Positions 1 to 64,000 of a DNA stretch of 64,000 bases are shown in pieces. Source of the stretch: a virus; the IMG/VR virus record IMGVR_UViG_3300048583_000222, positions 31,728-95,727 of that record. One strand, 5' to 3'. Each line of letters starts with the position of its first letter. The stretch's first letter is position 1. Position numbers and translations under genes: made by a program. Under the pieces are notes generated by a model. That model did not search any database, was not told the origin of the DNA, and saw nothing but the letters and a program-made list of their open reading frames with translations.

Positions 1-705
1 TGCTGCATTGGCCAGGTTGGCACTTTGCATGCTCGTATTGACCATCTGCCTGTTGACCTGAGCGTCCGCATACTGGTTCTGGTTGTTGACATTCTGCATA
101 TCAATCTGGCTGTTGGCCATGTTACCGGTATTCGTGATCTGGGCATTGGCGTTGGCCTCAGCCTGATTGATCTGGTTCTTGGCCCGGATACCTTGGGTGA
201 GGTTGGCCGTACGTACTGCAGCGGCTTGATTCTCCGGCATGAATCGTACACCCTGATTCATTCCCGCTACAGAGCGGTCTACCTCTGCTTTGTCAGCATC
301 GAAGTTGACCTTGCTGAACTTCACTGGGTTAAAGCTCTTGGGCGTAGCGGGTTGAGGGGCCCTGCGAAATGCGTTGGCAAAGTTGGACAGGTACGGTGCC
401 ACATCAGCGATGTCCCGCTTCCAGTCTCTTTTAGGAACATCTTCTGCGAAGGAGGTTCTATTCTTTACCCACTCATTGGTATCTACAGCAGGTTTGGTAA
501 TATTCAAACCCCCCGATTGTGTAGCTGTAGCTTCAGGCATCATACCGGCCGCGGTAGGCAAGTTGTCTGGACTTATGACTCCTGTTTGTAAGGCAGCTAA
601 GTCATTGGCCAGAGTACGTACTCGTGGAGTAGGTTTTTTAGCTGCCGTCTTAGTGGCGGTCTTGGTAGCAGCTGTGTTCGGTTTCGGCTTAGTAGATAAC
701 CCCAT
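1..705 (-). CDS. Putative virion-associated protein, 3' end outside window
   Basis: The first 235 codons are present and no stop is reached before the left edge, so the protein is longer. The ATG at 705-703 lies just downstream of the stop of the neighbouring gene. The N-terminus is basic and rich in Lys, Pro, Thr and Ala (KPKPNTAATKTATKTAAKKP). The last 60 residues seen are rich in Asn, Gln and Ala (NQINQAEANANAQI) and look helical or coiled-coil. I do not recognise the family. Its place at the end of the head-tail operon suggests an internal or ejected virion protein; that role is inference. Confidence 0.7.
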   Translation of the reverse strand, partial: MGLSTKPKPNTAATKTATKTAAKKPTPRVRTLANDLAALQTGVISPDNLPTAAGMMPEATATQSGGLNITKPAVDTNEWVKNRTSFAEDVPKRDWKRDIADVAPYLSNFANAFRRAPQPATPKSFNPVKFSKVNFDADKAEVDRSVAGMNQGVRFMPENQAAAVRTANLTQGIRAKNQINQAEANANAQITNTGNMANSQIDMQNVNNQNQYADAQVNRQMVNTSMQSANLANAA

Positions 706-707
706 GA

Positions 708-1457
708 TCAGATATTTAAGTATTGTTTCAGCTCTTCCTGCTGTTCGTACAGGCTTAGCTCTTTTTGTTTCAGTCGATCTATCGCATTGATACGCTCAGG
801 CGTCCCAGCTTTCTGTTCTATCTTCCCAATTGCCCGGGCCAGTGGCTTGTGCAACTTGGCAAATCCGAGTGCTTCTGAGAATATCCTGGGTCCGCTCATT
901 GTCTCCCCACCTTCCAACTCTGCATTGTGCTGCGGGAGTTGTACACCCCCCTCTTCGTGGGAGTTGCCGTCCACCTCTGCCGTATCACTGCTCAAAGGTC
1001 GTAGTTCTCCGCCAAACGACTTTATACCATTTACACTATTTAACCGGTGGAGCTCTCCGCCATTCTGGTAGAACTGGGCTCCCTTGTTGCCGCGGATCAG
1101 GCTTGGATTGTTGGCAATCTCCATGTTGGAGCGATCACGTTCATATATCTCCATCTCCCGGAAGTTGCGGGCATCTCCGATCTCCTGCTGCTTGCGTTGT
1201 ACGGCTCCGCTGATGCCTCCATATAGCGCGCCTACTCCCGCACCGATCCCAAGTCCCAGTGGACCAAACTGTGAGCCCATGGCCGCACCACTCAACGCGC
1301 CCTTGCCGGCGGCCAGTCCTACGGAAGGGGCACGGTCTGTGGGAGAGAAGCCATCGAGGATAGATGCACCGGCGCCTGCTATGGAGCCGAACAGGGCATT
1401 GTTCTTCTCCATGAACCCGCCCTCCTTGTACACTTTGTAGAATTTAGTCTTCTTCAT
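708..1457 (-). CDS. Putative internal virion protein with glycine-rich segment
   Basis: A 249-residue protein. Residues about 20-90 form a Gly/Ala-rich, weakly hydrophobic stretch (GLGIGAGVGALYGGISGAV) resembling a glycine zipper, as found in phage ejection proteins. A middle motif, HEEGGVQLP...AELEGGET, recurs in proteins of Bacteroidetes phages as far as I recall. The C-terminus is charged and probably coiled-coil. The start overlaps the upstream stop by one base (TAATG), indicating translational coupling. MEKNNALFG at residue 16 is an alternative start. The function is inferred from position and composition. Confidence 0.72.
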   Translation of the reverse strand: MKKTKFYKVYKEGGFMEKNNALFGSIAGAGASILDGFSPTDRAPSVGLAAGKGALSGAAMGSQFGPLGLGIGAGVGALYGGISGAVQRKQQEIGDARNFREMEIYERDRSNMEIANNPSLIRGNKGAQFYQNGGELHRLNSVNGIKSFGGELRPLSSDTAEVDGNSHEEGGVQLPQHNAELEGGETMSGPRIFSEALGFAKLHKPLARAIGKIEQKAGTPERINAIDRLKQKELSLYEQQEELKQYLNI

Positions 1458-2209
1458 TACATGCTTTTATCCATGATTGCACCGTGCTGGTGCAGAATGA
1501 TGTTATAGTTCTGGGTGTTGTCGTACTCCAGGCGGATGACGAAGTGGTCGTCCATCAGCAGCTGCTTCTCATACCATGGCAGTGTGGTGCTGATCTTGGT
1601 TGTGTCCACACTGTAGTCATTGAAGATATCCTTGAGGAAAGACTCCTCATTGTTGGTGACTACGTTGCGGAAGTCGTTGAAGTTCCATACACCCTTGCTC
1701 TTGCGATGGGTCGCGTAGGACAGGTCCTTGAATACATTGTCCAGCAGTACGCGGCCGGAACACTGATAGTTGTTCCACACGGTCACGTGTGTGAAGGTCA
1801 GATGCTCTTTATCCTTGTTGTTTGCGTCCAATACTTCAGTTACCCATTGCAGGGCAGCGAGGATCTCTTCCTTGCGGTTGGTCACCACGATATCGATGAA
1901 GAAGGGCTCTGGCGTATTCTTGTAGTACATGCCATACGCCCCTGCATTGTGCTTGTACAATTCATTGTCTTTCAAGGTGTAGAGCTGGTCCCGGGCTACG
2001 ATGTAGTGATCCGGGGTATACCCATGGAAGAATACCCAGTCTCCGGCAAGCAAGGAGTAAGAGGCTGTAAAGTCCTCACGTACACTGTCCTGGGCTTCCC
2101 GGAACAGGTAGCAGGTACCATTCACATTCTTGGTGTACAGACAAGACAGGTCGCCTTCTGTAGCACCTGCAAGGTAGTTGGCAGCAGCCGGGTTGTTACA
2201 TCCTATCAT
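1457..2209 (-). CDS. Structural protein next to the muzzle gene
   Basis: A 250-residue protein without a detected signal peptide. It contains the series DHYIVARDQLYTLKDNELYKHN followed by YYKNTPEPFFIDIVVT, a pattern like the C-terminal region of crAss-like muzzle/stabilisation proteins; here it is a separate gene. Cysteines cluster near the N-terminus (Cys4, Cys23, Cys33). The start overlaps the stop of the muzzle gene by four bases. Likely part of the distal tail assembly. The family resemblance is from memory and needs a profile search to confirm. Confidence 0.7.
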   Translation of the reverse strand: MIGCNNPAAANYLAGATEGDLSCLYTKNVNGTCYLFREAQDSVREDFTASYSLLAGDWVFFHGYTPDHYIVARDQLYTLKDNELYKHNAGAYGMYYKNTPEPFFIDIVVTNRKEEILAALQWVTEVLDANNKDKEHLTFTHVTVWNNYQCSGRVLLDNVFKDLSYATHRKSKGVWNFNDFRNVVTNNEESFLKDIFNDYSVDTTKISTTLPWYEKQLLMDDHFVIRLEYDNTQNYNIILHQHGAIMDKSM

Positions 2210-5200
2210 GCTACAATATTAATGGTGATGTAAAAGTCTGTCGTACCTCCTGTATCTGATGTGGCCCGGCAGTTAAGCTGGTACACATCTCCGATCTCCG
2301 GGAACAGGTTTCCATTTACGATCAGTTCTCGGGTAGCGGGATTTATGGTAAAGAAAGGCAGGGCTGCAGGTACCGTACTGAGAAGCGTGACACTGTCGAC
2401 AAAGGTTCCACTTAAGGTAGTGAGGACGTAGTTGTTGTAGACAGAAGCTTCCAGGTCATACGTAAAGCCTACGATCACCGGTATCTTGACTTCATCGCAG
2501 CTCACTCCGCTAAGCACTACATTGTTGACGCCCCTGAATTCCAGGATACGTCCGTCCATGTAGACATAGTCTCCTACCACCAGTGTAGGGATATCAGCAT
2601 CCTCCAGGTTGAACCTGACTGCCTTAGAGGCCTTGGTATACTTGCAGGTGAGTAACAGTCGCTTGAACTCCGGATCGTATCCTACGGTAATCCCATCCCC
2701 AATGAAGGTATTGGTACGGGGAGCGAAGGTCTTGATGATCTCCAGGAATGTGTTGTACAGTCCGCCACCCAGATTCTCCGGCTTGGTTTTGTACATGAAG
2801 ATCTCCTGACTATTGGCATCCAGGAAGAAGTACCCGGCTGGAGAGCGCAGGCAACTCAAGTCGTGCTGGGTACCAGCATAGCCTAGAGGAGCACTTTGGG
2901 CGTCTTGCGGATCGAACTGGAAGATGTCGGCCGAGCCCAGGGTCACCTGGAGCACGTCGCTTTCCAGCTTGGTCTTGTCTTGGGTCACCAGCAAAGCTGA
3001 CTTGCAGTGGATCAGAAGTCTATCATCCTGCCCCTCGAGGTTGACGATCGTACCGACGTTCTTCTTGATTTCATAGTAATCCAGCGGCAGGAACGTACGC
3101 CAGCTTCGTGTCTTGTCTTGCCGGCCGAGCTGTCCTCCGCGGTGTATCCGGAAAGGGTGTATAGTGTTGACTTCGTTGTTCGTGTTGAAGATGCCGGTAT
3201 CGACACTCAGCTCATTAAGGGCATTGAAGTCCTTGGAATAGCCAAACTGATTGGGATCCTGCTTGAGGCTGTAATCGGTAATGTAGTTGTTGACGTCCTC
3301 CTTGACAATGGGCGAATTGGGATACCACTTGGAATACACATTGCCCGGGGTCTCAAACCGTGCATAGAGGTTCGACGCCGCTTCACAGGCAATGCGCCTG
3401 ACCACCTTGGTGCCAGACTTGTCCCCGAACTTCTGGTTGAACTGCATCCACCATCCATAGGTATGGAAGGAGTAATCCACAATGAAGGTATCTCCACCGA
3501 AGACTGTACTGGTTGTACCTACGACTTTGTCAGAAGCAGGGATGACTTTCTGGACCGTGAATGGGGCATAGACATCGTCTCGTACGCGCATCATGTTGGA
3601 CAGATGGGTAACCTCGTGTGGGATACAAAGCCCGGCACTTTGGTTATTCTCGTCTACGTCGTGCAGGTGCGTGGTGATGTCCGCAGTATCCATGACAGAG
3701 GCATTCAGCTTGCCGGCATAGTACGCTTCCAGATCTATGTTGTGCCAGGCAGATACCTCTGTATTGTTGGGTACCAGCTGGGTCTCTGTTATGTTGCGTA
3801 GTCGTTTGGCAGAGGACACCACAGTGGGCGTCAGACCTTTTGCCAGATAGTCGATCAGGTATACGATCGGACCACGTACGTCGTTATTGCCCAGGTTGTT
3901 GTCCTCGATGAATCCTTCAGTCTGCAGCTGGGTGCGCTTAAGCTTGAGGTGTGTCGACAGGTAATACCCTGTGTCAGACAGTGCCGGCTTGTTGAACAGC
4001 AGGTCAAAGCCATGGAATCTCATCGCTTTGGTATCCAGTCCAAGGGCATTGTCCGGAGGATTACCATCTGGCTTTTTGGCTGCATGGAAGTTGCCTCCTG
4101 TAGATACGTATTTTGTACCGCCTCCGGTGAGGGTGAATGCCCCACCATTGTAAGCAGCGTACTGTGCACTATGCATGAGCGCGCCTTGGGCCAGTACCGT
4201 GGCATTATTGAGGGTACGCTTGCCAAAGCCCAGCTGCCATCCGTCGATCTGATCGGCGTACTCAGCCGGTATGATGACATTGGTCAGTTTGAGACCCAGC
4301 AGGTCAAGCTTGTTCTTTCCGTAGGTAGTGTCTATGGGATACAGGTTTTCCTTGCACCAGGCAATGGAGGGCATGCGGTGATGCCGTACTTTCTGGTTGC
4401 GCAGGTTGACCCCACCCAACCCACCGGTACTGGAGTCAAAGCTCGGGTCGTCGGGATAGGTCTCGTTGTCGTTTTCCCAGTAGCCCATCTCTCCTTCGAG
4501 CTGTGCTGCATTGAAACTGGGGATGGTATCCTCTACCTGGAACTTCTTGGCAGTGATGCCTTGCGTATTGGCCAGGGTCGACGCGTCAGTCTCACCTGCC
4601 AGAGGAGCTCTGCCCGGGATGTGGAACCACTGGGTCCATCCTCCGCGGGTGAGTGAGTATCTTATATAAGGTGCTACGACTTCTTCGTGCATCCAGCTAC
4701 GCTTCTCTCCCCGTACGTGCTCCTGAGAAGGCGCCAGGGTATCAAGCAGTTCGCTTTTCCAGTTCACCCGGATCAGGTTGGCGTAGCGCTGCATGTTGAT
4801 GGTCGGGGCACTCTCGAGATTCCCCAGATACAGGGCATCGTTGAGTTGTCCGATCGTACCTACCTTGGTATAGAAGGCCTGTGGAATGAGTACATTCTCC
4901 AGTGTGGTATTCGTGGTAACCTCTGTACCGGTGTAGTTCAATGTCATCTCTTCCGACGTAATAGAAGCTTCTGGCAGCAGTTGCGGAGTACCATAGACTC
5001 CATTGACCTTGTAGAGGATCGCTGCCTGTACAAAATCATAGGTGAGGTCCAGGTTGGTCATGGTCAGTACCAGTGACTTGTCGGTCACTGAGTCAGTCGC
5101 TCCTGCTACGATCGTCACTCCGGTATTGCCCACGAAGCTGGTGATGGTACCGTCCTTCTTGGTGTAACGTACTGCAGCAAAGTAGGCCCCCGGGGAAAGT

Positions 5201-5685
5201 ATCCCGCCGGTGTCCTGGGAGATCTTTACGATGGGCGCTTGGACAATCGGGAACAGGGAGATGTCTTTCAGGGAGCTCACGTCTGGGTTATCGCAGTTCA
5301 GGTAGCCTACCAGTTTGTTCTTGTCGGTAAAGGCCACTACGATCTCCCCAAGGTGGTTACGCTGGCTTTCCCCGGTGATATAGAAGTTCGAATGGAAACC
5401 CAGTTTGTACGACTCCAATGTATCATCGAGGATAGGCTGGTAGCTGTCCGTATCGGTATTGAAATAGCCTATGGCACTGTTCACATTATCTGTACAGAAC
5501 AGGATGGGGTACTTGTCAGAGGGAATTACTCCGATGCATTTGTAAGGCAGCACTGCCGCACTCTTCACGAACCCGGGCTCATTCTCCTGCAGGCCCAGCT
5601 GTACATTGGACACACCATTCTTTCCGTAACGGTAGGTATCCTTCGGTTGGTTCTTAGGGCGTGTATTCTGGTTTATACCTTTCAT
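2206..5685 (-). CDS. Muzzle / tail stabilisation protein, crAss-like
   Basis: At 1159 residues this is the largest protein of the head-tail block. Its N-terminus (NTRPKNQPKDTYRYGKNGV, residues 7-25) matches the pattern that opens crAss-like stabilisation (muzzle) proteins, which close the tail tube. The body is rich in beta-type segments with Thr, Val and Tyr, and the C-terminal 100 residues look like an Ig- or cadherin-like domain (FFTINPATRELIVNGN). It directly follows the gp4-like adaptor gene with a four-base overlap, the order expected for crAss-like phages. Length fits the family. No catalytic motif is seen. Confidence 0.8.
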   Translation of the reverse strand: MKGINQNTRPKNQPKDTYRYGKNGVSNVQLGLQENEPGFVKSAAVLPYKCIGVIPSDKYPILFCTDNVNSAIGYFNTDTDSYQPILDDTLESYKLGFHSNFYITGESQRNHLGEIVVAFTDKNKLVGYLNCDNPDVSSLKDISLFPIVQAPIVKISQDTGGILSPGAYFAAVRYTKKDGTITSFVGNTGVTIVAGATDSVTDKSLVLTMTNLDLTYDFVQAAILYKVNGVYGTPQLLPEASITSEEMTLNYTGTEVTTNTTLENVLIPQAFYTKVGTIGQLNDALYLGNLESAPTINMQRYANLIRVNWKSELLDTLAPSQEHVRGEKRSWMHEEVVAPYIRYSLTRGGWTQWFHIPGRAPLAGETDASTLANTQGITAKKFQVEDTIPSFNAAQLEGEMGYWENDNETYPDDPSFDSSTGGLGGVNLRNQKVRHHRMPSIAWCKENLYPIDTTYGKNKLDLLGLKLTNVIIPAEYADQIDGWQLGFGKRTLNNATVLAQGALMHSAQYAAYNGGAFTLTGGGTKYVSTGGNFHAAKKPDGNPPDNALGLDTKAMRFHGFDLLFNKPALSDTGYYLSTHLKLKRTQLQTEGFIEDNNLGNNDVRGPIVYLIDYLAKGLTPTVVSSAKRLRNITETQLVPNNTEVSAWHNIDLEAYYAGKLNASVMDTADITTHLHDVDENNQSAGLCIPHEVTHLSNMMRVRDDVYAPFTVQKVIPASDKVVGTTSTVFGGDTFIVDYSFHTYGWWMQFNQKFGDKSGTKVVRRIACEAASNLYARFETPGNVYSKWYPNSPIVKEDVNNYITDYSLKQDPNQFGYSKDFNALNELSVDTGIFNTNNEVNTIHPFRIHRGGQLGRQDKTRSWRTFLPLDYYEIKKNVGTIVNLEGQDDRLLIHCKSALLVTQDKTKLESDVLQVTLGSADIFQFDPQDAQSAPLGYAGTQHDLSCLRSPAGYFFLDANSQEIFMYKTKPENLGGGLYNTFLEIIKTFAPRTNTFIGDGITVGYDPEFKRLLLTCKYTKASKAVRFNLEDADIPTLVVGDYVYMDGRILEFRGVNNVVLSGVSCDEVKIPVIVGFTYDLEASVYNNYVLTTLSGTFVDSVTLLSTVPAALPFFTINPATRELIVNGNLFPEIGDVYQLNCRATSDTGGTTDFYITINIVA

Positions 5686-6434
5686 GCTTCGTAGAAGTTA
5701 CCATAGGTGTCAAAATAGTTCTGTGGCGGGATCAGGGTGATCATGTCGCACATCTCTTCCATCCGATTGGTGGATGGGTAACGGGTAGCTGCTTTTCCAC
5801 GAGCGCAGTTCATCGAGTACTGCTGATAGCAGGCTTCCCAGTTCAATACCGGATCGATCCAGCCACTCTCGATGAGTTTCATGCGGCAGTACCAGTACAG
5901 GGCTTCTTTGTAGTTCTCCTGATCGGGGATCAGTGGCCATCCGTGCTTGTCATGCGGGGTCTCCTTGTAGTGGAACCTGATGAGCCCCTCTTTGAAGGAG
6001 GTGGCAATGTATCCTGGTCCGTCTTCCTGGTACCAGTCCGTCTGGCTTACCGGCACAGGGATCACCGCACTGTCCTGCTCGTACGCGGTCATTCCATTGG
6101 GGCTCTCCACTTTCTTTACCGAGGATATGAATACATCACTGGTCTGTGCTTCAGTTGGCCAGCTGGAGGGATGGCGTCCTACGTTTCTTTGAGGTAGTCT
6201 GGCGCCTTTGTATTCTACTGCAGTCAGCACCACCAGTCCGCATGGCATCTCTGCTTTGTAGAAGTGCACATTGCTGTCAAAGAATACCTGACGCAGTACC
6301 CATTTGGTCTTCATGTCAGCCATGGCTTCGGTGATCCAGATCAACAGGTCAGCGAAGTATGCGGTATCCTGCAACTTGGTGTTGCGCAACACTCTTCCTA
6401 CGATCTCGTCTATGCTTATCTTGTTGTACTCCAT
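5682..6434 (-). CDS. Tail adaptor / ring protein, P22 gp4-like
   Basis: A 250-residue protein. The N-terminal helices (ISIDEIVGRVLRNTKLQD) and the C-terminal motif ENYKEALYWYCRMKLIESGW match the P22 gp4-like adaptor (ring) proteins of crAss-like phages, which sit between portal and tail. The start overlaps the neighbouring gene region closely (gap of one base to 6436), and the stop overlaps the muzzle start, so the two products are probably made together. Family assignment is by recognised motif and by position; it was not computed. Confidence 0.75.
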   Translation of the reverse strand: MEYNKISIDEIVGRVLRNTKLQDTAYFADLLIWITEAMADMKTKWVLRQVFFDSNVHFYKAEMPCGLVVLTAVEYKGARLPQRNVGRHPSSWPTEAQTSDVFISSVKKVESPNGMTAYEQDSAVIPVPVSQTDWYQEDGPGYIATSFKEGLIRFHYKETPHDKHGWPLIPDQENYKEALYWYCRMKLIESGWIDPVLNWEACYQQYSMNCARGKAATRYPSTNRMEEMCDMITLIPPQNYFDTYGNFYEA

Positions 6435-6435
6435 G

Positions 6436-6999
6436 CTAATTAGTGTATGGGTAATATATGTATGAGAGCTTCAGGTGCGGGTTGCGGATAAGGTGCTGAC
6501 TGAACTGCTGCTTGAAACCTACCTTGCTCTTGGAGGAATTGGTCGGAGAGAACTTGTAGCCGGGAACATGTCCCTTCGCTGACCAGCCAATCCTGCAATA
6601 ATCCTCTTCGGTGTAGTACACCTTGCGTACCGGTACGTTCTTTTGCTTCTCCTCATCAAACCTCATCTCCCCGCGCATCGTCTCCTTCCAGTTCACCCGT
6701 TTGTTGCGGAAGTTCCGCTCAATGCGCTTGGCATGGATGAACCCGCCCTGGTACAGACTAAGCCTTTCTCCTTGTATGATCTTCTCCCGGGCTTCTGCGA
6801 AGAACACTGTCATGATGTTGAACCATCTGTCGAAGGTCAGTAATATTGTACCAGATTCGTCATGCAGTTCGTACGGGATGGCCCTTCTCCTAAGGTTCAG
6901 CTTTACCACTTTGGTTCCGGGGTAGCGCTGTTCACACTGCCTGATGAAGGCATAGTAGATATCCTTAGGAAGTAGGATCCGGCTTGTTTTGGGTTCCAT
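6436..6999 (-). CDS. Tail-module protein with weak HU/IHF-like pattern
   Basis: A 187-residue basic protein. The segment at residues 65-100 (AREKIIQGERLSLYQGGFI, then R/K-rich IERNFRNKR) resembles the helix, glycine turn and beta arm of HU/IHF-type proteins, which crAss-like phages carry near the ring genes. The C-terminal YPYTN is unusual and aromatic. The start overlaps the upstream ring gene by 35 bases. Either a structural ring component or a DNA-binding HU-like protein is possible; the second reading rests on a weak pattern only. Confidence 0.65.
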   Translation of the reverse strand: MEPKTSRILLPKDIYYAFIRQCEQRYPGTKVVKLNLRRRAIPYELHDESGTILLTFDRWFNIMTVFFAEAREKIIQGERLSLYQGGFIHAKRIERNFRNKRVNWKETMRGEMRFDEEKQKNVPVRKVYYTEEDYCRIGWSAKGHVPGYKFSPTNSSKSKVGFKQQFSQHLIRNPHLKLSYIYYPYTN

Positions 7000-7615
7000 T
7001 GGCTTCCGGGTTTATGGTTTCACTCCGCCACTTACTCACAATCTCGTTTATGATAATGTCGATAACGTCACCTGAACAGGGGTATGTACTTTCCCAGAAA
7101 TCACAGTTCGTACACCCCTTGGTCTTCGCATTGATGTTGTAGGCCTCTTCCGGGTTGGCGAATATGCCCACGACCAGTATGCTGGGTATGCCTCCTTTCT
7201 CTACAGTGAGCATGTCCCGGTCACGATGGTACAGTATGAAATGCTGAGCATAACGTCCGGCGGTCATGAAGCGCGCTGCTCCGCGGGTCGTGTATCTGTA
7301 CGCGTTAGAGCCATCTACAGATCCCACGTAATCGTACAGGATCGAGTTGGCTCTCAATGGTTTAGGAAGCCCGCACTTGGGCTTGGACCAGGTACAGATC
7401 ATGTCGCCTATCCCTTCCATGGAGTTGAAGCTTTCCATAGGTACCTGCATTTCCTGTACAAAGAACTTGCGGTCCTGGGGTGTCTTCTCGAGGGTGCGCT
7501 TCAGTTGCTGCTCGCGAATGGTATCTGCACGTGCCAGAATGGTACGCTTGAAGGTGAAGTCGTTGACGGCCCCAAGTTCCAGTGCTATGATGTCTGTAAG
7601 TTCATTGGGTGTCAT
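6965..7615 (-). CDS. Putative head-tail ring protein
   Basis: I choose the ATG at 7615 (MTPNELTDIIALELG), giving 216 residues; the longer reading adds a hydrophobic stretch that overlaps the intergenic gap. The protein has four late cysteines (KTKGCTNCDFWESTYPC), possibly a metal site, although the spacing fits no zinc finger I can name. Its place between the candidate auxiliary capsid protein and the gp4-like adaptor matches the ring-protein positions of crAss-like genomes. The function is positional inference. Confidence 0.65.
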   Translation of the reverse strand: MTPNELTDIIALELGAVNDFTFKRTILARADTIREQQLKRTLEKTPQDRKFFVQEMQVPMESFNSMEGIGDMICTWSKPKCGLPKPLRANSILYDYVGSVDGSNAYRYTTRGAARFMTAGRYAQHFILYHRDRDMLTVEKGGIPSILVVGIFANPEEAYNINAKTKGCTNCDFWESTYPCSGDVIDIIINEIVSKWRSETINPEANGTQNKPDPTS

Positions 7616-7697
7616 AGTGTAAATATACTGTGTTATAAACAAAAGGACAGCTATTACGCTGCCCTTCTGCATGATAGGTATGTTAAGTCAGCTCACC

Positions 7698-8651
7698 TTA
7701 GAGTGCGAAGATCAGCTTGATCTCTGCTTCTGCGTTGGCGGCGCCATTCGCGGCTACCAGCAACTCGATGCAGTTAGGGTATTGATCTACCTTTTTCACA
7801 GTCTTTGCACTGTCAGATGCGATGATCTGGAAGGTGTAGTGATTGTACTGAACACCAGCTGCTGCCTGAGTGGAGGGAGCTCCGAAGTCAGATGCTTGGG
7901 TCATCGGTGTGTTAGGGTAGTTGGTGGTAACACCGTCCTTGATGTTTGCAGCCTCTTCGAACAGTACTGCCTCCTCGTAGAAGCCAGACCCCAGTACAGT
8001 AGCTACTGCAGAAGAACTTACAAACTTCTCACTGGCTTTGTACTGCGGAAGTACCTTGATGATCGCGCCGAATTCCAGGTTGGAAAATACGATGGTGTCT
8101 GTACCGGAAGTGTAAGCTGCTGAAACCAGCAAATCACGATCGCGGTTCTCCACAGAAGTTGCATCATTTACCAGGGCTGCCAGACGTGCCATGGCTACGT
8201 CGAAGGTCTCGCCTGCTTTTACGACGATGTGGAAATCCTGGGTGGTAACAGGTCCACCACCAATGGTGAGGTCCATGACCTTGAAACCGAGCTCATCTCC
8301 TGTGGCAACAGTAGCACCGGTGTACACGAATGTGCTGCTTCCTTTAACAGGAGCCACATACGGAGTACGGGTAGCCTTGGCGCTGGCCAGGGTGAATGCT
8401 TCTGATTTCTTTACACCAATACCGGTTTTCAAAGCGAAGAAGATCGGTAGGGTAGCCGACACGTTACCAGCTCCTGAAATCAGGGCACCGGTTGCTGCGT
8501 TGAATACACCGATCTCACCTTCCACTGCTTCTGTTACGAAGAGCGTGAATGTGGTACTGTCTGAATACTCCACCTGCTTGGTGATACCAATGAAGGAGTA
8601 GTTGCTGTTGATTCCAGCAGGGTTCTTAAAATAGCGGTTCTTGTAAGCCAT
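7698..8651 (-). CDS. Putative auxiliary capsid or tail protein
   Basis: A 317-residue Ala/Thr/Val/Gly-rich protein with a predicted beta character and no cysteine-rich or catalytic motif. It opens with MAYKNRYFKNPAGINSNYSF. The lack of low-complexity repeats and its place just after two capsid-proximal genes suggest a decoration (auxiliary capsid) protein. A tail tube-like role is the alternative. It is separated from its neighbours by short gaps of about 20 and 80 bases. I have no family name for it. Confidence 0.65.
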   Translation of the reverse strand: MAYKNRYFKNPAGINSNYSFIGITKQVEYSDSTTFTLFVTEAVEGEIGVFNAATGALISGAGNVSATLPIFFALKTGIGVKKSEAFTLASAKATRTPYVAPVKGSSTFVYTGATVATGDELGFKVMDLTIGGGPVTTQDFHIVVKAGETFDVAMARLAALVNDATSVENRDRDLLVSAAYTSGTDTIVFSNLEFGAIIKVLPQYKASEKFVSSSAVATVLGSGFYEEAVLFEEAANIKDGVTTNYPNTPMTQASDFGAPSTQAAAGVQYNHYTFQIIASDSAKTVKKVDQYPNCIELLVAANGAANAEAEIKLIFAL

Positions 8652-8672
8652 ACGTTAAACAGGTTTAATACG

Positions 8673-9728
8673 TTAGATTGTTGTTCTTGTCATGTTGTCC
8701 CTAAGCTTGTTCTCCCAGTCCGGATCAGCCCTGAGTCCTTTGATGTACTCGATGGCCAGATCACAAATATCGGAGTGTACATTCTCGGGCAACTCGCAAT
8801 TCTCCTCTAAAGATAAGCTGATCATGCGAGGTCTGCGCACATGGTATAGACGCACTCCACTTACTATAAAGCTATTGTCCAGCTCAGTAACCACTTTATC
8901 GTTCTCCTGATAACAAAGCGGAGATCTGTAGTAGGTACTGGCAAATCCGGAGGCGGTCATCTGTGGAATCACGGTCTGGAAATAGAACCTTCCCGGGAAC
9001 AGGGTGAGTGGGGAGTTTATGTACTTGGTCCTCAGCAGCGTGTCTTCGTACGTGGCTACCGTAGTGACGCCGTCGATCAGGATCTGGATGACTGTAGTAG
9101 GCAGTCCGGAAAAGATAATGGTGTCAGGTTTGTGTATGTCCCCGTAGGTTTCCCAGTGTACCTCATAGCCTTTGCTGCGTAGCTCCGCCATCAGTATAGG
9201 GACCAGTCTCCAGGTCTCATTCTTGGAAGAGAACCCGTTGAAGGTAACCCCCCTGTCTGCAGCATGCGCGGTGATGTTGAACACGGGCTCTGCATTAACA
9301 GAGAGTACCACACTCTTGTACCACTCTGTATTTGCATTACTCTTTACGATCTTCAGGTAGTGGAGGGTGTGGGCCTCCCGCAGGGTCTTGGGGCTGGCCC
9401 CGCACAGGTTATGTACATGTGCTTCTACGGAGAGTACCTCCTGGACGTGGTAAGGAATCACCGCGGCGACATTAGTCTTTAGGGTGTCCCCGTTGTCGTA
9501 GCACGTGACATCGGTCTTGTCCAGCAGGGTGGACAGACGATTGAGATGCACAAGGGAATCAGCAGCGCCCGGCTCTTTTCGCAGGTCCCCTACATGAGAG
9601 CCAATGTACCGGTGTACCGTCTTGTTCAGGATCCAGTCGATCTCGTCGGGGTAGAACTTACGGCGGGCATTGGCTGCGAGGTTCTGCGTGGCCTGCTCGA
9701 TCTCAATGTGCATCTCTTTAACGTCCAT
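8673..9728 (-). CDS. Connector/ring protein of crAss-like type
   Basis: A 351-residue protein. The N-terminal helical part (ARRKFYPDEIDWILNKTVHR) follows the pattern of a conserved crAss-like structural protein (helix, YPEE, DWVLN) that I associate with the head-tail connector rings. The C-terminus is again helical (ICDLAIEYIKGLRADPDW). The middle is beta-rich. It lies between two structural genes with gaps of about 20 bases on either side. The role in the connector is knowledge of the family order plus inference. Confidence 0.7.
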   Translation of the reverse strand: MDVKEMHIEIEQATQNLAANARRKFYPDEIDWILNKTVHRYIGSHVGDLRKEPGAADSLVHLNRLSTLLDKTDVTCYDNGDTLKTNVAAVIPYHVQEVLSVEAHVHNLCGASPKTLREAHTLHYLKIVKSNANTEWYKSVVLSVNAEPVFNITAHAADRGVTFNGFSSKNETWRLVPILMAELRSKGYEVHWETYGDIHKPDTIIFSGLPTTVIQILIDGVTTVATYEDTLLRTKYINSPLTLFPGRFYFQTVIPQMTASGFASTYYRSPLCYQENDKVVTELDNSFIVSGVRLYHVRRPRMISLSLEENCELPENVHSDICDLAIEYIKGLRADPDWENKLRDNMTRTTI

Positions 9729-9746
9729 CGTGATTTGTTTTAAAGG

Positions 9747-10691
9747 TTACGCCACTGGCTTACGACGCGCGGTCTTCGGCTTAGCCTGGATGTCCTGCAG
9801 GTTCCCACTCCATATCTGGAGGTTCTCGCTGTATTCTTTGTCCTGGAGTACCTTGACTGCTTCGTCGAGATCCTTGGCGATCATTTTATTGGTAGAAGCT
9901 TCGAATATCCGGTCTCCCACATTCTTGAAGATGCCGTTCTGTATGAACGACTTGATCTTCACGCGCAGTTCGAAGTTGTCTGTCTTATAGACCTTGTTGA
10001 AGTTTGCTGCATCGGTGTCAGCAATCGTACGCAGGCGCTTAGCACGTTGTGCTGGGGCAGAAGCTCCACCGAAGTCACGTGGATCGATGCCGAACATAAT
10101 CAGCATACCACTGACTTTGGTATCATCTTCTTTGATGGCCAGATAAGTCGCAATGGCCTGATCTTGCTGAGAAGTGGTTTCGACCAGTACCTTGTCAGCC
10201 ACTTCCGAATCAAAGATATAGTACAGCTTCAGCGGATCTCCCACAGAGCTCTCTTTGTCGATGGCTACCTGCGGATGCTCACGTGCGTGGCGATAGCGGA
10301 CATAGTCCATGATTTCAATGGGCAGGTTCTGCATACCCTCTTTGTCTTTGTAGGTCACGGGCTTGTTGTTGTCCAGCAGCAGTCCGATCTCCAGGGCCCT
10401 ACCTTCGGGTCCAAATGGAATCTGTGTGAACATCTCCTGATAGAACTTGTTGACCTTCTCGCGGAAGAAGCGGTCATCGGCTTCTGCATCAATGATCAGT
10501 GGGAGCAGTACGCGCTGTTCGTTGAAGTCCAGTCCGGAGCCTACAACTTTAGAACTGATGCTCTTCCAGTACGAGCCTATGGTCTTTCGACTCATGCTCA
10601 TGAATTCCTTTGCACCGGTCTGTACAGAGTCCATGAAGGTCTCGGTACGTACGATGTTTACAATTTTGCTGTTAGGATGTTTTGCTGTCAT
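9747..10691 (-). CDS. Conserved structural-block protein after the capsid gene
   Basis: A 314-residue, largely helical protein with a basic C-terminus (AKPKTARRKPVA). It is the first gene of a transcription unit, because a capsid-gene terminator and a promoter lie directly upstream. Its place next to the major capsid gene suggests a head protein or a connector component. No domain is recognised. The ATG at 10691 is the only reasonable start and follows an untranslated leader of about 25 bases. Confidence 0.65.
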   Translation of the reverse strand: MTAKHPNSKIVNIVRTETFMDSVQTGAKEFMSMSRKTIGSYWKSISSKVVGSGLDFNEQRVLLPLIIDAEADDRFFREKVNKFYQEMFTQIPFGPEGRALEIGLLLDNNKPVTYKDKEGMQNLPIEIMDYVRYRHAREHPQVAIDKESSVGDPLKLYYIFDSEVADKVLVETTSQQDQAIATYLAIKEDDTKVSGMLIMFGIDPRDFGGASAPAQRAKRLRTIADTDAANFNKVYKTDNFELRVKIKSFIQNGIFKNVGDRIFEASTNKMIAKDLDEAVKVLQDKEYSENLQIWSGNLQDIQAKPKTARRKPVA

Positions 10692-10722
10692 CTGAGAATG
10701 ATTGTGATTTAGAAATGATGAA

Positions 10723-10754
10723 CAAATGTACTCGTTCGGGTTGATATAAAGAAA
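10723..10754 (-). promoter_or_regulatory. Bacteroidetes-type promoter for ring-gene unit
   Basis: Read on the minus strand, TACATTTG (10730-10723) matches the Bacteroidetes -7 consensus TAnnTTTG exactly. TTTC (10754-10751) lies 20 nt upstream and differs by one base from the -33 TTTG. The box is about 30 bases from the ATG at 10691. The -33 element overlaps the T-tract of the capsid-gene terminator, so one unit ends where the next begins. This is consensus matching only. Confidence 0.6.
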
Positions 10755-10774
10755 GCCCCACCGAAGCAGGGCTT
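10745..10774 (-). terminator. Terminator after major capsid gene
   Basis: On the minus strand AAGCCC and GGGCTT pair around a ten-base loop containing CTTCGG, followed by TTTCTTTAT. It lies about 30 bases past the stop of the capsid gene. Termination here would isolate the highly expressed capsid gene from the ring genes. Confidence 0.75.
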
Positions 10775-10802
10775 ATCTTTTTCTCATCCAAAACCAGCGT
10801 TT

Positions 10803-12338
10803 TTACGCACCAGCGATACACTGCAGATCGAAGCATGTGTTAGCACGCAGGATCTGGATACCAGCTGATTTGAAACGTGTATAAGATGACTCGTCCATAT
10901 CAGAAGCCAGCAGGGAAGCTGAAGACTCCTTGTCGATAGAGAACGAACCTGTCATGAGTTGGATAGAACGTGGAGCAGGAGTCAGACCGGCGATCACACC
11001 ATGGAGGAATGAACGGCCTTTCTGAGCAACGTGCTGAATGTTCGGCTGACCATCGTAGTCAGAATCGTCGATGAATACACCGCGATATGACTCCAGGGCC
11101 CATCCAGTCTCAGGGTGTACCACACCACCTGCACTCTGGGCCATGGCTACTTTACCATAGTCGAAGATCGGGTTGTGCTTTACCTTGATGGTGTAGCCAT
11201 CGATGTGGTAGAACCCATCGAAATAACCACCCAGCATGAGGTTGTAGCCTGAACCAGTAACAAACTTCTCGGCGATATTGCCCCAGTCAGTCAGCATGTT
11301 AATGCCCTTCTCTTTCATGGCCTTGTCGAATTCCCTGAGGAATCCACGTCCACCATGGAAAGTAAGGCTCTTACCAGCTTGGTCCTGCTGAGAGTACAAT
11401 ACGTCGCCTACCAGGTTCTGAATGAAGTTGTAGGTCAGTGAAGAGTACGTGGCTTTGTTCTGCACCTGCTCGAGGATACCAGAACCACGTGGGATCACCT
11501 TACCGGTCAACAGGTCCTTCAATGGAACAGTACCATCAGCAAGCCTGTTGTAACGGCTGTACCAATACGTGTGTTCACACTGAGATAACCAGTCGTTCTC
11601 GAACTGCCACATGAACCAATCCATCCACACGTTGGTAGATTTACCTTCGTGATCAGTGATGTTGATCTTCATGATCTTGTTCGCAGCATTACCGGCCCAG
11701 CTCATACCAGCCCTGAGGAAGCCCATTTGGTTCTTGTATTGACCAGGCATAGCCATGACCGATTCAGTAGAACGTGAGCGGGATTCAGGAACGGCAGTGA
11801 ACATCGGTACCCATGAAGCGCCTTCTGCTACCTCTGTCAAAGGACAGAAATCGCTGGGAGCTGCAGGGTCAAGTACGCAGGTATATTCCCAATAACCACC
11901 GACATTCTCGGGGTCCTTGCGAACGTGTGCCTGCACACCGCGTGCTGACTGGATGATGAAAAACCTCTTGATGAGATTGTCTGAGAAGTACAGTTTGAAT
12001 TCACCATGCCCGATACCAGGCTTGTCGCCACCGGTATAAATAGACTTGGTTACTACTGCAGCTTTGTGCAGACGTCCCATAACAGGGTAAGTGAATTGAG
12101 GGTCATCCAACTCGACGGCTGAGCGTTTCAGCGCATTACCGCCATAACCGATGCCACCCATGGTCATCAGAGAAATGGGATAACTCTTGTTGTAATCACC
12201 AAGGATGAAGGTGAGCTTCTTGGTCAGTTCAGAGGGTGAGCCCTGCTTCTGATGGTAGAAGTTCTCCTCATCGAGCAGCGACTTAGTGTCGAGGATCTGC
12301 TCAGAGACTTGATACTTTAAACGAGGAAGCGTGTTCAT
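10803..12338 (-). CDS. Major capsid protein candidate
   Basis: A 511-residue protein, close to the usual length of crAss-like HK97-fold capsid proteins (about 490-510). It follows the scaffold-like gene and precedes a strong terminator, which fits a highly expressed capsid gene. The N-terminus carries a helical region (SEQILDTKSLLDEENFYHQ), then alternating beta and helical segments and no low complexity. The leader is A/T-rich without a Shine-Dalgarno, common for Bacteroidetes. The call rests on size, position and general pattern; no motif alone proves it. Confidence 0.75.
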   Translation of the reverse strand: MNTLPRLKYQVSEQILDTKSLLDEENFYHQKQGSPSELTKKLTFILGDYNKSYPISLMTMGGIGYGGNALKRSAVELDDPQFTYPVMGRLHKAAVVTKSIYTGGDKPGIGHGEFKLYFSDNLIKRFFIIQSARGVQAHVRKDPENVGGYWEYTCVLDPAAPSDFCPLTEVAEGASWVPMFTAVPESRSRSTESVMAMPGQYKNQMGFLRAGMSWAGNAANKIMKINITDHEGKSTNVWMDWFMWQFENDWLSQCEHTYWYSRYNRLADGTVPLKDLLTGKVIPRGSGILEQVQNKATYSSLTYNFIQNLVGDVLYSQQDQAGKSLTFHGGRGFLREFDKAMKEKGINMLTDWGNIAEKFVTGSGYNLMLGGYFDGFYHIDGYTIKVKHNPIFDYGKVAMAQSAGGVVHPETGWALESYRGVFIDDSDYDGQPNIQHVAQKGRSFLHGVIAGLTPAPRSIQLMTGSFSIDKESSASLLASDMDESSYTRFKSAGIQILRANTCFDLQCIAGA

Positions 12339-12372
12339 GTATATTGAATTTTAATTCCGAGGGTTGGTTTTA

Positions 12373-13461
12373 CTACAGTTCTCCGGGAAACTTGAGGTCT
12401 CCAAGTGTAGTACGCTGGTTTTGTGGAGGTGCTGGGATGGAGGCTTCGGTCTTTTTACGTGTCCCTGCAAGCTGGATCTGGTTACGCTTTACGTTCAGCG
12501 TGTTGGCTTTGCGGGCAATGAGGGCGCTGAGATCGCCTTTCTTGAACTGAAGGTACAACGACTCTATAATCTGTGGTACCGTCTTGGGGTCAACTGTCTG
12601 AGCGATGTAGAAATCCTGCCCATCTGTCTGGATCAGGTTACGTACGAAAGCATCGAACTGCTTCTTCTCGCTATCAGGAATGACGATCTTGAGATCCTTG
12701 GATTCCAGGGTAGTGGCCAGGACTGTGTCCATTTCTTTTACGCGTCTGTGCCAAGCGGCCTGTTCTTCTTTCGCAGCTTCAGCCAACCTTCTCAGCTCTC
12801 TGCGATCTTCCTCTTCCTGTTGTTTGTAAGCTGCATCAGCTTCAGAACTCAGGGTGTTGGATTTAACAGCCATTTCAACCAGTGCGTCTGCCTTCTCCGG
12901 GCTTAATCCGCGTCTCACAAGGTCACTCTTGTACACTTGCTTTTGTAAATCTACATCATCCTGCAATAAATCATAGGATGGAAGCGATAAAGTTTTGCGT
13001 GAGAAGAACTCTTCGTCTGTTCCCCCTTGCATTCTATGGAGTAAATATGCAGCGCCACGAGGATCCCTGGCAGCCAATTCTTCGTTGACTTTCTGGATAG
13101 CGGCCTGTTCTATGGCACGCTCACGTATAACAATACCCTCCACTGAGTTGGGAGGTACGTCTCCGTACTCGACTGCAAGTTCCACACCACGCATGCGGTT
13201 TACCTCTTCGAAGAACTCGAGCTGTGCTGCGATGTCTTCTTCAGAAGCAACCTCTTCCGGAGGTGTGTCGTCTACAGGGTCTACCGGAGCTGCAGGATCT
13301 ACAGGTGCTGGGTCTACAGGAGGTGCTGGATCTACAGGAGTAACCGGAGGCTGTTCTACTAACGGTACTGGGGTTGTTGAGTCTGCGTTTTGGATTTGGG
13401 TATCATCAGGAAGTTCATTTAACGAAACCTTCTTAACTTCTCCCTCTGCTGTTTGTGACAT
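12373..13461 (-). CDS. Putative capsid scaffolding protein
   Basis: A 362-residue acidic protein. Residues 30-70 form a Pro/Val/Asp repeat (PVDPAPPVDPAPVDPAAPVD), probably a disordered linker. Residues 75-270 are strongly helical and charged (EEEDRRELRRLAEAAKEEQ), and the C-terminus is basic. A disordered N-terminus, long helices and a position between portal and capsid genes are typical of scaffolding proteins. Residues in the proline tract vary between repeats. The function is inferred. Confidence 0.68.
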   Translation of the reverse strand: MSQTAEGEVKKVSLNELPDDTQIQNADSTTPVPLVEQPPVTPVDPAPPVDPAPVDPAAPVDPVDDTPPEEVASEEDIAAQLEFFEEVNRMRGVELAVEYGDVPPNSVEGIVIRERAIEQAAIQKVNEELAARDPRGAAYLLHRMQGGTDEEFFSRKTLSLPSYDLLQDDVDLQKQVYKSDLVRRGLSPEKADALVEMAVKSNTLSSEADAAYKQQEEEDRRELRRLAEAAKEEQAAWHRRVKEMDTVLATTLESKDLKIVIPDSEKKQFDAFVRNLIQTDGQDFYIAQTVDPKTVPQIIESLYLQFKKGDLSALIARKANTLNVKRNQIQLAGTRKKTEASIPAPPQNQRTTLGDLKFPGEL

Positions 13462-13487
13462 ATTCTGGATGTTTAGATGCTAAGGTA

Positions 13488-15905
13488 TTACTTTACTGCT
13501 TTCTTTTTGGCGGCAGCCTTCGCCTTGAGTTTATCGGAACGCTCTTTTGCGGCTATACCTTCAAGTTGTACACCTGCTTTGAGCTTCTCCACGCCCATCT
13601 TCTCACTGTGCATCGCACGTTTGTTCTCCTCGGCAGCCATCTTTGTACGCTCATCACTCATGATCTTGAAGCGCTTCAGTACGCGATCAGCGATTTCGGT
13701 GGCGTCAGGTACGCCGTCTCCGTCATTGTCCTCACTCTTGGTGAAGGATACAATGTCGTACTCACCTTTGATCATGGTGTTCTGATCCTTGCGATCCCAC
13801 TCCTTGTCAATGAGCTGCTCTTTCAGCGTGTTCTCGAAGATGGCAAACTGCTGCTCGAGTTCAATCATTTCCTTCTTGGCTTCCTGCTCACTGGCGGCTC
13901 CATCCTGCGCGGCCTTGGCAGCAGTCTGCTCAATGAACTTGAGTTTCGTACGAAGCTCGGCGACGTTCTCGGTCAGGATGATCTCCAGTATGGTCGACGG
14001 AGAAGCCCCGTTCTGCAGCATCTCCTGCGTGTACATCTTCAGCTCATCGAGCCTGCGCTGCTCTTTGGCGGAGGTCTTCACCATTACGTTCAGGCAAGCG
14101 TTGCAGTACTCCACCGGATCCAGGTCCAGCAGCATGGTGTCCATGAGGTCTGAGGTGTACAGATCTTTGGTGCCTTCTGAGACCAGTACTCGGGAGAATT
14201 CCAGCATCTGGTTGAGGTCCTCATTGACGAACTCTTCAAAAGAAGTGAAGATGTTGTCGGTGATAATATTGCTCTGGAACAGGGAACGTTCGTTGTTGGT
14301 GGGCGAAGACGAGGCGAAGGTCTGACCCTTGCGTGGCATGGTGATGCCCAGTACGTCGTCCCACATCTGGCGGTAGTGGTTCTGCAGGTCAATGAGCTGC
14401 TTGATGTTCTCGTACATGCTCATGTCCAGGACAGTGTACTGGTTCCAGCTCTTGTCCACCTTGCGGTTGTCCCGGTCCATCAGGAAGTACCCCATGGCCT
14501 CTCCATAGTAGAAGAACTTCTCTTCATCCCAGTCTCCATGGGTAGGTACGGCGTTGACGTCGATCAGCAGGATCTTACCCTTGCTTTTGGCAATCATCCG
14601 CTCAATGGTCCAGTTCAGGATCATGACCATGATCTGGAAAGGCAGCCCGATCTGCATCACGGAGATGTTCTGGGCGTGGGTATCGGAAAAGGCACGGCCG
14701 TTGTACGGTAGTGCACCATTCTGTATGGGTAGCGGTCCTTCTTCACAGTAGATGTCTTCCATCAACCGGTAGCACTGGTAGATCTCATCGCGGTACTCTA
14801 TGCGGGAAGTTTCCCCAGCCTCCTTGTCTACCGGGTAGTCCTCGTCGACTTCAAGCTCCTGCATCTCGCCGGTCATGGGATCAGGGAACGTAATGATCTT
14901 GACTCCCTTCTTACCTCTCCACACCACGTGGTAGACGTGCACCAAGTCTTTGGTGGTATTGATGCTTTCCTTTAAGTAGTTGTAGAACATCTGCCCATTG
15001 AAGGGCAGGTCCTGGTTGGAGGCTGTACGACTGTAGATCTGCTCTATGCTTTTCTTACTCAAGGTCTGGTAGAACTGCTCCACTGCATCAGCCGTAGTGA
15101 GGTAGTACCGACGTACTGCCCAGGCTGCATCCTTCACGAAGGTGGCATTGGGGCTCATGGCATACTTGAGTTCCAGTGGGGAGATGCGCTCGTATTCGAA
15201 CTTCCCATTCACGATATTCTGGAACGAGTAGGCCCATCCTGCAATCAGATAATCTTTCATCATCTGGGTACGTTTTCGCAGGAAAGACTGCTGGTCCAGG
15301 GTCTTGTTCAACCAGCGCTGACCTTTGATGGCCTGATTGTCAGCATAGGTAGCCAGGAACCTCTCTTGTATAGCAGCTGGTAGTGGAATCTCCTGCTGCT
15401 GGGGTTCTTCCATTCCCGGAACACCTTCTTCTGCTGCAGTAGCCTGCATGGCTTGGGCAAAGTGTTGGGTCAGGTTCTGTACCAGTGCAGCCTGGGAGCG
15501 TTCCTGGTACTCGTTGTATGCTTTTTCCCCGGTGTTCACCACCTGAACGACGAAGGGACGTTGGGAGAGTTCGTTAATGAGCAGGTCAATAGAGGTACGT
15601 AGTATATTGATGGGACGAATCTTAGCAGGGAAACGCTTGTGCTGTGCCTTCTTAGCGTTGAGTGGGTCGGTCAGGTGGGTAAACCACGACAGGGGAAACT
15701 GGTTATTGTACACTTCATAGAGCTGAGAGATCGACATATCACTGGTCGTGCCTCCAGTAGACATGGTCCAACTGTTGCGGATGTAGTACTCAGCGTTCTC
15801 ATGGAACCACTGAGGTGTCTTCATACTGTACGGAATGATCTGATTGGGCTTGCCCATGAAGTTTTCAGGAGCATCATCCAGTACCGAGGGTTGTTTCTTG
15901 GCCAT
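13488..15905 (-). CDS. Portal protein, crAss-like
   Basis: An 805-residue protein directly downstream of TerL (one base between them), with the length of crAss-like portals (near 800). It has a mixed core and a long helical C-terminal region (residues 600-790) rich in Lys, Glu and Ala, ending KLKAKAAAKKKAVK, consistent with the portal barrel. In the portal, a dodecameric ring at the capsid vertex, DNA is threaded by the terminase. It contains the EF-hand-like acidic run DNDGDGVPDATE near residue 720, a possible calcium site that is unusual at this place. Confidence 0.8.
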   Translation of the reverse strand: MAKKQPSVLDDAPENFMGKPNQIIPYSMKTPQWFHENAEYYIRNSWTMSTGGTTSDMSISQLYEVYNNQFPLSWFTHLTDPLNAKKAQHKRFPAKIRPINILRTSIDLLINELSQRPFVVQVVNTGEKAYNEYQERSQAALVQNLTQHFAQAMQATAAEEGVPGMEEPQQQEIPLPAAIQERFLATYADNQAIKGQRWLNKTLDQQSFLRKRTQMMKDYLIAGWAYSFQNIVNGKFEYERISPLELKYAMSPNATFVKDAAWAVRRYYLTTADAVEQFYQTLSKKSIEQIYSRTASNQDLPFNGQMFYNYLKESINTTKDLVHVYHVVWRGKKGVKIITFPDPMTGEMQELEVDEDYPVDKEAGETSRIEYRDEIYQCYRLMEDIYCEEGPLPIQNGALPYNGRAFSDTHAQNISVMQIGLPFQIMVMILNWTIERMIAKSKGKILLIDVNAVPTHGDWDEEKFFYYGEAMGYFLMDRDNRKVDKSWNQYTVLDMSMYENIKQLIDLQNHYRQMWDDVLGITMPRKGQTFASSSPTNNERSLFQSNIITDNIFTSFEEFVNEDLNQMLEFSRVLVSEGTKDLYTSDLMDTMLLDLDPVEYCNACLNVMVKTSAKEQRRLDELKMYTQEMLQNGASPSTILEIILTENVAELRTKLKFIEQTAAKAAQDGAASEQEAKKEMIELEQQFAIFENTLKEQLIDKEWDRKDQNTMIKGEYDIVSFTKSEDNDGDGVPDATEIADRVLKRFKIMSDERTKMAAEENKRAMHSEKMGVEKLKAGVQLEGIAAKERSDKLKAKAAAKKKAVK

Positions 15906-15906
15906 A

Positions 15907-17994
15907 TCAATAGTTTGTAGTCGTTTCTAAAGTCTCTGCATCTGAGAACAGTTCCCGAGAATAGAAGTTATCTTTACTCTCCGACTCCACCTGCTTTTCC
16001 TGCTGGTAGACCTGTTCTCTGAGTTCGTACATAGCCACAATCAATGTAGAGATGGTATCTGCGTTTCGCTTGCCATTGAACTTGCGCATTTCCCTAATCC
16101 CTACAATATCATAGTAGTTGTGTAAAGTTAATCTCTTATTGCCCTTATCGTCTGTGCTACGGTGTTGTTTATGCCAATCTATGACGTAAGTCAACCCCAT
16201 GCGTTTTCGCTCCGTGGGCATGTTCATCAGGTAGCTGCGGTTCTTATTCTTGTTGATTTCTTTGGTGTTGATGCTCTCTGGCTCGAAGCAGAGTTTGTGC
16301 AGCAGGTGCATGCGCTTGGCATAGTCCAGTACACCTTGTCCACCTCCTGCAATCTCCCCCTGTACATCTGCATCGTACCACTCAGACAGATCGAAGAGCA
16401 TTCCGTAGGCACGGTCCAGGTCCTGAGGCCTACCGCGGTACCAGGCTACAGGCATACCCTCGTTGATCGGATCAATGTTGTTGTACATCTTCATGACGTA
16501 CACCGTGAATAAGGAGGAGATGTCCTCAGCCTCTTCTTTGTAGTACGGATCGAAGATGATTTTGTACAGTCCTTTGGGTACCTTACCATGCATGTCCCGG
16601 TAGGGTTGCTCCACTACAGTGGCACAGCCTTCCAGGTTATCGTCTTTGGTGTGGGGGTAGTTCTCGATCGGTCGGGCCTCGTTCTTGAGCATGTTCATGA
16701 ACTCGATCTCCCCGTTGTCTTTGCGGTAGAACTCTCCATGGCGGAGCAGGGACTGGATCACAGAAGAACGCATGACGCGTTGTTCCTGGGCTTTGAGTTC
16801 CTTCTGGCGGAATGGATTGATCGTAATCCGCTGGAACACTTCGCTGGGGAAGATGGGGTACTCTGCACAGTACCCGTCGAACTCTCGAGGATCCGGCTTG
16901 CGCTTCTCCTGGGCCCGCCTGTCTTCTTCGTACTCCAGGGCCCCGCGGAAGTCGACGTTCCCGTCATCGTCCATGAACATGGGGTTAGTACGATAGGCAG
17001 GTACGAAGTATCCGATCTCGGTAGCTTCCATGCCTTCCTCCCAGATGTTGGGAAAGGCCAGCATGTTGTACTCCCGGGGGTTATTGAACACGTCCTCCAG
17101 TGCTTCGATGGAAGGTCCTTCCTCACCACCGGTACCGAACGCGGAGATCTGTCCAGTGGTTACACCACCATCCTGTATGGAACCAATGCACACCTTCAGT
17201 GCTTTCTTACCATTCTTGAACGAACCGAACTCCTCGAATACAATCTTACGTCCCCGCTTACCCCTGGTCTTGTTGGGATTGTCGATAACCACACCAATGA
17301 TCTCTGCGAAGTTACCACGCTCCACCCCGAAGCCGTCTATGTATGAGGCCTTCATCTTCATTACCTGATCGCTCTTCATCCTGTTCTGGGCCCACTCCGG
17401 ACAGTTGTCATTGACAAAGTCCAGCATGTCCTTGGCTTTATTGAGGATACCATCTGTGGACAGATACTGTTCGATGCCGGCAAAGTAGTAGCTCTTCGAA
17501 CGTGGGATGAAAGTGTAGTTGTAACATCCATCAGAGGCTTCCTTGAAGGAGAAGCCGGCACCCCGTGCTTTGGCACAAGCAATGTGCTGACCACCATCTG
17601 AGTGTACCCCCATGAAGTCCCCGCCATTCCAGGCAATGTCCTTGAAGTTGTACCACTCGTAGTCGATCTCATAGAAACGTGGGAAGGAGAATATCTTCTC
17701 CATGGTCATCTTACCGATCTTACCTCCCTTGCCACGTGCTTCCGCCACTGCCTTGGCCAGCTGATCATCTGGAAGCTTGGTGATGGGTGTGAAGTTCAAA
17801 TACCAGACATAGCGCCCGGGTATCCAGAGATCCCCTACACTCATTCCGTTGGCACAGCGCCTCTCCCACATGTCCCAGTACTCCCTGTACTCCCGACTGC
17901 CTGCGGGGGCGCGCGTATAGAAGCCACCGTTCTTGATGAAGTCGGTAGCAGCTTCCTTAAAGTATTGTACGTTAGTGAGTTTGTGGAATCCCAT
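15907..17994 (-). CDS. terL: Terminase large subunit
   Basis: A 695-residue packaging ATPase/nuclease of crAss-like type. The ATPase part shows a divergent Walker A (AKARGAGFSFKEAS, residues about 138-151, without the GKS/T of classic loops) and a Walker B with catalytic Glu (KIVFEEFGSF, about 250). The nuclease part has acidic residues in IIFDPYYKE and a late DTISTLIVAMYEL. The degenerate Walker A agrees with what I know of crAss-like terminases. It is followed by the portal gene and preceded at two bases by a candidate small subunit. Confidence 0.88.
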   Translation of the reverse strand: MGFHKLTNVQYFKEAATDFIKNGGFYTRAPAGSREYREYWDMWERRCANGMSVGDLWIPGRYVWYLNFTPITKLPDDQLAKAVAEARGKGGKIGKMTMEKIFSFPRFYEIDYEWYNFKDIAWNGGDFMGVHSDGGQHIACAKARGAGFSFKEASDGCYNYTFIPRSKSYYFAGIEQYLSTDGILNKAKDMLDFVNDNCPEWAQNRMKSDQVMKMKASYIDGFGVERGNFAEIIGVVIDNPNKTRGKRGRKIVFEEFGSFKNGKKALKVCIGSIQDGGVTTGQISAFGTGGEEGPSIEALEDVFNNPREYNMLAFPNIWEEGMEATEIGYFVPAYRTNPMFMDDDGNVDFRGALEYEEDRRAQEKRKPDPREFDGYCAEYPIFPSEVFQRITINPFRQKELKAQEQRVMRSSVIQSLLRHGEFYRKDNGEIEFMNMLKNEARPIENYPHTKDDNLEGCATVVEQPYRDMHGKVPKGLYKIIFDPYYKEEAEDISSLFTVYVMKMYNNIDPINEGMPVAWYRGRPQDLDRAYGMLFDLSEWYDADVQGEIAGGGQGVLDYAKRMHLLHKLCFEPESINTKEINKNKNRSYLMNMPTERKRMGLTYVIDWHKQHRSTDDKGNKRLTLHNYYDIVGIREMRKFNGKRNADTISTLIVAMYELREQVYQQEKQVESESKDNFYSRELFSDAETLETTTNY

Positions 17995-17996
17995 AT

Positions 17997-18761
17997 TTAG
18001 TCTTCTGCGTCAGGGTCAAATTCAGGTACATCATTGTACTCCAGTGCCTCGTCGATATCATCCTCCATCTCATCAGGATCATCTCCCTCCCCTTCCGTGG
18101 TGACGCTGCCGAATATACTACCGATAAACTCCTTGAATTCTGTACTACCTGTGTCCGGACGTTTACCTTCCTGCCAACCGGTACGCTTACCTTCTTTACC
18201 ACCCAGCTTACGATCGCCACGTACCGTCTCCTCAGCGAGCAGTTCTTTGAACACACTGTCTTCGAAGTCTTTGTACGATTCGTATACTCCCTTCATGCTC
18301 TTCATGTTGGCAATCAGATCCTTGGCGTTGTGCACCATCTCTCCTTTCTTATCCCGCTCTTTGAAGTTCACCGTCTGGAAGTACTTGTCCATCTCATCGA
18401 GTCCCTTACGCATGGCTTTCACTGTACGCAGAGACCTGGCTGCATTCTCCTGGTACCACTCATATATACCCGTAGCCACCTTGACGGTTTCGGTGATATC
18501 AGTTTCCTCCAGTTCCGCGCAGCGCAAGGCTTCTTTACGCTTCTCGTCCTCATCCATATCCCTGAGCGGACTCTTGAAGTCCACCATCATGTAGATAAAG
18601 GTGAAGATGCGCTGAGCGTACAGTTTCTTTCTGCCGTCATAGTCCCCGTTACAGGGTTTACTTTTGATCAGGATGGTCTTGAACTCCGGTACCATGCTGA
18701 TCCAAACACGGTTCATCTGGATGAGTCCCGTGTGCTGGTTGAATTCGAACAGGTTCTGCAT
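17997..18761 (-). CDS. TerL-adjacent protein, candidate small terminase
   Basis: A 254-residue charged, mostly helical protein with a very acidic tail (DDPDEMEDDIDEALEYNDVP). It ends two bases before TerL. Small terminases are usually upstream of TerL and bind DNA through their N-terminus, which here holds a Lys/Arg-rich region (KSKPCNGDYDGRKKLYAQR). No helix-turn-helix is evident, so the role is positional inference. Its first 35 codons overlap the 3' end of the next gene upstream in another frame. Confidence 0.6.
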   Translation of the reverse strand: MQNLFEFNQHTGLIQMNRVWISMVPEFKTILIKSKPCNGDYDGRKKLYAQRIFTFIYMMVDFKSPLRDMDEDEKRKEALRCAELEETDITETVKVATGIYEWYQENAARSLRTVKAMRKGLDEMDKYFQTVNFKERDKKGEMVHNAKDLIANMKSMKGVYESYKDFEDSVFKELLAEETVRGDRKLGGKEGKRTGWQEGKRPDTGSTEFKEFIGSIFGSVTTEGEGDDPDEMEDDIDEALEYNDVPEFDPDAED

Positions 18762-18978
18762 GCTTTCTGATTTTTCGGTTCATGTACTTCAACTTGAACT
18801 TCCCAAAGTACGGGATCTGGATAGAGTCTGCAGTCTGTTTGCGCATGTGGGAATCCGTAAAATGAAAAAGATGGACTACAGCTTCCTGTACCATCTTCTT
18901 TGATTCCTTACAGACCGTCGCTGACGTCTGTATACATGCGTTGTTACATATCTGCAGGTCCCTGAACGATTTGCCCAT
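18658..18978 (-). CDS. Small HU/IHF-like DNA-binding protein candidate
   Basis: A 106-residue protein. Residues 30-70 (MVQEAVVHLFHFTDSHMRKQ then IQIPYFGKFKLKYMNRKI) recall the helix and FGxF turn of HU/IHF-like proteins and of a short conserved crAss-like protein upstream of TerL. The last 35 codons overlap the next gene in a different frame and may be a non-conserved tail. The start overlaps the nuclease gene stop region by 35 bases. The overlap weakens the call, but the N-terminal 75 residues look like a real protein. Confidence 0.6.
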   Translation of the reverse strand: MGKSFRDLQICNNACIQTSATVCKESKKMVQEAVVHLFHFTDSHMRKQTADSIQIPYFGKFKLKYMNRKIRKHAEPVRIQPAHGTHPDEPCLDQHGTGVQDHPDQK

Positions 18979-19744
18979 TGGTAACGTGGTTGAGTAGATG
19001 AATTACATCATCACGAAGATAGTCCAATTTATATATTGTTGGCTTCTTGCTTAACTCACCAGGTTCTCCCATGTCTGCGGGCAATGGTTCGAAGTGATAG
19101 AGGGAGCGTGTGTAGGGTCTGAATCCCATGCACTCTAACATGTACTGATACATGCTCATCTGCAAGGTGTACTTCCAGTAGCTGCAGTCCATGATGTGGG
19201 ACAGTGGTGGCTTGAGCATGCGGTACCCAGTCTTCTGATCCCACCAGGATCTCCTTGCTATTTTCTCGTTGGTCTTGTAATCTCCCACCGAAGCGTAACG
19301 GTGTCCGTGCCTAGTGAACAGTCGTATTTTATCCGCCCTGCCGGCGAGTTTGTACCCATGGTGCCAAAGCTTAAGCTCAGGATAGACGCCATCAGGCCAA
19401 AGCGAGTAATCGAATCCCGCAATATCGGCCATACGGTCCGCGTTCTGCACTCGGTGAACACCATCTTCATCTTTGTACAGTCCTGATGCATAGGCCAGTT
19501 CTTCTTTGAGGTTATGTAGATTGGTTCCCCTGTCCAGTGAGTAGTCGGTTTTGTTCTTCCACTTGGTAGCCCAGTAGTCAGGAGAATGGCCATGTCGCTC
19601 AGCCATTCCCACTGACTCGGACTTTGTGTTGAACTTGTTGGATACCAGATCCAGTACTTGCGTGACAGACCAGTACCGCTCCTGCGACAGGTTGTAGTAC
19701 GCATGCAGTTCAGGATCGAATGATATGGGATCTACGTGCTTCAC
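18944..19744 (-). CDS. PD-(D/E)XK superfamily exonuclease
   Basis: A 266-residue nuclease of the RecB/Cas4-like class. The core reads GRADKIRL, then VGDYKTNEK (the D-x-K pair at about residues 160-164), then QMSMYQYMLE (Q-xxx-Y motif at about residues 212-221), which is the usual motif order. Such phage nucleases process DNA ends for recombination; the exact activity is not visible. It starts with GTG overlapping the upstream stop (GTGA). It is transcribed toward TerL, away from the replication operon. Confidence 0.8.
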   Translation of the reverse strand: MKHVDPISFDPELHAYYNLSQERYWSVTQVLDLVSNKFNTKSESVGMAERHGHSPDYWATKWKNKTDYSLDRGTNLHNLKEELAYASGLYKDEDGVHRVQNADRMADIAGFDYSLWPDGVYPELKLWHHGYKLAGRADKIRLFTRHGHRYASVGDYKTNEKIARRSWWDQKTGYRMLKPPLSHIMDCSYWKYTLQMSMYQYMLECMGFRPYTRSLYHFEPLPADMGEPGELSKKPTIYKLDYLRDDVIHLLNHVTNGQIVQGPADM

Positions 19745-20043
19745 CCCATTAGTGCTTGTTGCAGGGTTCTGGTTAGTATCTGCAGCTTGTGGGACTGTTC
19801 TGCGTGTTTGGTCATTAGCCTTTCCAACATAGAGATCAGGTCATTTCCCCCACTTTCCTTTGTTGAACGTCCTGACTCCCTTACAGGAACTATAGTGCCG
19901 CAGATGATCTGGACTTGTGCATCCAAGGTCTCCAGCGACATTTCCTTATCTTCGGAGATCTTGTGTAGAGTCTCTACCAGCAGCTTTATATTGCGTGGAG
20001 TTACCGTAGCCTGTGGTTCCAAGCATATGTCAGTTTGATACAT
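19741..20043 (-). CDS. Hypothetical protein, helical
   Basis: A 100-residue protein of unknown family. It is helical, with a C-terminal Gln/Leu-rich segment (HKLQILTRTLQQAL). It overlaps the nuclease gene by four bases and follows the RyR gene by five, so it belongs to the same transcript. No motif was recognised. Confidence 0.65.
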   Translation of the reverse strand: MYQTDICLEPQATVTPRNIKLLVETLHKISEDKEMSLETLDAQVQIICGTIVPVRESGRSTKESGGNDLISMLERLMTKHAEQSHKLQILTRTLQQALMG

Positions 20044-20047
20044 AGCG

Positions 20048-20437
20048 TTATTTTAATGCGTTAACAATGCTGCGGAATAGCCTGTCCTTTTTCTGCTGGT
20101 GCTGTGGCAGTTGGTAGAATGGTACCAGACAGGGGTGTGTCTTAAGGTCTACATTCTTCTCCGCTCCGTACACCCATCCTTCAGCTACTTTCTGGTCAGC
20201 CCAGCTGTCGTGCATGGCACTATCTCCTGCGTCAGGATTGCACAGTGCAAAGGCCACTCCATAGATAGCACTGCTTCGTTGCCACTCTGGAGCATTGTCC
20301 CAGTCCAGTTGGGAGTCGTCTCCTTGTGCTTCACACCAGGCCTTGTTGGCTTGGTGACATACCTTGGCAATCGCCTGCAGGGTAAGCTGCTGGGTGATAT
20401 CATTGATCATGCTTACGGGATCTATTTGTCCAGTCAT
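20048..20437 (-). CDS. RyR-domain protein
   Basis: A 129-residue stand-alone RyR (ryanodine receptor-repeat) domain. The signature is clear: CHQANKAWCEAQGDDSQ, WDNAPEWQRSSAIYGV, HDSWADQKVAEGWVYG, then THPCLVPFYQLP and KDRLFRSIV. In prokaryotes this domain has been proposed to bind ligands in nucleotide-based conflict systems; its role in phages is not settled. It overlaps the preceding gene by ATGA and lies two small genes from a predicted nucleotide-sponge protein, which supports an anti-defence or signalling role as inference. Confidence 0.9.
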   Translation of the reverse strand: MTGQIDPVSMINDITQQLTLQAIAKVCHQANKAWCEAQGDDSQLDWDNAPEWQRSSAIYGVAFALCNPDAGDSAMHDSWADQKVAEGWVYGAEKNVDLKTHPCLVPFYQLPQHQQKKDRLFRSIVNALK

Positions 20438-20787
20438 TTTGGTAGTTTGTGAAAGTTAAGGTTTACAATAACATTGCGGTGGCGCTCGGTTATCCAGTAG
20501 GGGACCTTCTCATTGATCTTGAACACTCCCCGGGAACCTTCGATGAGTCCCAGGTTCTTGAGTACCTTGATGTTGTTGTGGAAGTTCTGCTGACTGAATC
20601 CCAGCGCTTCACTGTACTCACTGAACACCACTACTACGTGCCCCTCGGCATCGGCCTTTGTACACATCCAAAGCAGTACCTGTAGTGCGGGCTCTGAGGT
20701 CAGGCCCAGTACAGACTTCATGGAATGCAACACTGCCAGCAGCAGGTCATCCGGAGTAGTGACGGTCAGTGAGTGCGTTGTTTTCAA
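20434..20787 (-). CDS. Winged-helix DNA-binding protein
   Basis: A 117-residue protein with a predicted winged helix: helices at LQVLLWMCTKA, a recognition region YSEALGFSQQNFHNNIKVLK, and the wing NLGLIEGSRGVFKIN followed by a C-terminal aromatic stretch. This resembles the DNA-binding part of RepL-type or MarR-like regulators. It starts with TTG, whose last bases overlap the upstream stop (TTGA), and its stop overlaps the RyR gene start (ATGA). Likely regulator of this cluster; no operator was assigned. Confidence 0.72.
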   Translation of the reverse strand: MKTTHSLTVTTPDDLLLAVLHSMKSVLGLTSEPALQVLLWMCTKADAEGHVVVVFSEYSEALGFSQQNFHNNIKVLKNLGLIEGSRGVFKINEKVPYWITERHRNVIVNLNFHKLPK

Positions 20788-20948
20788 AACTTAGGATTTG
20801 GTCGTTCTTTACGTTTACGCTTGAACAAGATTTTATTGGTTGTGTAGCCTACATTGAACATGTCTTCTGTAGGGTCACGGAGGTTACGCACAGGCCCTCG
20901 CTTGTACTTGTAGATCAACTTACGGATAAGGTCTCTGATCAGTTTCAT
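20784..20948 (-). CDS. Small basic protein
   Basis: A 54-residue, Lys/Arg-rich protein (KLIRDLIRKLIYKYKRG). The start at 20948 forms an ATGA overlap with the stop of the sponge-like gene, which favours it over a longer upstream start. It ends overlapping the winged-helix gene. Function unknown; the charge suggests nucleic-acid binding. Confidence 0.6.
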   Translation of the reverse strand: MKLIRDLIRKLIYKYKRGPVRNLRDPTEDMFNVGYTTNKILFKRKRKERPNPKF

Positions 20949-21193
20949 AGCGTGGCTGCTTTCACGGCCCACATGGCTGCTTCTTCTGCTGCGGTCTGGG
21001 CCAAGGCCTGTAGACGGAAGAATTCACTGCGCTTTTCTATCTCCCCATCTTGTGCAACAGGTGCACTGATAGCTGGTACAGCAAGCTCTTCTACCAGATC
21101 AATGAACTTGGCAGCACTCTCCTTGATTTCGTATACGTGGCCGCTACCACTGGGGTTAAACTCTACGCGTACTCTTGATTCTCCTTTTGACAT
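20945..21193 (-). CDS. Acb2/Tad1-type hairpin protein, predicted immune-signal sponge
   Basis: An 82-residue protein matching the Acb2/Tad1 hairpin pattern as I know it: RVRVEFNPSGSGHVYEIKES, a helix AAKFIDLVEEL, then FFRLQALAQTAAEEAAMWAV and KAATL. Acb2 (T4 Vs.4 family) and Tad1 sequester cyclic nucleotides made by CBASS and Thoeris defences. This protein therefore probably protects the phage from nucleotide-signalling immunity, acting as a small oligomer in the cytoplasm. The ligand cannot be read from sequence. The gene is coupled to its neighbour by ATGA. Confidence 0.8.
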   Translation of the reverse strand: MSKGESRVRVEFNPSGSGHVYEIKESAAKFIDLVEELAVPAISAPVAQDGEIEKRSEFFRLQALAQTAAEEAAMWAVKAATL

Positions 21194-21222
21194 TTTGTGT
21201 GGTTGTCTGGTGAATAATTCGA

Positions 21223-21450
21223 TTACAACATAGGGTAACCGGTCCCTACATTGGTCGTTGGTTTGTCCTGAGCTGTCTCGCTCTGGTCCTCGCTTTGCTC
21301 AGGTTCCTGTACAGAGTCTGTCTCGGTTTCTGTCCCTTGTTCTGCCAGTACTTCCTCAGCCAGGGTAACTGCGGTGGGTGCGGTATCTGGGGTATTGTCT
21401 ACACCGATCGTACCGTTACTTGGGTCTACTGTTGTTGTGTTCTCGTCCAT
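21223..21450 (-). CDS. Small acidic Thr/Glu-rich protein
   Basis: A 75-residue, low-complexity acidic protein (EEVLAEQGTETETDSVQEPE) that is probably disordered. It ends 30 bases before the sponge-like gene. Possible inhibitor by DNA mimicry, though nothing beyond acidity supports that. Function unknown. Confidence 0.55.
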   Translation of the reverse strand: MDENTTTVDPSNGTIGVDNTPDTAPTAVTLAEEVLAEQGTETETDSVQEPEQSEDQSETAQDKPTTNVGTGYPML

Positions 21451-21470
21451 ATCATTGTTTTAATTGGTGA

Positions 21471-21887
21471 CTAATCGATGTGTGATTCTTCTCCGGTCGG
21501 GTGCATGGTGGTCCCATGGGGCGTGTTGAAGATAGCCTTCCTGTACACCGGAGACTTGAATACAGTCTGTACAATACCGTGGAGCTCAGTGGCCCGCTTC
21601 TCGGCTTCCTGTACCTTGACTTTGAGTAAGGTCACCTCGAGTTCACGCTCCCGCTTTTCCACTTCCACCTCCCGGTAGGTGAGATCGCCATCCCACTTCT
21701 CCTTTGCTTTCAGGGCAATCAGCTCAGTGTCCAATTCTCCAATTCGCTTTATCCCTACTACACGGGCAGCTTCAGCATTGGCTAGTTGCTCCTCCAGTTC
21801 CGGGATACGGGCCAGTTCCTTCTGCAGTGTCTCCCCTACCTGTGCCGGCAGGTTCTTGGCGATGATGTCTTTGATTTCGTCTAACAT
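21471..21887 (-). CDS. Coiled-coil protein
   Basis: A 138-residue protein; residues 15-105 are a continuous heptad-rich coiled coil (ELEEQLANAEAARVVGIKRI, EVEVEKRERELEVTLLKVKV). The C-terminus is short and His/Pro-containing. No domain is recognised. It overlaps the preceding gene by seven bases. Confidence 0.65.
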   Translation of the reverse strand: MLDEIKDIIAKNLPAQVGETLQKELARIPELEEQLANAEAARVVGIKRIGELDTELIALKAKEKWDGDLTYREVEVEKRERELEVTLLKVKVQEAEKRATELHGIVQTVFKSPVYRKAIFNTPHGTTMHPTGEESHID

Positions 21888-22138
21888 ATTACTGGTTTTA
21901 GTTTTCTAAGTCCTCCCCGCTCCAGGAACTTGAGCAGGTCTTTTCTGGTGTACCCCCATAGATACGGGGCGTCTGGACCACAGGTCACAGTTTCCCATAC
22001 TGCTATGTGCGGCTCACATACGGTTTCTGTCCCGTTAGTACTCATCATTACCAATCCACCGGTAGTCATGGTGTGGATCTCATAGGTCTCCCCGATCCTG
22101 ATCTCCTCTGGCTTCGGTATGTAGTACTCAGCACTCAT
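21881..22138 (-). CDS. Hypothetical protein
   Basis: An 85-residue protein with two cysteines in the middle (VCEPH, VTCGPD) and a basic C-terminus (LKFLERGGLRKLK). Small beta-rich fold likely. It overlaps both neighbours by a few bases (ATGA at its start), which supports expression as part of the cluster. Family unknown. Confidence 0.6.
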   Translation of the reverse strand: MSAEYYIPKPEEIRIGETYEIHTMTTGGLVMMSTNGTETVCEPHIAVWETVTCGPDAPYLWGYTRKDLLKFLERGGLRKLKPVIC

Positions 22139-22485
22139 CTTCCTTCAGGTATAACGCTGCAGATGACCATGTACTCAGGACCTATCTGCTCATGTGCTAT
22201 GATGAACGTCTCAGACTGGCAGAAGATGTCACACACCTGTATCCCACTAGCATCCGTGGCACAGACATAGAATTCTTTACCACTGGTGTGCAGCAAGACG
22301 TTACCTCTCACTGGAGTAGGTCTTTTCCCGGATAGTGTCTCCAGTCCCAAGTTCCTGTACTTGAAAGTGGTACCTCCGATGCCAGGCTGATCCACTTCCT
22401 TAACCAGTGCCTGTACGGCCGCTGGAGCAGCAACTGTAGCTGCAGCGAGTCCTAGTAGTCTTCTGATAAAGCTTTTCCTATTCAT
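22135..22485 (-). CDS. Putative exported protein with twin-arginine-like signal
   Basis: A 116-residue protein. The N-terminus MNRKSFIRRLLGLAAATVAA carries positively charged residues, an alanine-rich hydrophobic core and a likely cleavage after AVQA. The arginines are not in the strict RRxFL order, so Tat export is uncertain and Sec is possible. The mature part has paired cysteines (YVCATDASGIQVCDIFC) that could form a disulphide. A periplasmic role, such as superinfection exclusion, is conjecture. Confidence 0.6.
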   Translation of the reverse strand: MNRKSFIRRLLGLAAATVAAPAAVQALVKEVDQPGIGGTTFKYRNLGLETLSGKRPTPVRGNVLLHTSGKEFYVCATDASGIQVCDIFCQSETFIIAHEQIGPEYMVICSVIPEGR

Positions 22486-22486
22486 A

Positions 22487-22606
22487 TTACTCGATTGTTA
22501 TGGTTCCTTTAAATATCCATGTGAATGGGGCACGTATCAACTGCCAGAGTCTGTGCAGCAGGCCTTTGCCCGAATTGATGTGCAGCAAGACGTATCTTCC
22601 TTTCAT
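22487..22606 (-). CDS. Very small basic/hydrophobic peptide gene
   Basis: A 39-codon reading frame (MKGRYVLLHINSGKGLLHRL, ending KGTITIE) that ends two bases from the next ATG. It has an amphipathic LLHRLWQLIRAPFTWIF segment, so it could sit at a membrane. Being short, it could be chance; the close packing with its neighbours is the main support. Confidence 0.4.
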   Translation of the reverse strand: MKGRYVLLHINSGKGLLHRLWQLIRAPFTWIFKGTITIE

Positions 22607-22633
22607 ATAATACTCATTAACTTATTGCTCATG

Positions 22634-22834
22634 TTACTTAATTTCCGAATGTGCTTCGAAGACTTCTAACGAATCGATCCCAGGCCTGTACCAGTGCGAA
22701 CCACGCATCTCTGAGGGATAGGCCTTGTACAGGACCAGTACTGCCACCCCTGCCAGCGCTTCCAGCAGCAGTATAACCAGAATAGTCCTGAGCAGTTTTC
22801 GTGATAGGGTCAGATGTGAGCGATGGTTTATCAT
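22634..22834 (-). CDS. Small single-pass membrane protein
   Basis: A 66-residue protein with one transmembrane helix at residues 14-36 (LRTILVILLLEALAGVAVLV) and a soluble C-terminal tail. It lies almost entirely inside the 109-codon gene 22638-22967 in another frame. The clear membrane segment makes this the more protein-like of the two frames over the shared stretch. Nested genes of this kind recall Rz/Rz1-type arrangements, but there is no lipobox. Confidence 0.5.
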   Translation of the reverse strand: MINHRSHLTLSRKLLRTILVILLLEALAGVAVLVLYKAYPSEMRGSHWYRPGIDSLEVFEAHSEIK

Positions 22835-22967
22835 GTGATGATGGTTTCTGTGTCAGTTTGATCTTCCCCGGGACAATGTGTTTGTACTCAGCCTCCAGTG
22901 CAGACTTCATGTGCTGTGTGATCTGCGCTGCCGGTGGAATGTCCTGTAGTCTGTACTTCCTTGCCAT
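22638..22967 (-). CDS. Hypothetical protein overlapping a membrane-protein gene
   Basis: A 109-residue frame beginning MARKYRLQDIPPAAQITQHM. The first 45 residues look like a real helical protein; the last 60 (Gly/Ser/Ala-rich) share DNA with the nested membrane protein gene and may be poorly conserved. It is the first gene of the accessory cluster on this strand. The ATG at 22967 is preferred because the longer reading runs into the control region. Confidence 0.5.
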   Translation of the reverse strand: MARKYRLQDIPPAAQITQHMKSALEAEYKHIVPGKIKLTQKPSSHDKPSLTSDPITKTAQDYSGYTAAGSAGRGGSTGPVQGLSLRDAWFALVQAWDRFVRSLRSTFGN

Positions 22968-22984
22968 GAGATGAAGGTAACTAC

Positions 22985-23158
22985 ATTTCTGATATGTAGT
23001 GCAGACTACACAAAATTTTTTTAGTTGTGTGGAAAAGTAGTGTCGCGGGCGAGGAGTGGGTACCACTTCTGTTCAGGCCCCCCTACTAACTTTTGCGGAG
23101 GGTTAGCCCCCGCACACCTAAGAGCGTTCACTAATTTTCACCATAAAAACTCACACAA
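22985..23158. promoter_or_regulatory. Divergent control region with inverted repeats
   Basis: The gap between the minus-strand accessory cluster and the plus-strand gene at 23159. It holds TGTAGT/ACTACA around GCAG (22995-23010), ACACAA/TTGTGT around an A/T tract (23008-23030), and a GCGG-A-GGG / CCCCCGC hairpin (23095-23113). A -7-like TAATTTTC sits about 25 bases before the plus-strand ATG. Operators are likely here but unproven. Confidence 0.45.
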
Positions 23159-23761
23159 ATGAGCACGAAAAACAAGCGCACCGTAGGTGCAGAAGAGTCC
23201 AGGTTCAATGCCATCATGAACTCACGTTTGGTAGCAGGATTGCACAACGCAGGCGAGCCTGTCCGTTGCAAGGTCTCTGGCAATCCACTGTTGGGATACT
23301 GGGATGAGCGTATCGTTAATCCCACAACTGGCGAGGTTGGTGCCCTGAAGGACATCTACTCGTTCAACGTGAGCAAGTTGCCTGTCATCCAGAGTCCATG
23401 GTTCAAGACGAATCATGCCAATGCCATTGCATTGGAGGCAGCTGGCGAGGTTGACCAAGCACGTGAGCTGTTCAACAAGCTCATGAATGCTACTCAGCTG
23501 ACCATGGGCATCATCAACCGCGATGGCACGAAGGCCCAGTTTGCGAGCAATCAGCTCGTGGACGTGGTTATCGGAACAGCCAGCGTGGAGGATAAGGATG
23601 CTAATGGTAATCTGCTTGGCACGACGCATACCGCGTTGATTGCCGAGGGGATTACGCCTGTTACCGCCACCAAGCTCACCAAGCAGATTATGTTTGGCGC
23701 TGACGTGGAGGAGATTGACGAGGAGCCTGCAAAGGTGATCGGCAAGGTTGCCAGCAAGTAA
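23159..23761 (+). CDS. Isolated protein of unknown function
   Basis: A 200-residue soluble protein, alone on the plus strand between two minus-strand blocks and followed by a strong terminator, so it is its own transcription unit. It is rich in Asn, Ala and Val (KLMNATQLTMGIINRDG, GTASVEDKDANGNLL) with an acidic C-terminal part. I recognise no domain. Its base use differs from its neighbours: the palindrome GTAC, very frequent elsewhere in this genome, is absent in 600 bases. That suggests a separate origin or special selection. Confidence 0.72.
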   Translation: MSTKNKRTVGAEESRFNAIMNSRLVAGLHNAGEPVRCKVSGNPLLGYWDERIVNPTTGEVGALKDIYSFNVSKLPVIQSPWFKTNHANAIALEAAGEVDQARELFNKLMNATQLTMGIINRDGTKAQFASNQLVDVVIGTASVEDKDANGNLLGTTHTALIAEGITPVTATKLTKQIMFGADVEEIDEEPAKVIGKVASK

Positions 23762-23782
23762 GATCTTCTGCACGACCAAGGA

Positions 23783-23815
23783 GAGTGGCCCGCAAGGGCT
23801 GCTCCCCTTGTTTTT
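23783..23815 (+). terminator. Terminator between convergent genes
   Basis: GAGTGGCCC and GGGCTGCTC pair (two G-T wobbles) around the loop GCAA, followed by CCCTTGTTTTT. It lies 20 bases after the stop at 23761 and before the end of the convergent gene. Confidence 0.8.
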
Positions 23816-23829
23816 GACGAGCGCAGGGC

Positions 23830-24390
23830 TCAGGTACTGAGTAGGCGAGCTCCTTCGAAGTCCAGTCCATCAACTGGTTTTAGGTCCCTGAGCATGTCAT
23901 CTGTTGGTCGTTTGTTGATCAGCATGTTGGCAGTGGTCGCCGTGACCTCCACAGCACCGCCACGCCTTAGGTGTACGGGATTGACGATGTAGATATGTGT
24001 AGTCTCCGTTGGAATGAGGATGCTCTTGTCAATGAGACCTTTAATGGCTGTCCTGTACTCAGTGGAGTTACGCTTACGCGTGACATCAGCTTTCCACAAT
24101 GCATTGTTTTCGTACAGATCCAGCATAATGAGCCCGACTAAGTACCACTCTGAGCGGGTACATTGGGCTGCAAGGTCAGTGTGCGTCACTACAATGGGCT
24201 GTCTAAGCCTATGCGATGTCTCTCCGGTGCGATGTCTACTGTACTTTGTACCATTCATCTGTGTACGATACTGGTTGAACTCCTTGATCTGCTTGGAGAT
24301 AGACTGTCCAATGCCCATGACTGCGAAGAAAGCGGGTAATGCGTTCGATTTACGTCTCATTTGCGGTGATTTCCCGACAAGATACGACAT
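23830..24390 (-). CDS. Replication-initiator-like or regulatory winged-helix protein
   Basis: A 186-residue basic protein. The second half (LVGLIMLDLYENNALW, YRTAIKGLIDKSILIPTETT, HIYIVNPVHLRRGG) resembles the winged helix of RepL/MarR-like plasmid and phage proteins, with the wing ending in IVNP. The first ATG is at 24390; an upstream TTG would add seven residues. It is monocistronic and convergent with the gene at 23159. The role could be replication start or control of the neighbouring promoters; DNA binding is inferred. Confidence 0.7.
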   Translation of the reverse strand: MSYLVGKSPQMRRKSNALPAFFAVMGIGQSISKQIKEFNQYRTQMNGTKYSRHRTGETSHRLRQPIVVTHTDLAAQCTRSEWYLVGLIMLDLYENNALWKADVTRKRNSTEYRTAIKGLIDKSILIPTETTHIYIVNPVHLRRGGAVEVTATTANMLINKRPTDDMLRDLKPVDGLDFEGARLLST

Positions 24391-24415
24391 TTTACGGAGA
24401 AAAGCCGACAAACAA

Positions 24416-24509
24416 TCTTTGTGAACGAGCCACTATGGCTGATCTATATTTCTACCTCTGATAAGAGAGGGGGTTAGGGGGAGAGATAGGGTTCGAGTCC
24501 TAACAAGGA
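24416..24509 (+). ncRNA. tRNA-like cloverleaf RNA
   Basis: TCTTTGT (24416-24422) pairs with ACAAGGA (24503-24509) over seven bases. Inside are three hairpins: AGCC/GGCT (24428-24440), CCTCT/AGAGG (24455-24470) and TAGG/CCTA (24487-24502) with a tRNA-type T-loop GTTCGAGT. The D-loop is only five bases, the anticodon loop six, and the variable region is long (about 16), so it is not a standard tRNA. A degenerate tRNA or a tRNA mimic is possible. Drawn by hand. Confidence 0.4.
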
Positions 24510-24518
24510 TCCTGCACA

Positions 24519-24700
24519 TTGCGTAGAAATCGTACAAAATGCTACTAAAAGAGCCTCAAAGCTACGCAAAGTCTCATGAATCAGACTCAGTGGCAGGTGT
24601 TGTTCTCGTTTTACCATCGAAAGTCCAACTATTGAGACCTTCGGTCGGCCTCGCGGCGGGCCTATACCACTCGACCACTCTCAGGTCAACTGACACACTG
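24519..24700. other. Gene-free stretch with strong hairpins
   Basis: No convincing gene. TTGCGTAG (24519-24526) pairs with CTACGCAA (24562-24569), AGTCT (24570-24574) with AGACT (24583-24587), and GACC-TTC-GGTC and GGCC...GGCC lie further on near 24636-24662. On the minus strand GGTCGAGTGGTATAGG (24677-24662) looks like a tRNA D-arm but no other tRNA part fits. The remaining 24700-24862 is A/C-rich and G-poor on the plus strand and shows no structure. Possibly transcribed from the same unit as the cloverleaf RNA. Confidence 0.4.
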
Positions 24701-24862
24701 TCCTATTCCTCCCTTCCCTGGCAGTCTATGTAGCTCACAAGCCATCACACAGCCTACAACTGCCTCATCCTGACCCATATACAACGTACCTCTTGTAGCT
24801 TGTACACGCTCCAGTCCACACACAACTCACGAAACATTCACAATAACCATAAACCATTTCAC

Positions 24863-25096
24863 ATGAAAAGGATCATCGCACACATCTCATTCACACTCGG
24901 CATCCTCATGCCACTGGCCTGCCTCTTCAACGCCTACCACCTGTACATGTACACATACCTGGATGCACCTCGCATCTTCCTCATGCTCTTCTGCATAGGG
25001 GTATGTCCACTGTCAGCGTACGGCTTCATATCATTGTACCAAGACCTCATGGCTTCGTACAGGCTCTCACGTTACTGTGAGGACAGGCCTGAGTGA
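24863..25096 (+). CDS. Small membrane protein
   Basis: A 77-residue protein from the ATG at 24863 (MKRIIAHISFTLG). Two hydrophobic segments are visible (FTLGILMPLACLFNA and FLMLFCIGVCPLSAYGFISL). The context is a run of small plus-strand genes. It could act in membrane defence or holin-like function; no evidence distinguishes these. Confidence 0.6.
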   Translation: MKRIIAHISFTLGILMPLACLFNAYHLYMYTYLDAPRIFLMLFCIGVCPLSAYGFISLYQDLMASYRLSRYCEDRPE

Positions 25097-25109
25097 GTCT
25101 ACAACTCAT

Positions 25110-25190
25110 TGCACCCTCGAATCGACTCTGTGTCCACTATTGGTACGTGGACATGCTACCACAGCAGGAGGAAAACTTCTAGAGGGTGCA
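25110..25190 (+). ncRNA. Cloverleaf-like small RNA
   Basis: TGCACCCTC (25110-25118) and GAGGGTGCA (25182-25190) form a perfect nine-base closing stem. Inside are TGTCCAC/GTGGACA (25131-25153), TGCT/AGCA (25154-25166), and GGAGG/CTTCT with GU pairs around AAAA. The total is 81 nt, with the layout of a cloverleaf but no T-loop or D-loop sequence of a tRNA. It sits just after the membrane-protein gene and is followed by a terminator hairpin. Plus strand is assumed from the neighbours. Confidence 0.45.
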
Positions 25191-25208
25191 TACTTTACCG
25201 GGGACAAT

Positions 25209-25251
25209 GGGCACCTCGTAAGCTGAGCGAACTCAGCATTGCCCTTATTTT
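25209..25251 (+). terminator. Terminator after the cloverleaf RNA
   Basis: GGGC...GCCC (25209-25212, 25241-25244) encloses GCTGAG-CGAA-CTCAGC, followed by TTATTTT. It could end the upstream RNA/membrane-protein unit, or be an extra domain of the RNA. Confidence 0.6.
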
Positions 25252-25275
25252 GACAGCTATCAGCTACTTACACAT

Positions 25276-25680
25276 ATGTTGTATTGTATAGAACTCCGAC
25301 CAATAGCAGGTATATGCTACACTCTTGTGGTAGAAGCAGACAATCCAGCACATGCCATGGCCTCATTATCACGTACCATGCGTATTGAGCTTGGTGTATA
25401 CCGTGCACGTAACATCAAAGAGGGTAAATCCCCTGATCATGATGAGTACCAGCACATGAAGCGTTCTAAAGAGGCCCTGCGTACAGTGCGCAAGTACTAC
25501 CGAAGACATAAGCCAACCTGGGGATGGAATCAGCCTGTACCGTTTGTTACAGTAAGCCTCATCCCACCTGGTATGGCATGCAGTGCATCTTATTTCGGAT
25601 ACGGTGCTAACGGTGATCGCAGTATCGTAGGCCGTAAATTCTTTCAAACCCAAGATCTACTGACCCGCAAGAAGTCATAG
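25276..25680 (+). CDS. Hypothetical protein
   Basis: A 134-residue basic protein starting 25 bases after the terminator. It has an N-terminal mixed region (GICYTLVVEADNPAHAMASL), a Lys/Arg-rich helix (MKRSKEALRTVRKYYRRHK) and a C-terminal Gly/Tyr-rich part. An RNA- or DNA-binding role would suit the charge, though no fold is recognised. Reading-frame length and codon pattern resemble its neighbours. Confidence 0.6.
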   Translation: MLYCIELRPIAGICYTLVVEADNPAHAMASLSRTMRIELGVYRARNIKEGKSPDHDEYQHMKRSKEALRTVRKYYRRHKPTWGWNQPVPFVTVSLIPPGMACSASYFGYGANGDRSIVGRKFFQTQDLLTRKKS

Positions 25681-25708
25681 TATGGGTACGGAACCATTGA
25701 TACATATA

Positions 25709-25766
25709 CGTACTGTCCCGAGCGTCTGGTAGACCAGGGGCAGTACGGTATTGGTGGATAACTTTG
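25709..25766 (+). promoter_or_regulatory. Hairpin and -7-type promoter before the next gene
   Basis: CGTACTG/CAGTACG (25709-25715, 25740-25746) encloses a second stem CTGG-TAGA-CCAG. TAACTTTG at 25759-25766 matches the Bacteroidetes -7 box TAnnTTTG exactly and would start transcription about 15 bases before the ATG at 25786. No -33 TTTG is seen at 19-21 nt. The hairpin could be a terminator or a binding site. Confidence 0.42.
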
Positions 25767-25785
25767 TAATCAACATCTACATCAT

Positions 25786-26166
25786 ATGATCACATTAGCC
25801 ACCTTACCTCAGGCTACAGCTCAAGAGGTATTCGACCAAGTAGCCATTCACCTGCTCACACAAGGAGAGAAGGCCGTAAAAGATGGTACATGCTTGTACA
25901 GAACAGAGTCTGGTCTGAAGTGTGCTGCAGGAGCCCTCATGTCAGATGAGGAGTATGCAGCGCTCCCTGAAAATGACCGAAAATCAAGTTGGCGTAATCT
26001 GGTGTACGCTACACTAGCACCTTTCGAACATGTTGACTTGATAAACAGCTTGCAACACATTCATGACAGCGCTAATGTAGATAACTGGGAAAGATATCTG
26101 CTTATAACAGCCAGAGACTTTAACCTGAGGCCAACAGTAGTCACCAACTTCAAACATGCTGTATGA
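25786..26166 (+). CDS. Conserved phage protein of unknown function
   Basis: A 126-residue protein with a pattern I know from many phage and bacterial hypothetical proteins: an N-terminal helix (EVFDQVAIHLLTQGEKAV), then CLYRTESGLKCAAGALMSDEE, then a later helix with LINSLQHIHD. The two cysteines around the GL turn are typical. Function is unknown. It ends about 50 bases before a strong terminator. Confidence 0.7.
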   Translation: MITLATLPQATAQEVFDQVAIHLLTQGEKAVKDGTCLYRTESGLKCAAGALMSDEEYAALPENDRKSSWRNLVYATLAPFEHVDLINSLQHIHDSANVDNWERYLLITARDFNLRPTVVTNFKHAV

Positions 26167-26217
26167 GTGACAAAAAGAAGGATACTTTTTAAAGCTTACC
26201 ATGTGAAGCATGGTTAT

Positions 26218-26258
26218 GGGTGTATCCTAGTCGCTTTCTAGGCACCCTTTATTTCTTT
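26218..26258 (+). terminator. Rho-independent terminator
   Basis: GGGTG (26218-26222) with CACCC (26243-26247), inside which CCTAG pairs with CTAGG, followed by TTTATTTCTTT. It closes the unit at 25786-26166. Confidence 0.8.
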
Positions 26259-26284
26259 ATCTTGTCACCAAATTGTATCCACGT

Positions 26285-26500
26285 ATGGAACATACCTTCA
26301 TACCCCGGGAGATCTACCTTCAGATGGTAGCAGTCTCCACAGGACAGACCAGGGAATTGCTGCAACACATCGCAGACAACTGGGGCAGTCCCCGAGCTGA
26401 GTTCTATTTTCAGCTCCATAGTTGTAAAGCACTGGTCATACGTATCAACGAAGATGACCACTCCATGGCCAAGTCCATCCAGCCCATCTGTCACAACTGA
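26285..26500 (+). CDS. Hypothetical small protein
   Basis: A 71-residue frame from the ATG at 26285 (MEHTFIPREIYLQMVAVSTG). A long frame on the other strand covers the same DNA but lacks neighbours on that strand. Function unknown. Confidence 0.55.
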   Translation: MEHTFIPREIYLQMVAVSTGQTRELLQHIADNWGSPRAEFYFQLHSCKALVIRINEDDHSMAKSIQPICHN

Positions 26501-26537
26501 TCTAACATTCATCACCATCATCAAAACAAAACGCATC

Positions 26538-26777
26538 ATGAAACCAAGAGCTGTTTCACCACCACCGTCTATTAGTAAGAAAGAGGCCGGCATCAAGCTG
26601 GCAAAGAGTTTTATTGCATTGTTCTTCCCATTCTTATTGATATGGGCCTTGTACATACTCACCGGGTTTGCCTTTGAGCCTGGAGATGTATTTGCATCTC
26701 CCACATTCTGGGCCATAACCACCTTCTACATGATGCTGGCATTGTGCATTGTATCACATATCTGGGAGGAAAACTAA
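26538..26777 (+). CDS. Two-helix membrane protein
   Basis: A 79-residue protein from the ATG at 26538. The N-terminus is positively charged (MKPRAVSPPPSISKKE); two transmembrane segments follow (SFIALFFPFLLIWALYILTG and WAITTFYMMLALCIVSH). A holin-like or membrane-modifying role is possible but the lysis genes lie elsewhere. The charge pattern predicts an N-in orientation. Confidence 0.65.
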   Translation: MKPRAVSPPPSISKKEAGIKLAKSFIALFFPFLLIWALYILTGFAFEPGDVFASPTFWAITTFYMMLALCIVSHIWEEN

Positions 26778-26782
26778 GGAGT

Positions 26783-27091
26783 ATGAAAAAGAACTATGTG
26801 ATTTACAAGTACTGTCCCCGGGTAGGGGAGCCCATGACAGCGTACAAAGACCTGCGGGTACTGTCCATTCAGTACAATGCAATGGATGTCAATGGCGAGT
26901 CATTCTGTATATGGGCAGTAGTGGATACCAATTCACCTGCTCATGACTACCATTTCAGGATACTGGGAACAGGTAGTCAGCTTGATCCAAGATATCCGTA
27001 TTACCTTGCTACATTTCAAATGGTACCATTCGTATGGCACCTGTTCTGTGATCAGAATATCGATCCCATCAACAGTAAACATTTTCTCTAA
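26783..27091 (+). CDS. DUF7352-like protein
   Basis: A 102-residue protein from the ATG at 26783. The order YKYCPRVGEP, DLRVLSIQY, WAVVDTNSP, HFRILGTGSQLD, YLATFQMVPFVWHLF is that of the phage family DUF7352 as I recall it, a small beta protein of unknown role. It follows the membrane protein gene by five bases. Confidence 0.68.
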   Translation: MKKNYVIYKYCPRVGEPMTAYKDLRVLSIQYNAMDVNGESFCIWAVVDTNSPAHDYHFRILGTGSQLDPRYPYYLATFQMVPFVWHLFCDQNIDPINSKHFL

Positions 27092-27114
27092 CAAATCAAC
27101 AATCTTCCAAGAAC

Positions 27115-27543
27115 ATGAAAAGATTATTTACGGTACTGTTAGCCTGTCTGATGGTGGGCGCAGTACAATCCCAGGGGTACCTGGAGAATTGCACAGTAGA
27201 CCGGTTCAGCTATGTACAGGCCTATGCCCAGCCGCAAGGCGGAGGTATTGAGGTAGGTGTATGGCCACAGGAGTCTGTATTTAAGCCTAAGGTAGCAGGC
27301 TCTACGGAACTGGTACAATCCACTACCGTAGCACCACTCATGTACACCACAGGCATAGCCCGGGTCAACCGGTATGTGTACGGTACAGGCAGAGTGGGTA
27401 TCAATGATTTGGACCGACTCTATCTGGGTGTAGGACTCAGGCTCTCATTACCTGTATCATCCACCCCGTGCAGTGTACTGGTAGAACCCCAGTACAGCAC
27501 ATTAGGCTTTAACACAACAGCAGGCTTTGGCCTGGCATTCTAA
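27115..27543 (+). CDS. Secreted, outer-membrane-type protein
   Basis: A 142-residue protein with an N-terminal signal peptide (MKRLFTVLLACLMVGAVQSQ, probable cut after QSQG). The mature part alternates polar and apolar residues as in a small beta-barrel (RLYLGVGLRLSLPV, SVLVEPQYSTLGF) and ends in Phe (GFGLAF), the usual end of outer-membrane proteins. A phage protein placed in the host envelope could block superinfection; that is inference. It precedes a good Shine-Dalgarno of the next gene. Confidence 0.68.
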   Translation: MKRLFTVLLACLMVGAVQSQGYLENCTVDRFSYVQAYAQPQGGGIEVGVWPQESVFKPKVAGSTELVQSTTVAPLMYTTGIARVNRYVYGTGRVGINDLDRLYLGVGLRLSLPVSSTPCSVLVEPQYSTLGFNTTAGFGLAF

Positions 27544-27554
27544 GGAGGTATACC

Positions 27555-27971
27555 ATGTGGATAATAATAGCTACAATCATAGGGGCACTGCTGGGAGCTG
27601 GATTGATGTACATTGCCCGGGAAAAAGAGGTGATTGACACGAAGAGGGACTATAGTGACCGGTTCGAGACTGCAAAGATGCTGTACAAGGAGCTCCTAAC
27701 TTCCAAGGAGCGTGTTATTGCCTATCAGCGCGAAGACTTTGTGGATAAGCTGGAAACATACAAGCAACGCTTAAAAGATGTAGAGAAATTACACGCAGAT
27801 TCCCGCTCTTTGGAATCACTTGCATTCTTTGAGTATGCCATCATGCGTACTATCCCCAATGTCTTTACCGACACCGACTGGGATATTATACGTGGTAAGT
27901 ATGCAGTTATGTATGATGATTTCTTAATCGGCCTCAAGGCCAAAGAGGGGGTAGAGCCATGTTTCAAATAA
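27555..27971 (+). CDS. Membrane-anchored coiled-coil protein A
   Basis: A 138-residue protein with an N-terminal transmembrane segment (IIIATIIGALLGAGLMYIA) followed by a charged coiled coil (residues 25-90) and a short C-terminal domain (LAFFEYAIMRTIPNVFTDTD). An AAGGAGGT Shine-Dalgarno lies five bases before the ATG, unusual in this genome. The next gene looks like a paralogue with the same plan. It could be spanin- or sensor-like; no function is known. Confidence 0.68.
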   Translation: MWIIIATIIGALLGAGLMYIAREKEVIDTKRDYSDRFETAKMLYKELLTSKERVIAYQREDFVDKLETYKQRLKDVEKLHADSRSLESLAFFEYAIMRTIPNVFTDTDWDIIRGKYAVMYDDFLIGLKAKEGVEPCFK

Positions 27972-28384
27972 CATCATCCCCCTCAGTGTTTGTACTACTG
28001 GCATTGCTTGGCATCGCGTGCTTTGCGTGTACAATACTCGCTATTAAGATACAGACTGATAAAGCACACATGAAAGATATGTGGGATTTGACCGATAAAC
28101 TGCTGGCCACTCGTACTAAAGACCAGGAAAAGATCAGTGATTTGGAGGGTATTCTGTGGGAATCTGAGGTAGAACTCAAAGCCCTGAAGGCTGTACAGTC
28201 ACATACCACGCAGCTCCCTGCCCGTAATAAGGATGGTGTACAACTCACCGTACCCAGCTATCTGATAGCTATGGATTTTGCGGAGTATGCCCTTGCACGA
28301 GCTACATCTGTAGAGAATCTATCTAATCTGTGGAGTACATATTTTGAGGACTGCGCCAAACGCGCTGCACAAAATCCTCAGTAA
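27959..28384 (+). CDS. Membrane-anchored coiled-coil protein B (paralogue)
   Basis: A 141-residue protein with a transmembrane segment (VFVLLALLGIACFACTILAI), a coiled coil, and a C-terminal part (AMDFAEYALARATSVENLSN) like the FFEYAIMRTIPNVF region of the preceding gene. The two genes overlap by 13 bases. The shared plan suggests a tandem duplication followed by divergence. It ends with a terminator 30 bases downstream. Confidence 0.65.
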   Translation: MFQITSSPSVFVLLALLGIACFACTILAIKIQTDKAHMKDMWDLTDKLLATRTKDQEKISDLEGILWESEVELKALKAVQSHTTQLPARNKDGVQLTVPSYLIAMDFAEYALARATSVENLSNLWSTYFEDCAKRAAQNPQ

Positions 28385-28416
28385 CTCGCTCAATTGAGCT
28401 AAACTCTCATCAGACG

Positions 28417-28442
28417 CCCGGTGTTTCTACACGTGGGTTTTT
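28417..28442 (+). terminator. Terminator before the RNA island
   Basis: CCC-G-GTGT pairs with ACAC-GT-GGG around TTCT, followed by TTTTT. It ends the two-gene membrane unit just before the first structured RNA. Confidence 0.65.
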
Positions 28443-28443
28443 A

Positions 28444-28590
28444 TTCGGCACATGATGGAAGGGCAAACATAGGGGACTCACACCCGGTATCGCTTAAACG
28501 TGTGAGCGCAGGCTGTACTCAACGTTGGTACAGCGTCAGGTAAACCTGAGCGCAAAGCTTTACTTGGAGGTTCGAATCCTCCTGGCCGAA
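28444..28590 (+). ncRNA. Structured RNA with a tRNA T-arm, unassigned
   Basis: TTCGGC (28444-28449) pairs with GCCGAA (28585-28590). Inside are CTCACAC/GTGTGAG (28477-28506), GCTGTAC/GTACAGC (28512-28534), TCAGG-TAAA-CCTGA (28536-28549), and a standard tRNA T-arm GGAGG-TTCGAAT-CCTCC (28566-28582) next to the closing stem. The layout of acceptor-like stem, T-arm and extra hairpins recalls tmRNA or an intron-bearing tRNA. But no D-arm, anticodon arm or tag reading frame is evident. Confidence 0.5.
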
Positions 28591-28595
28591 CAAAA

Positions 28596-28730
28596 TTGAG
28601 ATGTACATGCGTAAAAGCTGGAAGGGTAATTCCTATGTGCAAAAACAGAACGTAGTAGTAATACTACCGAGTGTAGTTAGTATGGTAATGGCTACACGCA
28701 GACAGCACCATAAGCCTCTGTGCATCTCAA
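28596..28730 (+). ncRNA. Structured RNA closed by an 11-bp stem
   Basis: TTGAGATGTAC (28596-28606) pairs with GTGCATCTCAA (28720-28730) over 11 bases with one wobble. Inside, GGAA/TTCC (28620-28633), GTAGT/ACTAC (28655-28667) and GTGTAG/CTACAC (28671-28697) form hairpins. It starts five bases after the previous RNA, so both may come from one transcript. No known family is recognised. The transcribed strand is inferred from flanking genes. Confidence 0.5.
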
Positions 28731-28761
28731 TCTTATTGACAGCCTGGAAAGACAGGCAAAA

Positions 28762-28834
28762 GGAGCAATAGCAAAGTTGGTCTATGCGGCGGACTGAAAA
28801 TCCGAAGATTGTGGTTCGATCCCACATTGCTCCA
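28762..28834 (+). tRNA. tRNA-Phe (GAA)
   Basis: A complete cloverleaf: acceptor GGAGCAA/TTGCTCC (28762-28768, 28827-28833), D-arm GC...GC with TTGGT, anticodon loop CTGAAAA giving GAA, and T-arm TGTGG-TTCGATC-CCACA. The discriminator is A and no encoded CCA follows. The anticodon stem has one mismatch at its base. The codons decoded are UUC/UUU. Confidence 0.9.
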
Positions 28835-28912
28835 CAAACTAAAGTAGGTTTTTCACAGGGACTTGATCTCCTAGCCTGTTTCTACATGCTGGACTTTTTT
28901 ATCTTTACCTAC

Positions 28913-29215
28913 ATGAAAAGTATCCTGTTCCTACTCCAACTGGTATGGTGTACCACTGTGCATGCGCAGAAACACGCCGGGCCTATCTTAGAAGAGCACC
29001 CCATTTACGGCCCTACCAGCTCACTGCTGGGGGTAATGCGCAGATGGAATCCCTCTTACTTTTATCCGCTCGACTCCTCCTTCCACAAGTACATGAACAA
29101 GTACGATCGTGAGTTACTCTTCGATCCTGCACGACTGGACATGTATCTCAAGGACAGGAAGTTCGTGTGGTTCCGCCATTCAGACACCACATTTCTACCT
29201 TTTAAATTAAACTGA
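28913..29215 (+). CDS. Secreted small protein
   Basis: A 100-residue protein from the ATG at 28913, with a signal peptide (MKSILFLLQLVWCTTVHA, cut probably after HA). The mature part is basic, with aromatic and Lys residues (MRRWNPSYFYPLD, YLKDRKFVWFRH). TATCTTTA (28900-28907), one mismatch from the -7 box, lies five bases upstream of the ATG, so the transcript may be nearly leaderless. Probably periplasmic; function unknown. Confidence 0.62.
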   Translation: MKSILFLLQLVWCTTVHAQKHAGPILEEHPIYGPTSSLLGVMRRWNPSYFYPLDSSFHKYMNKYDRELLFDPARLDMYLKDRKFVWFRHSDTTFLPFKLN

Positions 29216-29610
29216 TGGATAAACATCTCATCGCCCCAGCACATGTAAAGACCTTCGTATTCGGAGGCAGAGCCAAATTCATTGTACAGCATGGTCAGCA
29301 GGAGTACACACTCAGGGTAGCTGTGACTTCGTACGACAAGCACAAGTTCAACATCTACCTGAACCAGGAATGGATGGGCGCTATCTATAAAGTGGCAGGC
29401 GTTACGCTGGACCAAAAGATTGGTACAGCTGAGCAGCGACTTGTTGTTCAGGAAATCCTTGACAGTGTACTGTACGAGAACTATCCGCATGACATGCATT
29501 TCTACCACATCGGTATTTGCGGTATCTGTGGCCGTGACCTGACTGACCCGTATTCCATTCATATTGGTATTGGTCCCACATGCAGAAAGCGTGTAGGGCT
29601 GGTAAAATAA
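29215..29610 (+). CDS. DUF6011-like zinc-binding protein
   Basis: A 131-residue protein. The C-terminus carries CGICGRDLTDPYSIHIGIGP followed by TCRKR, the knuckle of DUF6011-like phage proteins (CxxC, LTDP, GxGPxC). The N-terminus is a beta-rich region. It overlaps the secreted-protein stop (TGATG). It is probably a DNA/RNA-associated accessory factor; the function of the family is unknown to me. Confidence 0.7.
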   Translation: MDKHLIAPAHVKTFVFGGRAKFIVQHGQQEYTLRVAVTSYDKHKFNIYLNQEWMGAIYKVAGVTLDQKIGTAEQRLVVQEILDSVLYENYPHDMHFYHIGICGICGRDLTDPYSIHIGIGPTCRKRVGLVK

Positions 29611-29705
29611 AGAGGCCCGCAGAGAACTGCAGGCCGACTATCCAATATCCTAAGTTCCCTACGAACTCATGGAAACATTAAAAATGTCAGTGCAAATATA
29701 CACGT

Positions 29706-29810
29706 ATGGAAAGCAAGAAACAACAGGATACATACAATTTTCTAGTTATGATCCTCATCGTATTAGTAGTCAGCATAGTTACATACCTGACCAAACAGAT
29801 CAGTCCTTGA
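29706..29810 (+). CDS. Very small membrane protein
   Basis: A 34-residue frame (MESKKQQDTYNFLVMILIVL...) with a single transmembrane helix and a short polar tail. The gap before it (29611-29705) holds only a hairpin GGCC-C-GCAG-AGAA-CTGC-A-GGCC and an A/T-rich leader. The clear membrane segment supports translation. Confidence 0.5.
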   Translation: MESKKQQDTYNFLVMILIVLVVSIVTYLTKQISP

Positions 29811-29836
29811 TGATGTGGGATTGTTGTTTATGTTAG

Positions 29837-29877
29837 ATCCCTCCTGTACTGAAAAGTGCAGGGGGATTTTTTTTTTT
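29837..29877 (+). terminator. Rho-independent terminator
   Basis: ATCC-CTCCTG pairs with CAGGG-GGAT (29837-29866), with a mismatch, followed by an 11-base T-run. It separates the small membrane gene from the next unit. Confidence 0.8.
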
Positions 29878-29897
29878 CACCTAAACTCAATGTGACT

Positions 29898-30173
29898 ATG
29901 TCACAACAGCCAATGAAACCCGCTCCGATTGTGCTGGAGCGAGGATACTGTACTTGTACAGCAGCACCAATGGCCCACGGAGGACTTGAAGGATACATGG
30001 ACAACATGGACTACAAGTATGAACTCATGATGGACTCGGGCATACCCAGCGCACAATGGTATAGGGTATATCATCACCAGGATCCAGATGAGGATGTCTA
30101 TTACCAAACCTGCAACAGTGGTATATTCAAACAACATTTCCGGATATTCCGGGTAGATACGAAATTATTGTAA
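29898..30173 (+). CDS. Hypothetical protein
   Basis: A 91-residue acidic protein from the ATG at 29898 (MSQQPMKPAPIVLERGY). Cysteines at CTCTAAP and YYQTCNSG and a Tyr-rich centre (MDYKYELMMD) are visible. No family recognised. It starts about 20 bases past the T-run of the terminator. Confidence 0.6.
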   Translation: MSQQPMKPAPIVLERGYCTCTAAPMAHGGLEGYMDNMDYKYELMMDSGIPSAQWYRVYHHQDPDEDVYYQTCNSGIFKQHFRIFRVDTKLL

Positions 30174-30192
30174 ACGCTAAAACATAAGCAAC

Positions 30193-30693
30193 ATGGACAA
30201 CAAGAAGAAGGCAGAGAAAGTATTCTCTACCAAAGCCCAGAAGATCGCCTCAGTAGAGGCACTCAGGTACAATTGCGAGCATGGGCTCTTTACTCGTGCA
30301 GCACATCTCAAGGACCGCTTTAATGTGAGCAATACTATATCCAAGTTATTGGCAGAAGGTATTATCATAGAGAATGGGGTAAAGCACAAGTACAAGTGGA
30401 TGACTGATAAAACTCCCGAAACTATTGTGGAGGCTATCTGGAATACACATGGTAGTACAGGTAAAGAGATTGGAAAAATTGTGGGTGGGGCTACCGATAA
30501 GCAGCAGGACATTGCGCTACTGCCAACTCCTCATGCCGAACCAGTAGTGGAAAAACCTGCAAAAGCACCGGTTAGTAAGGTAACCAACGTCGAGCAGGAG
30601 ATTAGATCCTGCTTGGACCGCTGTAAGGAGTACGGTATCAGTAATCAGGCCAAGTACATTGCAGATCATCTGCGACACCTGAGGGCTGTATGA
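30193..30693 (+). CDS. Winged-helix-type DNA-binding protein
   Basis: A 166-residue protein. The N-terminal half suggests a winged helix (LFTRAAHLKDRFNVSNTISK, then LLAEGIIIENGVKHKYKWM). A Pro/Ala-rich linker at about residues 110-130 and a C-terminal helical part follow. It may control the accessory genes. It overlaps the next gene by four bases. Confidence 0.62.
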   Translation: MDNKKKAEKVFSTKAQKIASVEALRYNCEHGLFTRAAHLKDRFNVSNTISKLLAEGIIIENGVKHKYKWMTDKTPETIVEAIWNTHGSTGKEIGKIVGGATDKQQDIALLPTPHAEPVVEKPAKAPVSKVTNVEQEIRSCLDRCKEYGISNQAKYIADHLRHLRAV

Positions 30694-31001
30694 GCAAGAA
30701 ATTCACTACGCCTTTCGAGTATGATTACATATTCAAAGGCCCAGACCAGAAAGAGCATACCCTACGCTTTGTAGGGGAGTACACCAGTGAGTGGATCGAT
30801 GGACAATTCCGCGAGACCTCTAACGCAACCGACATTATGTTGGATGGTGCACCCGTCGGAGAGCTGATTATGCACATAGTAGTGGAATTCGATGACTTAC
30901 ATTTTGCCAACCATATCAACGACCTGCTGGCGGAACATTGCCGCAAGTTATATGTGGAAGACGATGATTACGATGACTGGCGACAAAAACAGGAGAAGTG
31001 A
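30690..31001 (+). CDS. Hypothetical acidic protein
   Basis: A 103-residue protein of unknown family. It begins MSKKFTTPFEYDYIFKGPD and ends in an acidic tail (YVEDDDYDDWRQKQEK). Start overlaps the upstream stop (ATGA). A beta-sandwich-like, small phage accessory protein is likely. Confidence 0.6.
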   Translation: MSKKFTTPFEYDYIFKGPDQKEHTLRFVGEYTSEWIDGQFRETSNATDIMLDGAPVGELIMHIVVEFDDLHFANHINDLLAEHCRKLYVEDDDYDDWRQKQEK

Positions 31002-31002
31002 T

Positions 31003-31038
31003 ATGAAAGTAATCTATGAACCAGCCGAGAAATTATGA
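31003..31038 (+). other. 11-codon peptide at the RNA boundary
   Basis: ATG to TGA encodes MKVIYEPAEKL, directly before the structured RNA and sharing its stop with the first bases of it. The start (MKxIYEPxxK) resembles the first residues of phage radical SAM proteins, so it may be the remnant of a truncated gene, or a leader peptide. No homology can be tested at this length. Confidence 0.3.
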
Positions 31039-31303
31039 CCCCCTCTAAGTTAGACCGTGATCGTGGGTAGGAGGGTTGCGTAGAGCAACTAGGCGCCAGT
31101 ATGCGAAAGTGTAGCTGGTAGAGTGCTGAAGTCGACTAGGCACTCGTGGATACCCCAAGTAACCGGAGGATGCCGAGATTGGGGGCACTACGGTAGGCGG
31201 TAGTTGAAAGGTACTACGACGGTAAAAGCCCCGTGCGGGAGACGTACACCGCGGAATGACCCCCTGATGCCTTCCTGCAGCAATGTGGGAGGGTGACGGG
31301 GGT
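31038..31303 (+). ncRNA. Large structured RNA of unknown family
   Basis: A 266-nt gene-free stretch with many paired segments: GTTGC-GTAGA-GCAAC (31075-31089), CCAG..CTGG with a GAAA tetraloop (31096-31118), GAGTGC/GCACTC (31121-31145), CCCCAA/TTGGGG (31153-31184), GTAGT/ACTAC (31200-31217), GCGG/CCGC (31235-31252), and a terminal hairpin ACCCCC/GGGGGT with CCTTCC/GGGAGG (31259-31303). ACCCCC at 31038 could also pair with the 3' end. It lacks the known core of RNase P, tmRNA, group I or group II introns. Confidence 0.6.
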
Positions 31304-31310
31304 ATTTTAT
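31259..31310 (+). terminator. Terminator-like hairpin at RNA 3' end
   Basis: ACCCCC...GGGGGT with inner CCTTCC/GGGAGG, followed by ATTTTAT. Likely the 3' boundary of the structured RNA. Confidence 0.6.
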
Positions 31311-31330
31311 AACATCAAAACAACAATCGC

Positions 31331-31654
31331 ATGGTCACAGAACAAATGACTATGGACGAGATCATTCAGATTTGCCGGGTCGCTTTGGCAGAATGGGAAG
31401 CATTACACAAGAAGTACCCACAAGGAGCCCCTTTGAAGGTACGTCAGAATCGTAGAATAGCCTACGGACTGTGTTATTATTTGAAGCATGTACTAAACTG
31501 GGCTGACTTTCAAGAGTTGCTGGTACCTGAGCTGTTGGAACACAGAGGTAGCCTATTCTTGCCCCACATCCGGCCGTACAACAGGAAGAAGTACCTGCCT
31601 GTACGCATCCAGTTTCTGAAGAATCTCATTGAGGAACTCGAAGAAGCTAAATAA
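31331..31654 (+). CDS. Hypothetical protein
   Basis: A 107-residue basic helical protein (MTMDEIIQICRVALAEWEAL, KKYLPVRIQFLKNLIEELEE). Unknown family. It begins about 28 bases after the RNA and ends with a terminator, so it is a single-gene unit. Confidence 0.62.
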   Translation: MVTEQMTMDEIIQICRVALAEWEALHKKYPQGAPLKVRQNRRIAYGLCYYLKHVLNWADFQELLVPELLEHRGSLFLPHIRPYNRKKYLPVRIQFLKNLIEELEEAK

Positions 31655-31713
31655 GCACTCCCTCAGCAGACGAAGAATCCGTTGATGAAGTGGCGGGGGA
31701 GCTGCTTATTTTT
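31652..31713 (+). terminator. Terminator with long loop
   Basis: TAAGCA-CTCCC pairs with GGGAG-C-TGCTTA (31652-31662, 31697-31708), enclosing a 34-base loop, then TTTTT. The stop codon of the preceding gene is part of the stem. Confidence 0.65.
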
Positions 31714-31739
31714 ACTACCTTTAAACCCCCTTTTCAATT

Positions 31740-31958
31740 ATGGAGAATTCATGGATGATATTTGCCCACGAAGGCAATGCAAACCACATGTGGTACTGTG
31801 GCAATGACCACTATGTAGACCTCGAGACCGGAGAACAAGCCTGGGACATGGATATGGACCAACTGCACGAGATCCTGCACAACAAGAGAAAGAAACATTT
31901 TACTGACAACAAAACACGCTACGTCATTGTAGCACGAGGGACACGTTATGAACCTTAG
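31740..31958 (+). CDS. Hypothetical protein
   Basis: A 72-residue acidic protein (MENSWMIFAHEGNANHMWYC). Trp, His and Met are frequent. It overlaps the next gene by 11 bases and starts the replication-side cluster. TACCTTTA (31715-31722), one mismatch from the -7 box, is nearby. Confidence 0.55.
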   Translation: MENSWMIFAHEGNANHMWYCGNDHYVDLETGEQAWDMDMDQLHEILHNKRKKHFTDNKTRYVIVARGTRYEP

Positions 31959-32394
31959 AAAACCAAAACTGGCCAAGCTGGTGGATTCCACCAAGAGCCT
32001 GGCCCTGCAAAGTGTCGTACATGATCTGGATGTCTTCAAGGAGCAGATGCAGGTCCTACTGGACAGGCATACAGACCTGCTCACAGCCCATTACGAAAAG
32101 GAAAAGATCATGGAGCGGATCCACAGCATCACGGATATACAGGATCTGCTTGACTTTAAGCTCAGTATACTTCCTTCGAGTGCTATGGACACCGTAGCTG
32201 AAAGCATAGATGAGCTGTTCCCCAAGGAACCTACGTTTGTACAGGTACAGCTGTATCTGGAGACACTTACCCAGCTCTCAAAAGGCGGAGGAGATTATGT
32301 ACGCGAGCAGCTTCGTCAGCGTATCCAGAAACTGGCCAACGAACAGAGCCAGGCTGCAGGCCGAATCATCACTCCTCCAGGCATAATATCATGA
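31948..32394 (+). CDS. Hypothetical helical protein
   Basis: A 148-residue protein, helical throughout, with residues MNLRKPKLAKLVDSTKSLAL at the start and a Gln/Arg-rich helix near the end. No recognised domain. It overlaps the following gene by four bases. It may be an accessory of the replication block. Confidence 0.6.
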   Translation: MNLRKPKLAKLVDSTKSLALQSVVHDLDVFKEQMQVLLDRHTDLLTAHYEKEKIMERIHSITDIQDLLDFKLSILPSSAMDTVAESIDELFPKEPTFVQVQLYLETLTQLSKGGGDYVREQLRQRIQKLANEQSQAAGRIITPPGIIS

Positions 32395-32801
32395 TGCTCC
32401 GGCATCTGATGTTGGAGGTAACAGATGACTGTGCCAACATCCGGCAGACCTACTCTACCCGTACAGCAGAGGAAGTGGAGACTATCCTTGTACAGATCTT
32501 CGCTGGTCTGGAGGATATGATCATGATGTATGTCAAGCAGCAAGACTATCCAAAGCACAACCATGAAGTGTACAAGCCCCGCATGCTGAACCGGCTTCCG
32601 GAGTATATCAGACAGCGTATTGTTGCACAGGTGGACAATGCTCTAGGAGAAGAAGAGCTTCTATTGAAGTTTGATCTGTACATGATCCTCTGTACCAGTG
32701 TGGGTAATACCATACAGGATGAGTACTCTGCACAATTCCAGAAAGTAAGAAAACGCCTGGCTATCGTAGCCGGCAAGGACATTAATCCGAAAAATAACTG
32801 A
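32391..32801 (+). CDS. Hypothetical helical protein
   Basis: A 136-residue protein predicted to be helical (EEVETILVQIFAGLEDMIMM, VDNALGEEELLLKFDLYMI). Unknown family. Overlaps the previous gene by four bases and is followed two bases later by a small basic gene. Confidence 0.6.
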   Translation: MMLRHLMLEVTDDCANIRQTYSTRTAEEVETILVQIFAGLEDMIMMYVKQQDYPKHNHEVYKPRMLNRLPEYIRQRIVAQVDNALGEEELLLKFDLYMILCTSVGNTIQDEYSAQFQKVRKRLAIVAGKDINPKNN

Positions 32802-32803
32802 TC

Positions 32804-32977
32804 ATGGGTAATAACAGAAAAGCCACAAGAGGCAGAAGACAGATATTCATTCCAAGAACCGTGAAGGTGCAAACCGCTACCGGGCCGGTAACACTGCAGG
32901 ATCCGAGGCGCATGGAAAAGTACTTCATTTGCAAGCTCCCCAACGGTAACACGTTCATGAGTAAGTCTAACTGGTAA
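32804..32977 (+). CDS. Small basic protein
   Basis: A 57-residue protein (MGNNRKATRGRRQIFIPRTV, ending SKSNW), rich in Arg and Lys. It sits between the previous gene (2 bases) and the uracil-DNA glycosylase gene (11 bases), consistent with one transcript. Function unknown; nucleic-acid binding is likely from charge. Confidence 0.55.
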   Translation: MGNNRKATRGRRQIFIPRTVKVQTATGPVTLQDPRRMEKYFICKLPNGNTFMSKSNW

Positions 32978-32988
32978 ATTTTACAGCG

Positions 32989-33678
32989 ATGACCTTAGAA
33001 GAAAACATAGGCTCCGAGTGGGCCCAGGCATTGTCATGCGAATTTGACAAGGAGTACATGAAGATCATTGCAAGCCGTATACTCGCACAAGGAGACAAAC
33101 TCAGACCAGCTATTCCGGATATATTCAATGCCTATCGTAGTACACCCGTCAGTAATGTACGGGTGGTTATTATGGGGCAGGACCCCTATCCAGGTAATGA
33201 GGCCCATGGCCTGTCGTTCAGCAGTAAGCTGGGCAGTATACCTCCCTCATTGCGCATCATCTTCAAAGAGCTGGAGCGCAGTGGTATGGGTAAGCGTACT
33301 ACGCCTAACCTGCAAGACTGGGCAGACCAGGGAGTACTCATGCTCAACAGCGTACTCACGACAACTTATAGGGTAGCCAATGCGCACAAGGACTGGGGAT
33401 GGCAGCACTTCACGCATGCTACACTTAAACACCTTAACACATTGCAGCAACCTATCGTATACATGACCTGGGGTAAGCCTGCTGGTGAGTTGGTAAGCAA
33501 AGCATTCAAAGACGATGCGATAGAGGAAAACTTCTTCAGTGTACGATCCAGATTGCTCCTCACTGCATGTCATCCACAGGCAGAGAACTACTCCGGTGGT
33601 AAGCTGCAGTTTATAGGATGCGAGCATTTCTCACTGGCCAATGCGTTCTTACGCGACAAGGCCATTAAATGGGTATGA
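32989..33678 (+). CDS. ung: Uracil-DNA glycosylase, family 1
   Basis: A 229-residue glycosylase that removes uracil from DNA. The active-site motif GQDPYPGNEAHGLSFS (residues about 63-78) keeps the catalytic Asp and the water-binding region; the second motif is HPQAENYS in place of the usual HPSPLS, and the central MLNSVLTT agrees with family 1. Length matches Ung (about 220-230). It opens the replication operon; crAss-like phages carry UDG at this type of place. Confidence 0.9.
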   Translation: MTLEENIGSEWAQALSCEFDKEYMKIIASRILAQGDKLRPAIPDIFNAYRSTPVSNVRVVIMGQDPYPGNEAHGLSFSSKLGSIPPSLRIIFKELERSGMGKRTTPNLQDWADQGVLMLNSVLTTTYRVANAHKDWGWQHFTHATLKHLNTLQQPIVYMTWGKPAGELVSKAFKDDAIEENFFSVRSRLLLTACHPQAENYSGGKLQFIGCEHFSLANAFLRDKAIKWV

Positions 33679-33679
33679 T

Positions 33680-34102
33680 ATGGTAAGCGTAAAAGAGCTT
33701 TCCGAAGGACGGATACTGATCATGGGAGGGTCACGTTACGAGTACCCTGATCCGGTTATGGATTACTGTCCTATAGCAGGCAAACCTACAAAGGAACGCA
33801 GCCTGGAGATGGTACTGATGCCGGGCAAGACCGTGGAGGACCTTAGGGTAATCCTACGTAAGTATCCGCAAATCAGGATTCAGCACATCATTGCCCACGA
33901 GCCCTACATCACTGAACGTGAACAGCAGCTGATCTTCGGTCATATCAAGACCATACAGGAGGTAGCTGCCTGGAAACGCATCAAGGTGGAGGGTGTGGAT
34001 TATATCGACGAGTTCGGCTTTCATGTCTACGTACGGAGCGAACTTGATTTCTTTGGCAACATGTCGGACGTAGATCTCCGGTATGACAACGAACCTGTAT
34101 GA
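33680..34102 (+). CDS. Hypothetical protein next to DNA polymerase
   Basis: A 140-residue protein from the ATG at 33680 (MVSVKELSEGRILIMGGSRY). It has a central helix (ITEREQQLIFGHIKTIQEVA) and an acidic C-terminus. Unknown function. It overlaps the polymerase start by four bases, so it is probably cotranslated and could be a polymerase or UDG partner; this is inferred from position only. Confidence 0.6.
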   Translation: MVSVKELSEGRILIMGGSRYEYPDPVMDYCPIAGKPTKERSLEMVLMPGKTVEDLRVILRKYPQIRIQHIIAHEPYITEREQQLIFGHIKTIQEVAAWKRIKVEGVDYIDEFGFHVYVRSELDFFGNMSDVDLRYDNEPV

Positions 34103-35403
34103 TTTACGTAGTAGCACGTCAGTGTAATAACGCAACTTTCGACCAGTTCATGTACTGGCAGAAAAACCAGAATCGCTTCATGGTGGACAGTGAGACTACG
34201 GTACATGAGCAGTGGTGCGAACGTCAGCTGGTGCTCATCCAGTTCGGTAACGGTACAGATGAGTGGCTGCTGCAGTGGAGCTTCCTCACAGACATGCAGA
34301 AGGCACGGGTGCGCGGTATCCTGTTTGACGACAGGCTCAAAGTATTGCACAATGCCTATTTTGATTGTATCGTGTTCCGCTTTGCCGGTATGGTCATGCG
34401 CAACGTGTACTGTACTATGGTAGCGGAAATGGGACTGAACTGTGGCAAGCTTAACCGGGAAGACGAAGAGGAGGAGGATGTGGAAGGTGCTGAGTTGGGG
34501 TTCTATTCCCTGGCTGGGCTATTGGACCGCAGACTCAATCTTCGTATCTCCAAGGAAGCGCAGACCAGATTCGGGGACGACATCCTCACTCCTGAGAAAG
34601 TAGAGTATGCTGCTATCGATGTACGGCACCTGTTCAAGATCCAGGAACTGCAGCGTCTCGACCTCCATGAAACAGATCTGGAGATGACCTGTGCACTGGA
34701 CTGTGCAGCCATTCCGGGACTGGCGGAGATGACCTACAATGGAATGCCGCTGGATACTGTAGCATGGCGTGCCAACATTGACCTGGCCTGGCCGGTAGTA
34801 CAGCACTCTATTGCCCAGCTCGAGCAACGGGTGAAAGCAGAGCCCAAGCTACTGGCTAAGGTCATTGAGATGCAGCGCTACAGTGATGAGGATAAGATCG
34901 TACTGAACACCAACTCGTTTAACCACCTGCGTACCATCTTTGCGCATGTATTCCCTGAAGTAGGCGGTGCCACACGTGCGATCGTTCGTGGGTTCATGAA
35001 ACATCATGACATTCAGGATCCTGAAATACGCACCGTGTTCCAGCACTTCGAAGCAGGGGATACGGAACCTCTGAAGATGTACCTGTACAATCACCACCGG
35101 GATTTCCTGATCAGTAATGACTGGCTCATCCCGGCAGGAGCCATCACCATCAACTGGAATTCCCAGCAACAAGTACTGGCTCTGCTGCAGGTACTGGACA
35201 AGAAGCTTCAAGCCTTAGATAAACAGTCCATGAGTAAGTTCTCACATCCTATAGGTCTTGACCTTAAGGATTATAAAGATTCCATGAAACTGGTTACTAC
35301 CTACGGCGAGAAGTTCATTGAACAGCACGTGGAAAGCGATGGCATGGTACGAACCACGTTCAACGTGATCGTATCTACCGGTCGACTCAGCAGTCGCAAG
35401 CCT
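34099..35403 (+). CDS. polA: DNA polymerase I (family A), exon 1
   Basis: The first 435 codons of the replicative family A polymerase. The N-terminus holds the 3'-5' exonuclease (DSETTVH, NAYFDCIVF, later YAAIDVRHLFKI), and the end enters the polymerase domain at FNVIVSTGRLSSRKP. The exon ends at CCT (35403) by comparison with the conserved SSxxPNLQNIP region: joining to AAT at 36378 restores KPNMQNIPAK. The frame continues to a false stop inside the intron (35619). The spliced protein would be 725 residues, a normal size. Confidence 0.9.
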
Positions 35404-35585
35404 AAATATATTGGGCAGCGTAGCCGTGAGGCACGTAAAAAATATCGGGTGAACTCAGGGAAAGCTGAAATGCCAATCCTGAGCCAAGCTGTAGAAGGAC
35501 TAGTGAATCTACAGAAGGTGCAGAGACTAGCGTGTGAGACCAACAATAATCACGCAAATAGCGCCCGATTACTTGAAAGGAATGT

Positions 35586-35616
35586 TTTGAATATACGGTC
35601 ATTAGCCGTATGTTTG
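35586..35616 (+). promoter_or_regulatory. Intron-internal promoter of the LAGLIDADG gene
   Basis: TTTG (35586-35589), 19 nt, TATGTTTG (35609-35616) is a complete match to the Bacteroidetes promoter. The ATG follows four bases after the -7 box, so transcripts should start at or next to it. An inverted repeat ATACGG/CCGTAT (35592-35610) fills the spacer and may be an operator or an intron stem. Confidence 0.68.
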
Positions 35617-35620
35617 TAGT

Positions 35621-36361
35621 ATGAAAAGATGGAACATAAACATCAGCAAAGAAACGATTGAGGAAATGCAGCGAGCAGGCTATACACAGCTAGAAATGGC
35701 ATCCAAATTAGGGGTATCAGTGTCTGTGGTGGAACGTCGGATCAAGAAATTCAACCTACAGGGGTACAGTCCTGTCAGGTATAATCTTATGACCCCGAAT
35801 AACCCTGTATTTTGCTATTTACTCGGCTGGTTTGCAGCTGATGGGTACTTGACTAAGCACAACAGGGTTAGTCTTCGTACGTATGAGCACGATGTCGTTG
35901 ACAAACTGAGTAGTTACTTTGGTACACGCAAATATGAAATACGTAGAGAAGGTAAGTGTAGTACACACGAACTGTATTTTGCACAAGCTCCTGCAATTTT
36001 CAAAGAAATCTGTGGACAAGGTAAAACCAGAGATTGTCAAGTACCCGCTGTTCAGTATTTTGATATGTTTCTTAGAGGAGTTATTGAAGGTGATGGTACA
36101 ATAAGACCCTTACAACACAAAGGAGGAGGGCTCGTTCGTATCTTCACTTGTTCAGAAAACTTCGCTTTAGAACTACAAGCACGATGTCCTTATCCGTTAC
36201 GTCTTCGCAAAGATCGTATGGGATGGGAACTGAGTTCAAACTCCACACAGTTCTTGTCTTATGTGTACACAAATCATCTTGATTTTGTGTGTTCGCGTAA
36301 GTTCAAACGTGTGCAACCTCGCATTCAAGTAAATGATATAGTCCAACCTAATGGAAAATGA
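35621..36361 (+). CDS. LAGLIDADG homing endonuclease in intron 1
   Basis: A 246-residue endonuclease that copies the intron into intron-less alleles. It has two LAGLIDADG-type motifs, LLGWFAADGYL (about residue 66) and FLRGVIEGDGTI (about 147), plus an N-terminal helix-turn-helix (YTQLEMASKLGVSVSVVERR) for DNA binding. Its last codons run over the intron S element and into the P9 hairpin, so coding and RNA structure share bases. Its own promoter is directly upstream. Confidence 0.87.
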   Translation: MKRWNINISKETIEEMQRAGYTQLEMASKLGVSVSVVERRIKKFNLQGYSPVRYNLMTPNNPVFCYLLGWFAADGYLTKHNRVSLRTYEHDVVDKLSSYFGTRKYEIRREGKCSTHELYFAQAPAIFKEICGQGKTRDCQVPAVQYFDMFLRGVIEGDGTIRPLQHKGGGLVRIFTCSENFALELQARCPYPLRLRKDRMGWELSSNSTQFLSYVYTNHLDFVCSRKFKRVQPRIQVNDIVQPNGK

Positions 36362-36377
36362 ACCATTAGATAAGTTG

Positions 36378-36701
36378 AATATGCAGAACATTCCGGCTAA
36401 GGAAGCAGTAGGTAATCGTTACCGCAACTGTTTTGTAGCAGAGGATGGCTGGGTGTATGTGGACAGTGACTATGCTTCCCAGGAGCTGGTGGTGATTGCC
36501 TTCATATCGGGAGATCCGGTATGGATGGATGCACTGCAAAGAGGTAAGGACCTGCATAGTGTATGTGCAGAGGTAGTGTACAAGGATCTCTGGAAGCGTT
36601 CTGCTGATAGTGATTGTGCGTACTACCATGACGGACAGAAGAAGTGTAAGTGCAAAGCCCATAAAAAGCTGAGGGATGGTATCAAAACCATCAACTTCGG
36701 T
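36378..36701 (+). CDS. polA: DNA polymerase I, exon 2
   Basis: Exon of 108 codons, from AAT (36378) to GGT (36701). It contains MQNIPAK, polymerase motif A (VDSDYASQELVVIAFISGD) with the metal-binding Asp, and the start of motif B (RDGIKTINFG). Just before motif B lies a Cys/His-rich insert (DCAYYHDGQKKCKCKAH) that may bind zinc; I recall this insert in related phage polymerases. Phase is zero at both ends. The short open frame upstream (MENEPLDK) is intron sequence, not exon. Confidence 0.9.
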
Positions 36702-36711
36702 TAAATTAAAG

Positions 36712-36719
36712 TATCTTTG
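36712..36719 (+). promoter_or_regulatory. -7-type box before the HNH gene
   Basis: TATCTTTG matches TAnnTTTG and is four bases from the ATG at 36724, the same distance as in intron 1 (TAGT versus TAGA). No TTTG is seen 19-21 nt upstream, so the promoter is weaker or incomplete. It lies at the 5' end of the intron RNA. Confidence 0.5.
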
Positions 36720-36723
36720 TAGA

Positions 36724-37242
36724 ATGAAATCACAAAGTAGCCAGGCCGAAGTAAAACTTTCCAAATTCGGGGAACTCTCAGCAAGTAACGTTGGAGACAA
36801 TCCCGAGCCAAGCACTGTAGAGAAGTCTGCAGAGGCGTGTGTAGAGACTAGACGGAAAGTGTGTATTAAATGTGGGGGAGACATACCCTCAAGGAAGTAC
36901 AGCAACGCAAAATACTGTAGTGATAAATGCAGAAGTGCATTCATATCACTCAGACATGCACATCGTACCGGCCGCATCAAGAATCCTAATGTAGGTTCTG
37001 GAGGAGCCCAGCAAGGACAAGCCAATCATCAGTACAAGACTGGTATAGGCATGTACACTAAGCTGGGATTCGCTGCGCACGGTAAGATTTGCAACAGGTG
37101 CGGAGCTACAGCTACCTTGATCCATCACAAGGATCACAACCGGTTGAACAATCAGGTTGATAATCTTGAGCCGTTGTGCAAACGGTGCCACCAAGAACAT
37201 CACTGTGTTCGTGATCTGGAAGGCAAATACACAAAGGGATAG
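36724..37242 (+). CDS. HNH homing endonuclease in intron 2
   Basis: A 172-residue protein. The HNH core is TLIHHKDHNRLNNQVDNLEP followed by LCKRCHQEHH. There are two zinc-binding Cys pairs (CIKCGG, YCSDKC) and another (CNRCGA). The first 45 codons overlap the intron P, Q and R elements, so the real start may be internal, although the ATG at 36724 has a promoter box. The protein would nick or cut the unspliced motif B site. Length is within the phage HNH range. Confidence 0.82.
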   Translation: MKSQSSQAEVKLSKFGELSASNVGDNPEPSTVEKSAEACVETRRKVCIKCGGDIPSRKYSNAKYCSDKCRSAFISLRHAHRTGRIKNPNVGSGGAQQGQANHQYKTGIGMYTKLGFAAHGKICNRCGATATLIHHKDHNRLNNQVDNLEPLCKRCHQEHHCVRDLEGKYTKG

Positions 37243-37274
37243 TCCACGCTGTCAGGAAACTGACAGAAGCCGTG

Positions 37275-37823
37275 TTGGCATACGGCATGAGCAAGTACAA
37301 GCTTTCTGCGAGTCTGTCCATTTCAGTACCCGATGCAGACAAGCTGATCACCGAGTACTTCACCCGGTTCCCTAAGATCAAGAAAGCACTGACGTACATG
37401 GGCCTGTTCGGTGTACGTAAAGGCTACATTCAGACACTTGCCCCGTTCTTTCGCAAGCGGTGGTTCCCGTACTGGAAATTCGCACGTCGTAACATCGACG
37501 CACATATCCAGGGAGTCCAGTACGACAGTACACTGGGCAGTATAGAACGGGCAAGTAAGAACATGCCAGTCCAAGGCAGTTCAGCGGACATGACCAAAGT
37601 TGCTATCTGGATGATGCATGAGTACATTCACCTGAATGCACTATCGCACAAAGTCCGGTTGGTAATGCAGGTACATGACCAGCTAACCACGAGGGCACGG
37701 AATGATTATGCAGAGCAATGGAAGGAAACCATGCACCAGCTCATGCTGGATGCTGCAAAGTTCACCATCACCAATGGCCTGTTAGGGGCTGAGACAAACA
37801 TCACAAACGTATGGACCAAGTAA
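37275..37823 (+). CDS. polA: DNA polymerase I, exon 3
   Basis: The last 182 codons plus stop. It begins LAYGMSKYKLS (rest of motif B) and carries motif C as LVMQVHDQLTT. The metal-binding Asp is kept; the usual Glu of HDE is Gln here. The C-terminus ends NITNVWTK. Its stop lies 13 bases past the start of the DnaA-like gene. Frame and residues fit exon 2 after removal of intron 2. Confidence 0.9.
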   Translation: MAYGMSKYKLSASLSISVPDADKLITEYFTRFPKIKKALTYMGLFGVRKGYIQTLAPFFRKRWFPYWKFARRNIDAHIQGVQYDSTLGSIERASKNMPVQGSSADMTKVAIWMMHEYIHLNALSHKVRLVMQVHDQLTTRARNDYAEQWKETMHQLMLDAAKFTITNGLLGAETNITNVWTK

Positions 37824-38221
37824 TCCACCCTATGTATGCACTGCGCATTGATGTCAGGTTCGTCATCCCGAAATTCGTAGATACGGATTTTGCCAAGTTC
37901 CTGCGTAAATGCGTCAGTGAGTACACTGGAATTTCTGAAGAAGCTATTCTGAGCCACAGTCGTAAGAGAGCTACTGTAAGAGCAAGGCATCTTACGGCAC
38001 TGGCCCTGTGGCGCTATAGTGAACTGACCTTAAAAGTAATTGGGCAATTGATAGGTGATAAAGATCATACTACAGTTATCCATGCACTGGGCCTCATTGA
38101 AGGGTTCTTTGACATCAAAGACCCTGAGATAATGCTATTTGTAAAACCCTTCCTGGACAGGTACGACGCCATCTATGGCGTGACACGCAGGGTAGGGACA
38201 TCCGGTAATCACAATATCTAA
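37811..38221 (+). CDS. Stand-alone DnaA domain IV-like protein
   Basis: A 136-residue protein whose central part (AILSHSRKRATVRARHLTAL, then LKVIGQLIGDKDHTTVIHAL) is the DNA-binding domain IV of DnaA, including the DHTTVIHA signature that contacts DnaA boxes. The AAA+ ATPase and oligomerisation domains are missing. It may recognise a phage origin, recruit the replisome, or titrate host DnaA boxes. Overlap with the polymerase end suggests coupled expression. Confidence 0.85.
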   Translation: MDQVIHPMYALRIDVRFVIPKFVDTDFAKFLRKCVSEYTGISEEAILSHSRKRATVRARHLTALALWRYSELTLKVIGQLIGDKDHTTVIHALGLIEGFFDIKDPEIMLFVKPFLDRYDAIYGVTRRVGTSGNHNI

Positions 38222-38240
38222 CATTTACAACAGATTAGAC

Positions 38241-38678
38241 ATGTTACAACACGAAGAAAGATTTCACGACGACGTGAAGCTCGTATTGGTTTACAGTCTG
38301 CTGACCCGCTCCATGCTGAAAGTACTGCAACGCAGTGTAATCGGAAAAGCCAGTCACAAGACCCTAACTGATGCGGCCTTCTCATGGTTCTCGCAGATCA
38401 GACAGAAAGAACTGCTGTTCACTGACACACTCCCCGCGGTAAAGGAATTCGTAATGGATAACCTGCCCAAGAAGGACGAGCTGGAAAGTGACATGCTGGA
38501 CTCCATCGCCGAGATGAGTCTCTACATCATCATGCATGCTAAGGACAAGAATTTGCATGAAACTATTACTCACGTTACCAATCCATCGTACAGGAAGTGT
38601 GAACTCCGCAAGGCCTGGCAGGCCGGCGCAGGACTCATGGCCTTTGAGGACTGGTACAAAGACAATCACGAACAATGA
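38241..38678 (+). CDS. Hypothetical replication-block protein
   Basis: A 145-residue helical protein, acidic at its middle (DNLPKKDELESDMLDSIAEM). No domain found. It ends overlapping the start of the SF1 helicase by four bases (ATGA). It could be a helicase partner; this is inferred only from coupling. Confidence 0.62.
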   Translation: MLQHEERFHDDVKLVLVYSLLTRSMLKVLQRSVIGKASHKTLTDAAFSWFSQIRQKELLFTDTLPAVKEFVMDNLPKKDELESDMLDSIAEMSLYIIMHAKDKNLHETITHVTNPSYRKCELRKAWQAGAGLMAFEDWYKDNHEQ

Positions 38679-40141
38679 TACAGCTGAATCAAGGCCAGCA
38701 GGCTGCGCACGATCAGTTAGTAGCGTACATGTTGCGCAAGGACAAGAGTAAGGACATGTGGTTGTTGAAAGGATACGCAGGGACAGGGAAGACCACCACT
38801 ATTGGTACGGTACTGTCCACTGTATTCGACCACTACCGAACGGTGAATATGAATTCACAGTACCCGGTAGATCCGCAAATTGCAGTCAGTGCTCCTACGC
38901 ATAAAGCGGTACAGGTACTCAAGAAGATGCAGACCTTCAGTTCGAATGTGGTGTATGCGACCATACACTCTCTATTGGGACTCAAAGAGCACATCAACCC
39001 GATAACGGGTAAGCAGGAGTTCAAGCAGGATTACGATCCGAACAGACCTCCCCGCATTGAAGGGTTCAGCATCCTGGTACTGGACGAGACCTCTATGCTC
39101 AGTGATGAGCTGTTCAAATTGCTGCTACCCTATGTACGTGATGGACTCAGGCTCGTCATGATGGGTGACCCGGTACAGATTCCTCCGGTAAATGAAGGGG
39201 ATCCTGTCCCTTTCATGGAAGCAGGACAGCAGAAGTACAACATCGGTACCATGGAGCTCACGGAGATTGTGCGTCAGGCTGCGGATAACCCTATTCTGGG
39301 CTACGCTACAGAGCTGCGTAACGTGTACAAGACCGGTAACCCTGTTGCTGCTACCAGTATAGTCAATGACCGTGGTATCATAGTCATGGAAGGTGCGGAT
39401 CGTCAGGAGCAACTCGACCTGATCAAGGAGCTATTTGCGACAACTGACTTTGCCGATGATTCCGATCACGCCAAGGTCATTGCATGGACAAACGCTACGG
39501 TGAATGCTTCCAACAATATGATCCGCAAGATCATCTACAAGCATATACTCGAGGAGCGTGGTGCCATACCCAGTATTCTGCAGGGAGAAAAGCTGATCTG
39601 TGATGGTCCTGTGAAGGACAGTGAACAACCCAGTAAGATCCTGTTGCATACCAATCAAGAGGTAGAGGTACTGTCCTATACGATCGCCACCAAGAAGATC
39701 ACGTTCGAAACACCTGAGTTCAATCTGGAAGGGGATAATCTGGTAGAGGTGGACATCAAGTACTACAACTGCCGCATCTCGTACGAGGTACTGGACAATG
39801 ACGGAACCATCAAGAAGAAGGAAAGCGTCATCCATATTATCCACGAGAACAGTGAACCTGAGTTCGAGAAGTACCAGTTGCAGCACAAGAAAGCTACGAT
39901 GGCTCAGAAGAATCCACAGATCCGTGCTACCATGTGGCGTAAGTTCTATGCCAATGAGGAGCGCTTCGCGTGGATGAAGTACAACTACGCCATCACAGCA
40001 CACAAGAGCCAGGGGTCCACCTATAACAAGGTGATCATGATCAACTGGGACATGGACAAGAATCGCAAGGTAGAAGAACGCAATCGTATCAAGTATGTGG
40101 CAGCCACCAGGCCCCGTCACATGCTGTACGTGGTAAATTAA
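38675..40141 (+). CDS. SF1 helicase, Dda/RecD-like
   Basis: A 488-residue helicase. Motifs in order: Q-type start LNQGQQAAHDQL, Walker A GYAGTGKTTT (residues about 31-40), Walker B VLDETSMLSDEL, motif III MGDPVQIPPV, and the late YAITAHKSQGSTYNKV and YVAATRPRHMLYVV. These are those of T4 Dda-like 5'-3' helicases, which clear proteins and restart forks. The length (T4 Dda 439) fits. Confidence 0.87.
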   Translation: MIQLNQGQQAAHDQLVAYMLRKDKSKDMWLLKGYAGTGKTTTIGTVLSTVFDHYRTVNMNSQYPVDPQIAVSAPTHKAVQVLKKMQTFSSNVVYATIHSLLGLKEHINPITGKQEFKQDYDPNRPPRIEGFSILVLDETSMLSDELFKLLLPYVRDGLRLVMMGDPVQIPPVNEGDPVPFMEAGQQKYNIGTMELTEIVRQAADNPILGYATELRNVYKTGNPVAATSIVNDRGIIVMEGADRQEQLDLIKELFATTDFADDSDHAKVIAWTNATVNASNNMIRKIIYKHILEERGAIPSILQGEKLICDGPVKDSEQPSKILLHTNQEVEVLSYTIATKKITFETPEFNLEGDNLVEVDIKYYNCRISYEVLDNDGTIKKKESVIHIIHENSEPEFEKYQLQHKKATMAQKNPQIRATMWRKFYANEERFAWMKYNYAITAHKSQGSTYNKVIMINWDMDKNRKVEERNRIKYVAATRPRHMLYVVN

Positions 40142-40146
40142 CCAGT

Positions 40147-41355
40147 ATGGCAGAAATCAATGAGATCAAAGATGGTATCCAGGATGCTGCCTTTGTACAA
40201 TGGAGAAAGAACCTCTGCCGTGGTACCATAGCAGGTGCCACTGGCATGGGGAAGAGTCGCATTGCTGTAATGGCCATGGAGTATATACGTAAGAGTGTCG
40301 AGCCTCTTTCGCCACGCATCCTGATCCTTGTACCTACTGAAGAACTCCGGGACAAGAACTGGCCTGAGGAGATTCGAAAGTGGTGCAAGACTGATGCGGA
40401 GTATGAGAAGGTTATGCTCAATGTACGCATGGAATGTTACGCATCCGCTCATACCGTACAGGGAGAGCAATGGGATCTGGTTGTACTCGACGAGATACAC
40501 CACATGACTGATCGTGTGGAAACACTGTTTCACTACAATCAGATCATTGCGGTGCTGGGCCTTACGGCCACACCTCCCAACCAGAAACGTGATCTGGTTA
40601 AGTACACCCTTATCAGCCAGTATGCCCCGGTAGTATTCAAGTACACACTCGATCAGGGCGTGGACGATGGGGTTGTTGCGGACTTCGAGATCATCGTGAT
40701 CAACGAGGGCCTGGACAACATCAAGAAGAACATCACGGGAGGTACTGCCAAGGCACCTTTCCTGACAACCGAGGCCAAACAGTACGAGTACCTGAACAAT
40801 GTCTGTAAGCGGGCCATGGCCATGCCACAGAGTCCGCAGAAGGACAATGCGGTGAAGTTCAGTATCCTCAAACGCAGCCGGTTCATCTACAACTTGCCCA
40901 GTAAGACTGCGCTTGCCCGTGAATTGCTCAAGCGCCTCCCTGAGGATCAGCGCATTATCACTTTTTGTGGTGGTATTGAGCAGTCCCGGGAACTGTTCGG
41001 GGAGAATGTGTACAACAGCAAGGACAAGAAGCTCAATAAGCTGGAGGAGTTTAAGAAGAACCTGGACATGAAACGGTTAGGAGTAGTAAATGCCGTCGAC
41101 GAGGGGCACAACATCCCTGACATGGACATTGCCATCATCGTACAGACCAACTCCAATGATCGTACGATCGTGCAGCGCATAGGCAGGGTTGTAAGGGTAC
41201 GGGAAGGGCACAAAGCACTGGTATTTGTACTCTGTGCTGCCGGAACGCAGGACGAATTCTGGGTGAAAAAGGCGCTCTCAGAGTTCGATCAGAGTAAGAT
41301 AAAACATATCCACAGTAGAGACATTTACACGGGTAGTTTCTTCGAAAATCGCTGA
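40147..41355 (+). CDS. SF2 helicase, DEAH/UvsW-like
   Basis: A 402-residue ATPase. Motif I is GATGMGKSRIAV, motif II VLDEIHHM, motif III GLTATPP, and motifs V-VI DEGHNIPDMD and VQRIGRVVR. These follow the UvsW/RecG-like order. Such phage helicases drive branch migration and fork regression. It lies six bases after the SF1 helicase. Confidence 0.87.
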   Translation: MAEINEIKDGIQDAAFVQWRKNLCRGTIAGATGMGKSRIAVMAMEYIRKSVEPLSPRILILVPTEELRDKNWPEEIRKWCKTDAEYEKVMLNVRMECYASAHTVQGEQWDLVVLDEIHHMTDRVETLFHYNQIIAVLGLTATPPNQKRDLVKYTLISQYAPVVFKYTLDQGVDDGVVADFEIIVINEGLDNIKKNITGGTAKAPFLTTEAKQYEYLNNVCKRAMAMPQSPQKDNAVKFSILKRSRFIYNLPSKTALARELLKRLPEDQRIITFCGGIEQSRELFGENVYNSKDKKLNKLEEFKKNLDMKRLGVVNAVDEGHNIPDMDIAIIVQTNSNDRTIVQRIGRVVRVREGHKALVFVLCAAGTQDEFWVKKALSEFDQSKIKHIHSRDIYTGSFFENR

Positions 41356-41386
41356 TTTTTCTGTATTTTGTATACCCTTTTCACGT

Positions 41387-41914
41387 ATGACAAATCTGCA
41401 AGAAGCGGTACAATACCTGCTTGAAAATGGCTTCGCAGCCGTTGTCAAAGGCAAGTATATGTTCACCGCCAAATTCAACAAGGAGATCCTGGGTGTGACC
41501 AAAGGACTCGCCATGATGCCGGGAAACATCCCGGTCGTGATCGAACCTGACATCCCCAAGAAAATCACCTGGGAAGACATGTACCAACGCTTCATCCTCG
41601 AAGCCAAGGTACCTGCCAGAATCCTCAATCCCAGAGGTACTGCCTACCAGACCAATGCGTACAGTGAGGGTGGTATGAAAGCATTCCGCAAAGCCATCGA
41701 GAAGGAGAAGATAGACTATCAACTCCTGCTGGAAGCTACGCAGTTGTACTATACCAGCAGCATTGACCTGAAGATGGCCATAGGCAGATTCATGGAAGAG
41801 GGTAGCTGGCGTACATACTACCAGGAACTCATCGACCATAAGAAAGCAGGTACACTATCCGATCACGTAAAATCCACCAAAGATGAGTCAAGTACACGCT
41901 GGCGTATCGGATGA
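41387..41914 (+). CDS. Hypothetical protein before the DnaB-like helicase
   Basis: A 175-residue protein with a helical start (LQEAVQYLLENGFAAVVKGK) and a basic C-terminus. It overlaps the DnaB-like gene by 32 bases. Helicase loaders are often placed here, so a loader role is possible, but no motif supports it. Confidence 0.6.
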   Translation: MTNLQEAVQYLLENGFAAVVKGKYMFTAKFNKEILGVTKGLAMMPGNIPVVIEPDIPKKITWEDMYQRFILEAKVPARILNPRGTAYQTNAYSEGGMKAFRKAIEKEKIDYQLLLEATQLYYTSSIDLKMAIGRFMEEGSWRTYYQELIDHKKAGTLSDHVKSTKDESSTRWRIG

Positions 41915-43079
41915 TGGGTTAAACATCACACCAGAGCTTAGGTCCATTGTGGACACGGTCGTCAATTGGGAATCCCTGGAGGCAGGGCATTTCATGCGAC
42001 TGGTAGAAGAAGGTCGCAAGGGAAAGAATGTTGGTTGGGGCAATGGGTTCACCCGACTCAACAAGTACCTGCACGGTACACACAGGGGACGGTACTACCT
42101 CGTCGGAGCAGACAGTGGAGTGGGCAAAACCACTTATGCGGACTTCTCCTACGTGCTGGAGCAATATGAGTATGCCAAGCAGCACGGGAAGAGGTGGTTC
42201 TGTTACTACTACTCATTTGAGCTCAGCAAGACCGAGAAGATTGCCAGATGGGTAAGCTACTTCATCGCCAGTAAGTACAATGTGGTCATGCCATCCAATT
42301 ACATCCTCGGCCGTATTGCCGGGAATGTACCGGATGACAAGGCCATGGGCTACATACGGGCCGGGTATGCCTACGTGAATGAGATGCTGCAGCACATCAA
42401 GTTTATTGATGACGCTGTACATCCGACCAAGATCTTCATGACCCTGCGCGCACATTACGCCAATCATGGTACGATCAAGGAAGGAAAGAAAGCACCGGGC
42501 AAACAGTACGGGCCCATAGAAGGGTACACGCCTGCCCCGGGGCATGAGGACGACATGGTGACTGTAGTCGTCGATCACGTAGCGCTATCCCATTCTGAGC
42601 AGGGTATGGACACTAAGCAGACCATTGACCTGCTCAGTAAGTACGCAGTCGCATTGCGCAATCTGTTCGGAGCCACGTTCGTGTTCCTGCAGCAATTCTC
42701 CACTGACATGCAATCCTGGCATCGTAATGCCAAGAAGATCTCCGACAAGTTCATCGCTCCACAGCGACTGGACTTCGGTGACTCCAAGTATACGTACCGG
42801 GATGCTGATGTTGTACTGGGTCTGGTGTCACCACATCAGTTCGAACTGCCCAAGTACTTCGGGTACGATGTCGACCAGCTGGGCGGGTACATGCTGGGTA
42901 CACACATCATGAAGAACCGGTATGGTCCCTCATCTGTGATGATGCCTATGTTCATGAACCCGCTCTGCGGTGTACTGGAGGAACTTCCTGCAGATACCCA
43001 CGAACTGTCCCTTGAGGAGCATTTTGAAAAGGCCCGTAAAATTGAAGAGTTATGTCAGAAATTCTCACCAAGAATGTGA
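41883..43079 (+). CDS. Replicative DnaB-like helicase
   Basis: A 398-residue RecA-fold helicase of crAss-like type. Walker A is GADSGVGKTTYAD (about residue 77), Walker B VTVVVDHVAL (about 221), and VFLQQFSTD (about 266) gives the H3-like region. An N-terminal DnaB domain is shortened or missing. It unwinds DNA ahead of the polymerase and primase. Overlaps the genes on both sides. Confidence 0.85.
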   Translation: MSQVHAGVSDDGLNITPELRSIVDTVVNWESLEAGHFMRLVEEGRKGKNVGWGNGFTRLNKYLHGTHRGRYYLVGADSGVGKTTYADFSYVLEQYEYAKQHGKRWFCYYYSFELSKTEKIARWVSYFIASKYNVVMPSNYILGRIAGNVPDDKAMGYIRAGYAYVNEMLQHIKFIDDAVHPTKIFMTLRAHYANHGTIKEGKKAPGKQYGPIEGYTPAPGHEDDMVTVVVDHVALSHSEQGMDTKQTIDLLSKYAVALRNLFGATFVFLQQFSTDMQSWHRNAKKISDKFIAPQRLDFGDSKYTYRDADVVLGLVSPHQFELPKYFGYDVDQLGGYMLGTHIMKNRYGPSSVMMPMFMNPLCGVLEELPADTHELSLEEHFEKARKIEELCQKFSPRM

Positions 43080-43813
43080 TGTTGCCCGCGAAAGTCGTAA
43101 AGGCAACCAGGTTATCTCCCAAGATACTGGTACTATACGGCGTACCCAAAGTGGGTAAGACAAAAGTACTGACGGATCTGGGCGACGAGTGCCTCATCCT
43201 GGACACAGAAGACGGTACGGCTATGTACGACTGTCTGAACGTGCCCATCAGCAGTGCTGCCATGCTCGATAAGTTTATCGACGCGGTCAGGGCTGAGGCA
43301 AAAGCCCGTAAGGAATCCGGCAAGACCGGTGATGAACTGTATCCGTACAAGTACGGTGCAGTAGACACACTGGATAAGCTGGAGGAGATTGCGGAGATCG
43401 AAGCCACCCGAAAGTACAAGGCCAGTAACCTATGTAGCAAGGAATTCAAGGCAGAAGGTAAGAGCGTCACCGAGCTTCCGCACGGTTTGGGCTACTACTA
43501 TCTGCGTGAGGAATTGTTACTGATGATCAACAAACTGGCGCCGATTTTCAAGTACCTCATCCTTGTTGTCCACGTGAAGGAAAAGCTTCTGGACAAGAAG
43601 GGAGAGCAAGTGAAGGTTAATGACATTTCACTGACCGGTAAACTCGGTATGATGGTGTGTGCGAAAGCAGATGCTATCGGATACCTGAGCCGGGAAACCA
43701 ATGGACTCCAGGTCAGCTTCCAGACCTCGGAGAGCCATGTCATGGGAGCTCGTCAGCCACACCTGGCTGGGCAGAAGTTCCCGTTCGACTGGAAGAAGAT
43801 TTATATCGATTGA
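43052..43813 (+). CDS. Sak4-like RecA-fold ATPase
   Basis: A 253-residue protein with Walker A GVPKVGKTKVL (about residue 30), the DTEDGT motif, and Walker B YLILVVHVKE. This is the AAA_24/Sak4 pattern of phage single-strand annealing proteins. It probably catalyses strand annealing or exchange in recombination, next to the DnaB-like helicase and a candidate SSB. It overlaps the helicase gene by 28 bases. Confidence 0.82.
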   Translation: MSEILTKNVMLPAKVVKATRLSPKILVLYGVPKVGKTKVLTDLGDECLILDTEDGTAMYDCLNVPISSAAMLDKFIDAVRAEAKARKESGKTGDELYPYKYGAVDTLDKLEEIAEIEATRKYKASNLCSKEFKAEGKSVTELPHGLGYYYLREELLLMINKLAPIFKYLILVVHVKEKLLDKKGEQVKVNDISLTGKLGMMVCAKADAIGYLSRETNGLQVSFQTSESHVMGARQPHLAGQKFPFDWKKIYID

Positions 43814-43839
43814 CCGAAACGCGTAAAAATTAACACGCT

Positions 43840-44574
43840 ATGTTAGAGTTTCTGAAGAAAGTACAGGCCACAGCGCCTGAGACTGCGATCCGCAGGGCCA
43901 GCGGAGTTCGTAAAGAGCGTAACCCAGTGAACGCTGACCTGCGCATATTCGTAGACGGGAGTGTGTATCCCTCTGCGGACCTGGCAGGTAAGTTCAAACT
44001 GGAGTATGGCAACAAACCCGAAGAGGGACAATCTGCAACTGGATACGGCTTCGATGTCATTGACTCGAACGAATTCACGCAGTACCTGGCCACTCCGGTA
44101 CGTTGCCTCTGGATCTCTCCAGTACCTCGCTCTGAGAGCAAGATAGACCTGTTCGGTACTGTGAAGTACGATAAGGAAACTGGTGCGCCTACAGCCAGTG
44201 TGCTGGAGCAGGGTACAGTAACCTTCGGTCAGAATGTGCTTCTCCCACTGATCGCTGCTGCCTATGGCATCACCGTGAATGAGGAGACCAAGTTGTTCAG
44301 CAATGGACAGCGCCACATCGACCTGAAGTTGTACAGCAGCGACGGTAATGAGGGTACTGAGAACCCATTCTTCCTGCCAGCCGGTAGGACTATGGCGTTC
44401 GTGCCTAAGTCCAAGCAGCGCGGCGAAGAGAAGGGTACGCCTACTGTCATCAAGCGTGACAACCCTGAGTTCTACTGTCTGTATCCTGCGGCCGTACAAG
44501 AGGCTGCCGGTGCTGATGTGGAAGAGCTTACGGAGGATGCGATAGTTATCGCTAATGCTTCCGTAGAAGCATAA
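43840..44574 (+). CDS. Conserved replication-block protein
   Basis: A 244-residue, soluble, mixed protein (LLPLIAAAYGITVNEETKL, ENPFFLPAGRTMAFVPK) with an acidic C-terminus (VEELTEDAIVIANASVEA). An acidic tail is seen in single-strand binding and replication accessory proteins. I recall this position as conserved in crAss-like operons but do not know its name. It is bounded by a hairpin. Confidence 0.62.
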   Translation: MLEFLKKVQATAPETAIRRASGVRKERNPVNADLRIFVDGSVYPSADLAGKFKLEYGNKPEEGQSATGYGFDVIDSNEFTQYLATPVRCLWISPVPRSESKIDLFGTVKYDKETGAPTASVLEQGTVTFGQNVLLPLIAAAYGITVNEETKLFSNGQRHIDLKLYSSDGNEGTENPFFLPAGRTMAFVPKSKQRGEEKGTPTVIKRDNPEFYCLYPAAVQEAAGADVEELTEDAIVIANASVEA

Positions 44575-44577
44575 TCT

Positions 44578-44613
44578 ATAGGGGGGTGTCGTGAATCGCG
44601 ACATCCCCTATTT
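44578..44613 (+). terminator. Hairpin after the Sak4-like unit
   Basis: ATAGGGG-GGTGTCG pairs with CGACATC-CCCTAT, with a loop of about eight bases, then TTTATA. The short T-tract makes it a weak terminator or an attenuating hairpin. Confidence 0.5.
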
Positions 44614-44634
44614 ATAACCGTACAATACGTTACA

Positions 44635-45360
44635 ATGTTGAAAGTAGGAATTCAAGAGAATCTGGTATTTGAAAAGGCAGCGATCAACGAGAAAGGAACT
44701 CTCGGTATTGTGTTCCGCCCTGCAAAACTATCCGACAGCAACGTCGTTTACGACGAGTTTTCTGAGGATGGTGTTCCCATGGAGGTGACCAACGAGAGTG
44801 GTAACTCCCCCTTGCTCATGTTCTGCCCCAAGAAGCCTGGCTTCAAGAATAAGGATGGCAGTGATCTGAGCGATGATGATGTGGCAGATTTCCTGAAAAG
44901 GGATTTCGAAACCCTGAGCAATCAGCTCACCCTGATCGTAGGAGCGTACAGGAGTACGAAGGACTTGAAGTGGAAGCCGTACATAGGTACCGGACTGGAC
45001 AAGTCGAACTGGAAAACTGAGATCCTTGCTGAGGACATTCAGCAGAAGATCTACAACAACTATGTGACCCAGTTCATCGAAGTGATGGCTCCGTTCATGG
45101 ACAAGGACGAGTTCAAGATCAGGTTGAAGCTGATTCGTCAGAGCAAGGACAAGCATTATGCTACCCTGCCCTCGAAGTTCATTTCTGATAACCCGTTCAT
45201 TGAACCCATGGAAGTTCCGGCTGAAGCCAGCAAAGTGAAGTTCAGCAAGTGGGAGAAGGATAAAGGTCTGGACAGTGGTGAACCGGTGAACAGGGCAGAG
45301 GCTGATCCTATTCCTGAGACAACTGAGGAAGCTACCGATGATGTATTCGGAAAACGATGA
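44635..45360 (+). CDS. Candidate single-stranded DNA-binding protein
   Basis: A 241-residue protein with mixed beta content and a low-complexity acidic tail (NRAEADPIPETTEEATDDVF). It sits between the Sak4-like ATPase and the primase, where crAss-like phages carry an SSB. Acidic tails of SSBs bind partner proteins. No OB-fold motif can be shown by eye. Confidence 0.55.
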   Translation: MLKVGIQENLVFEKAAINEKGTLGIVFRPAKLSDSNVVYDEFSEDGVPMEVTNESGNSPLLMFCPKKPGFKNKDGSDLSDDDVADFLKRDFETLSNQLTLIVGAYRSTKDLKWKPYIGTGLDKSNWKTEILAEDIQQKIYNNYVTQFIEVMAPFMDKDEFKIRLKLIRQSKDKHYATLPSKFISDNPFIEPMEVPAEASKVKFSKWEKDKGLDSGEPVNRAEADPIPETTEEATDDVFGKR

Positions 45361-46363
45361 GATTTTCCTGACGGAGCGGGAGGTACTGGAGCGTATAGAT
45401 GAATATACGCTCTTTTGCCACTACCTTGAATTCGAGCCTCAATTCGGTGTCAAGTATACCTCCCCGATTCGTACAGGAAAAGACTTCGATGACCGGCCAT
45501 CGTTTGGTATCTACCACACAAAAGTTCGACCCGACGTTGAGTACATGTGGAAGGACCAGGGAAAGGGTATCCATGGTGATATCTTCGACCTGGTCCGGAT
45601 ACTGTACCAGCTCAGGACTCGACTGCAGGCACAGGAAAAGATAGAAGGAGACTTTGGACTGGGGCCTGGGATCACTACGCCGACAAAGCTGGTGATGTAC
45701 AAGCCCCTGCCCTCTCCTTCTTTTCGTATCCGTATCAAATCCCGTCCGTTGAAGGACCAAGATGTACGATACTGGGCACAGTTCAACGTAGATCCACGTA
45801 CCCTGCAGCACTACAACACAACGGCAGTGCAGCTGTACTGGACTTATGAAGAGCAGTCTGCGCCCAAGTTCCCCCGTACTCCGGGGTATGCATACCGTAT
45901 CTGGGACCGCTACAAACTGTACTTCCCTTTTGAAACTCCTGATTTCAAGTTCCGCAATGACTATGACGAACGTCACCTGGAAGGGTTCTGTCAGCTTCGC
46001 TTCAACAGCGACCTGCTGGTCATTACCAAAGCCATGAAGGATGTCATGATGATGCGTACACTGGGTATCGAAGCCGTGGCCTCCCGTGGGGAGCACACCA
46101 TGGTGGACAGCCAGTACATGGAACTGTTTTTGAACAGGTATAAACATGTGGTTGTCCTGATGGATAACGACGGTAAGCACAAGGGGGCAGAGTATGTAGC
46201 ACAATACAGGATACCTTTTCTACAGGTCCCCAAGTCCACCGGACAAAAGGACCCGAGTGATTTCTGCAAAGCGTATGGACCGGAACAGACCAATGAACTT
46301 TTAACACAGCTTATCTATGAACAGATTGGAACAAGAAGCTTTATTAGAAGCTACCTATCTTGA
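45338..46363 (+). CDS. DnaG-like TOPRIM primase
   Basis: A 341-residue primase. The TOPRIM domain shows LLVITKAMKDVMMM (about residue 226), LMDNDGKHKGAEY (about 272) and DPSDF (about 305). The catalytic Glu of the first motif is replaced by Lys in the ITK form, as in other phage primases I know. No N-terminal zinc ribbon is present. It should make RNA primers with the DnaB-like helicase. It overlaps the SSB-like gene. Confidence 0.82.
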   Translation: MMYSENDEIFLTEREVLERIDEYTLFCHYLEFEPQFGVKYTSPIRTGKDFDDRPSFGIYHTKVRPDVEYMWKDQGKGIHGDIFDLVRILYQLRTRLQAQEKIEGDFGLGPGITTPTKLVMYKPLPSPSFRIRIKSRPLKDQDVRYWAQFNVDPRTLQHYNTTAVQLYWTYEEQSAPKFPRTPGYAYRIWDRYKLYFPFETPDFKFRNDYDERHLEGFCQLRFNSDLLVITKAMKDVMMMRTLGIEAVASRGEHTMVDSQYMELFLNRYKHVVVLMDNDGKHKGAEYVAQYRIPFLQVPKSTGQKDPSDFCKAYGPEQTNELLTQLIYEQIGTRSFIRSYLS

Positions 46364-46571
46364 AAAGATGGTCGAGATCATTACAGAGGATGTAAAGACC
46401 ATTGGACGAGTAGCCTCGGTGGCAGTACAGGATGGAAAGATCCTGTTCCAGTTGCAGCGGGGACTTGAGCTAAGGCTGGTAACATGTAAGGAAGACAATT
46501 ACGTAATTACAATTTTGGACAATGGCGATACTTCAGGAGGACATGGTACAGATGTCTTCGCAGACATTTGA
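46317..46571 (+). CDS. Hypothetical small protein
   Basis: An 84-residue protein (MNRLEQEALLEATYLEKMVE) of unknown family. It overlaps the primase end and the rIIA start by about 50 bases each. The unusual amount of overlap on both sides lowers confidence. Confidence 0.55.
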   Translation: MNRLEQEALLEATYLEKMVEIITEDVKTIGRVASVAVQDGKILFQLQRGLELRLVTCKEDNYVITILDNGDTSGGHGTDVFADI

Positions 46572-49326
46572 CAAAGGCATAGAAGAAGGCGCTCTGGGAA
46601 TGATGATGGGAATCTTACAAAAATCCCAGTACTCCTTTCCTCAGCGCTCCGCAGTCAGGGAGATCGGGTCCAATGCAGTGGATGCCTTGAGTGAACGTAA
46701 CGTAGCCATCAGCATCCTGACTGGAAAGTCAACGGTTGCAGAGCACTACGAGGATCACGCTGGCACACTGTACAAGGACAGTACCTTTCGTCCTGACTAT
46801 TATGATCTGAAGTGGCTCAGTGACAAGAATGAAGTGCACATCATGTACCACAACAATGGGAATTTGGAACGTGACGAGCTGACTATCCGCGACTTCGGAG
46901 TAGGCCTGTGGGGCGACCGCCTCAGGGGATACTTCAATCTCGGATACAGTACCAAGCGTAACTCCAAGTTTGCCCTCGGTAAGTTCGGTATCGGCGCCAA
47001 AAGTGCCCTCAGTACTGGTGTACCGTACTTCACCATTGTGACCCGCTACAACGGAAAGAAGACCGCCTTCAATGTGTACAACAATAAGATAGAGCCCATC
47101 ACCCCATTCATGGATATGAACACGGGGGCGACACGGGAGTTCTTCGAAATGGAGACACAGTCCGGCGCTATGAAAGTGTACTATGAGCCAACTACGGAGA
47201 AGAACGGTGTGGACATTGTGCTGCAAGTCAAGAAGCACCACAAGAACCAGTACCTGGACGCTGTACGCAGTCAGCTGATGTACTTCAAGGAAGTCGTGTT
47301 CATGGAAATCACCAATGATCATATACACATCCACCCCACCCGTGCAGAGATTCTGTACGAAGATGAGGGCATGGTGATCTCCAACAATACATTCCACAAC
47401 GTACCACATCTGCTCATCGACAAGGTGAACTACGGGAACATCAACTTCACTGAACTTGAGCTGGAATCCCGCAAGGGCAATATTGGCATCAAGGTCAGGG
47501 CAGAAGATGTAACCGTCAATCCAAGTCGGGAGACAGTCATCTGGGATGATGTCACGAAGGAGAGTATCCTTGGGGCATTTAACCGGGTGGTACTGGCCGC
47601 ATCCAAACGACTGGAAAGAGAGCTGACTGACACAGACATCATGAACTGGCACCGTGCAGTGGCCAACCTGTCTACCGGTTACCGTGGTAATGATCCCGTG
47701 ATCAATGCCATGGCCAACATTGTAGACTTCAACAAGGTGCAACCCGCCTTCCAAGGCAACAAGGATCTGAAGTGGAGTTTCCCATTGCTGTGCATTATGC
47801 GAGCCCGTGAGGTCAAGATAACGTACGGTAACAGAGGCACCAAGAGGATCATGAAACTCGAGCGGGAGACCGTTGCCTCGAAAGGAAGGATGTTTGGTAC
47901 ACTTCCACTGGTACGCAGGCAGGATGGTGACCCCAGTAACGTACGCAAGAACAAGTATCTGGCATCCACGAAGTATCCTCAAGGGTACATTGAGATGCTG
48001 TTACCTGTTCCATACGCGCCTGGAGCAGTGGATGCGCCGTCCAAGTACAAGTACTACCTGAGTGATGATGATGTCCTTGCACTGGGCGCCAGTATATCCG
48101 GTACGACTAGCTATGAGTTCAAACGCATGGAGGCTTCGAAACGCAAGGCATTCATGGTAAAGGCCTATGCTGTAGCAGACTATGTCATCGATGAGTTTTA
48201 TGCTACCAGTAAAGTCCTGGACTATGCGGAAGTGGAAGTACCCGAGACCTTTAAGGCTACTGCTGAAGAAGAGGAAGAGATAGTGGAGGATGAAATAGGT
48301 AAAGTGGAGCGTCAGAATCTGGAAGAGGTACGAAAAGCGCTGGGTACTACGCTGGTGTTCACTCCGAATAACGGCTTTAGCGGGACGCGTAAAGTAGTGG
48401 ACTCTCAAGGACAGCCTTACGACGTAGACGCCAAGTTCACCATGGAGAAGCTGGAGCTCAATCCGTCATTGGTGGATACCTGGGACGAGGATGAGATCTA
48501 CTTCTGCAGCAAGGAGGATGAAGAAGCTTTGCACATGGCAGCCAGGATTAGCCGTCCTATTTCGACGCTTCCAGATAAGGAGCCGGCAAGAAGTAAGGCA
48601 CTGGAGAAGTACAAGGGTATCAAAGGGCAGTACCGGGAGTTACCCGACGATCCGTACACGGCCCAAAACCTGGAGCACTTCACTGCCCGGAACATCAAGC
48701 TGATCATGGTGTCGAAAGACAATGCGAAGTACTACAAGGACTTCAAGCATATCAGGCAATTTTTCATGGACGTGACTAAAGGGGTACTCAATATGAGCGA
48801 GCATTTAATAAAATGGAACACAGCCAGGTTGCTGCGTCCGAACCTGTACAAACTCAAGTTCTTGCAGAACTTCAGCCTCAATACTGACCTTCAGCAGGAA
48901 TATCTTTTCCTGAGGAAGTATTGTGATGATTACTACACCAAGTCGGACAATACCTATGGTATGAGAATGCATCATGTGCAGGATCTGCAGTCGTATCTTG
49001 ACAAAGCCGGGGAATTCCAGATATACGTATCTCAGAACCCTGATGACAAAGAGGGCATTGCGCAGATGGCGCAAGTCCTGTTCAACCCGGATCCGGATAC
49101 CTTATTGCACAATGCCCGGGCCATAGACCTGAAGGTATACAACAAGTATCTGGAACTGCTAGATTATGCAGAGCCTGTACACACACTGCTGGGGGAAGTG
49201 CGGGTCCTTACAGGTGGGCATGATCGTCAGCACTGTGAGGTCTATGCAGAACTGGAACAGGAGCTGAGGCTGTATATCCAAAGCAAAGGAGCGGAAGTAT
49301 TATTAACATATAAATCAGATCAATGA
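46522..49326 (+). CDS. rIIA: rIIA-like GHKL ATPase
   Basis: A 934-residue protein. The N-terminal GHKL fold has the N box (AVREIGSNAVDAL, residues about 45-57), the G1 box (IRDFGVGL) and the G2 box (ALGKFGIGAKSA), which bind ATP as in HSP90 and MutL. The rest (residues 350-930) is helical and charged. T4 rIIA-like proteins are also encoded next to rIIB in crAss-like phages and act in superinfection and exclusion phenotypes; the mechanism is not solved. MVQMSSQTF is an alternative start. Confidence 0.85.
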   Translation: MAILQEDMVQMSSQTFDKGIEEGALGMMMGILQKSQYSFPQRSAVREIGSNAVDALSERNVAISILTGKSTVAEHYEDHAGTLYKDSTFRPDYYDLKWLSDKNEVHIMYHNNGNLERDELTIRDFGVGLWGDRLRGYFNLGYSTKRNSKFALGKFGIGAKSALSTGVPYFTIVTRYNGKKTAFNVYNNKIEPITPFMDMNTGATREFFEMETQSGAMKVYYEPTTEKNGVDIVLQVKKHHKNQYLDAVRSQLMYFKEVVFMEITNDHIHIHPTRAEILYEDEGMVISNNTFHNVPHLLIDKVNYGNINFTELELESRKGNIGIKVRAEDVTVNPSRETVIWDDVTKESILGAFNRVVLAASKRLERELTDTDIMNWHRAVANLSTGYRGNDPVINAMANIVDFNKVQPAFQGNKDLKWSFPLLCIMRAREVKITYGNRGTKRIMKLERETVASKGRMFGTLPLVRRQDGDPSNVRKNKYLASTKYPQGYIEMLLPVPYAPGAVDAPSKYKYYLSDDDVLALGASISGTTSYEFKRMEASKRKAFMVKAYAVADYVIDEFYATSKVLDYAEVEVPETFKATAEEEEEIVEDEIGKVERQNLEEVRKALGTTLVFTPNNGFSGTRKVVDSQGQPYDVDAKFTMEKLELNPSLVDTWDEDEIYFCSKEDEEALHMAARISRPISTLPDKEPARSKALEKYKGIKGQYRELPDDPYTAQNLEHFTARNIKLIMVSKDNAKYYKDFKHIRQFFMDVTKGVLNMSEHLIKWNTARLLRPNLYKLKFLQNFSLNTDLQQEYLFLRKYCDDYYTKSDNTYGMRMHHVQDLQSYLDKAGEFQIYVSQNPDDKEGIAQMAQVLFNPDPDTLLHNARAIDLKVYNKYLELLDYAEPVHTLLGEVRVLTGGHDRQHCEVYAELEQELRLYIQSKGAEVLLTYKSDQ

Positions 49327-50495
49327 TGATCACAGTAAATCGCGTAGCTGACTTTCTCACCGGTACGGTGAACGGCAAGGCCTACAGTGTACCGTACAAT
49401 GACGAGAAGTTCATGCGTATGCAAGAGCTCGTCCGTACAGCGGGGATGGTAGATACCCTTGAAGACCTCAAGGATGTTATCAGCACATTCCTTCCCTTGA
49501 CACAGGACTCGTACAAGGAGACCATAGAGCACATGACTCCTTACCTGCATGTGAACCAAAGCACGGGAGAGTACTTCCTTCATAAGAATGGAGCACTCAG
49601 CAAACACCCTCTCCCGGGTGCATTCGTTCAGCGCATCGTAAAAGCCGTCGAGACCAGGAATGACGTAACCCCGATCGTGAAGACGATTGCCAGGTTTATG
49701 CGTAACCCAAATTACAGCGCTGCAAAGTGCATACGTCTGGCTAATTACCTGAACCTGACTTATGTTGATCCGGAACTCGAAGCTTCTATGGTCACCAATG
49801 GTGTAGATCAGGGTATGGCCAAAGCACGTGCTACCATCTTCCAGACCACAATGACACAGGAAGGTCTGCTGAATACCTACAAAGTATCTCGTGAGATCAA
49901 TCACAAGTACGTGAAAGATCCCGAGGCAGAGGATGGTGTGAAACTCACCGATCGTCATGACTTTGATGTCGACGAGTTCTCCGGACTGAAGACCTACATC
50001 AAACCGGAGTTCATTGAGGATCGTGTATTTGAGCCTGTAATGATGGGACAAGGGGGAGATGCCTTCTTCTGCGGAGACGTAGAAGGTCACATCATCCGTG
50101 TAGGGCAAGTACACATGCTGGACAGCTGGGATAAGGTGGATTGTAATGACAGGTATTCCGGTGTAAAGGGACTGCATTGTGGTAACCTGGATTACATCCG
50201 TGGATTCCAGACAGACCGTACCGTGACACACAACATCTTCGTTGATCCTATGGATATCGGTGCCTTCACAGATGATGGCACTGGTGCAATTCGTGTACGG
50301 AGATATTTCGTACATTCGTCGTTCGCTGGTGTGAACCGTGGCTACTACAATTCATCAAGCTATGCTGCATTGAACGATGCAGAGTATGCGAAGATGGTAC
50401 AGGAAGCCGTTGAGGCTGAAAACAAAGCGGCCAGTAAGGCTGCAGACGCAGCTGCCAAGGCGATCGAACAAATCAACCTCTTGAACTCATTCTAA
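49323..50495 (+). CDS. rIIB: rIIB-like protein
   Basis: A 390-residue protein directly after rIIA with an ATGA-type overlap. The pattern (VNGKAYSVPYND near the start, LPGAFVQRIV, and GLLNTYKVSREI with the CGDVEGH and GLHCGNLD turns) is that of T4 rIIB. It forms the partner of rIIA, probably at the membrane. The C-terminal helix is Ala/Lys-rich. Confidence 0.82.
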   Translation: MMITVNRVADFLTGTVNGKAYSVPYNDEKFMRMQELVRTAGMVDTLEDLKDVISTFLPLTQDSYKETIEHMTPYLHVNQSTGEYFLHKNGALSKHPLPGAFVQRIVKAVETRNDVTPIVKTIARFMRNPNYSAAKCIRLANYLNLTYVDPELEASMVTNGVDQGMAKARATIFQTTMTQEGLLNTYKVSREINHKYVKDPEAEDGVKLTDRHDFDVDEFSGLKTYIKPEFIEDRVFEPVMMGQGGDAFFCGDVEGHIIRVGQVHMLDSWDKVDCNDRYSGVKGLHCGNLDYIRGFQTDRTVTHNIFVDPMDIGAFTDDGTGAIRVRRYFVHSSFAGVNRGYYNSSSYAALNDAEYAKMVQEAVEAENKAASKAADAAAKAIEQINLLNSF

Positions 50496-50496
50496 T

Positions 50497-51000
50497 ATGG
50501 CGACTCGAAACCAGTCCGAAGGACATCGTTGGGAAAGACTTATCGCACAAGTACTGCGTAACTGCGGCGTACACCCGCATGTGGTGACGTGCCGTAGTAC
50601 CAACCGAACCCGGGATGGACAGGGTATCGACTTCTGTAACAAGGATGAACATCTTCATGGCAGGATGGCTGACGATATCCAGGCGAAGACTACGGTCGCT
50701 ACCCCGGATATCGAAGGCCTCCTGCAAACCATGAAGGAGCATGATGTGTTGGATGAACGTACTCCTGTAGTGTTCTGGAGAAAGACAGGTAAGAATAAGG
50801 GAGGAAAGTTCATGGAGAAGGGCAGGTTCGCTGCATGTTTTCTGGAAGACTACCTCAAGCTGATGAAGTACCGGGAGGTAGCAGAGCTACTACTGCCGTA
50901 CAAGAATGTAGTGCTCAGTGATTCCCCGGTAAAGATTCACGAGGTAGAGCGCATGAAGCTCAAAGCACGTCTCAGAGAACTTGACTTCCTACACGATTAA
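50497..51000 (+). CDS. PD-(D/E)XK nuclease, Holliday-junction-resolvase-like
   Basis: A 167-residue nuclease candidate. The early Glu (SEGHRWERLI), the later Asp (GQGIDF, about residue 47) and the Q-x-K pair (IQAKTT, about residue 63) form a PD-(D/E)XK-like site, as in archaeal-type resolvases. It could resolve recombination junctions before packaging. It lies one base after rIIB and ten before the exonuclease. Confidence 0.72.
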   Translation: MATRNQSEGHRWERLIAQVLRNCGVHPHVVTCRSTNRTRDGQGIDFCNKDEHLHGRMADDIQAKTTVATPDIEGLLQTMKEHDVLDERTPVVFWRKTGKNKGGKFMEKGRFAACFLEDYLKLMKYREVAELLLPYKNVVLSDSPVKIHEVERMKLKARLRELDFLHD

Positions 51001-51009
51001 AACTACGCC

Positions 51010-51774
51010 ATGCGTACAGCACTGATAGATGGAGATTCCATTGCCTATATCCTGGGATGGAAATTCAAAGACAGTGATGACAAGAACCTCATGCAGTACT
51101 CAGTGGATAACTTCATCAAGAGTACACTGATACTGCTTGAGGCTTCTCATTACATTGGGGCACTCAGCTCCAAACCAGTGTTCAGAGATCAGGTGTACAA
51201 ATTCGCCAAATACAAAGGTACTCGTGGGCAAGATGATCCGCGCATTGCGCTGTGGAAACCATTTGTCAACCATCATCTGCGTAATGAGTGGAAGTTCACT
51301 GCCCTGGACAAGCTGGAAGCTGATGATATCGTTGGGTACCATTCCTTCAATGAAGGGCTGGGAGAACGTATTGTCTGTTCACCGGACAAAGACCTCAGGC
51401 AGTTGCCTGGGGAGTTGTACAATTACGCAACAGGTGTCAAGGAGGAGATATCACCGACAGAGGCACAGTTCAACTTCGACATGCAGATGCTCTGTGGCGA
51501 TACTGTAGATAACATCAAAGGTATCCCCGGGTATGGACCAGTGAAGGCCAATAAGCAGCTGAGTGCAGGGCGCAAAGTATACGACCTGTACGCAGAGCAT
51601 TTTGGCAATTACTACGGGCCCATCGTGTATGAAGAGACACTGGCTACGGTCATGGTACTCAGACCTGGACACACGTACGAGAGTTACTTTGATAGAGCAC
51701 TGCGTACCATTGAACCGGTACCGATCACGTTCCAAGCGGAGAGTGTACTCCTGAGTGACATGGATTTCGATTAA
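51010..51774 (+). CDS. 5'-3' exonuclease / flap endonuclease
   Basis: A 254-residue enzyme of the T5-FEN class. Metal-binding motifs: DGDSIAY (residue 7), LEADDI (about 101), SPDKDLR (about 120) and GDTVDN with the helix-hairpin-helix GIPGYGPVKA (about 160-175). It would remove RNA primers and flaps. It complements a PolA whose visible N-terminus is a 3'-5' exonuclease. Confidence 0.87.
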   Translation: MRTALIDGDSIAYILGWKFKDSDDKNLMQYSVDNFIKSTLILLEASHYIGALSSKPVFRDQVYKFAKYKGTRGQDDPRIALWKPFVNHHLRNEWKFTALDKLEADDIVGYHSFNEGLGERIVCSPDKDLRQLPGELYNYATGVKEEISPTEAQFNFDMQMLCGDTVDNIKGIPGYGPVKANKQLSAGRKVYDLYAEHFGNYYGPIVYEETLATVMVLRPGHTYESYFDRALRTIEPVPITFQAESVLLSDMDFD

Positions 51775-51785
51775 ACAATTTAGAT

Positions 51786-52316
51786 ATGAGTAGAGACATC
51801 ATGAAGGATATATACAAGTTCAATTTGTGCTCGGTATACCTTCTACCACTACTTGAGATCGGTATGTTTAATTTTGGCGAATCCAACTTTGTGAACTGCT
51901 ATGTAACCCTGGAAGGCCGGCATCTGCTGGTGCATGTCCGTGATACGACAGAGACCGAAGATCCTTACCACAGCAAGTACTACAAGTGTACAATGCTGAT
52001 CGATGGTAAGCACTACCTCGTGTTCAACCTGCCGTCTAAATGGAAGCATACCTTCGAGATGTTCCTGATGGGGCAGTACAGTCAGTTTACGAAGGCAGCC
52101 AAAGCCATGATTATCCAGTACTCGGGACTCAACTGGAAGCAGCCTACAGATAAATCCCATGTCAAGCTTTCAGACGCCAGGTTACTGGCCATGTACAAAG
52201 GGGCAGCCCTGCGTACATTGTTGTCACACGAACTGGGCACGGAGATCTATGAGGACAGTGAACTGATCAGTCCACCTAAGCCGGATGAGTTTATGGCTAT
52301 GGTGTTCTTCGAGTAA
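51786..52316 (+). CDS. Hypothetical protein at the end of the replication block
   Basis: A 176-residue protein with a beta-rich N-terminus (NFVNCYVTLEGRHLLVHV) and helical C-terminus. No recognised domain. It follows the exonuclease by 11 bases and ends five bases before a strong terminator, so it is the last gene of the operon. Confidence 0.62.
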   Translation: MSRDIMKDIYKFNLCSVYLLPLLEIGMFNFGESNFVNCYVTLEGRHLLVHVRDTTETEDPYHSKYYKCTMLIDGKHYLVFNLPSKWKHTFEMFLMGQYSQFTKAAKAMIIQYSGLNWKQPTDKSHVKLSDARLLAMYKGAALRTLLSHELGTEIYEDSELISPPKPDEFMAMVFFE

Positions 52317-52325
52317 CTTAAATAG

Positions 52326-52353
52326 GGAGCCCCTCACCGGGCTCCTTTTTTTT
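52326..52353 (+). terminator. Strong terminator of the replication operon
   Basis: GGAGCCC and GGGCTCC pair around CTCACC, followed by an eight-base T-run. It marks the end of the long plus-strand operon. Confidence 0.9.
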
Positions 52354-52371
52354 ACAACTAAAACTAATTAT

Positions 52372-52434
52372 ATGAGCGACACAGAACAAGATGAAACTTG
52401 CTGTACGCCTGTAGGTCAAGTAAAAAGATGGTAA
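52372..52434 (+). CDS. Tiny peptide gene
   Basis: A 20-codon frame (MSDTEQDETCCTPVGQVKRW) in the short low-GTAC segment. It ends three bases before the next ATG. It could be a leader peptide or chance; packing is the only support. Confidence 0.3.
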   Translation: MSDTEQDETCCTPVGQVKRW

Positions 52435-52437
52435 GAA

Positions 52438-52593
52438 ATGAACCCGTATAAACTAATCTACTACAAACAGGGTGTATCTGAAAGAGCTATAGCCGCCAAC
52501 AATGACAAGTTCTGGCATTGGGAAGGTTGGGCATGGTCTATCAAGAAAATGGCTACAGTTTGGTTACTACTAAATATTAAACATGGAAAATAA
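52438..52593 (+). CDS. Small protein
   Basis: A 51-residue frame (MNPYKLIYYKQGVSERAIAA...) with an aromatic centre (FWHWEGWAW) and a final basic tail. It overlaps the start of the next gene by 11 bases. The region is A/T-richer than the operon upstream. Function unknown. Confidence 0.5.
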   Translation: MNPYKLIYYKQGVSERAIAANNDKFWHWEGWAWSIKKMATVWLLLNIKHGK

Positions 52594-52933
52594 ACAGGAA
52601 GAAATAGCACAGGTGATTTACCCAATAACCACTTATAAAAATATGTGGGAGCAAGCCGTAGTGGAAAGAGAACGCACCGCATGGGTAGCAGGCTACAACT
52701 ATGACAAGTGGATAAGGGTTGAGGATGGGTTGCCCGAAGAAAGCGATGACGTTATAATGCTTGTCGAAACGCTTATTAGTGGAAAAACCTTAACAAACAT
52801 CTATACAGGTTTCATCGACCAGTATCAAGGGTGGCACTTTGGCGAGCATGGCGAGCATATTGGCCCTGATAGAAAAGTCACCCATTGGCAACCATTACCT
52901 GCACCACCTAAAACCGAAAAATATGGAAAGTAA
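52583..52933 (+). CDS. DUF551-like protein
   Basis: A 116-residue protein. WIRVEDGLPEESDDVIMLV and the end VTHWQPLPAPP match the DUF551 pattern (WI.V.D.LP ... THW.PLP.PP) common in phages. An N-terminal helix precedes the domain. Its function is not known. It overlaps both neighbours, so the small cluster is one transcript. Confidence 0.72.
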   Translation: MENKQEEIAQVIYPITTYKNMWEQAVVERERTAWVAGYNYDKWIRVEDGLPEESDDVIMLVETLISGKTLTNIYTGFIDQYQGWHFGEHGEHIGPDRKVTHWQPLPAPPKTEKYGK

Positions 52934-53252
52934 AACACATGAACAGATGGCAGCGGCATTGTTTCCTTATAATCACAATGGGAGGGCAACTATGCTTTCT
53001 TACAACGATATGGTAGAAGCTAAACGTGCCGCATGGTTATCAAGGCAAACGGAAGTGGATGAACTGAAACAGGAGGTGGAGAATGCTGATGCTACCATTG
53101 GTAAGTTAAGTGAGGGCATTAACGAGTTAAGAGATAACCTCGCCGCCAAAGTAAAGGAGTGTGAGGGGTTGAAGTGGCAGCTAAATGATGCCTCAGTAAT
53201 ATGTCATAACCTCCAAGCCGAAAACGAACGGCTCCGAAACAGCACTCCCTAA
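52923..53252 (+). CDS. Coiled-coil protein
   Basis: A 109-residue protein from the ATG at 52923. A coiled coil covers residues 45-105 (VDELKQEVENADATIGKLSE, ELRDNLAAKVKECEGLKWQL). It ends just inside the terminator stem. Unknown function. Confidence 0.6.
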   Translation: MESKTHEQMAAALFPYNHNGRATMLSYNDMVEAKRAAWLSRQTEVDELKQEVENADATIGKLSEGINELRDNLAAKVKECEGLKWQLNDASVICHNLQAENERLRNSTP

Positions 53253-53270
53253 CCCGGAGTGCTTTTTTTT
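53241..53270 (+). terminator. Terminator of the plus-strand cluster
   Basis: AGCACTCC and GGAGTGCT pair around CTAACCC, with the T-run beginning inside the stem (TTTTTTTT). The stop codon of the coiled-coil gene is in the loop. Confidence 0.85.
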
Positions 53271-53286
53271 AAGGTAGCGGGTATGC

Positions 53287-53312
53287 AAAAGGCCCCGGTA
53301 GAAACCAGGGCC
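53287..53312 (-). terminator. Terminator of the minus-strand tail block
   Basis: On the minus strand GGCCCTGG pairs with CCGGGGCC around a loop of six bases and is followed by TTTTG. Together with the facing plus-strand terminator it separates the two convergent operons. Confidence 0.7.
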
Positions 53313-53346
53313 GTAACCAAAACTAACTGCTTATGAAAGGACAGAG

Positions 53347-53622
53347 TTAATAGTAGGATTGATCGGTCTGCGCGTTCCACTTGCCTTGTCCACATTTCTC
53401 CGCAGCTACAGTAGTCTTGGCAGCTAAGGGACATCCGCAGTCGGCACAGTAGTATGTACTGGCTTCCTGATCGAGGGCAGTGACCAGTACAGCACCAGCA
53501 CTATTCATCTGGGTCTTGTACTCACATGAGTCGCATATCTCCAGTCTTTTTAATGCCAGCTCCGGGTTGACTCCGTTGATGACATTGTACCATCCCTTAG
53601 CTATGTTTACCAGACTGATCAT
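53347..53622 (-). CDS. Cys-rich zinc-ribbon-like protein
   Basis: A 91-residue protein with CDSCEYK (about residue 30), [12 protein letters not shown] (about 60) and a later CGQGKW: two CxxC pairs separated by about 28 residues, as in zinc ribbons. Such proteins occur at this position in Bacteroidetes phages but I know no function. It overlaps the collagen-like gene by four bases. Confidence 0.65.
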
Positions 53623-54836
53623 AATGGGTTAAAATAGAAGTAGGTGACGTGTAACGGTATGATGGCTACCGAAGTTCCACTGACACTTGCCCATGTACTT
53701 ACGACAAGGTATACCTCGAGGTCACCATTAGGAAGTAATCTGGCTTGTGCTTCCGTGTAGAGTGACTCGCCAGCCATCTGTATAACCCCCGCGGCATCGT
53801 AGAAGCTGGGACCGGGAATACGCATAGGGAGTGTCCAATAGACTGTGTTGGCAGGACGATAGTACTGGGGTACTGTACAGGCCTTGATCCATGTACCTTG
53901 CGCAAGATTGGGACTGCTGATGTACATGACTGCATTGATTGTAATGACCTGTTGCCCATCAGCAATTACAGATCCTCTACCTAAGCGCTGTACATACTTG
54001 ACTTGTCCCATACCTATGGCAGAGGCATACTCGAAGTTAAATCCGAAAGCAACAGGGGCGTACTCCAGTACACTAACACCAGATGGTCCGGGGGGACCTT
54101 GAGGTCCTGTAGCGCCTATGGGTCCTTGCGGGCCTACTGCACCTGCAGGTCCGGCGGGTCCTGCTATTCCTTGGATTCCCTGAGGACCGGCTGGTCCTGC
54201 TGGTCCTGCAGGCCCGGCGGGACCCTCTGGTCCTACGGGTCCTCCTGGGTCTCCGGGTACCCCTTGAATGCCTTGGGGCCCTGCAGGACCTTCCGGACCA
54301 ACTGGTCCTGCTATACCCTGTATACCTTGAGGCCCGGCTTCTCCGGCCGCTCCATTGGCTCCTGCAGGTCCAGCAGGTCCCTGTGGGCCAACGGCGCCCA
54401 CAAGTGTTTCAAGCCATTGAGGCTCGGTGCCGATGTACCCATTGGATACCGCGACATCGTATGCGCTGGGACCTGCTGGACCGATAGGTCCTCCTGGAGT
54501 ACCATCTGCTCCTGCTGGACCAGTGGGTCCTTCCGGACCGACAGCCCCTTGAATGCCTTGTATGCCTTGAACTCCTTGTGGTCCGGGTGCTCCTGTAGGC
54601 CCCTGAGGCCCAACAGGTCCCGCTGGACCCATAGGGCCCATAGGTCCGGTTAATCCTTGTGGACCAGGCAGCCCTTGAGGTCCTATGGGCCCTTGAATAC
54701 CATCTGTTCCTCGCTCTCCCGCAGGTCCTTGCGGACCCGGGACTCCTACAGCAGATACCTCTTGCGGAGTATCGCAGGGAGTGCAGCTGGGATCCAATCC
54801 CTCGAAGTCAAATCCTACTTTTGGGGTATCTGACAT
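53619..54836 (-). CDS. Collagen-like repeat protein
   Basis: A 405-residue protein. Residues about 30-270 are Gly-X-Y repeats with many GPQGPAG and GPAGPAG units (about 80 triplets with short breaks), followed by a C-terminal globular domain of about 130 residues ([20 protein letters not shown] onward) rich in Thr, Ser and Tyr. Collagen-like segments give long trimeric rods in phage tail fibres; the C-terminal domain is then probably the tip or trimerisation part. Both the break at residues 135-155 and the absence of a signal peptide fit a virion fibre. Confidence 0.85.
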
Positions 54837-54838
54837 GA

Positions 54839-55309
54839 TCAGGGTTTAGGCTTGAGAAATAATTCATAATGTACCAGCTGTGTAGCGATCTTCAACTCGT
54901 TCATTGTAACCTTGCCATCAGCAAGCATGGCCAAAATCTCTGTAGCGATCTTGTCCCATTCGTGACCCATCGGCACATTGTTAAAGCGTAGCTCAAGAAG
55001 CTTGGCTTGTACATTGCGCAGCATCTCTTCCGGAGTAGCCGATTCCATGCTAAGGCCGTACACGATGGATAGCCTTACTGCGACTTTAGGCAACCACTCA
55101 TCCTGCAGTTTATCCCTTAGAGCCTCACTTCCAGGTACCTTTACGATAGCCAGGATTAGGTCGTCAATAGGAGAGTCCAGGAATCTTTTGATCTCTTCTA
55201 CGATGTTAATAGCTACAGGAGCAGCTTTGATCAGCGATGCGAAGCTTTTATCGAAGGTTCTCTTGATCCAGAGCTGAAGTCCAGCGATTAGTTTTGCGAT
55301 ACGTTTCAT
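54839..55309 (-). CDS. Hypothetical lysis-cluster protein
   Basis: A 156-residue helical protein with an amphipathic N-terminus ([20 protein letters not shown]) and a small hydrophobic stretch ([20 protein letters not shown]). It lies between the collagen-like protein and the endolysin. A lysis accessory or adaptor is possible; nothing specific supports a function. Confidence 0.6.
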
Positions 55310-55320
55310 ATTATTTGGTT

Positions 55321-55962
55321 TTATTCTGCTAGTAACTTGGTGAATTTACGGTAGAGGTCCTGGCGATGTTCCAGACCTGTGTACCCTCCATTGATCTTCT
55401 TGGTCATTCCTTTGATGTCCCGGGCATCGGCAAAGGCGTTGAGTCCGTTCCTGATCCAGTACCAGATAGAGGATCGTACACAGTCCTCTGAGTAGGCTAC
55501 AAGGTCAGGATTGATCACACAACGGTTATCTCCGTAGGTATCTTTGGAATATTCTACATACTGGATTTTCCCAGTAAGCTGGAAAAGCCCACGACCACGG
55601 TATTTGTACCCATCTCCGGATTCCACCCCTCCATTACCCATTCGGTTAGCATAGGTGTGATTGGCAATGGCTACCGGATTACGGGCAATCGCTTTAGCAA
55701 GATCATTAGGGTCTTTTGTAGGAGCATTCGGGTTGATCGCATAGCGCTTAGGCCAGATTTCAGCCAGTCCTTTGGCCGAGTAATTAAGGTTTTCTTCTAC
55801 TGCACGTAGATTACCAGTCTCATGAGAAACCTGTGCGAAATACGCAGCTAAGCGTTCGTGGGAGTCTATACCTGCAGCAGGTAACATGTCAAGCCAGAAA
55901 GGTATAAGCAGTGGTGCCCGGTCAGATCCCCGGAACAGTTTCAATATTGTTTTATCAGTCAT
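55321..55962 (-). CDS. Endolysin, glycoside hydrolase family 19
   Basis: A 213-residue lysozyme/chitinase-type enzyme that cuts peptidoglycan. The GH19 pattern is clear: FAQVSHETGNLRAVEENLNY with the catalytic Glu of HETGN (about residue 48), later GDGYKYRGRGLFQLTGKIQY and CGY-like NGLNAFADARDI. The ATG at 55962 is chosen; the upstream in-frame codon is TTG. No signal peptide is present, so export needs the holin-like protein. Confidence 0.88.
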   Translation of the reverse strand: MTDKTILKLFRGSDRAPLLIPFWLDMLPAAGIDSHERLAAYFAQVSHETGNLRAVEENLNYSAKGLAEIWPKRYAINPNAPTKDPNDLAKAIARNPVAIANHTYANRMGNGGVESGDGYKYRGRGLFQLTGKIQYVEYSKDTYGDNRCVINPDLVAYSEDCVRSSIWYWIRNGLNAFADARDIKGMTKKINGGYTGLEHRQDLYRKFTKLLAE

Positions 55963-56221
55963 TTTGGTTGTCTTCAAGGTGAGTTGGACGGTCTACGTAC
56001 ATCTGCCCATTGCCCAGAAATACGCCAATACCTTTCACTAGTGAGGTAATAAAACCAAAGATTGTCAGAGAAAGTTTTGCAGTTGCCAGGTCAAGTGGGA
56101 GATCAGAGATCAACAAGGTAAAGGCAGGTACAAGTACAATGAAGAAAGCTCTTTCCAGCCTTCTCCACCATAATGGAGCAGGCTCGGAGGCTTGTTTCAG
56201 TCCAAATTTTACATTAGCCAT
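55955..56221 (-). CDS. Holin candidate
   Basis: An 88-residue protein with two transmembrane segments (FFIVLVPAFTLLISDLPL and LTIFGFITSLVKGIGVFLG) and charged ends. It is directly before the endolysin with an overlap, the usual place of a holin, which would make the membrane pores that release the lysin. The call is based on topology and position. Confidence 0.7.
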   Translation of the reverse strand: MANVKFGLKQASEPAPLWWRRLERAFFIVLVPAFTLLISDLPLDLATAKLSLTIFGFITSLVKGIGVFLGNGQMYVDRPTHLEDNQND

Positions 56222-56233
56222 AGTATGGGAAGT

Positions 56234-56506
56234 TTAAGGTTTCAAAACACCAAAATGCTTGAGTATAAACAGGACTACAGCTACCACTAGAGGAGTAACA
56301 GTAGAAACCCCGATCAACCCCCATTTGTACCTGTTTAACTCCGTTTCTGTTAAGTCCACCTTGTTCTCCACACGCTTTAACCTGGCTACCATCCCCCCAT
56401 CATCTGTAATAGCACTCCCCAGCAAGGCAACGTAGATGGAGTCCAGCTTTACTTCCATTCGAGTAATACGATCCCTGTCATTGATTGTAATTTCTTGCTC
56501 AGTCAT
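56234..56506 (-). CDS. XhlA-like membrane protein
   Basis: A 90-residue protein from the ATG at 56506 (MTEQEITINDRDRITRMEVK). A coiled coil (residues 10-55) is followed by one C-terminal transmembrane segment (LIGVSTVTPLVVAVVLFIL), the plan of the XhlA haemolysin family. It probably works with the neighbouring holin. A longer frame upstream is not supported, as it would add low-complexity residues. Confidence 0.68.
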   Translation of the reverse strand: MTEQEITINDRDRITRMEVKLDSIYVALLGSAITDDGGMVARLKRVENKVDLTETELNRYKWGLIGVSTVTPLVVAVVLFILKHFGVLKP

Positions 56507-56593
56507 TTCCCAGCTGTTTTGCTCCAAATATCGTTGTTTATGGCTATGCGACAGGACGTAGACTTGATGAAGTATGGAGCATACATACCTATA

Positions 56594-56627
56594 CAAAAAA
56601 AAAGGGAGCCCTTGATGAGCTACCCTT
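56594..56627 (-). terminator. Terminator upstream of the lysis genes
   Basis: On the minus strand AAGGG-T-AGC and GGGCT-C-CCTT pair around a nine-base loop, followed by a run of nine T. It ends the unit of the gene at 56655-57008. Confidence 0.75.
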
Positions 56628-56654
56628 AATGGAAGGTTGGATTGTTGTACGGGG

Positions 56655-57008
56655 TTAAATGTTAGAGGATACCTGGCCTTCAGGCTCAGCAGCAGGCTGA
56701 AGTTTCTTTTTCCTGGAAACTTCTTCCGCATCGTCACATACTTCCAGCATCTGAGCTTTCATCAGATTGGTAAGCTGCTGTGAAGATGCGATGAAGTCCT
56801 TCAGTGTTTTAAAGTCACTCTTATCTACCTCCACGGTATAGCCGCGGAAGCACTTCTGGGCCCACCCAATGATCTTTACAGCATCCCCCTGATTGTGAGA
56901 AGCAAGCTGATTACCAAGAAGTTTGCCAAGGCTAACCTCCTCATTGAACTGATCTTTGGCAGGAGTGCCATCTAACTGTAGTAATGGTTTGTTGAAGTCT
57001 AATTGCAT
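56655..57008 (-). CDS. Hypothetical helical protein
   Basis: A 117-residue protein from the ATG at 57008 (MQLDFNKPLLQLDGTPAKDQ). It is helical and charged, with a basic end (EEVSRKKKLQP). The position in the tail block suggests a tail-assembly or chaperone role; this is not shown. The longer frame would enter a hydrophobic stretch of non-coding type. Confidence 0.62.
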   Translation of the reverse strand: MQLDFNKPLLQLDGTPAKDQFNEEVSLGKLLGNQLASHNQGDAVKIIGWAQKCFRGYTVEVDKSDFKTLKDFIASSQQLTNLMKAQMLEVCDDAEEVSRKKKLQPAAEPEGQVSSNI

Positions 57009-57060
57009 AAACAGGATGATTTGTAACGAAGATAGCAACTGCCTAAATAATTACCAAAGG

Positions 57061-57480
57061 TTAGTTACTGTCGTAAGTCTTCATCATTATTGACTTCCTT
57101 CCTGTCTTGCGAATATTGGCTTGGGCAGCATCATAAACCGTCTCCAGATCTGCCACAGTGGTCTGTATCCAGTTGTCAGCCACATTGTTCATTGCCAGTA
57201 CTGCGGCCCTGATTCTCGTATAGGGTTGCTGGTTAGTGGTCTGGCTAATGCCTGCATTGGCTTCAAGGAACCTACTAAACATCTGTACCACAGCTTGCTC
57301 TACAGTAGCGACATTAATTACTGTATTTCCCTGTGGCCTAGTCCCTTGAGACTCATAGAAGTTCCTGAGCTTGGTCAGAATATCCTGGAAGTCTGGATCG
57401 GTTGTAGGTCCGATCAGACCCATTAAAAATTCCCAATCCCTTGCCTGAAAGTTTGCTGTAAGAGCTGTTATTGCTGCCAT
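57061..57480 (-). CDS. Hypothetical structural-type protein
   Basis: A 139-residue helical protein with an Asn/Gln-rich centre (AQANIRKTGRKS, LEANAGISQTTNQQPYT). Unknown family. It follows the next tail gene by 11 bases and may be a fibre-associated protein. Confidence 0.6.
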   Translation of the reverse strand: MAAITALTANFQARDWEFLMGLIGPTTDPDFQDILTKLRNFYESQGTRPQGNTVINVATVEQAVVQMFSRFLEANAGISQTTNQQPYTRIRAAVLAMNNVADNWIQTTVADLETVYDAAQANIRKTGRKSIMMKTYDSN

Positions 57481-57491
57481 ATTATTTTGAT

Positions 57492-58235
57492 TTAAAAAAC
57501 TAAGAAAAATGAGGATGCGTTAAGAGGCGGAGGGTCTACTTCCCGAAGTCTTATTCCGTACCAGCTTCCTGTATGAGCAGCGGCCAGAGTAGAAGCATAG
57601 GTTACTGCTACAGAACTGTTGTTACCTGCTGTAATACTGGCGTAGCCTCCACTTGCCGCAATATCTCCCCCTGAAATGCTGGCAAGGTCTGAAGCAGGAC
57701 TTTCTGTGAATGCGGAGAACGTAATCCCGGATGCAGAAAGAGATATACCTGACTGTACGGCTGCATCAGACCTCAAGGCCGCAAATGCTGCAATCATATC
57801 GTCTACCCCGATACTGGTATTGGCAGAGGCTGCTGAAAAGCCCGTTCCAGCAGAAGCATCTCCACCGCCAAACCCTAAAGGAGGCGTATCCCAGTTTTTA
57901 TTGGATGCCTTACTGAACACAAGGATAACGGCACCGGATACGTTATTGGTATTATTGGTGACTACCGGATTTGTTTCAGATCCTGTGTGAACTTTGTAGA
58001 ATATTCTGGCCTGCATAGATCCTACATCATTACCCGCTGCTACCGTACCGTCTGTTGCCGCTCCCAAATTGACCCAGCTTTGGCCAATAGTAGGATTGTC
58101 AGTATACGGCTTTGTTCCATAGAACATCACCATCATATCTCCAGCCTGTGGGGCAGCAGGGGCAGACGGGATGGTTACGGTTAAGTTAGCCGTTCCCGCT
58201 GCCCATGTTCCAACTGCCCTGATTGCTATTGCCAT
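57492..58235 (-). CDS. Putative tail protein downstream of the fibre
   Basis: A 247-residue Ala/Gly/Ser/Thr-rich protein from the ATG at 58235 (MAIAIRAVGTWAAGTANLTV). A beta-rich fold with repeated Gly/Ser turns (GGGDASAGTGFSAASANTSI) is likely. It is one base from the fibre gene, so it probably forms part of the adhesive tip or is a fibre cap. It has no signal peptide. The protein family is unknown to me. Confidence 0.68.
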   Translation of the reverse strand: MAIAIRAVGTWAAGTANLTVTIPSAPAAPQAGDMMVMFYGTKPYTDNPTIGQSWVNLGAATDGTVAAGNDVGSMQARIFYKVHTGSETNPVVTNNTNNVSGAVILVFSKASNKNWDTPPLGFGGGDASAGTGFSAASANTSIGVDDMIAAFAALRSDAAVQSGISLSASGITFSAFTESPASDLASISGGDIAASGGYASITAGNNSSVAVTYASTLAAAHTGSWYGIRLREVDPPPLNASSFFLVF

Positions 58236-58236
58236 A

Positions 58237-61200
58237 TTAGAATCCGTCAATGTCAGACACCATATCCCAACGGGTATCTGTACTGTTATAAATAAAGCCC
58301 AAGTACAATACCTTTCCCGCAGTAGTTGCCGTTGGGAACGGTAGCGATGTAGATGCCCTGAAAATAGCATTGAAGTTGATGGTCTGGGATGAACCATTAT
58401 CTTCAAGCCTTATGGTCAGCTTTTGCCCTTCTGTTGGGGTGCCTGTTGGGGCCGCAATAGTAAGAGCAACTGCCTGTGCTGTAAGAATGTACATATCAGA
58501 CACCGACAAGTCACAGGTAAGTGTGGCTGTAGATGTATTACTGGTAACCCGTGGGTTAATTCTCGGACTGTGCGTATTAGACCAGTTTTCTCCGTTATAA
58601 ACAAGTACCTGACCGGAAAACAAAGTAGAGAAAGATACATCTGTAAGACTTGCCAGTGCATTTACACCAAAGGAGGATGCAGCTCTATACTTGACTTCCC
58701 CTGTGCTGCCATCCCTTACAAGAACCTGCGTAAGTGCATTATCGTTGGTAGGAATCAAGGTAACGGTAAGTCTGTTGGAGAGCGTTACACTGCCTGTCAC
58801 ATTCAGAAGAGAACCGTCAAAGGTTAGATTAGCTTCTGCGTTTCCATTACCACCGCTTACAGAAGTTACAAGTCTATTGTCTGCCTCATTGGTGACTGTG
58901 TAACCGCCACCTGCTGGTGGAGCGGCCCAAGTTCCATCAGCACGAAGGAAGTTTGTAGTGCCTCCTCCTGATGCAGGGGCAAGTCCTTTTAATCCTGTCG
59001 TGAATGTATCCAGTAAGGTTGTGGCCTGCGTACCAGTAAGTGTTTCTACATTACCTGTAGCAGCGGTGGCCCGCCCCAAGAACGATGCTGTGGCAACTTG
59101 GGCAAGCATAGCGTTTGTTACCTTGTTGGCACCTATGGTGGTAGTGATAGCTGTTGTACCTGTACCTGATATATCTCCTGATAAGGTAATGCTTTGGTTG
59201 GCGGTCAGGTAAGTTGCTGTGTCAAATACCCATGTGTTAGTACCTGTGCCCGTGTATCTTAAATTTCCGGCACTTGCTCCCAGTGCAGGTAAGGCTACAC
59301 CCCTGAGTCCCACTACGGTAAGCGCACCGCTTCCTGTAGCGTCTCCTGTATGAGTGGCATTGGTCACCAATCCGGAGTACAGGGAGTTTACAGCGTTGTC
59401 TCCGGTATTTGATCCACTTATAGAAGATGTTCCTGTAACAGCAAGAGTAGGCGTAGATGATCCGGAAAACACCACACCATTTACGGAAGATGGGGTAATA
59501 GCTCCCAGTGTTAGCGTAATTGCGGGAGTACTTGAAGCATTTGCTACCGATCCGCTAATGCCGTTGGCAGTTGTTACAGAAACCGTGGTGACTGTTCCCC
59601 CACCTCCACCTGTTAATGTAGAGGAAGCCCTGTACTTAACTTGCCCTGTTGCCCCATCTCTTACAAGCACTTGTGTTAAAGCATCATCCTGGCTAATAGT
59701 ATCAAGGAAAAGAGTGCGTACTTTTAAGTCCCTAAATTGACCTGCTGTGCCATTGTTGATTTCAATAACTCCGGCAGCATTCCTTGTCAATCCCGTATCG
59801 GGAGTTGCCAAGTCTGCGTAAGTAGCATGGGTAGACCATACTAATTGATACCCGCTAATAAACTGCATTTTTGCAGTACCCATAAGTACTGGACCATTAA
59901 GAGCGGTATCATTAAAGAAACCAAGAGCAGTCGGGTTATTACTACCTGTTCCTATTGCAGTAATCCACCATTCATTACCTCCAAAGCCAGAAGAGTTTAG
60001 CGATATGCCTGCTGTAGTAGTGGTAGGTGCAATAACCAATCCACCTGCTTCACTGTATGTAAGGGTACTTTCAGCGTTACCTGCTCCGGCACTTACTGAT
60101 GTTACAACTCTGTTGTTGGCTTCATTGGATACACTAAACCCACCTGCTCCGGTTAATGTAGAAGCAGCCCGGTATTTCACTTGCCCTGTACTACCGTCAC
60201 GTACCAGCACTTGGGTTAGTGCATCATCTTGTGCAGGAGCTGTAGCCAGATAAAGGTGATTGGTTATACCTGTGCCTGCTGTAGATACCAAGTGTATCCT
60301 TGACGTTGTGGCGTCATATTTAACAGATGCTTCTACAGCACCATCAATACTTGACGTAGACCAAGTAATTCCCCTGCTTCCTGAAGCAGCTATTTTCATT
60401 ACCTCTCCGCCATAATTTATAGCGGTTGTTCCTGCTATAACATAACCGTTGGCAGTATTAAAACCTGTGGTGGCTCTTGAGACAGTGGCAGATTGTATCT
60501 CACCATCAGCCCAGATTGCTCCATCGGTTTGAATTTTGTACGCTCCCTTATCTGCCCATGCGTCTCCTGCCACCCATAGTTCTCCAGCAGCTGTAAAATG
60601 AGCAAGTGTTGCTAATCCCGGCCTTATCTTAATGCCTTGAGCACTGTTAATATTCAGGGTGCCCGAATTTGATGATGGTGTTATACTACAAGAGTTTCCA
60701 CCAAGCGTTAGTGCATTTTGTACATGGGCATCTGTAACAAAAAGAGAAGGAGTAGTTAGCGTAGTCCCGTCAAAAGTGAGGTTTGTCTCTGCGTTACCGT
60801 TGCCAGCACTAGCAGATGTGATTACCCTGTTATTGGCCTCATTGGCAACTACATAGCCACCCCCTGCTGGAGGGGCTACCCAAGAACCGTCTGCTCTTAA
60901 AAAGTTTGTTGTACCTCCACCTGATCCAGGTACAAGTCCTTTTGCTCCAGATGTGAATGTGTCAAGCAGGCTAGTAGCCTGAGTCCCTGTCAGTACCTCC
61001 ACATTACCTGTGCCAGCGGTAACGCGACCCAGGAAGGACGATGTTGCTATTTGCTGCATCTTGGCCAGCGTAATAGCGTTACCATCCACCGTCCAAGTAG
61101 CACCTGATGCCGAAACCGTAATATCGCCCTTGTCACCATCCGTAATCGCAGAAGGAATTGCCTGGGTACTAAGTACGCCAGAGGCGTTGGCAACGACCAT

Positions 61201-63795
61201 CCTATCCCCCGCACCCGTTAACGAGGACGATGTTATTCCGGTAACAGATATCGCACCTGCCGTCGACATGGAAGCCTGCACAGCCGTTGAATTATCCGTC
61301 CATGTCTGAAGATTAGCCGACTGACCCGCCCCGCCCATTACCCGAAGTACAACATTGTCTCCGGTAGTACCCTCAACACTTAAAGATGGATCCCCACCTA
61401 CCCCGGTAGTTAAAGCCAATGGTGTGCCTGACTGAGTATATCCCCTTATCCTGATCCCCCAGTATGCAAACATATCCATTCTCGCACCAAACCCGTTTTG
61501 AATTGCATTGGCTGCATCCCCAAACTGCCACCTTGCTGCCTCTCCTGAAGAAAATCCAGACATACCCAGTACCCGAGGCGAAGCAAAGGTGCTGGCCGTT
61601 GGGGTTATAGTTACATCGCTGGTGAACGTTTTTAATCCGGCAAAAGTTTGGGTACCAGTTGTAACCAGACCCCTGTTATTTGATGAGGCACTTGGGATAT
61701 TGAACGTATGCGTATTAGTAGACGAAGTAATATTGAAATCAGTTCCCGATGTGCCGGTAGCCAATGTCTGCGTCGCCCCTGTTTGGCCGCTTCCAGAAAT
61801 ACCCAAAGAGGTAATGCCTGACCCGCCAGCAGGCGTAGCCCATGTTCCATCACCACGTAAATAGGTGGAGGCAGAAGGCGTACCTGTAATAGCAGAGCCG
61901 AATAACGGTATCCTACTTGTGGCAATTTCTTGTACTGTAGCAGGAGAACCCGTAACGTTGGCAAGGAAGGTATTGGCTGCAACGTTCTGCATCTTGGCAT
62001 ACGTAACAGCCCCCGCATCAATAGTCCATGTAGCCCCTGATCCTGAAACAATAATATCCACTTTATCTCCATCGGTAAGACTTCCTCCAGCAGGAGCAGC
62101 CCACGTACCATCTGCTCTAAGGAAGTTTGTAGTGCCTCCACCAGAAGCTGGCACCAATCCTTTAAGGGAAGTAGTAAATACATCCAATAATGTGGTAGCC
62201 TGGGTGCCAGTTAGGTTTTCCACGTTTCCTGTGGCAGCAGCTACTCTACCGTGGAATGTTGCGGTAGGTATTTGGGCAAGCATTGCATTGGTAACCTTAT
62301 TGACCCCAATAACAAGTGTTGGCGTTAAAGAGGTTGCCCCGCTTGCTCCTCCCGTAACGTCCCCACCCGCATTAGGGGTGAACGTTATGGATTGGTTGGC
62401 GGTTAAATATGTTGCCGTATCAAATACCCAGGTATTTGTACCCGTGCCTGTGTAGCGAAGATTGCCCGCACTTACTCCTAATACAGGAAGGGATACACCA
62501 CGAAGTCCTACAACAGTTAGTGCTGTTGCTCCTGTAGCATCCCCGGTATGCGTTGCATTTGTTACCAGACCACTGTAGAGACTGTTGACGGCATTGTCAC
62601 CCGTATTGGTGCCACTAATTGCCGATGTTCCTGTTACAGCCAGCGTAGGTGTAGAAGAGCCTGACAGTGCTACTCCATTTACAGAAGAAGGAGTGATTGC
62701 TCCCAGTACTAACGTGATAGCAGGTGTTGTTGTGTCAGTTGCTACAGAGCCACTCACCCCGTTTGCAGTCACAACAGAAACAGAAGCCACTGTCCCACTA
62801 CTTGCAGGAGGTGCTGCCCATGTACCATCAGCCCTCAAAAAATTGGTTGTACCTCCGCCTGACAATGGCACTAACCCTTTCAGGGTATCATTAAACACAT
62901 TGAGCAGGGCAGTTGCCTGTGTGGCACTAAGAGCCTCTACGTTACCTGTAGCTGCCGTTGTACGCCCCAAAAACGTGGCAGTATTTATCTGGGCCATTTG
63001 ACCCAGCGTTACTTTATTTGCTCCTATGACAAGCGTAGGAGTAAGAGAGGTTGTTCCAGAAGCAGAACCAGTAACATCTCCTCCTGCGTTTGGTGCAAAA
63101 GAAATAGACTGATTAGCGGTAAGGTATGTGGCAGTATCAAACACCCATGTGTTCGTGCCTGTACCAGTGTACCTAAGGTTACCTGCTAAAGCTCCAAGTG
63201 CGGGTAACGTTACGCCTCTCAATCCCACTACCGTTAAAGCACCAGAACCTGTAGCATCGCCTGTATGGGTGGCGTTGCTTGTAATAGGTGCAAATGTACC
63301 ATCGGCTCTTAGGAAGTTTATAATACCTCCCCCACTTGCAGGAACAAGTCCCGGAGAAGATGGTGTAAACGTAGTCAGGATAATACTCTCCGGTAGGATA
63401 GTAACACTTGAATAGTACGGAGGAAATAAGTCATAGAAAATACCTCCGGATATAGAGCCTGTACCTATCAACTTTCCTTTTCCTTCTATCCTCACCGACT
63501 TACCGGAAGGAATCGTAATAGCCCCGTTGATGGTTATCTCTGTATCAATCAGCACACTGGTTACAGCAGCATCGTTAAATACAGCTTGTAACCGGGCAGT
63601 TTGATCTCCTGTTGGTCCTGTAACTGCCCAGGCAGCACGGTAAACCCCATCATGATGTCTTCTCCAGATACCATGCGTACCGTAATCAAACACCCATACG
63701 TTATCTACAGGTGTTGCAGGATCTACTTGCACCATAATACCACCTGAGTCAGAAGGTAGTTGTAGTAGCGTAACCATTAAGTCATCTATAGGCAT
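58237..63795 (-). CDS. Modular repeat tail fibre
   Basis: A 1852-residue protein, the largest in the window. It is built of varied repeats: six of the kind GLVPxSGGGTTNFLRADGTW, three of LRYTGTGTNTWVFDTATYLT, three of NEANNRVITSxSxGNGNAE and three of ALTQVLVRDGxTGQVKYRA. The C-terminal 120 residues (TLTCDLSVSDMYILTAQAVA onward) look like a receptor-binding head, and the first 150 residues may attach to the tail. Repeats give a beta-helical or beta-sandwich shaft. It probably determines host range. Confidence 0.85.
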   Translation of the reverse strand: MPIDDLMVTLLQLPSDSGGIMVQVDPATPVDNVWVFDYGTHGIWRRHHDGVYRAAWAVTGPTGDQTARLQAVFNDAAVTSVLIDTEITINGAITIPSGKSVRIEGKGKLIGTGSISGGIFYDLFPPYYSSVTILPESIILTTFTPSSPGLVPASGGGIINFLRADGTFAPITSNATHTGDATGSGALTVVGLRGVTLPALGALAGNLRYTGTGTNTWVFDTATYLTANQSISFAPNAGGDVTGSASGTTSLTPTLVIGANKVTLGQMAQINTATFLGRTTAATGNVEALSATQATALLNVFNDTLKGLVPLSGGGTTNFLRADGTWAAPPASSGTVASVSVVTANGVSGSVATDTTTPAITLVLGAITPSSVNGVALSGSSTPTLAVTGTSAISGTNTGDNAVNSLYSGLVTNATHTGDATGATALTVVGLRGVSLPVLGVSAGNLRYTGTGTNTWVFDTATYLTANQSITFTPNAGGDVTGGASGATSLTPTLVIGVNKVTNAMLAQIPTATFHGRVAAATGNVENLTGTQATTLLDVFTTSLKGLVPASGGGTTNFLRADGTWAAPAGGSLTDGDKVDIIVSGSGATWTIDAGAVTYAKMQNVAANTFLANVTGSPATVQEIATSRIPLFGSAITGTPSASTYLRGDGTWATPAGGSGITSLGISGSGQTGATQTLATGTSGTDFNITSSTNTHTFNIPSASSNNRGLVTTGTQTFAGLKTFTSDVTITPTASTFASPRVLGMSGFSSGEAARWQFGDAANAIQNGFGARMDMFAYWGIRIRGYTQSGTPLALTTGVGGDPSLSVEGTTGDNVVLRVMGGAGQSANLQTWTDNSTAVQASMSTAGAISVTGITSSSLTGAGDRMVVANASGVLSTQAIPSAITDGDKGDITVSASGATWTVDGNAITLAKMQQIATSSFLGRVTAGTGNVEVLTGTQATSLLDTFTSGAKGLVPGSGGGTTNFLRADGSWVAPPAGGGYVVANEANNRVITSASAGNGNAETNLTFDGTTLTTPSLFVTDAHVQNALTLGGNSCSITPSSNSGTLNINSAQGIKIRPGLATLAHFTAAGELWVAGDAWADKGAYKIQTDGAIWADGEIQSATVSRATTGFNTANGYVIAGTTAINYGGEVMKIAASGSRGITWSTSSIDGAVEASVKYDATTSRIHLVSTAGTGITNHLYLATAPAQDDALTQVLVRDGSTGQVKYRAASTLTGAGGFSVSNEANNRVVTSVSAGAGNAESTLTYSEAGGLVIAPTTTTAGISLNSSGFGGNEWWITAIGTGSNNPTALGFFNDTALNGPVLMGTAKMQFISGYQLVWSTHATYADLATPDTGLTRNAAGVIEINNGTAGQFRDLKVRTLFLDTISQDDALTQVLVRDGATGQVKYRASSTLTGGGGGTVTTVSVTTANGISGSVANASSTPAITLTLGAITPSSVNGVVFSGSSTPTLAVTGTSSISGSNTGDNAVNSLYSGLVTNATHTGDATGSGALTVVGLRGVALPALGASAGNLRYTGTGTNTWVFDTATYLTANQSITLSGDISGTGTTAITTTIGANKVTNAMLAQVATASFLGRATAATGNVETLTGTQATTLLDTFTTGLKGLAPASGGGTTNFLRADGTWAAPPAGGGYTVTNEADNRLVTSVSGGNGNAEANLTFDGSLLNVTGSVTLSNRLTVTLIPTNDNALTQVLVRDGSTGEVKYRAASSFGVNALASLTDVSFSTLFSGQVLVYNGENWSNTHSPRINPRVTSNTSTATLTCDLSVSDMYILTAQAVALTIAAPTGTPTEGQKLTIRLEDNGSSQTINFNAIFRASTSLPFPTATTAGKVLYLGFIYNSTDTRWDMVSDIDGF
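58860..63350 (-). repeat. DNA-level repeats encoding fibre modules
   Basis: Repeated blocks of about 350-600 bp code for the fibre modules, with similar words such as the coding region for SGGGTTNFLRADGT at several points (near 58940, 60880, 62130, 62840, 63300). Copies differ mostly at third positions, so they have diverged, and unequal crossing over could change the number of modules. Confidence 0.65.
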
Positions 63796-63796
63796 C

Positions 63797-64000
63797 TTAA
63801 TCTCCTTTTTTTCTGATTATTCTAAGCACACCGTTTTGGAACTTTATCCATGCAGTGCTACGTGGCAAAGCCTCAATCACTTCGGTTTTCTGTACGACCG
63901 TTTTTATAGCAGAACCACTGTTATTGTCAATGTTGTCCCTTGTGTTATCTATATACGTGATTACCGCAGTTATTCTGAGTGATGGAAACCCTATCCTCTT
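63797..64000 (-). CDS. Partial gene before the fibre, 5' end outside window
   Basis: The last 67 codons and stop of a protein that enters from the right edge (KRIGFPSLRITAVITYIDNT ... FQNGVLRIIRKKGD). It ends one base before the fibre ATG, so the two are translationally close. The fragment is beta-like and basic at the end. Function unknown; a tail or chaperone gene is likely from position. Confidence 0.6.
   Translation of the reverse strand, partial: KRIGFPSLRITAVITYIDNTRDNIDNNSGSAIKTVVQKTEVIEALPRSTAWIKFQNGVLRIIRKKGD

Follow-up and report, generated by a model that had tools for sequence, protein, structure and literature searches.

A small conserved two-hairpin RNA element, a candidate leader RNA, upstream of the replication genes of a crAss-like phage

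Results and discussion

A small, real and conserved RNA element of two adjacent hairpins, with a fixed internal loop and no catalogued family, occupies the last ~75 nt of the non-coding region 31038–31303 of the window (the whole 64,000-nt stretch analysed here); the 5′ extension that precedes it is not conserved. The favoured reading, to which we assign a probability of about 0.4, sees the region as a structured leader RNA that acts in cis on the replication-gene transcript, probably by antitermination. We infer transcription, action in cis, a switch between folds and antitermination or attenuation from the evidence below, and a new regulatory leader RNA is plausible but thinly supported. A sequence-only reading had proposed a phage regulatory RNA, which is still the best description, although conservation does not extend to the whole RNA and the covariation comes from two sequences; nothing in the analysis supports the scaffold or defence role offered alongside it.

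Genome and setting

The window corresponds to positions 31728–95727 of a 95.7-kb IMG/VR virus record, and PHROG families match the major head protein, portal and terminase of the phage. Because its TerL matches among phage records reach ~30% identity at best and are mostly to uncultured crAss-like, Bacteroides and Flavobacterium phages, it is a crAss-like phage of a lineage without a close record. Closer relatives by TerL (72–90%), among them contigs from IMG/VR samples 3300049479, 3300049489 and 3300044712, are short contigs that end short of the RNA locus, so that a single syntenic comparison is available, with a genome found through alignment of PolA exons (L056, also G015, 94.3 kb). The two phages are collinear (identity 56–67% for the PolA exons, 70% for TerL and 79% for the head protein) and in both the locus is followed by homologous small genes, UDG, PolA and helicases. 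The RNA region itself is placed among small + strand genes, directly upstream of this cluster, as follows.

29856–30173, + strand: gene with a homologue at L056 4254–4511, the upstream synteny anchor
31038–31303, + strand: whole candidate RNA region, 266 nt, non-coding and G-rich, folding better than shuffled sequence on the + strand only
31331–31654, + strand: first gene after the RNA, encoding 107 aa, without a family match at curated cut-offs
31652–31708, + strand: hairpin resembling a terminator, with UAUUUUU after it, in the interval between genes 31331 and 31740
31740–31958, + strand: small gene with a homologue at L056 5263–5493, the downstream synteny anchor
32989–33678: uracil-DNA glycosylase (UDG), downstream of the RNA region
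34099–37823: DNA polymerase A (PolA), downstream of the RNA region and followed by helicases

No homologue of the gene at 31331–31654 was found in L056 or in phage records. The single tRNA gene of the window, tRNA-Phe (GAA), lies at 28762–28835. Two group I introns interrupt the PolA gene. The first (core match 35394–35632, with a LAGLIDADG ORF at 35621–36361) has no intron match in L056; the second (36693–37266, overlapped by an HNH-like ORF at 36676–37242) is 77% identical in L056 over 557 nt, with lower identity, 65–69%, in the flanking exons. Relatives of PolA, primase, Sak4 and an RIIA-like protein cluster at ~970–990 kb of a 1.6-Mb isolate contig of Zeaxanthinibacter sp. PT1 (L148; NZ_JAQPCN010000001.1), perhaps representing an integrated or co-assembled crAss-like phage.

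Coding potential and folding of the region

Positions 31002–31330 form a 329-nt gap that is free of any credible ORF and in which stems can be drawn, as originally described; the accompanying statement that the genome is densely coded is only roughly true, since a simple gene caller leaves other gaps of 150–1270 nt as well. A short ORF at 31004–31039 (MKVIYEPAEKL, with AGGAG upstream) ends exactly at the start of the RNA, its stop lying inside the ATGACCCCCT repeat, and could be a leader peptide or a gene remnant; a search of related loci for a truncated gene revealed nothing similar.

The 266-nt region contains 94 G vs 60 C and has a GC content of 58%, compared with a genome mean of 49%. On the + strand it folds with a minimum free energy of −104.5 kcal/mol (z −2.53), compared with z +0.37 for the − strand. 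The better folding of the + strand and the 16 G–U pairs in the minimum-energy structure favour RNA over DNA. Since ~15 other 266-nt segments of the genome reach a lower z in a folding scan, the folding energy is unexceptional for this genome and alone proves little. The lowest value in that scan (z −6.8, + strand, 43540–43805) falls within a Sak4-like coding region. The following parts can be distinguished.

31035–31044, + strand: first copy of the direct repeat ATGACCCCCT, repeated exactly at 31256–31265; a 5′ arm that can pair with GGGGGT at the 3′ end
31067–31076, + strand: GTAGGAGGGT, a near-copy of the descending arm of the 3′ hairpin (31285–31294) that can pair with either ACCCCCT copy
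31095–31119, + strand: hairpin A with a GAAA (GNRA) tetraloop, GCGAAAGU; window-specific
31122–31215, + strand: long interrupted rod hairpin of several short helices, z −2.85; window-specific
31231–31254, + strand: hairpin C, the 5′ member of the conserved two-hairpin core; counterpart at L056 4974–4994
31259–31303, + strand: 3′ hairpin with a GCAA loop, second half of the core; counterpart at L056 4997–5048
31265–31269 (YGAUG) opposite 31294–31297 (YGAC), + strand: invariant, asymmetric internal loop of the 3′ hairpin

The GNRA tetraloop hairpin noted in the first reading is therefore present, at 31095–31119, and that reading described the structure largely correctly.

Searches for homologues and known families

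Using blastn, the whole RNA gave no match among phages and plasmids, and no similarity was found in related virus records. The RNA regions of the window and of L056 gave no lambdoid hit against 50,697 phage records. Among 396 genomes of the phylum, the whole RNA produced two weak hits only, at about chance level: one of them falls within an ORF of 239 aa in a GC-rich stretch, and the second matches over 27 nt at 89%. DNA patterns, both exact and degenerate, retrieved no new homologue from IMG/VR, their 25 and 66 hits being chance-like except for the genome of L056 itself. G001, a relative retrieved through UDG and TerL and with a TerL identity of 53%, contains no copy detectable by blastn or by the later model.

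The absence of a recognized family was borne out. A search of Rfam 15 with 451 bases yielded no match at gathering thresholds or at E values up to 10, and the group I model also misses the region: RF00028, run over the whole genome at E values up to 10, returns only the two polA introns. A group I or group II intron is further contradicted by the separate ORFs that flank the region, the upstream one (31004–31039) ending at its own stop. A hammerhead, considered by eye from CUGAUG beside a stem, was rejected for a core that lacks the required GAAA and for the absence of an Rfam hit, and a kink-turn, considered for UGAUG/UGA, for its missing 3-nt bulge.

The conserved 3′ core

L056 carries, at 4974–5048 on the + strand and between the synteny anchors, two adjacent hairpins (z −4.8 to −6.3) separated by 1–2 bases, giving a core of ~75 nt, the second of which reads CTCCC-CGATG-CCCC...GGGG-CGAC-GGGAG. 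The hairpins measure 21–24 and 45–52 nt and are adjacent in both phages. The core hairpin was first spotted by eye and then tested in two ways, with a structural scan and a covariance model. The scan (helix, YGAUG, helix, loop, YGAC, helix), applied to 1.57 Mb of related sequence with both strands counted, retrieves hairpins with this internal loop from two genomes only, those of the window and of L056, some of the loci being overlapping ones; a looser pattern adds only a few weak, unrelated hits. R2, a covariance model for which the window hairpin was the sole input, finds G015 as its top non-self match in 740 kb, at the syntenic place, with 24.7 bits (E 7 × 10−5), the runner-up scoring 12.1 bits (E 2). 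Position and model score together give good support to the homology of the core.

A MAFFT alignment of the 3′ region contains 14 pairs, with all 28 cells of the two sequences forming standard pairs and one two-sided compensatory change between the window and L056 in each of three helices; that in hairpin C is C–G to G–C. When the alignment is slid, ~42–56% of the cells are paired, with at most one two-sided change, and the real alignment is equalled by 61 of 500 column shuffles. The covariation is consistent with a conserved structure but, at two sequences, is non-significant and cannot prove a family. The covariance check proposed at the outset is passed minimally by the 3′ core, on the strength of one homologue with a single compensatory change in each of three helices. 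The idea of a long conserved RNA did not hold, because recurrence is limited to the final ~75 nt and to a single relative, with no relative detectable for the 5′ ~190 nt. A model of hairpin A and the rod (R3, 31092–31216) had no hit in the 740 kb of related loci or the 396 genomes of the phylum, and L056 has only ~50 nt before its core, so that the 5′ ~190 nt appear, as far as seen, to be specific to the window phage.

The 3′ hairpin could instead be an ordinary terminator, or a processing or insulator hairpin between operons, with the 5′ 190 nt as unremarkable untranslated or decayed sequence. Terminator-like hairpins are indeed common across this genome in a terminator scan, the z-score for the folding energy of the full region is nothing unusual in this genome and the 5′ part is found nowhere else. 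A terminator, however, has no need of a fixed internal loop, and YGAUG/YGAC is kept while the stems change; nor would decayed sequence be expected to fold in a strand-specific manner, whereas the 5′ part reaches −46.9 kcal/mol compared with −27.7 kcal/mol on the other strand. An intrinsic-terminator check found the U-rich tail UAUUUUAU after the window hairpin, UAAUUCC after that of L056, and the 3′ hairpin missing from the terminator-scan lists. The terminator-like 3′ end reported earlier agrees with the U-rich window tail, but the resemblance is weak and the tail is not conserved. We consider this explanation rather unlikely.

In L056 the hairpins come close to perfect inverted repeats and have almost the same stability on either strand, as might be expected of a replication origin, a recombination site or another element that works at the level of DNA, and the GC-skew minimum of the window genome is ~4.3 kb away. 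The skew minimum of G015, however, lies elsewhere than at the homologous place, and in the window the folding is strongly strand-specific and includes the G–U pairs, making a DNA element most improbable.

Duplicated arms and competing folds

The 3′ GGGGGT can pair with either ACCCCCT copy, giving two competing folds that are separated by about 1–4 kcal/mol. The closed 5′–3′ fold leads by 1.3 kcal/mol in the excised 266-nt RNA and the local 3′ hairpin by ~3–4 kcal/mol when flanking sequence is included. On these modelled energies, the arm duplication could possibly constitute a two-state switch, which would not be conserved since the 5′ part is not conserved. Repeats of 10 bases are, besides, not unusual in this genome.

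The preference of the excised RNA for the closed fold would also suit a free-standing, trans-acting small RNA of ~270 nt (~110 nt in L056), closed by ACCCCC/GGGGGU, with the 3′ hairpin as its end and a protein or an RNA as its binding target. The U-rich UAUUUUAU after the window hairpin and the different first downstream genes in the two phages fit this interpretation too. With its flanks, however, the closed fold loses by 3–4 kcal/mol, and the L056 copy has neither a U-run after the hairpin nor the 5′ arm, so a trans-acting RNA is regarded as a rather unlikely alternative.

Alternatively, the 10-bp direct repeat, identical at the two edges (31035 and 31256), and the absence of the intervening segment from L056 could reflect a recent small insertion of the 5′ ~220 nt, as a mobile RNA or intron-like element, with ATGACCCCCT on both sides as its target duplication. 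Against this, repeats of at least 10 bases occur in 19 of 193 segments of equal size, no terminal inverted repeats were seen, there is no group I match, phage reverse transcriptase or second copy in the genome, and the second arm repeat, at nearly equal spacing, fits arm pairing equally well. An insertion appears very unlikely.

Comparison with known systems

The putRNA of phage HK022 is ~70 nt long, comprises two stem-loops and acts in cis on polymerase (PMC9378689). Its two adjacent stem-loops with internal loops stand in an early-transcript leader upstream of terminators (PMC9378689), and the core has a similar pair of adjacent hairpins in a putative leader position; HK022, however, is a lambdoid phage of E. 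coli, in contrast to the crAss-like phage (viruses of Bacteroidetes) considered here. The likeness is one of layout only, and polymerase binding and antitermination by the core are putative. By this analogy, the most specific version of the leader reading would be a new crAss-like leader RNA family in which a putRNA-like core modifies host or phage RNA polymerase and a 190-nt 5′ extension with duplicated arms makes it a two-state switch; taken in full, it is doubtful.

The group I introns of the window phage (RF00028; 35394–35632 and 36693–37266) are likewise structured RNAs in the same replication cluster, but the family search of the whole genome misses the RNA region. The large ornate RNAs GOLLD, ROOL and OLE (PMC12286853) are similarly large, multi-hairpin and non-coding; the region is much shorter (266 nt) and has no Rfam match. 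Retron ncRNAs (msr-msd) share 5′ and 3′ inverted arms that close an RNA with a long rod hairpin; a retron was rejected, as the reverse transcriptase PF00078 is absent from G000 and G015 and no Rfam match was obtained.

A possible leader function

If the region is a leader RNA, the core would be its last ~75 nt, with two hairpins and the YGAUG/YGAC loop held between helices that change in a compensatory way. It would fold in the nascent replication transcript and act in cis, with RNA polymerase or a protein of phage or host as its most likely binding partner, which would let polymerase read through downstream terminator-like hairpins such as that at 31652–31708. This hairpin leaves only ~30 nt upstream of gene 31740 for a promoter, which is too short for an ordinary one; a read-through element in the leader would make sense. 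The second arm copies (ACCCCCU and GGAGGGU) in the 5′ ~190-nt extension could control whether the lower stem of the 3′ hairpin is open or closed, and a leader with such duplicated arms may be a two-state switch.

The leader position itself we infer from gene order only. The upstream gene of L056 (4531–4920) is on the − strand, ~50 nt from the core; because it is divergent, a transcript carrying the L056 core would most likely start within roughly those 50 nt, unless it starts inside the gene. Several observations count against the leader reading: no promoter was recognizable; the 5′ part, and with it the switch, is not conserved; the first downstream genes are non-homologous between the phages, which weakens gene-specific control in cis; only two sequences are available, and the shuffle control matches them in 61 of 500 cases; and the near-equal stability of the L056 hairpins on both strands leaves room for a possible DNA-level role there.

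The present evidence reaches only to the small conserved two-hairpin element. crAss-like phages are abundant, and little is known about how they time gene expression; if true, a conserved leader RNA heading the replication genes would provide a control element that is concrete and can be tested, and it would be notable to find an antiterminator made of RNA only outside the lambdoid phages.
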